IMG/VR virus record: IMGVR_UViG_3300030118_004023
Coordinates: 1 to 31,727 of that record
DNA from: a virus
Strand: one strand, 5' to 3'
DNA: 31,727 nt
The position numbers were made by a program, and so were the translations under genes. Positions 1-31,727 of the stretch are shown here, piece by piece (the first letter of the stretch is position 1; each line of letters opens with the position of its first letter). The notes under the pieces were generated by a model, which was not told where the DNA came from, ran no database searches, and saw only the letters and a list, made by a program, of their open reading frames with translations.

Positions 1-81
1 CATAGTGTCGTCTCCTATGGAAGTAGCCCTCATCCTAGAAATGATAGGCTCGTCTTCTATCCAATTAACATGGAGTGTCAT
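1..81 (-). CDS. hypothetical protein, 3' end beyond window
   Basis: Twenty-seven open codons run off the left edge on the minus strand, starting at ATG 81 (peptide begins MTLHVNWIEDEP). A perfect GGAGGTG lies at 103-109, but 21 nt upstream of this ATG, which is too far for normal pairing. A weaker CGGA sits about 9 nt upstream. The strong terminator at 129-160 separates it from the next minus gene, yet no clear promoter is visible between them, so it may depend on read-through. No family is recognised. Start choice is uncertain. Confidence 0.45.
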   Translation of the reverse strand, partial: MTLHVNWIEDEPIISRMRATSIGDDTM

Positions 82-128
82 GGATATCGTTCCGTTTATT
101 TTTCACCTCCTTAGTTTCATTTAGTTGG

Positions 129-160
129 AAAAAAAAGGTGGGGGCACTGACACCCCCACC
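129..160 (-). terminator. Rho-independent terminator
   Basis: Read on the minus strand, an 8-bp GC-rich stem (137-144 pairing with 153-160, GGTGGGGG/CCCCCACC) with an 8-nt loop is followed directly by eight Ts (129-136). It begins 28 nt after the stop of the 84-residue minus gene, so it ends that transcript. Confidence 0.85.
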
Positions 161-187
161 AAAAGGAGAAAAACATTGGTATCTAGC

Positions 188-442
188 TTAGTTGTGTAAT
201 CTAGTACAACTCTTAAGCAGTGAATGTAGTAAATTAGCGTCAGTGCTAATCTCTAACCCACATTCACTAGCTTGATTCATTCCCCTAACGCTGAAACCAA
301 CCTTGGACCCGAGTTGATATTTTCTGTCTTGCTCATCAACAGCAATTGGATAATACCAACCCCCTCCGTTAGTTATCATTGTTATGGATACAATCTGAAC
401 CGTTCTATCGTGTGAAACGATAGAATCAAAGTGTAAGTTCAT
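188..442 (-). CDS. hypothetical protein (84 aa)
   Basis: An 84-residue protein of unknown function, beginning MNLHFDSIVSHDRTVQIV. I chose ATG 442 over the in-frame TTG at 457 because AAGGGAG lies 5 nt upstream of this ATG and would be inside the coding region if TTG were used. The predicted pattern is mostly short beta strands with a 'NGGGWYYPIAV' turn, no membrane segment and two cysteines. It overlaps the end of the preceding minus-strand frame by 17 nt, suggesting coupled translation, and is followed by a strong terminator. Position in the leftward arm suggests an early accessory protein, but no domain is recognised. Confidence 0.7.
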   Translation of the reverse strand: MNLHFDSIVSHDRTVQIVSITMITNGGGWYYPIAVDEQDRKYQLGSKVGFSVRGMNQASECGLEISTDANLLHSLLKSCTRLHN

Positions 443-623
443 TTGAACTCCCTTCAATGTATTTCTTTATTGATTGCCGAAGCAATCTCATCTCTTTTGA
501 GACCTTAGAAAGTTTGACCCTTTTTCTGTGGGTGCTAGGCTTAGCCGTTTCCCACTTCTCCAGATTTCTCTGTCTAGTCAGTGCTGAGGGTGGAGAACCT
601 TGAATGCTGATTGTGTTCTCAAT
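426..623 (-). CDS. probable small basic protein lacking a standard start codon
   Basis: An uninterrupted 65-codon frame ends at TGA 426-428, overlapping the next gene by 17 nt. The translated part is lysine/arginine-rich and looks protein-like (PPSALTRQRNLEKWETAKPS, then KVSKEMRLLRQSIKKYI). The stretch is visibly richer in GC than the promoter DNA just upstream, as expected for a coding region here. The frame is closed by TGA at 627-629 and has no ATG, GTG or TTG until the ATG at 491, which would leave only 21 residues. Initiation at ATT 623, ATT 605 or CTG 581, or a sequencing error near the 5' end, would explain this. The basic helical C-terminus would suit nucleic-acid binding, but that is inference. 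Confidence 0.45.
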   Translation of the reverse strand: MENTISIQGSPPSALTRQRNLEKWETAKPSTHRKRVKLSKVSKEMRLLRQSIKKYIEGSSNELTL

Positions 624-672
624 GCCTCAATAAAATTAAGTATATAAAAGTTGGGAACTAAAACCAACTCAA

Positions 673-702
673 TATAAAAAAATAAAAATTACGATTTGAC
701 AA
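673..702 (-). promoter_or_regulatory. sigma70-like promoter
   Basis: On the minus strand TTGTCA (697-702) and TTTATA (673-678) are separated by 18 bp. The same block (TTGTCAAATCG, then TTTATAT, then TGAGTTG) recurs upstream of the 111-aa gene at 1573-1601, which supports a real promoter. It would drive the 65- and 84-residue minus genes. Confidence 0.55.
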
Positions 703-761
703 ACTCTGCAAAAAGTGCTAACGAAAAAAAATCCGTAATGAAAATAATTTTTAAAACGACT

Positions 762-813
762 TGACAAATTTGACCGGCAAGCTCGCAAGCTCGTTGGCAT
801 ACGCCAACCGGTC
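762..813 (-). promoter_or_regulatory. GC-rich hairpin element abutting a TTGTCA box
   Basis: A 42-bp GC-rich island (772-813) in AT-rich DNA. Outer stem GACCGG/CCGGTC (772-777, 808-813) encloses a direct repeat of GCAAGCTC (777-784, 785-792) and a second hairpin TTGGC-ATAC-GCCAA (794-807). On the minus strand it is followed after 4 nt by TTGTCA (762-767). A close relative lies at 2218-2257 and a structural analogue at 1607-1638. No T-tract follows, so it is not a standard terminator. Confidence 0.55.
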
Positions 814-854
814 GCCCTTTGATTACAGCATCAGAAGTGCGAAACTTGGGATTC

Positions 855-885
855 AAATAGGGGCTGGATTATCCAACCCCTATTT
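855..885 (-). terminator. bidirectional hairpin terminator (probable)
   Basis: A 9-bp stem AAATAGGGG/CCCCTATTT (855-863, 877-885), one mismatch, then TGGA/TCCA around a TTA loop. It lies about 65 nt after the stop of the small membrane protein gene on the minus strand and ends in TTT either way. The U-tract is short, so efficiency is uncertain. Confidence 0.55.
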
Positions 886-951
886 ATCGCATATGTATTA
901 AGGGAGATACATACAAAGTCTTGGTGGTGCTCTCGTGTATTTTACTTTACT

Positions 952-1080
952 TTACTTTTTTATTACAGGTCTAACTACATACTTCCAGAATGTTACGACT
1001 GTTACTATGTAACACCACCATAGAATAAAATCTAAAGTGTTAAGTACGCCTTCGCCTGTAATGTCTAACAATTCAAACAT
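952..1080 (-). CDS. small single-pass membrane protein (42 aa)
   Basis: A 42-residue open frame with ATG at 1080 overlapping the TAA of the upstream 111-residue gene by one base (TAATG), the coupling seen throughout this genome. The protein has an acidic N-terminus (MFELLDITGEG), one strongly hydrophobic segment at about residues 16-36 rich in W, Y, V and I, and a basic tail (RPVIKK). This predicts an inner-membrane protein with the C-terminus inside. Function is unknown. Small phage membrane proteins include superinfection-exclusion proteins, holin-like proteins and host-takeover factors, and nothing here discriminates between them. Confidence 0.65.
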   Translation of the reverse strand: MFELLDITGEGVLNTLDFILWWCYIVTVVTFWKYVVRPVIKK

Positions 1081-1415
1081 TATCTTCGATATTGCTTGGA
1101 TTTAGTTTGTAACGCTCTTTCGAAATTGTCGATACCACAACAACCTCGTAAAGCGTCATTTAACTTACCATTGTTAGCGAGTGCTTGATACTCATCAAGA
1201 GTAAATAAATGCTCGCTGTATTTTTTAGGTCGATATGATTTGTTAGGATTACCCAACACATAGCCTTTTTTGTTTACATCAATCATATAAACAAAACCGA
1301 CCGAGCCTTTAGTACGACAGAAACCGATAAAATCTATCGGTGTACCTCGTTGATAAAGTAACTCATCACCTTTTTTTATGTTGTCTAAAACATAACCTAA
1401 TACTGTTTCATTCAT
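1080..1415 (-). CDS. hypothetical protein (111 aa)
   Basis: An unrecognised 111-residue soluble protein starting MNETVLGYVLDNI. The start is supported by AGAGAGATACAAA directly before ATG, nearly identical to the GGAGATACAAA leader of the 115-residue gene. The middle looks beta-rich (IDFIGFCRTKGSVGFVYMID), followed by KGYVLG and a helical C-terminus with two adjacent cysteines (RGCCGID). It is the first gene of a two-gene leftward unit with the 42-residue membrane protein. A roughly 150-nt leader separates it from the TTGTCA/TTTATA promoter. The organisation suggests an early accessory gene. Confidence 0.7.
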   Translation of the reverse strand: MNETVLGYVLDNIKKGDELLYQRGTPIDFIGFCRTKGSVGFVYMIDVNKKGYVLGNPNKSYRPKKYSEHLFTLDEYQALANNGKLNDALRGCCGIDNFERALQTKSKQYRR

Positions 1416-1572
1416 TTTGTATCTCTCTTTCTACAAGAGCACCACCAAAACTTCGTTGCTCGTTTTTTTTCTATTGCTCGCCTCTGCAATCTTGAGTTGC
1501 TATTTCAATTGTCTAACTCAAAAACAATATATAAATATCTTATAAAAATTAGGAATAAAAAACAACTCATTA

Positions 1573-1638
1573 TATAAATAGTTTGATAACCGATTTGACA
1601 ACCCGAGGGCGGTCCCGACTGCATAGTCGAACCCGCCT
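1573..1638 (-). promoter_or_regulatory. hairpin-promoter cassette
   Basis: On the minus strand a GC-rich hairpin (stem GGGCGG/CCGCCT at 1607-1612 and 1633-1638, with an inner perfect CGACT-GCAT-AGTCG hairpin at 1616-1629) is followed after 5 nt by TTGTCA (1596-1601), a 17-bp spacer and TTTATA (1573-1578). The arrangement matches the cassette at 2183-2257 although the hairpin sequence differs. Confidence 0.6.
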
Positions 1639-1713
1639 GGCGTTTGGATTCTATTTAGGATAAAAATTGGGATTGAATGTGTCATAAGGTAAATATGGAT
1701 TGTAAATATGACG

Positions 1714-1746
1714 CTAGGTTGCGAGGCTTTCGCCTCGCTTTCCTAG
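1714..1746 (-). terminator. 3'-end hairpin of 115-aa gene
   Basis: CTAGG/CCTAG (1714-1718, 1742-1746) encloses a perfect 7-bp GCGAGGC-TTTC-GCCTCGC hairpin (1721-1738). It starts 7 nt past the stop of the minus gene at 1753. No U-tract follows, so it may be a processing or stabilising hairpin rather than a classic terminator. Confidence 0.55.
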
Positions 1747-1752
1747 TTACGA

Positions 1753-2100
1753 TTAGTTAAAATCGTTTTGTAGTTCTTCTAGAAACCTAACATCTCTTAC
1801 ATCAGGCTTACCATCAGGACCCCAAAAGACAGTGTCTTTGATTAAGTTAATCTCGTCTTCGGTATATCCTAGAAGCAATCCTAGCTTTGTAATCTTTCGA
1901 AGGTTCCTGTGCATCTCTGCATGGTCTGCCTCGTAGTTTACTCGTGCCTCTGCTCTTTCTATCGGGTCAGAAATTGTATTTTTCTTTTCCCTGTATGTAT
2001 CACAAGCCACCTTGTACAAGTGGGCTGTTTCTACAGCTTCAGCAAGTTTTTCCTTGTTAGTATCTAGTCTTAATCTTCCGATTATTCTTTTTGGTTTCAT
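1753..2100 (-). CDS. hypothetical helical protein (115 aa)
   Basis: A 115-residue, charged, mainly helical protein of unknown function. Residues 1-12 are basic (MKPKRIIGRLRL). Residues 15-75 look like long amphipathic helices with many E, A, K and R. The C-terminus contains GYTEDEINLIKDTVF and GPDGKPDVRDVRF. AAGGAG lies 7 nt before ATG 2100, and a 7-bp hairpin (GAGTTTC/GAAACTC, 2120-2138) sits just upstream in the leader. A hairpin-promoter cassette at 2183-2257 precedes it and a strong hairpin follows it, so it forms a single-gene unit closest to the divergent control region. Confidence 0.7.
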   Translation of the reverse strand: MKPKRIIGRLRLDTNKEKLAEAVETAHLYKVACDTYREKKNTISDPIERAEARVNYEADHAEMHRNLRKITKLGLLLGYTEDEINLIKDTVFWGPDGKPDVRDVRFLEELQNDFN

Positions 2101-2182
2101 TTTGTATCTCCTTTTTCTTGAGTTTCTTTTTGAAACTCTTTATATAAAAAGTTTAACAGAAAAAAAACATTACAAAAAAAAA

Positions 2183-2257
2183 TATAAAATTTCTTTGAAT
2201 TTAATTTGACAATTTTCACCGGCAAGCTCGCAAGCTCGTGGCTAATGCGCCACCGGT
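2183..2257 (-). promoter_or_regulatory. hairpin-promoter cassette
   Basis: On the minus strand the GC element (2218-2257: outer ACCGG/CCGGT, the same doubled CAAGCTCG, then TGGC-TAATGC-GCCA) is followed after 5 nt by TTGTCA (2207-2212), an 18-bp spacer and TTTATA (2183-2188). The inner hairpin differs from the copy at 794-807 by one lost T-A pair on both sides, so pairing is preserved. It drives the 115-residue gene. Confidence 0.6.
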
Positions 2258-2355
2258 CGAATTTGTAAAAGCCTACTGGGGTAGGGGTACCTACAAAATC
2301 GCTAGTACTAATACAAAAACGAGGTTTAGCTCCGCGCACAAATTTTTATGGAAAT

Positions 2356-2384
2356 CGATGTCATCTCAGATATGCAGGTATACT
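2356..2384 (+). promoter_or_regulatory. candidate rightward promoter before terS
   Basis: A good -10 hexamer TATACT (2379-2384) lies only 6 nt before the ATG at 2391. Transcription from it would give an almost leaderless message, and no convincing Shine-Dalgarno precedes that ATG. The -35 position (CGATGT, 2356-2361) is poor, so this is tentative and may need an activator. Confidence 0.3.
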
Positions 2385-2390
2385 TAGCCT

Positions 2391-2852
2391 ATGGATATAG
2401 AGAATTTTAAGCCCCAACTACCTGCTGGGAAAACCGAAATAGCAATGGAGGAAGCTGTCACCCCTTTACCTGCCTCTGGGGGTCGTCCTAGTAAACTAAC
2501 TCCCAAAGTATTGGAAGATATCGTTAAGTGGTTGAAGTTAGGCTACTACCAGGAGGATGCAGCGGTTATGGCAGGAATTAGCAAAAGTACATTTTATGGG
2601 TGGTTAAAGAAAGCTGAGGATGGAGATGATAGGTTTTTGGAGTTTTCGGACGCAGTAAAAAAGGCGCGTGCCGAGTCGGAGGGCGCACATATCATGAATA
2701 TCCGTAAAGCAGCTGATAATGGCGTATGGCAGGCTTCAGCGTGGTTCTTGGAGCGTTCCTTTCCAGGTAAGTGGGGTAAGAAGAACCCTGACCTCATATC
2801 TGAGGATTCTGACGAACCTGTAGAGTTTGTTATAAAATACGCAGATTCTTAG
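2391..2852 (+). CDS. terS: terminase small subunit
   Basis: A 153-residue protein with the hallmarks of phage small terminases, which bind the packaging site and load the large subunit. After a low-complexity N-terminus comes GRPSKLTP (31-38), then a homeodomain-like helix-turn-helix at about 52-75 (QEDAAVMAGISKSTFYGWLK). A helical oligomerisation region follows, with the typical 'WQASAWFLERSFPGKWGKK' motif near 113-131. The length fits the family. The start at 2391 is weakly supported; ATG 2445 would remove 18 poorly conserved-looking residues. It is the first rightward gene, 1.3 kb before the large terminase, with DNA resembling a packaging site just downstream. Identification is by motif. 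Confidence 0.85.
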   Translation: MDIENFKPQLPAGKTEIAMEEAVTPLPASGGRPSKLTPKVLEDIVKWLKLGYYQEDAAVMAGISKSTFYGWLKKAEDGDDRFLEFSDAVKKARAESEGAHIMNIRKAADNGVWQASAWFLERSFPGKWGKKNPDLISEDSDEPVEFVIKYADS

Positions 2853-2956
2853 TATCCCCCACAATTTTTTATGAAAATCCGCATCGTCTGATATAGGCAT
2901 TCTAAATATAGGAAAATTTGTCTGGGTCTATATATTTATAAGAACTTTTCCCCTAT

Positions 2957-3060
2957 GGGTATGCAATATACCCCTATCCCCCAAAAAAAAATTTTTTTCG
3001 CACATTTGTTCTATAGGGTTTCTTACATAATGCTTTTATTCCCCCCGGGCGGGGGAGTGG
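2957..3060 (+). other. candidate packaging (cos/pac) region
   Basis: The 323 nt between terS and the next gene carry no convincing ORF in the first 250 nt. They hold a GGGTAT-GCAAT-ATACCC hairpin (2957-2973), an A9T7 tract predicted to bend DNA (2983-2998), and a GC-only island with dyad symmetry (3041-3055, followed by AGTGG) in very AT-rich surroundings. Packaging sites often lie beside terS and combine bends, repeats and a GC-rich nicking site. This is inference. Confidence 0.35.
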
Positions 3061-3103
3061 TCTTAAGTCAGTAAAGGATTGTATAGCGAAGCCTTATTTT
3101 TTT

Positions 3104-3153
3104 CACAAGGTCAATAGTTTGTGATTAATATTTCACAAGCGCACTAGTTTGTG
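3104..3153 (+). promoter_or_regulatory. tandem dyad operators (CACAA-N10-TTGTG x2)
   Basis: Two 20-bp dyads, CACAA-N10-TTGTG, at 3104-3123 and 3134-3153 are spaced exactly 30 bp centre to centre, about three helical turns, so both face the same side. The copies also share TTT before and TAG inside (TTTCACAAG and TAGTTTGTG). They lie 23-52 nt before the 70-residue ORF and look like sites for a dimeric regulator or for a packaging protein. Confidence 0.5.
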
Positions 3154-3175
3154 CATATAAAAACAATATCTAAAA

Positions 3176-3388
3176 ATGTATGATACTCTTATCAAACTTA
3201 TGGTTAAAGATTTTATAGTTTTCGGTATGAGATTCAAGAAAAATGGAGATAACATCATAAGAATATCTGGTGGCGCAGTCTTTGACAGTTGGTACATTAC
3301 AGACCATAATAAAGATATAAAAGAAATCGTTATAGAAAGAATGTTAGAAAATCATTATCTGTATAAAGATATTCTCAAAACTCTATAA
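3176..3388 (+). CDS. hypothetical protein (70 aa)
   Basis: A 70-residue open frame starting MYDTLIKLMVKDFIVFG, with no recognised domain. The sequence alternates basic and hydrophobic residues (FGMRFKKNGDNIIRISGG) and ends in a helical segment (KEIVIERMLENHYLYKDIL). No Shine-Dalgarno precedes ATG 3176; in-frame ATGs at residues 9 and 18 are alternatives, equally unsupported. It lies between the tandem dyads and the structured leader of the HNH gene, on the same strand as the packaging genes. It may be a real small phage protein, but codon evidence is limited. Confidence 0.5.
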   Translation: MYDTLIKLMVKDFIVFGMRFKKNGDNIIRISGGAVFDSWYITDHNKDIKEIVIERMLENHYLYKDILKTL

Positions 3389-3413
3389 TAAAAAACTAGA
3401 TTAGTAAAAGGTA

Positions 3414-3515
3414 GGTTAAGATAAGAATGTCGGCTCCACTAACCGATATCCTCCCATCACCGGCTAACCTTTCGGGGTTAGCCACATACAATGGAAGTCC
3501 GTGCAAATGATATCG
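3414..3515 (+). promoter_or_regulatory. structured leader with mutually exclusive hairpins before HNH gene
   Basis: A perfect 8-bp hairpin GGCTAACC-TTTCGG-GGTTAGCC (3462-3483) lies just upstream of the HNH start. A second CTAACC at 3439-3444 can compete for the same GGTTAG, or pair with GGTTA at 3414-3418. CGATATC (3444-3450) is complementary to GATATCG (3509-3515), which overlaps the ATG at 3507. This is visible pairing potential only; no known riboswitch class is recognised. Confidence 0.4.
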
Positions 3516-3881
3516 TGGGAACCTGACAAAGAAACTTTCCAGGAGTTTAAAAAAAGAAAAACTTCTCGAACAGCCGGAATGGGACAAAAGAAGCCGGATA
3601 GTGCAAAGAGACCAAATTTATCTAGTCTAAGAAAAAAAGCTCTTAAGAGAGCAAAATACAAATGTGAGTGGTCTAACTGCAATGATGGTAAATGGTTAGA
3701 GATGGCACACCTAGTAGGTATCGGTATGGGTGGCAAAAATAATTCAAAAGCAAACGATATAAACAATGTGATGATTATGTGTAAGTTTCATCACGATATG
3801 TATGATGGAAGAACAATCGGTAAAAAGAGAGAATATACTGAACTCTTGATTGAACTTGTTAGGTTAAAATATAAACAATGA
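3507..3881 (+). CDS. HNH endonuclease
   Basis: A 124-residue HNH nuclease. The N-terminus is basic (KKRKTSRTAGMGQKKP). The beta-beta-alpha-metal fold follows with zinc ligands C53/C58 (CEWSNC) and C92/H95 (CKFH), and nuclease residues H68 (LEMAHLVG), N87 (NDINN) and H96. HNH proteins encoded beside the terminase genes of HK97-type phages are known to assist terminase cleavage of the packaging site, so this is a virion-assembly enzyme rather than obviously a homing nuclease. I chose ATG 3507 because GGAAG at 3493-3497 is 9 nt upstream; GTG 3501 would add two residues at poor spacing. The gene's stop overlaps the next start (ATGA). Confidence 0.88.
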   Translation: MISWEPDKETFQEFKKRKTSRTAGMGQKKPDSAKRPNLSSLRKKALKRAKYKCEWSNCNDGKWLEMAHLVGIGMGGKNNSKANDINNVMIMCKFHHDMYDGRTIGKKREYTELLIELVRLKYKQ

Positions 3882-4159
3882 TATTTGAAGAGTTATTAGA
3901 AAAAAATCCAAAGGCACTTATCTGGGAAGGATTTGACCAAGCCTATATTGGATATACTTATAGTCATATAGAAAAAGAACCTGTAGCTGTTTATGACTAC
4001 TACACAATGCTTGATTTAGTTATTGACGGTATATTCGAAACAGAAGATAATGTTACAGATGACGAAGCTTTTAATCTAGCCATAGAACATTTAGATTACA
4101 ATGTTATAGGCGGAAGTCTTGGTGAGTTTACACCAGTAGTTATGTACAAAGATGGTTAA
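3878..4159 (+). CDS. conserved phage protein of unknown function
   Basis: A 93-residue acidic protein. It has the pattern of a widespread phage family of unknown function: ALIWEGFDQAYIGY (13-26), then VAVYDY (37-42), a helical middle, and a C-terminal 'DYNVIGGSLGEFTPVVMY' (73-90). I recognise the pattern from marine and other phage genomes but know no assigned activity. The start overlaps the HNH stop by 4 nt and the end overlaps terL by 8 nt, so it is translated as part of the packaging block. That context fits a small packaging- or head-associated factor, which remains inference. Confidence 0.75.
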   Translation: MIFEELLEKNPKALIWEGFDQAYIGYTYSHIEKEPVAVYDYYTMLDLVIDGIFETEDNVTDDEAFNLAIEHLDYNVIGGSLGEFTPVVMYKDG

Positions 4160-5387
4160 CAATAAGTATGTACCCAAACTACCTGCTTTACATCCAGGTC
4201 AATTAGAAGTAGCAAAGAATCCTGCTCGTTGGAAAATACTTTGTGCAGGCAGGCGATTTGGTAAAACTAGACTTGGTGTACAAATGTGTATGGAGGTTGC
4301 CTTACGAGGTGGTAGAGCTTGGTGGGTAGCTCCTACATTTTCAATTGCAAGAGTTGGTTGGCGAGACATCGCTGCTAGTGCAAAATCATTTCCAAAAGAA
4401 ATAGAACCAAAAGTATCCCTAGCTAATATGCAAATAGATTTAGCTAATGGTGGTTCTATTGCAGTAAGGTCTGCAGATAATCCACAAAGACTTCGTGGTG
4501 AAGGTTTGGACTTTCTTGTTATGGATGAGGCTGCATTCGTAAAGCCAGAAGTTTGGGCAGAAGTATTACGACCTACACTTACTGAAAGAAGAGGTTCTGC
4601 TTTATTTATATCTACTCCTATTGGAAGAGATAACTGGTTTTTTGATTTATGGGAAACAGCAGAAGATGGTGAGAACTGGGCAAGATTTAGATTTGCTACT
4701 ACAGACAATCCTGCAATAGACCCTGAAGAAGTTGAAGCAGCAAGAACAGAAGTTGGTTCAATAGTTTTTGCACAAGAGTATTTAGCTGAGTTTGTTGATG
4801 CAGGTCAAGGTATGCTCAAACCTGAATGGTTAAGATACTTTGCTTTAATACCAGATAACAATGGAAGACTTAAGTGTCATGTTGATGGTTCTGAATATTA
4901 CCTTGATGCTTTAGATAAGTATGGAGTAGTGGATTTAGCTACTACTAAAAATAAAGACTCTGACTATACAGTAATAACATCTTTCGCAAGAACTCCTGAT
5001 AATCGTTTACTTGTTATTGATATGCTTAGAAGTAAGATGGAGGGACCTGACATCATCCCTGCTATAAAACGAGCAATCGATAAAAATAAGCTACAATATG
5101 TAGGTATAGAACGCCAAGGTTTTCAAACTACGATTATTCAGATGGCGCAACGGTCTGGTATTCGTGTTAAAAATCTTAAGACTGATAAAGATAAAGTCAC
5201 AAGAGCACTTCCTCTTGCAGCGAGAATGGAATCTGGTGATGTCTACTTACAAAGAGATACGCATTGGCTTCCAGAAGTTGAAAGAGAAATAATGACTTTT
5301 CCTGCAGGAGCTCATGATGATATTATCGATACTCTTTCTTACGGAGTTCAACTGCTACAAGAGAAAAGAAGCTGGAGCGCATATTAA
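4152..5387 (+). CDS. terL: terminase large subunit
   Basis: The DNA-packaging motor, 411 residues. The N-terminal ATPase has Walker A at 32-39 (AGRRFGKT), a W57-W58/APTF segment, a coupling-type RLRG (113-116) and Walker B LVMDEA with D125 and E126. SALFISTPIG is the C-motif-like strand. The C-terminal RNase H-like nuclease shows DLATTKNKDSDYTVI (first Asp near 260), an ERQGFQ strand near 322-327, and the terminal acidic pair in HDDIID near 388-393. All required motifs are present. The length is on the short side for the family. It overlaps the upstream 93-residue gene by 8 nt and its TAA overlaps the portal ATG (TAATG). Confidence 0.95.
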   Translation: MVNNKYVPKLPALHPGQLEVAKNPARWKILCAGRRFGKTRLGVQMCMEVALRGGRAWWVAPTFSIARVGWRDIAASAKSFPKEIEPKVSLANMQIDLANGGSIAVRSADNPQRLRGEGLDFLVMDEAAFVKPEVWAEVLRPTLTERRGSALFISTPIGRDNWFFDLWETAEDGENWARFRFATTDNPAIDPEEVEAARTEVGSIVFAQEYLAEFVDAGQGMLKPEWLRYFALIPDNNGRLKCHVDGSEYYLDALDKYGVVDLATTKNKDSDYTVITSFARTPDNRLLVIDMLRSKMEGPDIIPAIKRAIDKNKLQYVGIERQGFQTTIIQMAQRSGIRVKNLKTDKDKVTRALPLAARMESGDVYLQRDTHWLPEVEREIMTFPAGAHDDIIDTLSYGVQLLQEKRSWSAY

Positions 5388-7990
5388 TGGCTGAGAACAA
5401 GTCAAGGTTTGAAAGAGCGATAGATTGGTTGAACACACCAACTGACGCAAGAATAAGAAGAGAACAAAAAGGTTTATTAATAAATCAATCAGAGTATTCC
5501 TACTTAAATCAAGCAGTTATGGGATACAATACTCAATCAGGTTATTTTGACCATAAGAAACTTGCTGAATTAGGAGATGGTACAGGTAACTCAGCAGTCA
5601 TTGCATGTTTGCAAGTTTTAGCTACAGCTTTTGCAGAACCATCATTATTAGTTTCATCAAGAAACTCTGAGGGTGATTATGAAAGAGATATGAATCATCC
5701 TTTAGTTCAATTATTTAGAAGACCTAATCCTTACATGACACAACAATTATTAGCAAACTATATAGTTACATCTCTTAATGCAAATGGCGATTCTTTTATT
5801 TATATGAACAGAAACAATAGAGGTCAAGTTGTAGAACTAGTTCCACTAATGCCACATCTTGTTGAAGCAAAAGGTAACGAAAACGAACTTATAACTCATT
5901 ATCAATATCAACCACAGGGCGGTGTACAGGGTGAAGACTCTGTAAAAATACTAAAGAAAGATATGATTCATTTACGCCAAAATGTTGACCCAAACAACAT
6001 GAGGCGAGGTCTTGCTCCACTTAGAGGCGTTCTAAGAGAAATAGCAGGAGACGAAGCTGCTGGACAATATACAGCTGCTTTGTTACACAACATGGCGATA
6101 CCCGGAGTTATCCTATCTCCAAGAGATGATGCAATGGGTGGTCCAACTAGAGAAGAAGCTGAAGCAATCTCTGAAATGTACAAAGAGAAATTCGGTGGTA
6201 AGAACAGAGGTGCTCCTATGGTCTTATCAGGTGCTATGAATGTAGAAGTAGTATCTTTTTCTCCAGACCAGATGAAGTTAGCTGAACTAAGAAGAATACC
6301 AGAAGAAAGAGTCGCAGCAGTACTTGGCGTTCCAGCTGTGCTTGCAGGACTTGGTGCTGGTTTAGATGCAGCAACTTTTAATAATACAAAAGAACTAAGA
6401 GAGTTCTTTACTGAGTCAAAACTAGTCCCAATGTGGACTATGGTTGCGCAAGAAATGACTCATCAATTGTTACGACCAGAGTTCAACGGCAACGACAATC
6501 AATACTGTGAGTTTGATGTCGGTAATGTTCGAGCTTTAGCTGATGACAAAGACAATCTCTACAAACGCATGAATACTGCCGTACAAGGGGGTTGGGTAAC
6601 AATTGGCGAAGCTAGAAAAGTCGTAGGTCTTGAAGCAGACGATAGACATGATGTTTATCTAAGACCTTTGAATATGATTCAAGTTACAGAAGATGGTTCA
6701 CCACTTCTTAATGATTCAGAACCTGCAACGGATAATAACAATGATGAGAAAAATCTAACAACCCTTGACTTACCGCCAGAAGTTGAAAGAACTGATGAAA
6801 TTATTGGAACGCCTACTGGATATGAAATGGAAGGTAAGTATATTGCAGAAATGCCTAATGGTGCTTATTGTGTCATAAGCCATGATGATGGAAAAGTGAT
6901 AAAATGTTTTGATACCAGGAGAGAGGCAGAGAACTTTTTAAATAATAAGAAGCAAGGAGATATCGAAGAAATAAAAGTCTCACTAGAAGAAGCAGAAGTA
7001 ATGTATGAACGAGGCGATGAATTACACAGTCCAGAAGAAAAGAAAACAAACTTTCCAAGAAGTGGAGATGACCAAAAAATAACATTATCTAATTCACAAC
7101 ATCCACAATTTCCTGACTTTGCATATGTAAAAGATTTAAAAGATAACTATCCAGAGATATGGAGAAGAGCAGGTACCGGTGGTAATCCTCCAACTTCTTT
7201 TACTGGTAATGATGCTTTTAATAGATGGTCAGCTTATAAAAAAGGTGACAGAAGTGAATCTATTCTTAACTGGATTAAAAGACGAGAAAGATTTATGAAT
7301 AGACATAAAGGTAATACAAAACTAAATGGGACTATTGCCGTTATGAAATGGGGTGGTGTTACAGCTAGTGGAGTTTCTGCTATGAAAAAAGTAGTTAACG
7401 ATTATAAAAAAGTAGTAAGACAAAGAAGAAAGAAAGCGATTGGTATGGCTGAAGAAATAGTAATGAAGCAACTTTCTGCAAGAGTTAGAAAAGCTCTACA
7501 GAAAAAAGTTGAAGACCACAATAAAAAGAATCCAAAACATAGAGCAACATTAAGAATGTTATCTGCAGTATTTAGAAGAGGTGTTGGAGCATATAGAACT
7601 TCACCAGGTTCTGTAAGAGGTAATGTAACCTCAGCAGACCAATGGGCAATGGCTAGAGTGAATGGTTTCTTAAGAGCATTAAGAACTGGTAGATTTAGAA
7701 GAAAACCTTATGACCAAGATTTACTTCCTAGCTCACATCCATTATCTTCTAAGAGTTCTGGTAACAAAGCAGAATCTGTAAGAGTAGGACAAGCTGTTAG
7801 TTGGTCAATCAACAAAGACCCAGACCCACCATCAGTTGTACATGGTATAGTTACTTCAGTTAACAACGCAGACAAAGAAGCAACAATGGTTGTATGGGCT
7901 AGACTAGAAAATGGCGACCATCAAAAGACTGATAGAAAAGTAACAATGCCGATATCAAAACTCAGAATTATATCGGACTTTCGACAATAA
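5387..7990 (+). CDS. portal protein with ~400-aa C-terminal extension
   Basis: Residues 1 to about 445 are an HK97-type portal, the dodecameric ring through which DNA enters the head: NSAVIACLQVLATAFAE, 'HPLVQLFRRPNPYMTQQLL', 'LVPLMPHLVEA', 'GLAPLRGVLREI' and 'GVPAVLAGLGAGLDAATFNN'. HK97 portals are about 420 residues, so this protein is twice as long. After an acidic linker come a short 'GAYCVISHDDGKVIKCFDT' module (about 490), NFPRSGDDQ onward (about 555-660), a very basic helical region, a block with AYRTSPGSVRGNVTSADQWA and LLPSSHPLS (about 736-785), and a Tudor/SH3-like VGQAVSWSINKDPDPPSVVHG (about 797-862). I have seen these modules attached to other phage head proteins, but their roles are unknown to me. 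The frame is continuous. Confidence 0.9.
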   Translation: MAENKSRFERAIDWLNTPTDARIRREQKGLLINQSEYSYLNQAVMGYNTQSGYFDHKKLAELGDGTGNSAVIACLQVLATAFAEPSLLVSSRNSEGDYERDMNHPLVQLFRRPNPYMTQQLLANYIVTSLNANGDSFIYMNRNNRGQVVELVPLMPHLVEAKGNENELITHYQYQPQGGVQGEDSVKILKKDMIHLRQNVDPNNMRRGLAPLRGVLREIAGDEAAGQYTAALLHNMAIPGVILSPRDDAMGGPTREEAEAISEMYKEKFGGKNRGAPMVLSGAMNVEVVSFSPDQMKLAELRRIPEERVAAVLGVPAVLAGLGAGLDAATFNNTKELREFFTESKLVPMWTMVAQEMTHQLLRPEFNGNDNQYCEFDVGNVRALADDKDNLYKRMNTAVQGGWVTIGEARKVVGLEADDRHDVYLRPLNMIQVTEDGSPLLNDSEPATDNNNDEKNLTTLDLPPEVERTDEIIGTPTGYEMEGKYIAEMPNGAYCVISHDDGKVIKCFDTRREAENFLNNKKQGDIEEIKVSLEEAEVMYERGDELHSPEEKKTNFPRSGDDQKITLSNSQHPQFPDFAYVKDLKDNYPEIWRRAGTGGNPPTSFTGNDAFNRWSAYKKGDRSESILNWIKRRERFMNRHKGNTKLNGTIAVMKWGGVTASGVSAMKKVVNDYKKVVRQRRKKAIGMAEEIVMKQLSARVRKALQKKVEDHNKKNPKHRATLRMLSAVFRRGVGAYRTSPGSVRGNVTSADQWAMARVNGFLRALRTGRFRRKPYDQDLLPSSHPLSSKSSGNKAESVRVGQAVSWSINKDPDPPSVVHGIVTSVNNADKEATMVVWARLENGDHQKTDRKVTMPISKLRIISDFRQ

Positions 7991-8015
7991 AAAACTAAAA
8001 TCCTAAAACATATCA

Positions 8016-8068
8016 TATAATAATTAAGACGCGCATCTCAAATAAAGTATTGTACAATATTGAGGAAG
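8016..8068 (+). promoter_or_regulatory. portal-protease gap: TATAAT, 12-bp palindrome and RBS
   Basis: This 79-nt gap is long for the operon. It holds a perfect TATAAT (8016-8021) without a good -35, a perfect palindrome TATTGTACAATA (8048-8059), and GAGGAAG (8062-8068) before ATG 8070. It could be an extra promoter or operator boosting protease and capsid expression. Confidence 0.35.
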
Positions 8069-8069
8069 T

Positions 8070-9392
8070 ATGGATAACGAATCTAAAAATATAGATATAG
8101 AGTTAAAAGACGACTCTGGACAAGTTGAAGCAGTCTTTAGTATATTCAACTCATTAGATAGCGATGGAGATGTAGTAGTCCCAGGTGCTGTCAAATCAGG
8201 TTTTAAAAATAATCAAGTTCCTATGGTGTGGTCTCACAAATGGGATATGCCAATAGGCAAAGGAACAATCACACAAGATGATGATAAGGCTGTATTCAAA
8301 GGTGAATTTTTTATGGATACAGATTCTGGTAAAGAAGCTTATAACCTAGTAAAGAATATGGGTGACATGCAACAATGGTCATTCGGTTACAAAGTTAATG
8401 ACTCTGAGTTTCATAAAACAAAAGTAAATGAAGATGAAGAAGCTCATGCTAGATATCTAAAAGATTTAACAGTTTATGAAGTATCCCCAGTTCTTGTTGG
8501 TGCAAATCAAGATACTTACACACTAGCTATCAAAAGCAATAAAGAATTATTAAAAGAGATAGCTAAAGAACAGGAAGAAGAAAAAGCAGCTTTGAAAACA
8601 GACATGTTTGATAATCCAGGCGAAGCTATGGAAAGGTCAAAACAAATGTCATGTGCAGTTGGTATTCATACTCACGAATCAGGCGGTAAAACCGTTTTCA
8701 TGCCTTGTAAAACTCATGAAGAATATGAGGAGGCAATCAAAAAAGGTTATGACGATGACGATGAGGATGACGACAAAAAAGGATACGGAGATGACCAAGA
8801 AGATATGAAGTCTTGTAAATATCACGAAGGAGGTCGTTGTATGAAAGAATACGATGATGATGGTAAAAAATCATCAGAAGAAGATTTAGAGGTTTCAGAA
8901 GAAAGCAAGTCTTTCTCTGAAGAAGTCAAAGATGTGCTTGCTGCATTGGATGACTTAGTATCTCGAGCAAAAGCAATAGCTATGTTAAGAGATAAAGATG
9001 GAAGGAAATTAGGCGCAAAAGCCACTGAAGCACTTCGTGCAGTCGCAGATGACTTAAACGATGCTTGGTCCGAGATTGATGAGTTCATAGGAAATGTCGG
9101 AACTGACGGTGCTTTAGAGTTAGAAATAGAAGAAGAACTTGTGGAAGATGAACAATCTGAAGAAGTTGCTGAGGCTTCAACTGATACTATTGATGTTGAA
9201 ACAGAAGCTGAAGTAGAGGAAGAAACTGTAACAGAGGAACCTGTTGTAGAAGAACCTGAGTCTGAAGATTCTGAAGAAGATACTCCAGAAGATAACACTG
9301 AATCAGCTAACGATGAGGAATTTGATGCCGAGTGGGTAAGAGCTCAACAATTAATTGCTGAGTCTCTAGCCGAAGAAATAGAAGAAGTATAA
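8070..9392 (+). CDS. HK97-family prohead protease with acidic C-terminal extension
   Basis: A capsid maturation serine protease (U35/S78 clan). Residues 8-158 form the catalytic domain, with FNSLDSDGDVVVPGA (26-40), H56 in VWSHKWDMPIG, S104 in QQWSFGYKV and a probable third residue E137 in VYEVSPVLVGAN. The fold is typical, but the protein is 440 residues where the protease alone needs about 200. The remainder contains a C/H-rich segment (C195, H200, H202, C213, H216, then CKYHEGGRC), aspartate runs, a helical stretch (about 290-345) and a glutamate-rich tail. The tail may serve as scaffold or be released on maturation. It is 21 nt before the major capsid gene. Confidence 0.9.
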   Translation: MDNESKNIDIELKDDSGQVEAVFSIFNSLDSDGDVVVPGAVKSGFKNNQVPMVWSHKWDMPIGKGTITQDDDKAVFKGEFFMDTDSGKEAYNLVKNMGDMQQWSFGYKVNDSEFHKTKVNEDEEAHARYLKDLTVYEVSPVLVGANQDTYTLAIKSNKELLKEIAKEQEEEKAALKTDMFDNPGEAMERSKQMSCAVGIHTHESGGKTVFMPCKTHEEYEEAIKKGYDDDDEDDDKKGYGDDQEDMKSCKYHEGGRCMKEYDDDGKKSSEEDLEVSEESKSFSEEVKDVLAALDDLVSRAKAIAMLRDKDGRKLGAKATEALRAVADDLNDAWSEIDEFIGNVGTDGALELEIEEELVEDEQSEEVAEASTDTIDVETEAEVEEETVTEEPVVEEPESEDSEEDTPEDNTESANDEEFDAEWVRAQQLIAESLAEEIEEV

Positions 9393-9413
9393 GTTAAATA
9401 TTGGAGTAAAACA

Positions 9414-10637
9414 ATGAGTGAAGTTAAAGAACTCATGGACAAAATTGCTGCAAAAAGAACTGAGCTTAAAGAAGTATTCGAGTCTACTGAAGACGGCAAG
9501 TACACCTCCGAACAAAAAGAGGAAATCAAAAAAAGAAATGATGAACTTGCTGAATTAGTAGAAGATGTTTCCATTGAGAAGAAAAAACTTCAAAATGAAA
9601 AAGCATTAGAAGATGATTCAAAGCCAGTTTCTGAAATGCCTCAACCTGCAGAAGCAGTAGAAGCAAAATCAGTAGGTGAGCAATTTGTTCAGACCGATGC
9701 TTATAAAAATTATTTAAGCAGCGGTGTTAAAGGTGTTGACTCTCACATAGAGACAAAAACAACTTTAACAACCACAGGATATCCACCAGAGACCTTGCGT
9801 CAACCGGGTATCTTAGAAACTGCTCTCAGAGACCCAAATGCTGTCATCAATTTATTTGATGTAATCAACACAGACCAAAATGCTTTCTCTTACTTAGAAG
9901 AGACAACATTTACAAACAATGCTGCAGAAGCAGCAGAAGGTTCTGCAGTTGGTGAGGCAGCTTTGGCATTCACAGAGAAGACAGAATCAATCCGTAAAAT
10001 GGGTGTATTTATCCCAGTTACAGATGAATTATTAGCTGATGAAGCTGGTATTCAAGGTTACTTGAACAGCAGACTTCAAACAATGATTCGTTTAAGATTA
10101 GACAGTCAGCTCCTTTCTGGAGATGGTACTGCACCTAACTTAGAAGGAATATTAGACGCTGGTAAATCAAGTGTTGGTTCATCCGACTTTAATAGTTACA
10201 ATGGTAACTTAGGAAGAATTGGCGCAATTTACAATGCAATTACTGATATTAGAGTAAATGCGTTTACAGAGCCAGATGCAATTATTATGCACCCTAACGA
10301 CTGGAACCAAATTGTAACATCAGTTACTGATGTAACAACTTCAGGTTCAAAGAACCCATTGTTCGTAGTCGCTGGCGGATTTGGTGCAGATGCTGCGCCA
10401 ACAATCTGGGGTCTAAGAGTTATCCCTACTACTGCAATTTCCAACAACACAGTGCTTGTTGGTAAATTCGGTGGCGGTGAAGCAGCTAATGTTGTTATGA
10501 GACAAGGTATGGAATTAGCCGTATCTGATTCACATAGCGATTTCTTTACAAAGAATCAATTAGCTATTAGAGCTACAATGAGAGTCGGTTTCCCTGTTTA
10601 CAGGCAAGCAGCTTTCCACAAAATACTAAATATGTAA
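9414..10637 (+). CDS. HK97-fold major capsid protein
   Basis: The main head shell protein, 407 residues. Residues 1 to about 100 are a charged coiled-coil delta-like scaffold (MSEVKELMDKIAAKRTELKE, then KKRNDELAELVEDVSIEKKK) ending in a linker around VGEQFVQTDAYKNYLSSG, where the upstream protease probably cuts. The HK97 core follows: TTGYPPETLRQPGI, 'IRKMGVFIPVTDELLADEAG', 'LDSQLLSGDGTAPNLEGIL', 'EPDAIIMHPNDWNQI', 'TIWGLRVIPTTAI' and 'NQLAIRATMRVGFPVYRQAAF'. GGAG lies 9 nt before the ATG. Immediately downstream is the only strong terminator of the late operon, fitting high expression of this gene. Confidence 0.95.
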   Translation: MSEVKELMDKIAAKRTELKEVFESTEDGKYTSEQKEEIKKRNDELAELVEDVSIEKKKLQNEKALEDDSKPVSEMPQPAEAVEAKSVGEQFVQTDAYKNYLSSGVKGVDSHIETKTTLTTTGYPPETLRQPGILETALRDPNAVINLFDVINTDQNAFSYLEETTFTNNAAEAAEGSAVGEAALAFTEKTESIRKMGVFIPVTDELLADEAGIQGYLNSRLQTMIRLRLDSQLLSGDGTAPNLEGILDAGKSSVGSSDFNSYNGNLGRIGAIYNAITDIRVNAFTEPDAIIMHPNDWNQIVTSVTDVTTSGSKNPLFVVAGGFGADAAPTIWGLRVIPTTAISNNTVLVGKFGGGEAANVVMRQGMELAVSDSHSDFFTKNQLAIRATMRVGFPVYRQAAFHKILNM

Positions 10638-10657
10638 TATCTAGTATTTGGATATTT

Positions 10658-10691
10658 GAAGAGAGCCGGTTAAACCGGCTTTCTTCTTTTT
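10658..10691 (+). terminator. Rho-independent terminator after capsid gene
   Basis: Stem AGCCGGT-TAA-ACCGGCT (10664-10680), extended by a G.U pair and GAAGA/TCTTC to 13 pairs (10658-10686), then five Ts (10687-10691). It lies 20 nt after the capsid stop. Downstream late genes would rely on read-through or antitermination. Confidence 0.9.
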
Positions 10692-10712
10692 ATAGGGTAA
10701 AATGATTTCATT

Positions 10713-10985
10713 ATGTCAGATTATATAAAACCAGAAAAAAGCATTTGGAAATTAGCAGACGGTACAATTTGGGAAGGTGCTCAAGCAGAGCTTCCTAAAT
10801 CAAACGCTTCTCTAATAGCAAAAGCTGGAAACGAGTATCCAACCGCTTGGCTTAAAGAACAAGGTTGGGGAAAGAAAGCTCCTGCTAAGAAAGCTCCTGC
10901 AAAAAAAGCTCCTGCTGAAAAAGCAGCAGCAAAAAAACCTGCTGAAACCAAAGCTGTCAAAAAAGAAGAAGTCGAAGACAAGTAA
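10713..10985 (+). CDS. small protein with KKAPA repeat tail
   Basis: A 90-residue protein placed between the capsid and connector genes. Residues 1-53 look globular (SIWKLADGTIWEGAQAELP, then EYPTAWLKEQGWG). From residue 54 the protein is lysine/alanine/proline-rich with three KKAPA-type units (KKAPAKKAPAKKAPAEKAA), like histone H1 tails or phage head decoration linkers, and ends acidic (KKEEVEDK). The repeats are also direct repeats at DNA level. Small proteins here in other siphoviruses can be decoration proteins or gpFI-like packaging helpers, but I do not recognise the family. AGGG lies 15 nt before the ATG, a loose spacing. Confidence 0.7.
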   Translation: MSDYIKPEKSIWKLADGTIWEGAQAELPKSNASLIAKAGNEYPTAWLKEQGWGKKAPAKKAPAKKAPAEKAAAKKPAETKAVKKEEVEDK

Positions 10986-10994
10986 GGAGTCTGA

Positions 10995-11639
10995 ATGGCT
11001 CTTTGTAGCGTAAGTGAAGTAGAAAGATTTCTAGAAATAGATGTTGATACTACTTTACAAAATCATATTGAATTTACTTTTATACCGTATGTAGATGCAG
11101 CTATAAAAAGATTTTTAGGTTACGATGTTGAACAACAAACCTACACAGAAGTCTTTGATGGTAACGAACAACAAGATTTATTCTTAAGACATATCCCTAT
11201 AGCTTCTATAACTTCTGTAACTGAAGATAGCAATACATTAGTATCTGGTAATGAAAAAGATTATGTGCATTACTCAAATGGAAGACTTAGAAGAATTGTT
11301 GTAAGGTGGTCTGGTATAAAACCACAGAATGTATCTGTAACATATGTAGGTGGTTATGCTGCTGCAGATATACCAAAATCAATTAGTCTTACTTCAGCTA
11401 GAGCTACGGCAAGATTATTCATGACATCTTTACAAACATCTGCAAAAGCAGATACAGGAACAGTATCATCTCACTTAAGTGATAATACAAATACAACAGG
11501 TTTTGACATTGCGCTTTCAGAAAGAATAGGTGACTATGATGTATCTTTTGCTGATGTCGTGATTCAGAATTTACAACCAGTTTTAACAAATGCGGATATG
11601 GCAATACTTCAACCATTCAGAAGTAGATTTTTTGTTTAA
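10995..11639 (+). CDS. head-tail connector (HK97 gp6-like adaptor)
   Basis: A 214-residue adaptor that docks under the portal ring. The N-terminal helical part matches gp6-type connectors (CSVSEVERFLEIDV, 'FIPYVDAAIKRFLGYDV'). A beta-rich insertion follows (EVFDGNEQQDLFLRHIPIAS, then VSVTYVGGYAAADIPKSI), and the C-terminal helix includes SARATARLFMTSL. The 'R/HIPIASITSVTEDS' pattern with YTEVFDG is characteristic. AAGGAG sits 7 nt before ATG. Length is greater than the about 100 residues of HK97 gp6 but normal for connectors of this type. It is followed by the accessory cassette rather than directly by the closure protein. Confidence 0.8.
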   Translation: MALCSVSEVERFLEIDVDTTLQNHIEFTFIPYVDAAIKRFLGYDVEQQTYTEVFDGNEQQDLFLRHIPIASITSVTEDSNTLVSGNEKDYVHYSNGRLRRIVVRWSGIKPQNVSVTYVGGYAAADIPKSISLTSARATARLFMTSLQTSAKADTGTVSSHLSDNTNTTGFDIALSERIGDYDVSFADVVIQNLQPVLTNADMAILQPFRSRFFV

Positions 11640-11665
11640 TGTAACTAATATGAAAGAGGATATTT

Positions 11666-12307
11666 ATGGTACACAGGAAAGCGCCTACATTAGAAGAAGC
11701 TACAGAGTTATTCAAAAGTAACCCTGAAAAAATGCTCAATGACTGGGCAGAAGAATGGGGTGTTACACATGAAAGAGTTAGACAGCTTAGGATAGCTTCT
11801 GGCGTACCTCAAAGAGGTGCATACAACGAAGAAACAGCAGAAGCAATACTTGATATTATTAGAACAGGCAGAGGAGGTTTATCTACACCTAGAACTTATC
11901 AAGAGCAAATAATTGGTTATGAAAGATTCAAAACATGGATTGAAGAAGTTGAAGGATTACAAGAAAGAGTAACTCAAGCTCAAGAAGAAGCAAAGAAATT
12001 TTTAACAGACCCAATAGAAAAACAATGTAAATATTGCAGGACTTGGTTAGAAGTAGAAAAATTTGCTAGAAATCAAAAGTATCTTGATGGATATACAAAG
12101 TTTTGTAAAGATTGTTTGGAATATATAAAAGAACAAAAAGCAAATATGGGTGATGAAAAAAGTAAAACTTGTTTGGGTTGTAAAGAAACTTTGCCAATAT
12201 CAAACTTTACTAAAAATGTAAATTCAAAAGATGGTTATAAAATATTTTGTAAAAAATGTCACACTTCAGATAAAAAGAAAAAAAGAAGACGCAATGCCAA
12301 GATATGA
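11666..12307 (+). CDS. HTH plus double zinc-finger protein
   Basis: A 213-residue putative nucleic-acid-binding protein. Residues 23-47 form a sigma-region-4-like helix-turn-helix (DWAEEWGVTHERVRQLRIAS). Residues 50-115 are helical with a coiled-coil stretch (VEGLQERVTQAQEEAKKF). Two similar zinc modules follow, C121-C124...C147-C150 and C169-C172...C195-C198, each ending in DGY(T/K)xFCKxC. Such modules often precede an HNH domain, but none follows here; the protein ends in a basic tail (KKKKRRRNAKI). AGAGGA lies 6 nt before ATG. It overlaps the next gene by 14 nt. Its position inside head genes is odd for a regulator. Late-gene control or DNA binding is inferred, not known. Confidence 0.75.
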   Translation: MVHRKAPTLEEATELFKSNPEKMLNDWAEEWGVTHERVRQLRIASGVPQRGAYNEETAEAILDIIRTGRGGLSTPRTYQEQIIGYERFKTWIEEVEGLQERVTQAQEEAKKFLTDPIEKQCKYCRTWLEVEKFARNQKYLDGYTKFCKDCLEYIKEQKANMGDEKSKTCLGCKETLPISNFTKNVNSKDGYKIFCKKCHTSDKKKKRRRNAKI

Positions 12308-12539
12308 TTATCAATGTATAAGCGAAGAATGCAAACTAAATGCAGAGATTTCTCATTCAATTAATTCAGACCCAGAAATAAAATGTCCTTCATGCAAATC
12401 AGTAATGAAAAGATTAATATCTAGAAATGTAATGTTTGAAACACCAGTAGATGTTGAATGGGAGAAAGACCCATCAGACTTAACTGAAAAATCTTTCAGA
12501 CAATTTGAAAAAGCAAAGAAAACTAAATATAGATGGTAA
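12294..12539 (+). CDS. FmdB-type zinc ribbon protein
   Basis: An 81-residue protein whose first 45 residues match the FmdB-family zinc ribbon: MPRYDYQCISEEC, then DPEIKCPSCKSVMKRLISR, with ligands C8, C13, C31 and C34 (the first knuckle is CX4C instead of the usual CX2C). The rest is charged and helical (SFRQFEKAKKTKYRW). I place the start at ATG 12294, where the family's N-terminus begins. An earlier in-frame ATG at 12231 lies inside the previous gene and would add unrelated residues. The gene overlaps its upstream neighbour by 14 nt and the AIPR-like gene by 7 nt. FmdB-like proteins have no settled function and are proposed regulators. Confidence 0.8.
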   Translation: MPRYDYQCISEECKLNAEISHSINSDPEIKCPSCKSVMKRLISRNVMFETPVDVEWEKDPSDLTEKSFRQFEKAKKTKYRW

Positions 12540-13711
12540 AAGAAGAATTAGAAGATATACAAAATGGTAATGGTAGATACTATCTAAAATTTGCATCGTA
12601 TGCTGTTAACTCTGACCCAATCAATGACAATGTCAATCATGTAACTTGCATAGTACCAACTAAAGAATTTGCAGTTGATAGACCAGGACAAAAACAAATA
12701 TTTCCTATTCATCAAGATGTAATTCAAACAGAAGTATTACCTGATGCACAGAAAGAAGTTTTAGCTTCTATAAAAGAACATTCTGGAGAATCAGGAGTAT
12801 TACATTTAAAATCTCAAGGTATAACAATTTATGCAGAATATGTAAAAATAAACGAAAGCGATAAAACAATAAGAATTAGTATTGAGGATTTTTATAATGA
12901 AGGTATTGTTGATGGCTCAGCTTTTTATAATATTATAAAAGATATACCATCAGATGACTTTCCAAAAAAAAGTTATGTAGTGGTTAACATAAGTGTTGGT
13001 TTAAATCACAGACATACTTCAGATATCATTAAAGCAAAAAATAAAAAACTTAGAAAAAGTAAAGAAGTAAAACTAACAAGAAATGATTTTCAATGGATAC
13101 AGGACATTGTTGATAATACTAACTACAAAGATAAAATTGATGTAGTTACTGTTTTGTCTTTAATAAATTTATTTAGAGGTAACACTTACGATGCTGATGT
13201 AGATAGCCAACCTATAAATAGTTATTCTGACCCAGAACTAGTTATACAAGATTATAAAAAGAACAAAGATGAATTTAAAAAATATGCAGATATACTTCCA
13301 GATATTTTATATTTTTACGACTATCTAAATGTTATGGGTCAAGAAATCTGGACATCTAAAAATGGTTCTTTAGCAAGTTCAGGATTATCTTTACCGTACA
13401 AACAAAAATTTTACGAGTTTCCTATGCTAAATAAAAAATTAGATTACAAATTTCATGATGGTGTCGCGTATTCAATTCTTAATGGTCTAAGGATGTATAT
13501 TATATATCTTGATAACAAAGCTACTTGGTCTAAAGATGTAGAAGTTATTAAAAAAATATTTTTAACTATTCTGCCTGAACTTATAAAAATAGTAAGAAAT
13601 CATAATAAACAAATTGGTTACAACACACACTTACTCGGCAAAAGCAAACTACTTTACAGTATTATGTATAAAGAATTGCTCATGGGTGATATGTTAAATC
13701 AATTTCAGTAA
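12533..13711 (+). CDS. AIPR-like (abortive infection family) protein
   Basis: A 392-residue protein with a motif series resembling AIPR proteins, known from bacterial abortive-infection loci: HLKSQGITIYAEYV (91-104, compare the family's 'NNGIT' strand), GIVDGSAFY (124-132, compare 'QIVNGxQT'), GLNHRHTSDIIKA (156-168, where relatives have TN-Q), DVVTVLSLINLFR (203-215), SYSDPELVI (230-238) and ADILPDILYFYDYL (252-265). It is shorter than many AIPR proteins (500-700 residues), mainly at the N-terminus. The start ATG overlaps the FmdB-like stop by 7 nt, so it belongs to the late operon. Possible roles are superinfection exclusion, counter-defence or a non-defence role. The assignment is from memory of the family pattern, not a search. 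Confidence 0.65.
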   Translation: MVKEELEDIQNGNGRYYLKFASYAVNSDPINDNVNHVTCIVPTKEFAVDRPGQKQIFPIHQDVIQTEVLPDAQKEVLASIKEHSGESGVLHLKSQGITIYAEYVKINESDKTIRISIEDFYNEGIVDGSAFYNIIKDIPSDDFPKKSYVVVNISVGLNHRHTSDIIKAKNKKLRKSKEVKLTRNDFQWIQDIVDNTNYKDKIDVVTVLSLINLFRGNTYDADVDSQPINSYSDPELVIQDYKKNKDEFKKYADILPDILYFYDYLNVMGQEIWTSKNGSLASSGLSLPYKQKFYEFPMLNKKLDYKFHDGVAYSILNGLRMYIIYLDNKATWSKDVEVIKKIFLTILPELIKIVRNHNKQIGYNTHLLGKSKLLYSIMYKELLMGDMLNQFQ

Positions 13712-13731
13712 TCTTATAGTAAAGTGGTCAT

Positions 13732-14070
13732 ATGCCTTTACGACATAGATATTTACCGGAAACAGTTACAGTTCAAACAGTTAGTGAATCCTCTGTGGAT
13801 GAAAGAGGACTTCCTAGTTCTCAATGGGCTGACACTTTTACAAATGTAAAAGTAAAGTTTGAAAGTCAAGGTATAGAAGAAGATAGAGATGGTAGAAATA
13901 CAACTATAGAAACTTTTAATGTTTATGTTGAACAAGATGTGGCAATCGTACCAGGAGATAGATTAGTAAAAGGTGGTAGTGAATATCACGAAATAATCAA
14001 TGTGATGGATGTAAAGGATAGGTACGGTAAGGAGTGTTATAAAATGCTCCAAACATTAGTGAGAACCTAA
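13732..14070 (+). CDS. head-closure (stopper) protein
   Basis: A 112-residue protein of the phage head-tail joining type (HK97 gp7/SPP1 gp16-like), which seals the channel below the connector. Visible features are a short helix, then LPETVTVQTVSES (8-20), ERGLPSSQWADTFTNVKVKF, an ETFNVYVEQDVAIVPGDRL strand-turn ('GDRL' is common in the family) and HEIINVMDVKD followed by KMLQTLVR. The length fits. It begins 20 nt after the AIPR-like gene with weak AGTGG upstream, and its stop overlaps the next ATG (TAATG). In comparable phages it directly follows the connector gene. Confidence 0.8.
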   Translation: MPLRHRYLPETVTVQTVSESSVDERGLPSSQWADTFTNVKVKFESQGIEEDRDGRNTTIETFNVYVEQDVAIVPGDRLVKGGSEYHEIINVMDVKDRYGKECYKMLQTLVRT

Positions 14071-16025
14071 TGCCAAGCTATTTCAGTTTTGGTAAAACAA
14101 AAGTAAAAGCCGATAAAAGAGCCGGTCGTAAAGGTAAATTATTAGGTGGTTTTCGAGACGACCTATACAAATTTGGTAAAGTATCTGGTGAAGTAAATGC
14201 TTTCTTACAAAATCCATTTTTACAATCATCAAGAAGAACTGCGTATACTACTGCAAGAGCTGCAGGTACTTTATCTGCTTTAACAACTGGAGATTTCAAA
14301 AGAAAGTATGGTTCTGTACAAAGCTCAATAATTCGTGGTTCTAGAATAGCAACAGGTAGATTAAGTGGTTTAGCTATACAACAAGTTGTTCCGAGGTCTT
14401 TGGGACCTATCATGGGAAGACAGGTAAGAAGAGAGCTAGGTAAATACATCTCATCAAGTCCTTTTTACAGAAACCTAAATAAAAAAATAGAAAGCACTGT
14501 AGCTGGTTTTTTTAACTCCTACGCTCAACCCCAATACAATCATGTAGTCAAGTCAATGAATACAAGAGAATTTATGGATTTTCAAATAGCAAGAAATGAA
14601 GACTTAATTAGAAGGTCTGCACCTGATATTTCTTCTGGTCAATACATGTTAGGAGTAGGAGCACAAGACTTGGGTTTGAATATCAAAGATAAATATCTAG
14701 ACCAAACAATGTATGACGAAGATAGAGGACAAGTGTTTGATGAAAATTTTACAATAAGGTCAATGATAAAACCTGGAAGAAATGCAGAATATAAAACAAT
14801 GGATGTTTTTGGATTTTCTGAGCCAGGGCAAGCAAGAGAGTTTTTGTTGAAATCAATTCATAGACAATTTGTAAAAGAGGGTAAATCTAAAAAATATTTA
14901 TTTAAAGGTGGCATAAGAATTGGTTCAAGTAGAAAAAATGGTACAAAAGCTGATTTGTTTCCTTGGATATGGTTAGTAGAGTATGGTGGTCCAATTATCC
15001 AACCAGTCAACACATGGGATGGTAAAAGAATGGTTGTGAAAGATATAAAAAAATATATACCTCCTACATTGTTTGTTACTAGGTCGACAATTGCTGTAAA
15101 CAATATGAAGATAAAAGGTGCAAAAATAAAAGTTAATACTGCTATGCCAAGAGTAGCCGGTTTTAAAAATCCATTAGCTTATATGCAGGATGTATTAGGA
15201 ACAAGAGGAGCTTATGGGAAACAGGTAAGAAATCAAGGAATGAGAGTAAAAAGAAAAGGTGGTATTTCATATAGAAATAAAAGTTTGTTTTCTGCACTTA
15301 ATAGAAGAGATAGAGGCAGACATCCTGACATGGGAATTAAAAGAGATAATATAGTAGGTAGAAATAGAAGATATTATAAATATCAACAAAGACATGAACC
15401 TATTGGTGTAAAAGTTCATAGTACTCATGGAGTACAGTATTCACAAGAATTACAAGACGCATTAGGAGTTTCTTTTGCACCGGCTGAAATAAATGCTTCT
15501 ATTGTATTTAAAAATGTAGGACAAATTAAAGGTGGCGTTACAGGTAGAGAAAAATTCCTTACTGATTTATTAAGTAATAGAAATCCTTCCAAAGCAGGCG
15601 GTGCAAGTAGAGCTGGTTTATTACATGAAGTAGAATTGTTAAATAACATGGGAGAGGGAGAAAGAGCATTTAATGCAACCGCAGCATCAAACTTTATAGA
15701 CTTTGACCAGTCCGATGTATCAGGTCAATCAGGATTTGGTAAACTATCCGGTAAAAAATTATCTGGTTTTATTAAGAAAAATTATAATGTTCGTGTTGTT
15801 AGAGAATCTGGTGCTGGTGGTTCAAATAGATACAATGTTGTTTTGACTGCAAAAAATGCTGGCAAAAGAAAATCACGAAGAAGTCCATCTGATAAAAGAT
15901 TTAATAAAACTGCTAGAAGACCTTTGCAGAAATTTACAAATGATGATAAGAGATTGGCAAGACTTATGCTCCAGAATGCTAATTATGAAGAGATAATTGA
16001 TGCTGCCAAGAGATTTAATAGTTAA
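14070..16025 (+). CDS. large basic neck protein (tentative HK97 gp10-like)
   Basis: A 651-residue, strongly basic protein in the slot where siphoviruses encode an HK97 gp10-like neck or tail-completion protein of about 130 residues. Around residues 295-350, FPWIWLVEYGGPIIQPVNTW and KDIKKYIPPTLFVTRS resemble the gp10 'YAxxVEFGT...PxPFxxPA' region. The rest is unrecognised: a basic N-terminus (KADKRAGRKGKLLGG), small-residue/arginine stretches, GKQVRNQGMRVKRKGG, an RNRRYYKYQQRHEPIG segment and another basic run near the C-terminus (KNAGKRKSRRSPSDKR). No membrane or catalytic motif is seen. DNA or tail-tube contact in the neck is possible. It ends 18 nt before the tail terminator gene. Confidence 0.6.
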   Translation: MPSYFSFGKTKVKADKRAGRKGKLLGGFRDDLYKFGKVSGEVNAFLQNPFLQSSRRTAYTTARAAGTLSALTTGDFKRKYGSVQSSIIRGSRIATGRLSGLAIQQVVPRSLGPIMGRQVRRELGKYISSSPFYRNLNKKIESTVAGFFNSYAQPQYNHVVKSMNTREFMDFQIARNEDLIRRSAPDISSGQYMLGVGAQDLGLNIKDKYLDQTMYDEDRGQVFDENFTIRSMIKPGRNAEYKTMDVFGFSEPGQAREFLLKSIHRQFVKEGKSKKYLFKGGIRIGSSRKNGTKADLFPWIWLVEYGGPIIQPVNTWDGKRMVVKDIKKYIPPTLFVTRSTIAVNNMKIKGAKIKVNTAMPRVAGFKNPLAYMQDVLGTRGAYGKQVRNQGMRVKRKGGISYRNKSLFSALNRRDRGRHPDMGIKRDNIVGRNRRYYKYQQRHEPIGVKVHSTHGVQYSQELQDALGVSFAPAEINASIVFKNVGQIKGGVTGREKFLTDLLSNRNPSKAGGASRAGLLHEVELLNNMGEGERAFNATAASNFIDFDQSDVSGQSGFGKLSGKKLSGFIKKNYNVRVVRESGAGGSNRYNVVLTAKNAGKRKSRRSPSDKRFNKTARRPLQKFTNDDKRLARLMLQNANYEEIIDAAKRFNS

Positions 16026-16043
16026 TGGTAACATAGGAGCACT

Positions 16044-16541
16044 ATGGGTATAAAAAGAGTAGGAAGTAATTACGACCAATCACAAAAATTTCCGCCTGAT
16101 GCAGAAATTATATTTAGAGAATGGTGTGTAAGTACAACTGGTATTACGGATATTGTATCAACTAGAGTAGCAACCAGATTACCTAGAAATGCAACATTAC
16201 CTTTTTTAACAATATTTAATGGTGGTGGGACAATGATGTCACCTACATCAGAAGCAGCTATAGCTGGAAACACAATAGTTGTTGACTCTTATGCAGGAAG
16301 ATGGGGTGGTTCTGGTAATACATCACAACCTGATTATGCTACAGCTTATAACTTAGCTAACAAAGTAGCAGAAGAAGCTTTTAAAACTGCAAATACTAGA
16401 GTTAAAACACCAACTACTAATACTGCTGCTGTAATTTATGACATGGAGATAACAACTCTACCTTCTCGTATTGAAGAGACTGAAACCGGATTGGGACATT
16501 ATCAGCTATCATTAATTATGTATTATCGAGGATTAGATTGA
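16044..16541 (+). CDS. tail terminator/completion protein
   Basis: A 165-residue protein placed directly before the major tail region. It has the general layout of tail terminators, which cap the tail tube at the neck: an N-terminal helix (PDAEIIFREWCVST), a domain with TRVATRLPRNATLPFLTIF, a strand VVDSYAGRWGGSG, a helix DYATAYNLANKVAEEAFK and C-terminal strands ending in YQLSLIMYYRG. That order matches gpU/DUF3168-like proteins. AGGAG is 5 nt before ATG. The assignment rests on order and pattern rather than an exact motif. Confidence 0.65.
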   Translation: MGIKRVGSNYDQSQKFPPDAEIIFREWCVSTTGITDIVSTRVATRLPRNATLPFLTIFNGGGTMMSPTSEAAIAGNTIVVDSYAGRWGGSGNTSQPDYATAYNLANKVAEEAFKTANTRVKTPTTNTAAVIYDMEITTLPSRIEETETGLGHYQLSLIMYYRGLD

Positions 16542-16542
16542 T

Positions 16543-16818
16543 ATGAGTAAAAAAATTAAAGTAAAAGTTAATCCTTTGTTGTTGGATAAATCAACAGTTA
16601 GGGACACAGTTTCTAATATTGTATTTAACCACAATGATTGGGTGGAAGTAGATATGGACATCTGGGAGCGCCTCAAAGATGCAAAGTATAAACAGGGTAA
16701 AACAAAAGTCTCTGTTTTGATTGCTGATGAGGAAGAACTAGATGACTCTCCTGCGGAGGAAGACAATGAACCTGCAGAAGAGGAAGTGGAAGACTTCTTT
16801 ATAGCTGAAGAAGAATAA
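16543..16818 (+). CDS. small protein with acidic tail
   Basis: A 91-residue protein between tail terminator and tube genes, separated from its upstream neighbour by one nucleotide. Residues 1-60 are basic to neutral (MSKKIKVKVNPLLLDKSTV, then NDWVEVDMDIWERLKDAKYK). From about 61 on it is nearly all D/E/A (EEELDDSPAEEDNEPAEEEV). Tail-region proteins with acidic tails can act as assembly factors, but I recognise no family. A double-hairpin leader for the tail tube gene follows. Confidence 0.65.
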   Translation: MSKKIKVKVNPLLLDKSTVRDTVSNIVFNHNDWVEVDMDIWERLKDAKYKQGKTKVSVLIADEEELDDSPAEEDNEPAEEEVEDFFIAEEE

Positions 16819-16824
16819 CGACAA

Positions 16825-16863
16825 AGCAGATTCGACTCTTTATTGAGTCGGCAGAGCTCTGCT
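16825..16863 (+). promoter_or_regulatory. hairpin cluster in leader of major tail protein
   Basis: CGACTC-TTTATT-GAGTCG (16833-16850) is followed directly by the 12-bp palindrome GCAGAGCTCTGC (16851-16862). AGCAGA (16825-16830) can instead pair with TCTGCT (16858-16863), excluding the palindrome hairpin. There is no T-tract. It may be an RNA processing or stabilising element for the highly expressed tube gene, whose AGGAG RBS lies just downstream. Confidence 0.45.
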
Positions 16864-16898
16864 GATTAAGTATAAGACTAGATATATAGGAGACAGAA

Positions 16899-17582
16899 AT
16901 GTCATATAGTACAAGCGGTACAATTAGTGAAGTATTAATTGGAACTGGTGTTCTCTATATTAAAGACGCGTCTACTTCAAACTTGTCATTTCCAGGGAAT
17001 GATTCAAATAACTTTGAAAATCCCCAAGGAATGACTGTTGCTTGGGACCAAGTTGGATATTCTGAAGATGGCTGGACATTAGAAGTTGATAAAACTTTTG
17101 AAGATGTCATGGTCGCTGAAGAGTTAGACCCAATCAAAACACTCAAGTCAGCACAGGAAGTTAGATTGACTGGTGAGTTAGCACAGGCTTCTCTTGACAA
17201 CTTTAAAGTCGCCATGGGCGGAGGTAATCGTCAAGCAGATGAAATCGGTGCAGGTCTAAATGGCGGTGCGGGCACAGCCCAATCTGGCTATCATACCTTT
17301 AAACCACCTACTGCAGATACCTTCACCGAGTTTGCATTAATTTTGCATGCTGACGGTCAAGCAGGTGCTGACAGACAGTTTTGGATGCCAAGAACAGTGA
17401 ACACAGGTTCATTTGCAATGGCTCACCAAAAAGCTCCAGCTAAAGTAACTTTAGCTACAGAGTTTAAATTGTTAGTGCCAGAAACAACTGGCTTGAATGT
17501 TGGTTCTGATAGTTCAGGTAATTATTACTTGTTCGTAGTAGTCGAAAATAGAAACGACACAGACGAATTAGATATTAACTAA
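16899..17582 (+). CDS. major tail (tube) protein
   Basis: A 227-residue tail tube subunit. Evidence is position (between tail terminator and assembly chaperones), length, and the beta-rich tube pattern: SEVLIGTGVLYIKDAS, 'DGWTLEVDKTFEDVMVAEEL', 'EVRLTGELAQASLDNFKVAM' (a helix-strand pair typical of siphovirus tubes) and 'KVTLATEFKLLVPE'. A glycine-rich GGGNRQADEIGAGLNGGAG loop sits in the middle. AGGAG precedes ATG by 7 nt. This should be one of the most abundant virion proteins. Confidence 0.85.
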   Translation: MSYSTSGTISEVLIGTGVLYIKDASTSNLSFPGNDSNNFENPQGMTVAWDQVGYSEDGWTLEVDKTFEDVMVAEELDPIKTLKSAQEVRLTGELAQASLDNFKVAMGGGNRQADEIGAGLNGGAGTAQSGYHTFKPPTADTFTEFALILHADGQAGADRQFWMPRTVNTGSFAMAHQKAPAKVTLATEFKLLVPETTGLNVGSDSSGNYYLFVVVENRNDTDELDIN

Positions 17583-17607
17583 TTTAGTTAAAAGATAGGA
17601 GAATATA

Positions 17608-17952
17608 GTGGCAAATTTTAAAGACTTTGATGAGGCTTTAAACGCTGACAAAAAAGAAACATTGCAGTTTAAAGTAGCTGGAAAAACATACGATTTACCG
17701 GCTACTTTACCTGCAAGAGCAGTATTAGCACAAATGGGAATGGCGCAAGAAGAAGAACTTACGCTTACTTCCATAGCTGACTGGATAAAAAGCATTGTGG
17801 GAGAAGAAAACTTTGAACAAATGCTTGAAGATGGAGTTGCTTGGGACCAAATGAATAGCATGCTTGAATGGATGCTTGAAGCATATGGTTTAGTAACTGA
17901 TGAGAATGTTGATACTGAAGTAGATGAAGAAGAGGGTGACAACCCAAAATAA
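17608..17952 (+). CDS. tail assembly chaperone (gpG-like)
   Basis: A 114-residue cytoplasmic chaperone that coats the tape measure during tail assembly. It starts at GTG 17608 with AGGAG 7 nt upstream. The sequence MANFKDFDEALNADKKETL, a strand LQFKVAGKTYDLP, a helical core (SIADWIKSIVGEENFEQML) and an acidic tail (DTEVDEEEGDNPK) follow the lambda gpG pattern. The end carries a -1 slippery heptamer, so a fraction of ribosomes make a longer G-T protein. It lies between tube and tape measure genes, as in nearly all siphoviruses. Confidence 0.88.
   Translation: MANFKDFDEALNADKKETLQFKVAGKTYDLPATLPARAVLAQMGMAQEEELTLTSIADWIKSIVGEENFEQMLEDGVAWDQMNSMLEWMLEAYGLVTDENVDTEVDEEEGDNPK
17943..17949 (+). 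other. programmed -1 ribosomal frameshift site
   Basis: The heptamer C CCA AAA fits X_XXY_YYZ in the reading frame of the upstream ORF, with the UAA stop as the very next codon (17950-17952). Slippage gives CCC AAA and enters the frame that is open to 18290. It is functionally analogous to the lambda G-T site. Confidence 0.88.
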
Positions 17953-18290
17953 CTTGGTCCTCTCTGGACATTATTAATCATTGGGGACTTGTAGAAGCAG
18001 ACTTCTTAAGATTCTATAATATTGACAAACCTCTAGATGTTGAATATAAAAAGTTTCTTAGATTATTAAGAAGCTTACCACCAAACGATTCCGTGTTCTT
18101 ATCTGTATTATCATCAGAACAAATAACAGTTGATGAAGATACAGGAAAAATGGTAGCTAAAGCTGATTATAACAGCGAATCAAGACAGGCAAAAAGAATG
18201 TTACAAAAAGAGCATAAAAGAAGTAATAAAAAAAGAAATGTCATTTCTCTTGATGAAATGATGGGTGGAAAGCAGGGATTTAGTAAATAA
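17949..18290 (+). CDS. tail assembly chaperone frameshift extension (gpT-like)
   Basis: The -1 frame is open from 17940 to the stop at 18288-18290 but has no start with a good RBS before 18093. It is best read as the C-terminal half of a 227-residue fusion (114 residues from 17608, then 113 from 17949). The added part begins ITWSSLDIINHWGLVEADF, continues FYNIDKPLDVEYKKFLRLLR and ends basic (MLQKEHKRSNKKRN) with SLDEMMGGKQG. In lambda the T half contacts the tape measure and tube subunits. The stop overlaps the tape measure ATG by one base. Confidence 0.88.
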   Translation: MTWSSLDIINHWGLVEADFLRFYNIDKPLDVEYKKFLRLLRSLPPNDSVFLSVLSSEQITVDEDTGKMVAKADYNSESRQAKRMLQKEHKRSNKKRNVISLDEMMGGKQGFSK

Positions 18291-21200
18291 TGGTAAATGA
18301 ATCCTTAAATATTAGTTATGAACTAACGCAGACTAAAGTTCAAGACCAAGCAGCAAAGCAATCTGAAAAATCTCTTAAAAAATTAACAGCTGCATCTGTA
18401 AATACCCAAGCAACAATGGCAGCTGCAGCAGGTGCTGCAGTAGGTGCTATAGCAGCTATTGGTGGAGCTATGTTCCTTACAGTTGGAGCAGCATCAAAGT
18501 TTGAAGAGTCTTTTGCAGGTATAAGAAAAACGGTTGATGGTTCAGAAACTGATTTTAAAAATTTAGCTACCTCTGTTAGAAACTTAGCACAGGATATACC
18601 TGTAACTACATCAGCTTTAAATCAAATAGGTGAACTAGGTGGACAGTTAGGTATATCTATTAGTGGTCTTGAAAACTTTATAGAAACAATCGCAAAATTA
18701 GGAGTAGCAACAAGATTATCAACTGAAAGTGCAGCTTTAGGTCTTGCAAGATTATCTGAGATATTTCAATTACCCGAAGGTGATATTGATAATTTAGCAT
18801 CTTCATTAGTAGATTTAGGTAACAACTTTGCTGCATTAGAAGATGAGATATTATCAACTGCTTTACGATTAGCGGCAGGAGCTAAAGTAGCTGGTGCAAC
18901 TGTATCAGATGTTTTAGGTATTGCTACTGCATTACAAGCAGTTGGTGTTCAATCACAAGCTGGTGGTACAGCAATCGCTCGTGTATTTCAACAAATACAG
19001 ATTGCTGCAAGTAGTGGTGGTAAACAATTACAGACTTTTACTGAAGTAACAGGTTTATCTGTACAAGCATTTCAAGAATTAGCTAGAGAAGACCCAGCAC
19101 AAGTTTTAAATATATTCGTTACTTCATTAGCAAAAATATCATCTGAAGGTGGTAATGCTGTTGCAATATTAGATGACCTAGGTCTAAAACAACAAAGAAC
19201 TATTCGAGCTTTGCTTGCTGTTGGTGAAGCTGGTGACCTACTCGTTAGAACATTAGTTACAGCAGAAACTGCATTCGAAACAAATATTGCTTTGACAGAA
19301 GAAGCTGAAAAGCGATTCGAAACATTTAAATCACAAACAAAACTCTTGATGAATGAAATTAATGAGTTAAGAATACAAATTGGTAATAAATTACTTCCAA
19401 CTGCAAAAGCTTTAGTTAGTACTTTTAGTGCAATAGTCAATGCTTTTCAAAATACTGATAGCGCAAGTACAAAACTATCAGGTGCTCTAAAAATACTTTT
19501 TGCTTCAATAGTTGCTGCTTCAGGAGCAGCTGGTATATTAGCTACTACTAATAAATTATTACAACCAATTCTTGTTGCTAATGCTTTGACAATGGAAGAG
19601 CTTACAGCAAAAGTAAATAAAAACACATTATCTAAAGTTAAAAATGCTAAAGCAGCAAAAGTACTTGTTACTGTACAACAAAGTTTAGCTAAAGCGTTAC
19701 CTTTAGTAGGTATAGCTCTAGTAGCAATAACAGCTGGATTTGCAATGTATAGAAGAGCTCAAGAAAAAGCAAATAAAGCAGCTGATGATTTTATACAAGG
19801 AAGAGTTGCTAGCATATCAATTACAGATAAAGTTATTGCAAAAGAAAAAGAACTTGCAGATGCTTTAAATCAACCAAATGTAAATCAAGCTCAAATAGAT
19901 TTTATAGAAGCACAACTAGAAGCTTTAAAAGAAATTGAAGAAAGAATAGCTAAAGGTACAATAAAAGATTTCTTTCAGGGTGCAGGTCTAGATAAACAAG
20001 AATCAGAAGCTGCAGCTGAAGCAATAAATAATGTTGGCTCTGCAATTGATGAATTTTTTAAGCAAGATACTGCAGCACAAATAAAATTAGATGTTGCAGG
20101 TTCAGATGTACCTGTTTTTCAACTAACTCAGTCAGAGAGAGCATTTGAGGAATTAGATGGATTATTAGGGACTTTAGATACAAGTTTTGCTGAATTAGCT
20201 GATAACCCAAATGAATTACTTTCAAATCTAGCATTGCTAGAGATGCAAGGTTTCCCTGCTTTCGAATTATTACAACAATTATTAAAAGGTACAGTTTCAG
20301 CTACAAAAATTGCTACAAATAGTTCTCATTTGTTGAGTGAAGCTACTTTAGAAAGTGTCAGTGCATTACAACAAGAATCTTCTGGTTTACAACTATTAAC
20401 AGAAGCTATGGGTCAAGTAAATCTTAAAGGTGATGCAATGAGAGAAGTTATAGAAGCTGATTTAGAAGCGTTCAATGCGTTAGATGAAAATGCAGGAAAA
20501 ACAGAAGTAACATTCGAAGATGTTATCGAAGATTTTACTATTTATGTAGATGTCCTTAAAAAATTAGAAGAGGGAAGTCAAAGTGCTGCACTTAGTCAAG
20601 AACAGTTAATACAAGCAGCTTTTGATTTATCAGATAAGGTTGACGACAATATTGCTAAAATTGGAGAATTTGCAAATGCGCTTAAAGGTCTTGAAAGAAT
20701 AGCGCCAATGTCACTCACTCAAATATTTGATGGTTTTGAAAGACTTGATGACAAAACAATATTTGTAAAACAAAGAGTAATAGATTTAGCAAAAGATGGA
20801 TTTGTTCCTTTAGCAGTAGCTTTATCAGATATGCCTGTAGAAGATTCTATAGGATTAATGCTAGCACTAAGCGGAGCAACCAATGATGAAATTACTGAGT
20901 TACAAAATAGAATTATTGCTACAAATAGTGATTTAGCAAATCTTGCTTTAGATGACGAACAAATAAATGCTTTTATTCAAACACAAGAATCTGGTTTGAA
21001 AACCTTTGGAAACCTTCAAAGATTTAACGCTATGATTACTGTTGAAACAGAAGCACAACTTGAAAATCAAATAGAAATAAATAATGCTGCAAATGAAGTT
21101 GTTCAAATGCTTAGGTCTGAAGAAGAATCAAGAAGAAACATTATTAAGTTACAAGAAGACATTGAAAAGATGCAACAAAATCTTGTTGCTGGTGGAATGA

Positions 21201-22384
21201 CATTAACAAATCAACAAATAATGCAAATTGATTTACTAGAAGCTCAAGAAGGCTTTGCAAAAGCTATTAGAGATTTTGGTAAAGAAGGGGTAATAACAAA
21301 TGCAGAAGAATTAGATATTCTCAATCAACAAATGGCTATACAAAGAATGAGAGATAAGCTTGAAGGTAAGATGTCTAATCGTGATAAGAAGCGAATCAGA
21401 GACAAAGAAAAAGAAGTCAAGTTTCTTAAAATGGCTGTTGAACAAGGTGTTGCTGAGCAACTTGATTTAGATGTTGCTCAAGATGAACTTGATGATTTAA
21501 AAAAACCACTATCAGATGCTGACAGAGAAATACTTGCACTAGAGCTTGCTATAGCTGAAGCAGAATTACAGGTAGCTGAGGCACAAGCAGAAAGATTAAA
21601 TCCATCAGTTGTATCTGCAATGGAAAATTTATCAACAGCAACAAGTGCCTCTAAAAAAGCTGCAGATGATTTAGCAACTGCAGAATTTAACTTAGCTGAA
21701 GCTTTAATAGATGCAAATCTTGAAGCAAAAAATAATGAAATCAGAATCCAAGAATTAATTACAAAATATCCTGAACTTAGAGATGCAGTAAAAAGTCTAG
21801 CTAATGAAATTGGATTACCACTAGAAATAGCAAACAGTGTAGTTGATGGACTTGATGTTGTCGCCACAAGATATGAACAAAGAGTTGAAGATATGAGAAA
21901 AGCTACTATATCTTTGCTTTACGGAGCATCTCCTCAACAAATAGCTAATTCTTTAAGTCAGATGCCTGGATTTGGAAATAATCCAATAATCAATATGTCA
22001 AATATACCTTCACCTCAACAAATATTACAAAACCTTGGAATAAATCCAGGAGTAAATCCTTTGACTCAAAGAAGTTCGGGTATCACTAATATGTTTGGAG
22101 ACCCTATGAATAATTATACTGGTGGGAATGTTCCTGTAGGAAGAGTTTCTCTCGTAGGTGAAAGAGGTCCAGAAGTAATTATGTCAACTCCTGCTGGTAC
22201 ATCAGTTTTCTCAAACAAAATGGGTTCTGGTGTTGGTGGTACTGTTGTACAAAATATGAATGTAAATATTACAGGATTACCTGCTGACCCTATAAGTGCT
22301 AGAAAAGCTGCTATGAATATCAGAAGAGAATTGAACAAACTAGAAAAAGAAGGTACTGCTGGTACTGGACTTCGTAACAGATGA
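18290..22384 (+). CDS. tape measure protein (TP901-type)
   Basis: A 1364-residue tail length ruler, later released or inserted during DNA ejection. The N-terminal part has alternating helices and the TP901 core: KFEESFAGIRKTVDGSETDF, 'SALNQIGELGGQLGIS', 'GGTAIARVFQQIQIA' and 'DLGLKQQRTIRALL'. Hydrophobic segments lie at about 38-70 (A/G-rich), 395-420 and 470-490. Long coiled coils occupy about 930-1190 (RRNIIKLQEDIEKMQQNL, then ELALAEAELQVAEAQ-like repeats). The C-terminus has VGRVSLVGERGPEVIMSTPA, a common tape measure ending. No lytic transglycosylase or peptidase motif is seen. If about 1.5 angstrom per residue holds, the tail is near 200 nm. Confidence 0.93.
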   Translation: MVNESLNISYELTQTKVQDQAAKQSEKSLKKLTAASVNTQATMAAAAGAAVGAIAAIGGAMFLTVGAASKFEESFAGIRKTVDGSETDFKNLATSVRNLAQDIPVTTSALNQIGELGGQLGISISGLENFIETIAKLGVATRLSTESAALGLARLSEIFQLPEGDIDNLASSLVDLGNNFAALEDEILSTALRLAAGAKVAGATVSDVLGIATALQAVGVQSQAGGTAIARVFQQIQIAASSGGKQLQTFTEVTGLSVQAFQELAREDPAQVLNIFVTSLAKISSEGGNAVAILDDLGLKQQRTIRALLAVGEAGDLLVRTLVTAETAFETNIALTEEAEKRFETFKSQTKLLMNEINELRIQIGNKLLPTAKALVSTFSAIVNAFQNTDSASTKLSGALKILFASIVAASGAAGILATTNKLLQPILVANALTMEELTAKVNKNTLSKVKNAKAAKVLVTVQQSLAKALPLVGIALVAITAGFAMYRRAQEKANKAADDFIQGRVASISITDKVIAKEKELADALNQPNVNQAQIDFIEAQLEALKEIEERIAKGTIKDFFQGAGLDKQESEAAAEAINNVGSAIDEFFKQDTAAQIKLDVAGSDVPVFQLTQSERAFEELDGLLGTLDTSFAELADNPNELLSNLALLEMQGFPAFELLQQLLKGTVSATKIATNSSHLLSEATLESVSALQQESSGLQLLTEAMGQVNLKGDAMREVIEADLEAFNALDENAGKTEVTFEDVIEDFTIYVDVLKKLEEGSQSAALSQEQLIQAAFDLSDKVDDNIAKIGEFANALKGLERIAPMSLTQIFDGFERLDDKTIFVKQRVIDLAKDGFVPLAVALSDMPVEDSIGLMLALSGATNDEITELQNRIIATNSDLANLALDDEQINAFIQTQESGLKTFGNLQRFNAMITVETEAQLENQIEINNAANEVVQMLRSEEESRRNIIKLQEDIEKMQQNLVAGGMTLTNQQIMQIDLLEAQEGFAKAIRDFGKEGVITNAEELDILNQQMAIQRMRDKLEGKMSNRDKKRIRDKEKEVKFLKMAVEQGVAEQLDLDVAQDELDDLKKPLSDADREILALELAIAEAELQVAEAQAERLNPSVVSAMENLSTATSASKKAADDLATAEFNLAEALIDANLEAKNNEIRIQELITKYPELRDAVKSLANEIGLPLEIANSVVDGLDVVATRYEQRVEDMRKATISLLYGASPQQIANSLSQMPGFGNNPIINMSNIPSPQQILQNLGINPGVNPLTQRSSGITNMFGDPMNNYTGGNVPVGRVSLVGERGPEVIMSTPAGTSVFSNKMGSGVGGTVVQNMNVNITGLPADPISARKAAMNIRRELNKLEKEGTAGTGLRNR

Positions 22385-22509
22385 TAGACAACAAAACCCA
22401 AGATAATATGGTACTTTGTGCATATGAGAATTGTTCATATTATTTTTATCAAATGCCTGAGAGAAAATATAGATATTGTCCTGAATGTTCAAGAAAGGAT
22501 ATGTGCTAA
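22381..22509 (+). CDS. 42-aa zinc ribbon protein
   Basis: A short ORF whose ATG overlaps the tape measure stop (ATGA) and whose TAA overlaps the next start (TAATG), so it fits exactly between two coupled genes. The 42-residue product has a CX4C...CX2C zinc ribbon (C13, C18, C33, C36: LCAYENC, then YRYCPEC). This spacing echoes the FmdB-type protein at 12294. Function is unknown. The coupling and conserved-looking ligands argue that it is real and possibly involved in tail tip assembly. Confidence 0.7.
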   Translation: MIDNKTQDNMVLCAYENCSYYFYQMPERKYRYCPECSRKDMC

Positions 22510-23771
22510 TGGCTAATACTCATCAAGTTACTATTGGTCATTTAAGCTTTACCTCACCTGGTACTTTAAATTATTCAGGTGGCGCAGGTGATAGGACTTA
22601 TTCATTAAGTGGTGTTTTAGCACATACAAGTGCTAATAATTTAGATTTGACTGAAAACAAATACATAAGAGATGAACTTGTATCAATGTCAAACTCTGAT
22701 TATGTTTATCCATTTCAATACACAGGAGATACAAGCGTAAAAGGTTATGTAAAAGTTTCAAGTGCAAGTATTGATATAGCAAGATATGGAGGAGCAGGAA
22801 TAACTTATAATGTTGAGTTAGAATGGTTAGGTAATCCTGGAGAAATGAGATTTGAATCACAATTTTCTGGAGCAATCATAGACAACAATCACAGTGTATC
22901 TTCAACAGACTCACAATATTTTGCTCCACCAGCTGGTGCTTTTTCAATACATATTCCTTCTGTTGGTACAGGTACGGCTCCTGCAGTTGAAGATAGAGTA
23001 GCAAGTTATGAAGATGGAACACAAACAATTAAATATTTTAGTAGCGGAACACTTAGAAATAATAATATAGAATTTGAGTGTAATCCTGAAGATTATCTAA
23101 AAGGAGCTGTGAAGATAAGTACTAATGGAAAAGTAAGAAATGGTGAATATAGTACAAACTTAAATGTCGACCAAGCAAAGATAGAAAATGGTTTAGTTAA
23201 ATTTGAATTAGTAAATAGTAATTCACAATCAAGATTTACTACTGCATTATGGGACCAGGACGCTTTTCGTAGTGTAAAAGAATACGCAGTATCTAAAGGT
23301 TCTTCTCAAACTGAATGGGATGGTTTTAACAGTGTACAAATAATAAAGAATTATCCTGAGTGCGGTACATTAAGATTTACTTCTCAAGCAAACACTGATG
23401 GTAGTGGTAGGTTAGTATTTGATGTTTCTCTTAGAAGAGGTTCTAGATACTTTAGTTTAGTCGTTAGTTCATACGGAACTGCTGACGAAATACATATCGA
23501 AAGAACAACTGCAGAAGCAGCAAGTGCAGGCACAGGATATATTGTTGCAACAAGTAACGACTCAGAAGGTAATAAATATATATTAGGTTCACCTAATACA
23601 ATTACTAATGATTTAACCAATGGGGGTATTCACCTTACTGCTACACAAATGAAAGCTTTTGTAGGTTATGTTTTAGATGGTAGTTCAGCTTCCGGACAAA
23701 ACACTGCTGATAATATTAGAGACGCCTACTTAGATTTTGTTTATGAGTATGTAAGGACAATAAAGACATGA
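22509..23771 (+). CDS. distal tail-like protein
   Basis: A 420-residue beta-rich protein following the tape measure, the usual place for the distal tail protein that forms the ring connecting tube and tip. The start at ATG 22509 (MANTHQVTIGHLSFTSPG) overlaps the previous stop. An in-frame ATG upstream lies inside the zinc ribbon gene and is unlikely. Segments GDRTYSLSGVLAHTSANNLD, 'GDTSVKGYVKVSSASIDIAR' and 'GITYNVELEWLGNPG' suit a tube-like N-terminal domain. The C-terminal half is unrecognised and helical at the end (DNIRDAYLDFVYEYVRTI). A Dit role is inferred from order and fold pattern. Confidence 0.6.
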   Translation: MANTHQVTIGHLSFTSPGTLNYSGGAGDRTYSLSGVLAHTSANNLDLTENKYIRDELVSMSNSDYVYPFQYTGDTSVKGYVKVSSASIDIARYGGAGITYNVELEWLGNPGEMRFESQFSGAIIDNNHSVSSTDSQYFAPPAGAFSIHIPSVGTGTAPAVEDRVASYEDGTQTIKYFSSGTLRNNNIEFECNPEDYLKGAVKISTNGKVRNGEYSTNLNVDQAKIENGLVKFELVNSNSQSRFTTALWDQDAFRSVKEYAVSKGSSQTEWDGFNSVQIIKNYPECGTLRFTSQANTDGSGRLVFDVSLRRGSRYFSLVVSSYGTADEIHIERTTAEAASAGTGYIVATSNDSEGNKYILGSPNTITNDLTNGGIHLTATQMKAFVGYVLDGSSASGQNTADNIRDAYLDFVYEYVRTIKT

Positions 23772-26700
23772 GCGTTAATGAAAAGTTAATGGCTCCAGGA
23801 ACATTTAATGTTTTCCTTAAACTGTCAGATACACCAAACTCAGTAATAAATAATATTGTTCCATGGGGTAACCTAGTTCTTACTCCTACACGAGTAAAAG
23901 CAGAAGAGTTTACAGATGCTCAACTAAGAAACATGGCAAGATATGTTGGTATCATAACTAGTCAAACTATTGGTGATGAGGGAATTGAAGTTGCTGGTAA
24001 AGGTATTCTTAGTTATCTTGGAGATACAGACTCAAGAGGTTTAGTACTTGCAAGAAATGCTGGTGTTGGTGCAGTTAGAAGTTACAGTAACGATACTTTA
24101 GAAGATGTTATTGATAGAAGTAATTCTAGTCCCTTTGGAATTTTAAGAGATGAATCTGCTGCACAAAGAGCTGTAAGAAAAGGTACAATCACAGAAGTAT
24201 CTTTTGATGATACTGTTTTACTTTTAAATTTTGATGGTTCTAATGGAGCAACAACAACTACTGATGGTTCTAACTTTACTTCAAATCAAGTTATTACTTT
24301 TAGTGGTACTTCAGAAATATCAACATCTCAAAATAAATTTGGTGGTTCTAGTTTAAAACTTACAACTGATGGTTTTGTAACAGTTGCAGATAGACCAGAA
24401 CTAGATTTAACATATCAAGACTTTACTGTTGAGTGGTGGGAATATAGAACATCCACAAGTGGTAATCCAACAGCTATAGCAAGAAACAATGCAACATTTT
24501 CACCGTACATTATTGGTAAAGCTGTATCAGGAAGAAACAAAGCTTTTATAACACATGACGGTACAAGTTATAGTGCTTCAGAAGGTTTAGATATTGACAT
24601 GGGTTCTATTGACTTAAATCAATGGAATCATTTTGCTTTATCTAGAAAAGGTGGTTCTTTCAGAAGTTTTAAAAATGGTGTTGTTGTATCAACAGTTGAT
24701 AGACCAGATTTATTTGTAAGAGTAAGTTCAGATTCTTTACAAATTGGTAAAGGACAAGGAGGTAACTTTTTTGAAGGTTTTATTGATGGTTTAGTTATAA
24801 CTAGAGGTTCAGCTAAATACTATAACGCATTTACACCAAGCACTAGTGCTCCAACAAAAACTACTGCAAATAAAACTTACACAGGTAAACACTATATGGA
24901 GTCTGCTTACAAATCTATCAAGACTATATCTACATCACTTGGTAGTGAATTTAAGATGAACAATGATGGTACTCTTGATGCTGGACCTGCTTCAGCATTA
25001 TTTTCTGGACATGGTACTTCTACTCCACAAGGAATGATTGTAAGAAGAATGTCTGGACCAGACCCAGCTATAACTGGTTATTCTGGTGTTGATTTATCTA
25101 CAGAGTTCGTTGCAGAAGATTTCGTAAGTCGTGTCGAGCTAATTGCATCTCAATATGGTAAAGAGATTAATCTTGGACAAGCTGATGAAAAGAGTGTACC
25201 TTACAAAGATTTGTTTGGTAACACATTAGAAAGAATACAAATTCTATCAGAAAATGATGTACCTGATTCGCTAAGAGATGTAAGAGCAGAAGCTTATCTA
25301 AATGAATATAACAAAATAGATAAAACTTTATCTGTTGGTCTAGAAGATTATGACATATCAGGAGATATTAATGTTGGAGATATTATTTATGTGTATGACC
25401 CGGAAGTTGGATTTGAAGATACACAAGCAGATGCAACATTAGAAAATAGAGATAGATTTGAAATAACTTATCAAGGTCAAATACTAAATCCAGTCAAGAT
25501 TAGAGTTATGGGACTTCAGTTCCCTATAACATCTAGCATGGGTGTTTATTACAGAGATAGAGATGGTGTATATACAGACCTTACAGATTATGTACAGTTT
25601 GAAGTTGGTGTAACGCAAATAGATGTAGGTTCTACACAATCAAATATAAATGAAGACTTAAGAGGTTCTGCTTCTGTTATAGCAGTAGGTGGTGCAAATG
25701 AATTTACTGTACCAGGAGCACCAACAGGTTTTTCAGCAGCAAAAGGTGTATATCAAGATGGTGCAGGTAGACCTTTTGCTTTTGCAAAATTATCTTGGAC
25801 TGAACCTAATAACACAGACGGTACAAGAATTACTGACGGAAACTTTTATAGAGTCAGATATCGACAGGTTACTGATGTTGATGGTAATAATTTAATAGAT
25901 AGTAACGATAACCAAATTACAGATTATGAATATTTAACTGTTGAGTTTGGAACTACATCTGTAGTAATCAAAGGTTTAGGTATAAGTAATACATATGAGT
26001 TTGGAGTTGCTGCAATAGATAACTCAGGTTTCTCAGGAGGTTTTGCTGTAATAACTGCAGAGCAAATGCCTAAAGATACTATAGCTCCCCCTGAGCCAGT
26101 TGCTCCTACGGGAACTTTTGGTTCTGTTGCTTCTAGCGCAGCTAAGGTACAGATTACTCATAAACTTGGTGCAGCTAAAACTGTAGCTGGTGCAACAATA
26201 TCAAGTCCTACAAATTTTAGTTTACCTAGAGATATTGACCATTTAAATGTTTACAGAGGAACAACATCTAACTTCACAATAAGTTCAAGTAACTTTGTTG
26301 GTGAGATACAAGCAAGGTCTGGTCATATAGATTTAGAAATACCAGCAGTAAATACATTTGATGTAACAACACAAAACACTGCATATTATAGAGTAACAGC
26401 AGTAGATGTAGCTGGTAATGAATCTAGCCCATCAACTGCCGCACAAGTAAATGAAGTTTTGATTGATACTGCTTTTATAAATGACGCTGCTATAACAACA
26501 GCAAAAGTAGGTACAGCGCAAATTACAGATGCAAAAATTGATACTCTTACAGCTTCTAAGATTACGGCAGGAACTATTAGTGGTAAAGAAATTATTGTTG
26601 ATACAGATACTGCAACAGACCCGTCTAATCCTGTTCTTGGAAAAATAAGAAGTAGTAACTACTCAACGGGTAGTGCTGGATGGATAATTAACTCTGATGG

Positions 26701-27913
26701 TTCTGCAGAATTTCAAAATGCTACTATTAGAGGTTCTTTGAATGCTAGTGATATGACAACTGGTACTTTAAATGCAAGTAATGTAGCTATAACAAATTTA
26801 AATGCAGATAATATTACAACTGGTACTTTGGATTTCGATAAACTTTCAATAACATCTGCAAATATAATTTCTACTCTAAGTACAAATGCAATATTATCAA
26901 CAATATCTAATGGTGCAATCGACCAAGCAAAATTAGGAAATATTTCAGCCAACAAAATTACAACAGGAACCTTAGATGCTAATAATGTAACAATAGATAA
27001 TTTAACGATTGGAACAGGACAAGTGACTGGTTCATTTAGCGGAAATGTTATTAGTGGTGGAACAATAAATGGTACAACAGTAAATGCTGGAACAATTACA
27101 ACAGGAACACTTAATTTAAGTAACCTTACAGTTTCTGGAAGTATGTCTGCTGACAGAATATCTGGTGGTTCTATAAATGCAAATATAATTACAGGTACCG
27201 CAAGTTTAGATGGATTAAATGTTGGCACTGGGGGAATTGCATCTCTAGGCACATTAAGTATGAATAATAAAGATATATTTAATGCTGCTGATGTAGATGT
27301 TAACTCTTTAACATCGTCTGGTTCTGTAGTTGGAACTAATGGTATATTTTCTGGTTATGTAAGTGGAGATGAATTTAGAGGTAACAACAATACAGTTGAT
27401 ATACATAGAAGTGGTACAGCTAATGGTATAAAAATATCTGGTAGTGGTTCTGGTGCTTATCTTTATGGATTTTCTTTTTCTGGAACTCAACAAACAATTT
27501 ATTCTCCTTTTTCTGGTGTTTCAGACGAAAGATTAAAAGAAAATGTAGCTAACTTAACTTTAGGATTAGATGAAATAAATGCACTTAGACCAGTGACATT
27601 TGATTGGAAAGCTTCAGATATAGATGATGTTCCAAATGAAAGATATGGTTTTATAGCACAAGAAGTTGAAGAAGTTATACCATCAATGGTTTCCACTTCA
27701 CCAGCAAAAAGAATTGAAACATCAGAAAATGAAGACGGGGAAATAGTAGAAACAGAGGTAGATAATTTTATAACATTAGATGACGGAACAGAAATTTCTT
27801 CTGTTAAAGAAATTGATGAAAAACCCCTTGTATATATGTTAGTAAAAGCAGTACAAGAACTCTCAGCTAAAAATGATGAGCTAGAATCAAGATTGGAAGC
27901 ATTGGAGGGATAA
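23768..27913 (+). CDS. tail hub/fibre fusion with LamG, FN3 and S74 chaperone domains
   Basis: A 1381-residue tail tip protein. Residues 1-145 and about 370-640 resemble a siphovirus hub (STEFVAEDFVSRVELIASQY, then SVGLEDYDISGDINVGDIIY). Between them, about 146-367, lies a LamG/concanavalin-like jelly roll (LLNFDGSNGATTTTDGS, 'FTVEWWEYRTS', 'NQWNHFALSRKGG', 'EGFIDGLVITRGSAKYY'). Two fibronectin III-like domains follow (about 646-768, 775-898). Next are fibre repeats of the ITTGTLNASNV type with a lambda gpJ-like GWIINSDGSAEFQNATIRG, then a C-terminal S74 intramolecular chaperone starting SDERLKENV at S1252, with ERYGFIAQEVEEVIP. S74 domains trimerise the fibre and cleave themselves off. The start overlaps the previous stop. 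Confidence 0.85.
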   Translation: MSVNEKLMAPGTFNVFLKLSDTPNSVINNIVPWGNLVLTPTRVKAEEFTDAQLRNMARYVGIITSQTIGDEGIEVAGKGILSYLGDTDSRGLVLARNAGVGAVRSYSNDTLEDVIDRSNSSPFGILRDESAAQRAVRKGTITEVSFDDTVLLLNFDGSNGATTTTDGSNFTSNQVITFSGTSEISTSQNKFGGSSLKLTTDGFVTVADRPELDLTYQDFTVEWWEYRTSTSGNPTAIARNNATFSPYIIGKAVSGRNKAFITHDGTSYSASEGLDIDMGSIDLNQWNHFALSRKGGSFRSFKNGVVVSTVDRPDLFVRVSSDSLQIGKGQGGNFFEGFIDGLVITRGSAKYYNAFTPSTSAPTKTTANKTYTGKHYMESAYKSIKTISTSLGSEFKMNNDGTLDAGPASALFSGHGTSTPQGMIVRRMSGPDPAITGYSGVDLSTEFVAEDFVSRVELIASQYGKEINLGQADEKSVPYKDLFGNTLERIQILSENDVPDSLRDVRAEAYLNEYNKIDKTLSVGLEDYDISGDINVGDIIYVYDPEVGFEDTQADATLENRDRFEITYQGQILNPVKIRVMGLQFPITSSMGVYYRDRDGVYTDLTDYVQFEVGVTQIDVGSTQSNINEDLRGSASVIAVGGANEFTVPGAPTGFSAAKGVYQDGAGRPFAFAKLSWTEPNNTDGTRITDGNFYRVRYRQVTDVDGNNLIDSNDNQITDYEYLTVEFGTTSVVIKGLGISNTYEFGVAAIDNSGFSGGFAVITAEQMPKDTIAPPEPVAPTGTFGSVASSAAKVQITHKLGAAKTVAGATISSPTNFSLPRDIDHLNVYRGTTSNFTISSSNFVGEIQARSGHIDLEIPAVNTFDVTTQNTAYYRVTAVDVAGNESSPSTAAQVNEVLIDTAFINDAAITTAKVGTAQITDAKIDTLTASKITAGTISGKEIIVDTDTATDPSNPVLGKIRSSNYSTGSAGWIINSDGSAEFQNATIRGSLNASDMTTGTLNASNVAITNLNADNITTGTLDFDKLSITSANIISTLSTNAILSTISNGAIDQAKLGNISANKITTGTLDANNVTIDNLTIGTGQVTGSFSGNVISGGTINGTTVNAGTITTGTLNLSNLTVSGSMSADRISGGSINANIITGTASLDGLNVGTGGIASLGTLSMNNKDIFNAADVDVNSLTSSGSVVGTNGIFSGYVSGDEFRGNNNTVDIHRSGTANGIKISGSGSGAYLYGFSFSGTQQTIYSPFSGVSDERLKENVANLTLGLDEINALRPVTFDWKASDIDDVPNERYGFIAQEVEEVIPSMVSTSPAKRIETSENEDGEIVETEVDNFITLDDGTEISSVKEIDEKPLVYMLVKAVQELSAKNDELESRLEALEG

Positions 27914-28242
27914 TGGCTGATAAAGTAGAAAACACAAAACCAGAACCAAAAAAGAAAAAAGAGTTTGAATATAAATTACATAGTCATACTGATAAACTCT
28001 CAATGCTTTTAGAAATGATGTTTGATTTAGAACAAGCTTTATTCGCTCATAATATCAATATGCTTGATAAAGAACACTCGCAGTATCAAGAGTGGTATGA
28101 AAGAAAAGTAGATATTGAAAACGAAATTGGTAGGTTAAGATTTATATATGAAAAATTAGGAGGTGCATGGGAAAATCTACAAGATGATATGTGGGAAGAA
28201 ATGGTAGACGAGTACGGAGAACCTTTAGATGACACAAACTAA
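27913..28242 (+). CDS. hypothetical coiled-coil protein (109 aa)
   Basis: A 109-residue protein between hub/fibre and fibre genes, coupled to both (TAATG upstream, 14-nt overlap downstream). The N-terminus is lysine-rich (KPEPKKKKEFEYKL). Residues 25-85 are helical with heptad-like hydrophobics (KLSMLLEMMFDLEQALF, then YERKVDIENEIGRLRFIYEK), and the C-terminus is acidic (DDMWEEMVDEYGEPLDD). It could be a fibre assembly chaperone, but no family is recognised. Confidence 0.7.
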   Translation: MADKVENTKPEPKKKKEFEYKLHSHTDKLSMLLEMMFDLEQALFAHNINMLDKEHSQYQEWYERKVDIENEIGRLRFIYEKLGGAWENLQDDMWEEMVDEYGEPLDDTN

Positions 28243-29365
28243 CAATATACATACATCAGCGGAGATGGCAACATCTTCAACCTTTACTAATTCTTTTCAA
28301 GGTTTTCAGACATCAAACTATACAACTAAGATACAATCATCTCAAGATATATTATTTTTAGACGGTAAGTCTATATTTTCTGATGGTGCATTATCAATAG
28401 GTACATCAACAAATAATCCTGTATTTCTTGGAGCTGATTCTACAGCTTATTTCAAAATAGAAACAGATGGTAAGATAAACTTTCTATCTGGAAAAATGTC
28501 AATCAATGGAGATACTGGTTCGGTAGGACAAGTATTATCTACTGATGGTAGCGGGAATATTTCTTGGCTTACAGTTGATTTTACACAGTTTGCTTTTTCT
28601 AATATATCTGTATCTGGTCAAACCAACATACAAGCTGATTCTACAAGTGATACTTTAACTTTTGCTGGTGGCTCAGGTATAGATATAACTACTTCAGGTT
28701 CAACTGTAACAATTGCTAGTTCTTCTTCTGCTCACAATGCTTTTAAATTTATATCTGCAACTACAGGTGCAGGTAGTGCAAGTGGTTCTAATATAGAAGC
28801 AGATTCTCAGGGAGATACATTGACAGTTGAGGCTGGTACAGGTATTCAACTCACAACTGACCCAAGTAATGACAAACTTACAATTGCTGCAACCCAATCT
28901 GGTGAAGCTAATCAAAATGCTATAACATCTATTGGTGTATCTGGACAATCAACATTATCTGCTGGTCAAGCAACCGACTCTGTAAACTTTGCTTCTGTAA
29001 CTGATAGAAACATAGTAGAGATAACAACTGATACTGCTAACAAAAAAGTTAACTTCAAAACCAAGTTACCAAGAACTTTAAGTATGAGTGGTAGAATACC
29101 AACAAGGCTTAGTGACGGTACACTATCTGGAATGCCTATAAACAATCACTTTGTTAATCGTACTGTATCTGGTGCGGAAGTAAGTGGAGGTGGTACTTCA
29201 GTAGGTTTCAGTACAAGAGCAGTTGTTTGTAAAGAATCCGATGGAACTACACATAAAGTAACAATGCCGGCTTCTTCTGACAATGTTCTTTTATTTAAGT
29301 TGAGAGAATCAAATGGTTCAAGCACACAAGATTTTGAGATAGACATGGCGGAAAGCAATTTATAA
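28229..29365 (+). CDS. tail fibre protein
   Basis: A 378-residue serine/threonine/glycine-rich beta protein, typical of fibre shafts: GSVGQVLSTDGSGNISWLT (residues near 95-115, a motif widespread in phage fibres), repeats of 'SGQTNIQADSTSDTLTFAGG' and 'GTGIQLTTDPSNDKLTIAA', and a C-terminal portion 'RIPTRLSDGTLSG' with a beta-rich end that may bind the next fibre segment. The gene starts inside the preceding one and its stop is immediately followed by the next ATG. It is probably host-binding. Confidence 0.8.
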   Translation: MTQTNNIHTSAEMATSSTFTNSFQGFQTSNYTTKIQSSQDILFLDGKSIFSDGALSIGTSTNNPVFLGADSTAYFKIETDGKINFLSGKMSINGDTGSVGQVLSTDGSGNISWLTVDFTQFAFSNISVSGQTNIQADSTSDTLTFAGGSGIDITTSGSTVTIASSSSAHNAFKFISATTGAGSASGSNIEADSQGDTLTVEAGTGIQLTTDPSNDKLTIAATQSGEANQNAITSIGVSGQSTLSAGQATDSVNFASVTDRNIVEITTDTANKKVNFKTKLPRTLSMSGRIPTRLSDGTLSGMPINNHFVNRTVSGAEVSGGGTSVGFSTRAVVCKESDGTTHKVTMPASSDNVLLFKLRESNGSSTQDFEIDMAESNL

Positions 29366-31727
29366 ATGGCAGTAAAAACACCGATTAGGTATGTGTTCGA
29401 TAACAGTGGTAATATCACTGAATTTTCAGAGTTTCAATCTGCAGACTTTATAGGCATATCTGATGGTGGTACAGGAGCTATTACTGCTTCTGGTGCAAGA
29501 ACAGCTTTAGGTTTAGAAATAGGTGTAGATGTACAAGCATTTGATTCAGAGCTTGCCGCATTATCTGGACTAACTCCTTCTGATTCAAGCATCATAGTAG
29601 GTAACGGTTCTACATTTGTTACAGAATCTGGTGCTACCGCTAGAACTTCTTTAGGTTTAGGTGTATCAGATGCAGTGCAATTTAACACAGTTCAGACATC
29701 AAACTTAACAATTGGTGGTCCATCTTTAACACTTGAAGGTGCTACAAATGATTCTTTTGAAACAACATTACAAGTCACAGACCCAACTGCAGATAGAACA
29801 ATTACATTTCCAAATGAAAGTGGTACTGTAGCTCTTACAAGTGACATTACAGCAATAGATGTAGACTTTGCTGGAGATAGTGGTACAGGTGCTGTAACTG
29901 ATGCACAAACACTTACCATAGCTGGTACAGCAAACGAAATAGAAACTAGTGCTTCCGGGCAAACACTTACAATAGGTTTACCAAATAATGTAACAGTTGG
30001 AAATAATCTTACAGTAACCGGAAACCTTACTGTATCTGGTACTACAACAACTGTTAGTTCTAATACTGTAAATATTGGTGATAGCATACTAACTCTTAAT
30101 TCTGATGAAACAGGTACACCATCTCAAAATGGTGGACTTGAAATTGAAAGAGGAACATCAACAAACAAAACATTTCTATGGAACGAATCAATTGATAAAT
30201 GGACAATTGGTAGTGAGACTTTTGTAGCTGGTACTGTTGAAGCAAATCTTACTGGTAATGTAACAGGAAATATTACAGGTAATGTAACAGGGAATGTTAC
30301 TGGAGATGTAACAGGTGATGTTACTGGTAACCTAACTGGTAATGTCACTGGCAATGTGACAGGTAATGTTACAGGTACAGTTTCAAGTCTTTCTAACTTA
30401 GATACAGATAATTTATCTGAGGGTTCATCAAATCTTTACTATACAGATGAAAGAGTTGACGATAGAGTCAATGCACTCATCATTGGTGGTGCAGGTGTTG
30501 ATACTGCTTATGATGATTCAGCAGGTACATTAACACTTACAGCTGATTTATCTGAAATAACTGCTGACCTTACAGAAAGAATTGATGACCAGGTATCTAC
30601 ATTACTTGTAGATTCAGCTTCATCAGGAATAGATATTAGTTATGATGATGCAAACAATCAGCTTACAATTTCTGCAGACCTAAGTGAGATAACAGCAGAT
30701 TTAAATGAAAGAGTCGATGACCAAGTAAACACATTACTTACTGCAGGTTCAAATGTTTCTTTAACATACGATGATGCTGCTGGAACTCTTACAATAGCTT
30801 CTACTGATACAAACACTCAACTTACAACTGAAGAAGTACAAGACATAGTTGGAGGTATGGTTGATGGTGGTACAGAAACAAATGTCTCTGTAACTTACGA
30901 TGATACATCAGGTAAATTAAACTTTGTATCTACTCAATTAACTACAGAGGAAGTTCAAGACATCATTGGTGGTATGGTAGCCAGCAATACCGAAACAAAT
31001 ATACAAGTTACTTATGATGATACATCTGGAAAACTTAACTTTGCTGCTGATTTACTTACTGAAGAAGCAGTAGAAGATTTTGTTGCTGGAGCTATCACAG
31101 CTGGTACAAATGTATCTGTTACATATGATGATGCAGCAGGAACAATAACTATTGCATCAACTGACACAAATACACAACTTACCCAAGAAGAAGTCGAAGA
31201 CTTTGTTGGAGGTATGTTGGATGGTGATGAAACATTTATATCTGTTGCTTATGATGATACAGATGGAAATATAGACTTTACAGTACCAGTAAAAGATGAA
31301 GACGATATGGCTTCAGACTCTGCTAGTCATCTAGCTACACAACAATCTATCAAAGCATATGTTGATACACAACTTACTGCAGAAGATTTAGATTTTCAAG
31401 CTGATAGTGGTGGTGCATTATCAATAGACTTAGATAGCGAGACACTTACATTTACTGGTGGTACAGGTATTGATACTTCTGGTTCTGGAAATACAGTAAC
31501 TTTTGCAATAGATTCAACAGTAGTAACAGAAACTTCTACTGATACTCTTACAAACAAAACAATAAACTTTGACGACAATACAGCAATAATAGAGTTTCAA
31601 GTTACTGTTGCAAATACAGGCTCTGGTAATAAATATTATTTAGATGGTGAAGAAACTGCAAATGTACAATTAATTCCAGGTGTAACTTATAGATTTATAC
31701 AAACAGATAATTCAAACTCTGGACATC
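29366..31727 (+). CDS. large tail fibre, 3' end beyond window
   Basis: Open from ATG 29366, which directly follows the previous TAA, through the right edge (787 codons, no stop). The N-terminus (TPIRYVFDNSGNITEFSEFQ, then DGGTGAITASGARTALGL) and the DPTADRTITFPNESGTVALT block are standard fibre attachment and shaft modules. Then come eleven TGxx tetrapeptides, seven copies of a YDDxxGxLxF-type module, a DEDDMASDSASHLATQQSIK segment, and near the edge SGNKYYLDGEE with PGVTYRFIQTDNSNSGH. The last part resembles a cupredoxin-like domain that I associate with marine phage fibres. The receptor-binding tip is likely beyond the window. Confidence 0.85.
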   Translation, partial: MAVKTPIRYVFDNSGNITEFSEFQSADFIGISDGGTGAITASGARTALGLEIGVDVQAFDSELAALSGLTPSDSSIIVGNGSTFVTESGATARTSLGLGVSDAVQFNTVQTSNLTIGGPSLTLEGATNDSFETTLQVTDPTADRTITFPNESGTVALTSDITAIDVDFAGDSGTGAVTDAQTLTIAGTANEIETSASGQTLTIGLPNNVTVGNNLTVTGNLTVSGTTTTVSSNTVNIGDSILTLNSDETGTPSQNGGLEIERGTSTNKTFLWNESIDKWTIGSETFVAGTVEANLTGNVTGNITGNVTGNVTGDVTGDVTGNLTGNVTGNVTGNVTGTVSSLSNLDTDNLSEGSSNLYYTDERVDDRVNALIIGGAGVDTAYDDSAGTLTLTADLSEITADLTERIDDQVSTLLVDSASSGIDISYDDANNQLTISADLSEITADLNERVDDQVNTLLTAGSNVSLTYDDAAGTLTIASTDTNTQLTTEEVQDIVGGMVDGGTETNVSVTYDDTSGKLNFVSTQLTTEEVQDIIGGMVASNTETNIQVTYDDTSGKLNFAADLLTEEAVEDFVAGAITAGTNVSVTYDDAAGTITIASTDTNTQLTQEEVEDFVGGMLDGDETFISVAYDDTDGNIDFTVPVKDEDDMASDSASHLATQQSIKAYVDTQLTAEDLDFQADSGGALSIDLDSETLTFTGGTGIDTSGSGNTVTFAIDSTVVTETSTDTLTNKTINFDDNTAIIEFQVTVANTGSGNKYYLDGEETANVQLIPGVTYRFIQTDNSNSGH
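30251..30382 (+). repeat. 12-nt tandem repeat encoding TGNV units
   Basis: Eleven consecutive 12-nt units encode TGNV, TGNI, TGDV, TGNL or TGTV. Several units are near identical (GGTAATGTAACA-type), a potential site for slippage and fibre length variation. Confidence 0.85.
30500..31281 (+). repeat. fibre module repeats (YDD units)
   Basis: Seven diverged copies of a roughly 35-50 residue unit, each with (V/I/A)xYDDxxGxLxF, interleaved with TADLSEITADLxERxDDQV in the first part and TTEEVQDIxGGM in the second. Copies near 30895 and 31010 share nearly the same DNA. Confidence 0.75.

Follow-up and report, generated by a model that had tools for sequence, protein, structure and literature searches.

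Gene Order and the P0001 Reading Frame

The window, a stretch of viral DNA of 31,727 nucleotides (IMG/VR record IMGVR_UViG_3300030118_004023), contains a phage head operon whose genes and features are listed in Table 1. The capsid and terminase are less than 35% identical to those of the nearest isolates. The gene of interest encodes P0001, and its ATG at position 12533 overlaps the stop codon of the zinc-ribbon gene (12537–12539), a tight junction that is found in 76 of 79 sampled loci. The zinc-ribbon frame was listed from 12231; its likely start is the position in Table 1, where the homologues begin with M(P/A)RYDY. A preliminary description of this DNA reported an AIPR-like gene with a characteristic motif series, coupled to the structural genes of the head operon, located between the connector and head closure and lacking its own promoter. 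The reading frame is open and contains all four of the quoted strings (SQGIT, GIVDGSAFY, LSLINLFR, and ILPDILYFYDYL), and the overlapping junction bears out the coupling. The placement is likewise correct, with a phrog_442 adaptor before the gene and a phrog_763 protein after it, and with two zinc-ribbon genes intervening before P0001. Promoter-like sites number 28 versus 34.6 ± 5.6 in shuffled sequences and are thus not in excess. The list of forward-strand terminator-like sites has none within 10686–14251, and the hairpin that follows the capsid gene is the sole strong site of this kind nearby.

Table 1. Genes and features of the head operon in the window.
Feature	Coordinates	Strand	Evidence or remark
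Large terminase	4152..5387	+	TIGR01630, E 3e-23
Portal	5387..7990	+	TIGR01537, E 6e-41
Prohead protease (S78)	8070..9392	+	PF04586, E 2e-22
HK97-fold major capsid protein	9414..10637	+	PF05065, E 2e-38
Strong terminator-like hairpin	10658..10686	+	After capsid gene, upstream of AIPR gene
Head-tail adaptor (connector)	10995..11639	+	phrog_442, E 1e-19
Endonuclease VII-like zinc-ribbon protein	11666..12307	+	213 aa, HTH-like string
Zinc-ribbon (FmdB / Zn_ribbon_8-like) protein	12294..12539	+	About 81 aa; stop overlaps AIPR start
AIPR-derived protein P0001	12533..13711	+	392 aa; tblastn, hhalign, orthologues at same place
Head closure / head-tail adaptor	13732..14070	+	phrog_763, E 6e-5; kept in all relatives with the interval
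Fast-diverging 651-aa protein	14070..16025	+	Median 29% identity; tail genes downstream

Searches with the phage alignment found 35 viral contigs, and 24 non-redundant full-length sequences of 388–394 residues were left after adding loci from other scans. These orthologues, together with a dN/dS below 1, rule out a chance reading frame, and there are no internal stops among the 37 full-length loci that were found first.

Two of the neighbouring genes deserve comment. In the endonuclease VII-like protein, zinc ribbons come after a string that resembles sigma region 4 (WGVTHERVRQLR), and a catalytic part was not recognised. Its gene is common to the head operons of phages that carry the AIPR gene, of their sister phages and of the phage in which the AIPR slot is empty, and the product is probably a conserved DNA-binding protein. 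The 651-residue protein diverges far faster than every neighbour and has no Pfam match; it may be an HK97 gp10-like tail-completion protein in extended form, a label suggested by inference. A tie between the AIPR gene and a size above 600 residues of this large protein was considered and rejected, since contig L182 encodes a 633-residue version and has no AIPR gene.

Relationship to AIPR Proteins and Predicted Structure

Searched by itself, P0001 has no match among the Pfam, PHROG, NCBIfam and PADLOC models, and thus matches no known head or structural family in Pfam or PHROG. A PDB sequence search with P0001 was uninformative, and searches of viral_contigs with P0001 and P0002 as single queries returned no matches. 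The relationship to AIPR proteins became apparent in other comparisons. A tblastn search of plasmids gave seven records with E-values down to 1e-10 that cover 69–85% of the query; six of these are annotated as an AIPR family protein under the match, the seventh carries no annotation, and four plasmid proteins that were tested match PF10592 at about E 1e-31. The orthologue L012/P0007 reaches 32.8 bits against PF10592, above the cut-off of 25, and 9 of the 29 rows of the alignment, which include four cellular AIPR proteins, match this model at E ≤ 0.01. A phage-only profile of 18 orthologues aligned by hhalign with a profile of short (~400 aa) cellular AIPR proteins at 99.5% (E 2.9e-22, 357 columns), while capsid and adaptor control profiles gave 0.1–0.2%. 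The match to long AIPR proteins is weaker (65%, E 6e-5, 126 columns). Together, the tblastn, hhalign and orthologue matches establish homology to AIPR, and by these sequence comparisons P0001 is a genuine, though remote, relative that belongs to the short-AIPR homology group as a diverged member. The family assignment in the preliminary description is therefore upheld. Of the checks it proposed, the Pfam AIPR profile recognises the orthologue and not P0001 itself, and the structural comparison agrees, with the predicted P0001 fold matching a phage 'AIPR protein' at E 4e-6.

The preliminary description regarded the shortened N-terminus as a sign of a specialised version. This does not hold, as the ~400-residue cellular AIPR subfamily has the same layout, and P0001 is short at its N-terminus only relative to AIPR proteins of 581–749 residues. 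The short proteins are encoded on plasmids and chromosomes of Bacillota, several of them adjoining a divergent HTH regulator, and representatives such as WP_015065196.1 have the same length as P0001 and align over the full length with 19–25% identity; the phage clade, in contrast, lies in a late operon. The short cellular proteins keep the NRG, DGGHTY and ARNTS motifs and a YRENE segment, which the phage clade lacks. The long proteins contain an AIPR domain with a weak profile match to the phage clade, and feature NNG, NGGQT and NSQN motifs and an N-terminal extension of 200–300 residues, neither of which is present in the phage clade. None of the sampled orthologues has this extension, and only about 80 residues precede the conserved core. 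The extensions of the long AIPR proteins L190–L193 contain, as judged by eye, a restriction-endonuclease-like D..GGID....QxK string; no Pfam domain was found in the two that were tested.

AIPR genes do occur in other phages, in other settings. Bacillus phage vB_BmeM-Goe8 (QDP42941.1) carries one among tRNA-related and hypothetical genes, and phage contig L201 encodes a canonical short AIPR protein at 3905–5080, which retains DGGHTY; its gene lies on the other strand from the large genes that flank it.

The family-wide anchors are held by two of the four quoted strings, the G of SQGI and the DG of GIVDG, but the neighbouring signature residues have been replaced. Relative to cellular AIPR proteins, N(N/R)G has become SQG, HG, KG or, in three rows, QS, and DGGHTY has become DGANLY, DGSAFY, DGSYIY, DGSHIY or DGGNLY. 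The Arg of NRG and the Thr/Ser of DGGHT are lost in 25 of 25 sequences, and the His survives only in the two DGSHIY rows. Motif III, ARNTS, is replaced by LDSK-like strings in most phage members. The erosion is graded, in that the subclade of the window retains part of motif III as AKNKK, AKNTK or ARNTK. No conserved Rx4-6H motif is found in the P0001 orthologues, and the HEPN reading taken from the literature (PMC3506569) was rejected for P0001 on this ground.

The structure was modelled from the 29-row alignment (pLDDT 81.8, pTM 0.56); an earlier AlphaFold model from four sequences was poor (pLDDT 48) and was left out. Against solved structures, Foldseek gave nothing below E 0.001; Noc came closest at E 0.07. 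The first ten VIA-align rows are all ParB, Noc or PadC, with Z scores of 4.2–5.6 (all under 8) over model residues 21–172 and, for the ParB-type rows, an rmsd of 3.1–3.9 over 88–96 residues, and the eleventh row is BrxU, a GmrSD enzyme. In a viral fold library the best named match is the 'AIPR protein' mentioned above, followed in lower rows by GmrSD-N and DNA-sulfur-modification (DndB-like) proteins. The absence of other folds from such a list is not evidence against them. Z scores of this size are no proof by themselves, but the predicted N-terminal half is likely a ParB/Srx-like fold because these rows agree with each other and with the literature on DUF262 and DndB proteins (PMC4619093). 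GmrS/DUF262, DndB/DGQHR and ParB/Srx-fold proteins share with P0001 the position of the DG pair and, probably, the predicted fold (residues 26–171); P0001, however, has no QQR/QHR residues, no HNH domain and no detected sequence similarity to them. The DGQQR residues of GmrS are proposed to be used in NTP binding and hydrolysis (PMC4619093). This DGQQR/DGQHR-like motif is absent from the phage clade, where only the DG is left, a remnant which may mean that the nucleotide chemistry was lost.

It is improbable that the substitutions are compensated and that P0001 is still an active AIPR-type enzyme whose retained cellular activity serves a purpose such as DNA processing or regulation. Such an activity would fit what nearly all orthologues keep, namely the DG pair, a GxNxxxxGK-like stretch near the C-terminus and many polar residues, as well as the parts of motifs II and III that are retained in the subclade of the window. 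However, the uniform loss of the NRG Arg and the DGGHT Thr/Ser stands against it, as does the intact DGGHTY of the L201 protein, which indicates that intact forms are available to phages.

Distribution, History and Selection

The loci described above were found through the AIPR gene itself. To counter this selection bias, a second sample was drawn with portal, adaptor and capsid queries; it gave 39 distinct adaptor plus head-closure genotypes with a complete interval. In 27 of the 39 the order is adaptor, endonuclease VII-like gene, zinc ribbon, AIPR and head closure. Eleven form a sister lineage without AIPR in which the order is adaptor, zinc ribbon, optional cargo, endonuclease VII-like gene and head closure, and in the remaining genotype, L182, adaptor, endonuclease VII-like gene and head closure follow each other and the AIPR slot is empty. 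The same gene in the same place in related phages had been suggested as a check, and AIPR lies between the zinc ribbon and head closure in each of the lineage's 27 distinct relatives, which were picked by other genes. In a tree of adaptor and head closure the AIPR-bearing phages form a single clade (support 0.84), with L182 as the nearest outgroup when the tree is rooted at its midpoint. The simplest account is that the gene was acquired once, in the ancestor of the lineage, in the accessory interval that runs from the endonuclease VII-like gene to head closure, and was never lost but inherited intact with its neighbours. Since AIPR is absent from 12 distinct related genotypes with a complete interval, it does not belong to the core head proteins; it is a fixed accessory gene under purifying selection.

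The cargo of the sister lineage is mostly antisense and includes genes for a C5 methyltransferase (PF00145), MT-A70, Dam, and PAPS-reductase-like and SET-domain proteins. In L167, L170, L159 and L181 the antisense cargo has the zinc-ribbon gene on one side and the endonuclease VII-like gene on the other. A PF00145 match occurs in 4 of 5 sister records versus 0 of 11 AIPR-bearing records, a contrast that rests on two clades and may reflect one historical event. Extra genes are also seen where the endonuclease VII-like gene is followed by the zinc ribbon, namely a 259-residue gene with a weak DUF6065 match in L010 (9594–10373) and inserts in L047 and L048.

Close pairs of AIPR genes (0.1 < dS < 0.6, n = 10) have a median dN/dS of 0.04. 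The wider set gives 0.31, a value that saturation and alignment have probably inflated; the corresponding figures are 0.16 (capsid) and 0.21 (head closure). At the protein level, AIPR has a median identity of 51% and capsid one of 86%. The identity of AIPR correlates with that of the 651-residue protein (r 0.90), the endonuclease VII-like protein (0.88) and head closure (0.82), and less so with capsid (0.43); such co-divergence is what would be expected if the block is inherited together. That the gene is a selfish or neutral passenger carried by linkage is very improbable. The interval is accessory and variable between lineages, with extra genes that come and go, as such a passenger would suggest, but all full-length orthologues are in frame, dN/dS is far below 1 and no losses are seen in the 27 genotypes.

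Possible Roles in Abortive Infection, Counter-Restriction and the Virion

AIPR proteins have been described in defence loci and restriction-modification operons (PMC2292703; PMC3506569), and the preliminary description favoured an abortive-infection protein that excludes rival phages late in infection. Superinfection exclusion or another anti-competitor function of this kind would suit the family's occurrence in such loci and the faster divergence of AIPR relative to the head genes, and is nevertheless quite unlikely. The protein has no effector domain, no HEPN motif and no PADLOC match, and its signatures are eroded. The gene is fixed and not swapped like typical defence cargo, and the close pairs are under strong purifying selection. 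No defence-island or restriction-modification context was found, and every member of the lineage has AIPR in a phage head operon. The lost signature residues and the lack of a recognisable toxin part indicate that a repurposed phage protein, perhaps with a counter-defence function, is more likely than an abortive-infection gene.

A virion or assembly role ranks next after counter-restriction. It is rather unlikely that the AIPR fold was recruited as a neck or head accessory protein or chaperone, perhaps together with the 651-residue product. The fixed place in the head-tail block, the overlapping start codon, the steady length, the lack of losses and the stronger co-variation with the 651-residue and endonuclease VII-like proteins than with capsid are all consistent with this role. 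However, the same operon is built without AIPR in L182 and in the sister phages, L182 has a large gene of the 14070 kind all the same, no structural family was matched, and linkage alone can account for the co-divergence. The absence of AIPR from the sister phages, which have the same head operon, makes a core virion role less likely. A broader formulation, a domesticated defence-family protein with a degraded nucleotide site that works in or from the virion, in assembly, in DNA protection or as an injected anti-restriction decoy, would be somewhat doubtful.

The explanation that we consider best overall, and hold tentatively at a little under even confidence, is that P0001 is a diverged short AIPR protein, gained once, with a ParB-like fold and a binding-based counter-restriction function. 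The anti-restriction step, taken by itself, is possible and slightly less secure. Counter-restriction is preferred because the interval of the sister phages holds methyltransferases and because of the ParB-fold kinship with restriction sensors. The N-terminal half would retain a ParB/Srx-like fold whose nucleotide site no longer works, and P0001 would then act through binding and not catalysis. It could be produced late through coupling to the zinc-ribbon gene, and its target might be host restriction or modification-sensing systems with related ParB-fold sensors of the AIPR, GmrS or DndB types, for which it may serve as a decoy or blocking partner. P0001 might also be carried in the virion like the T4 internal proteins, which are injected GmrSD inhibitors and provide a precedent for counter-restriction (PMC12373910). 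Late expression sits poorly with an anti-restriction role if the protein is not packaged, and the antisense orientation of the sister methyltransferases, which means that their timing may differ, also counts against counter-restriction.

An AIPR gene is usually taken for an abortive-infection gene, though little is known of AIPR biochemistry. The present case warns against a defence annotation for an 'AIPR' match that lies in the late region of a phage, and a head-operon AIPR protein without the signature residues is a natural test of the role of the fold without them. Additionally, the AIPR-bearing, methyltransferase-bearing and empty-slot relatives offer a testable link of head-operon cargo to host restriction.
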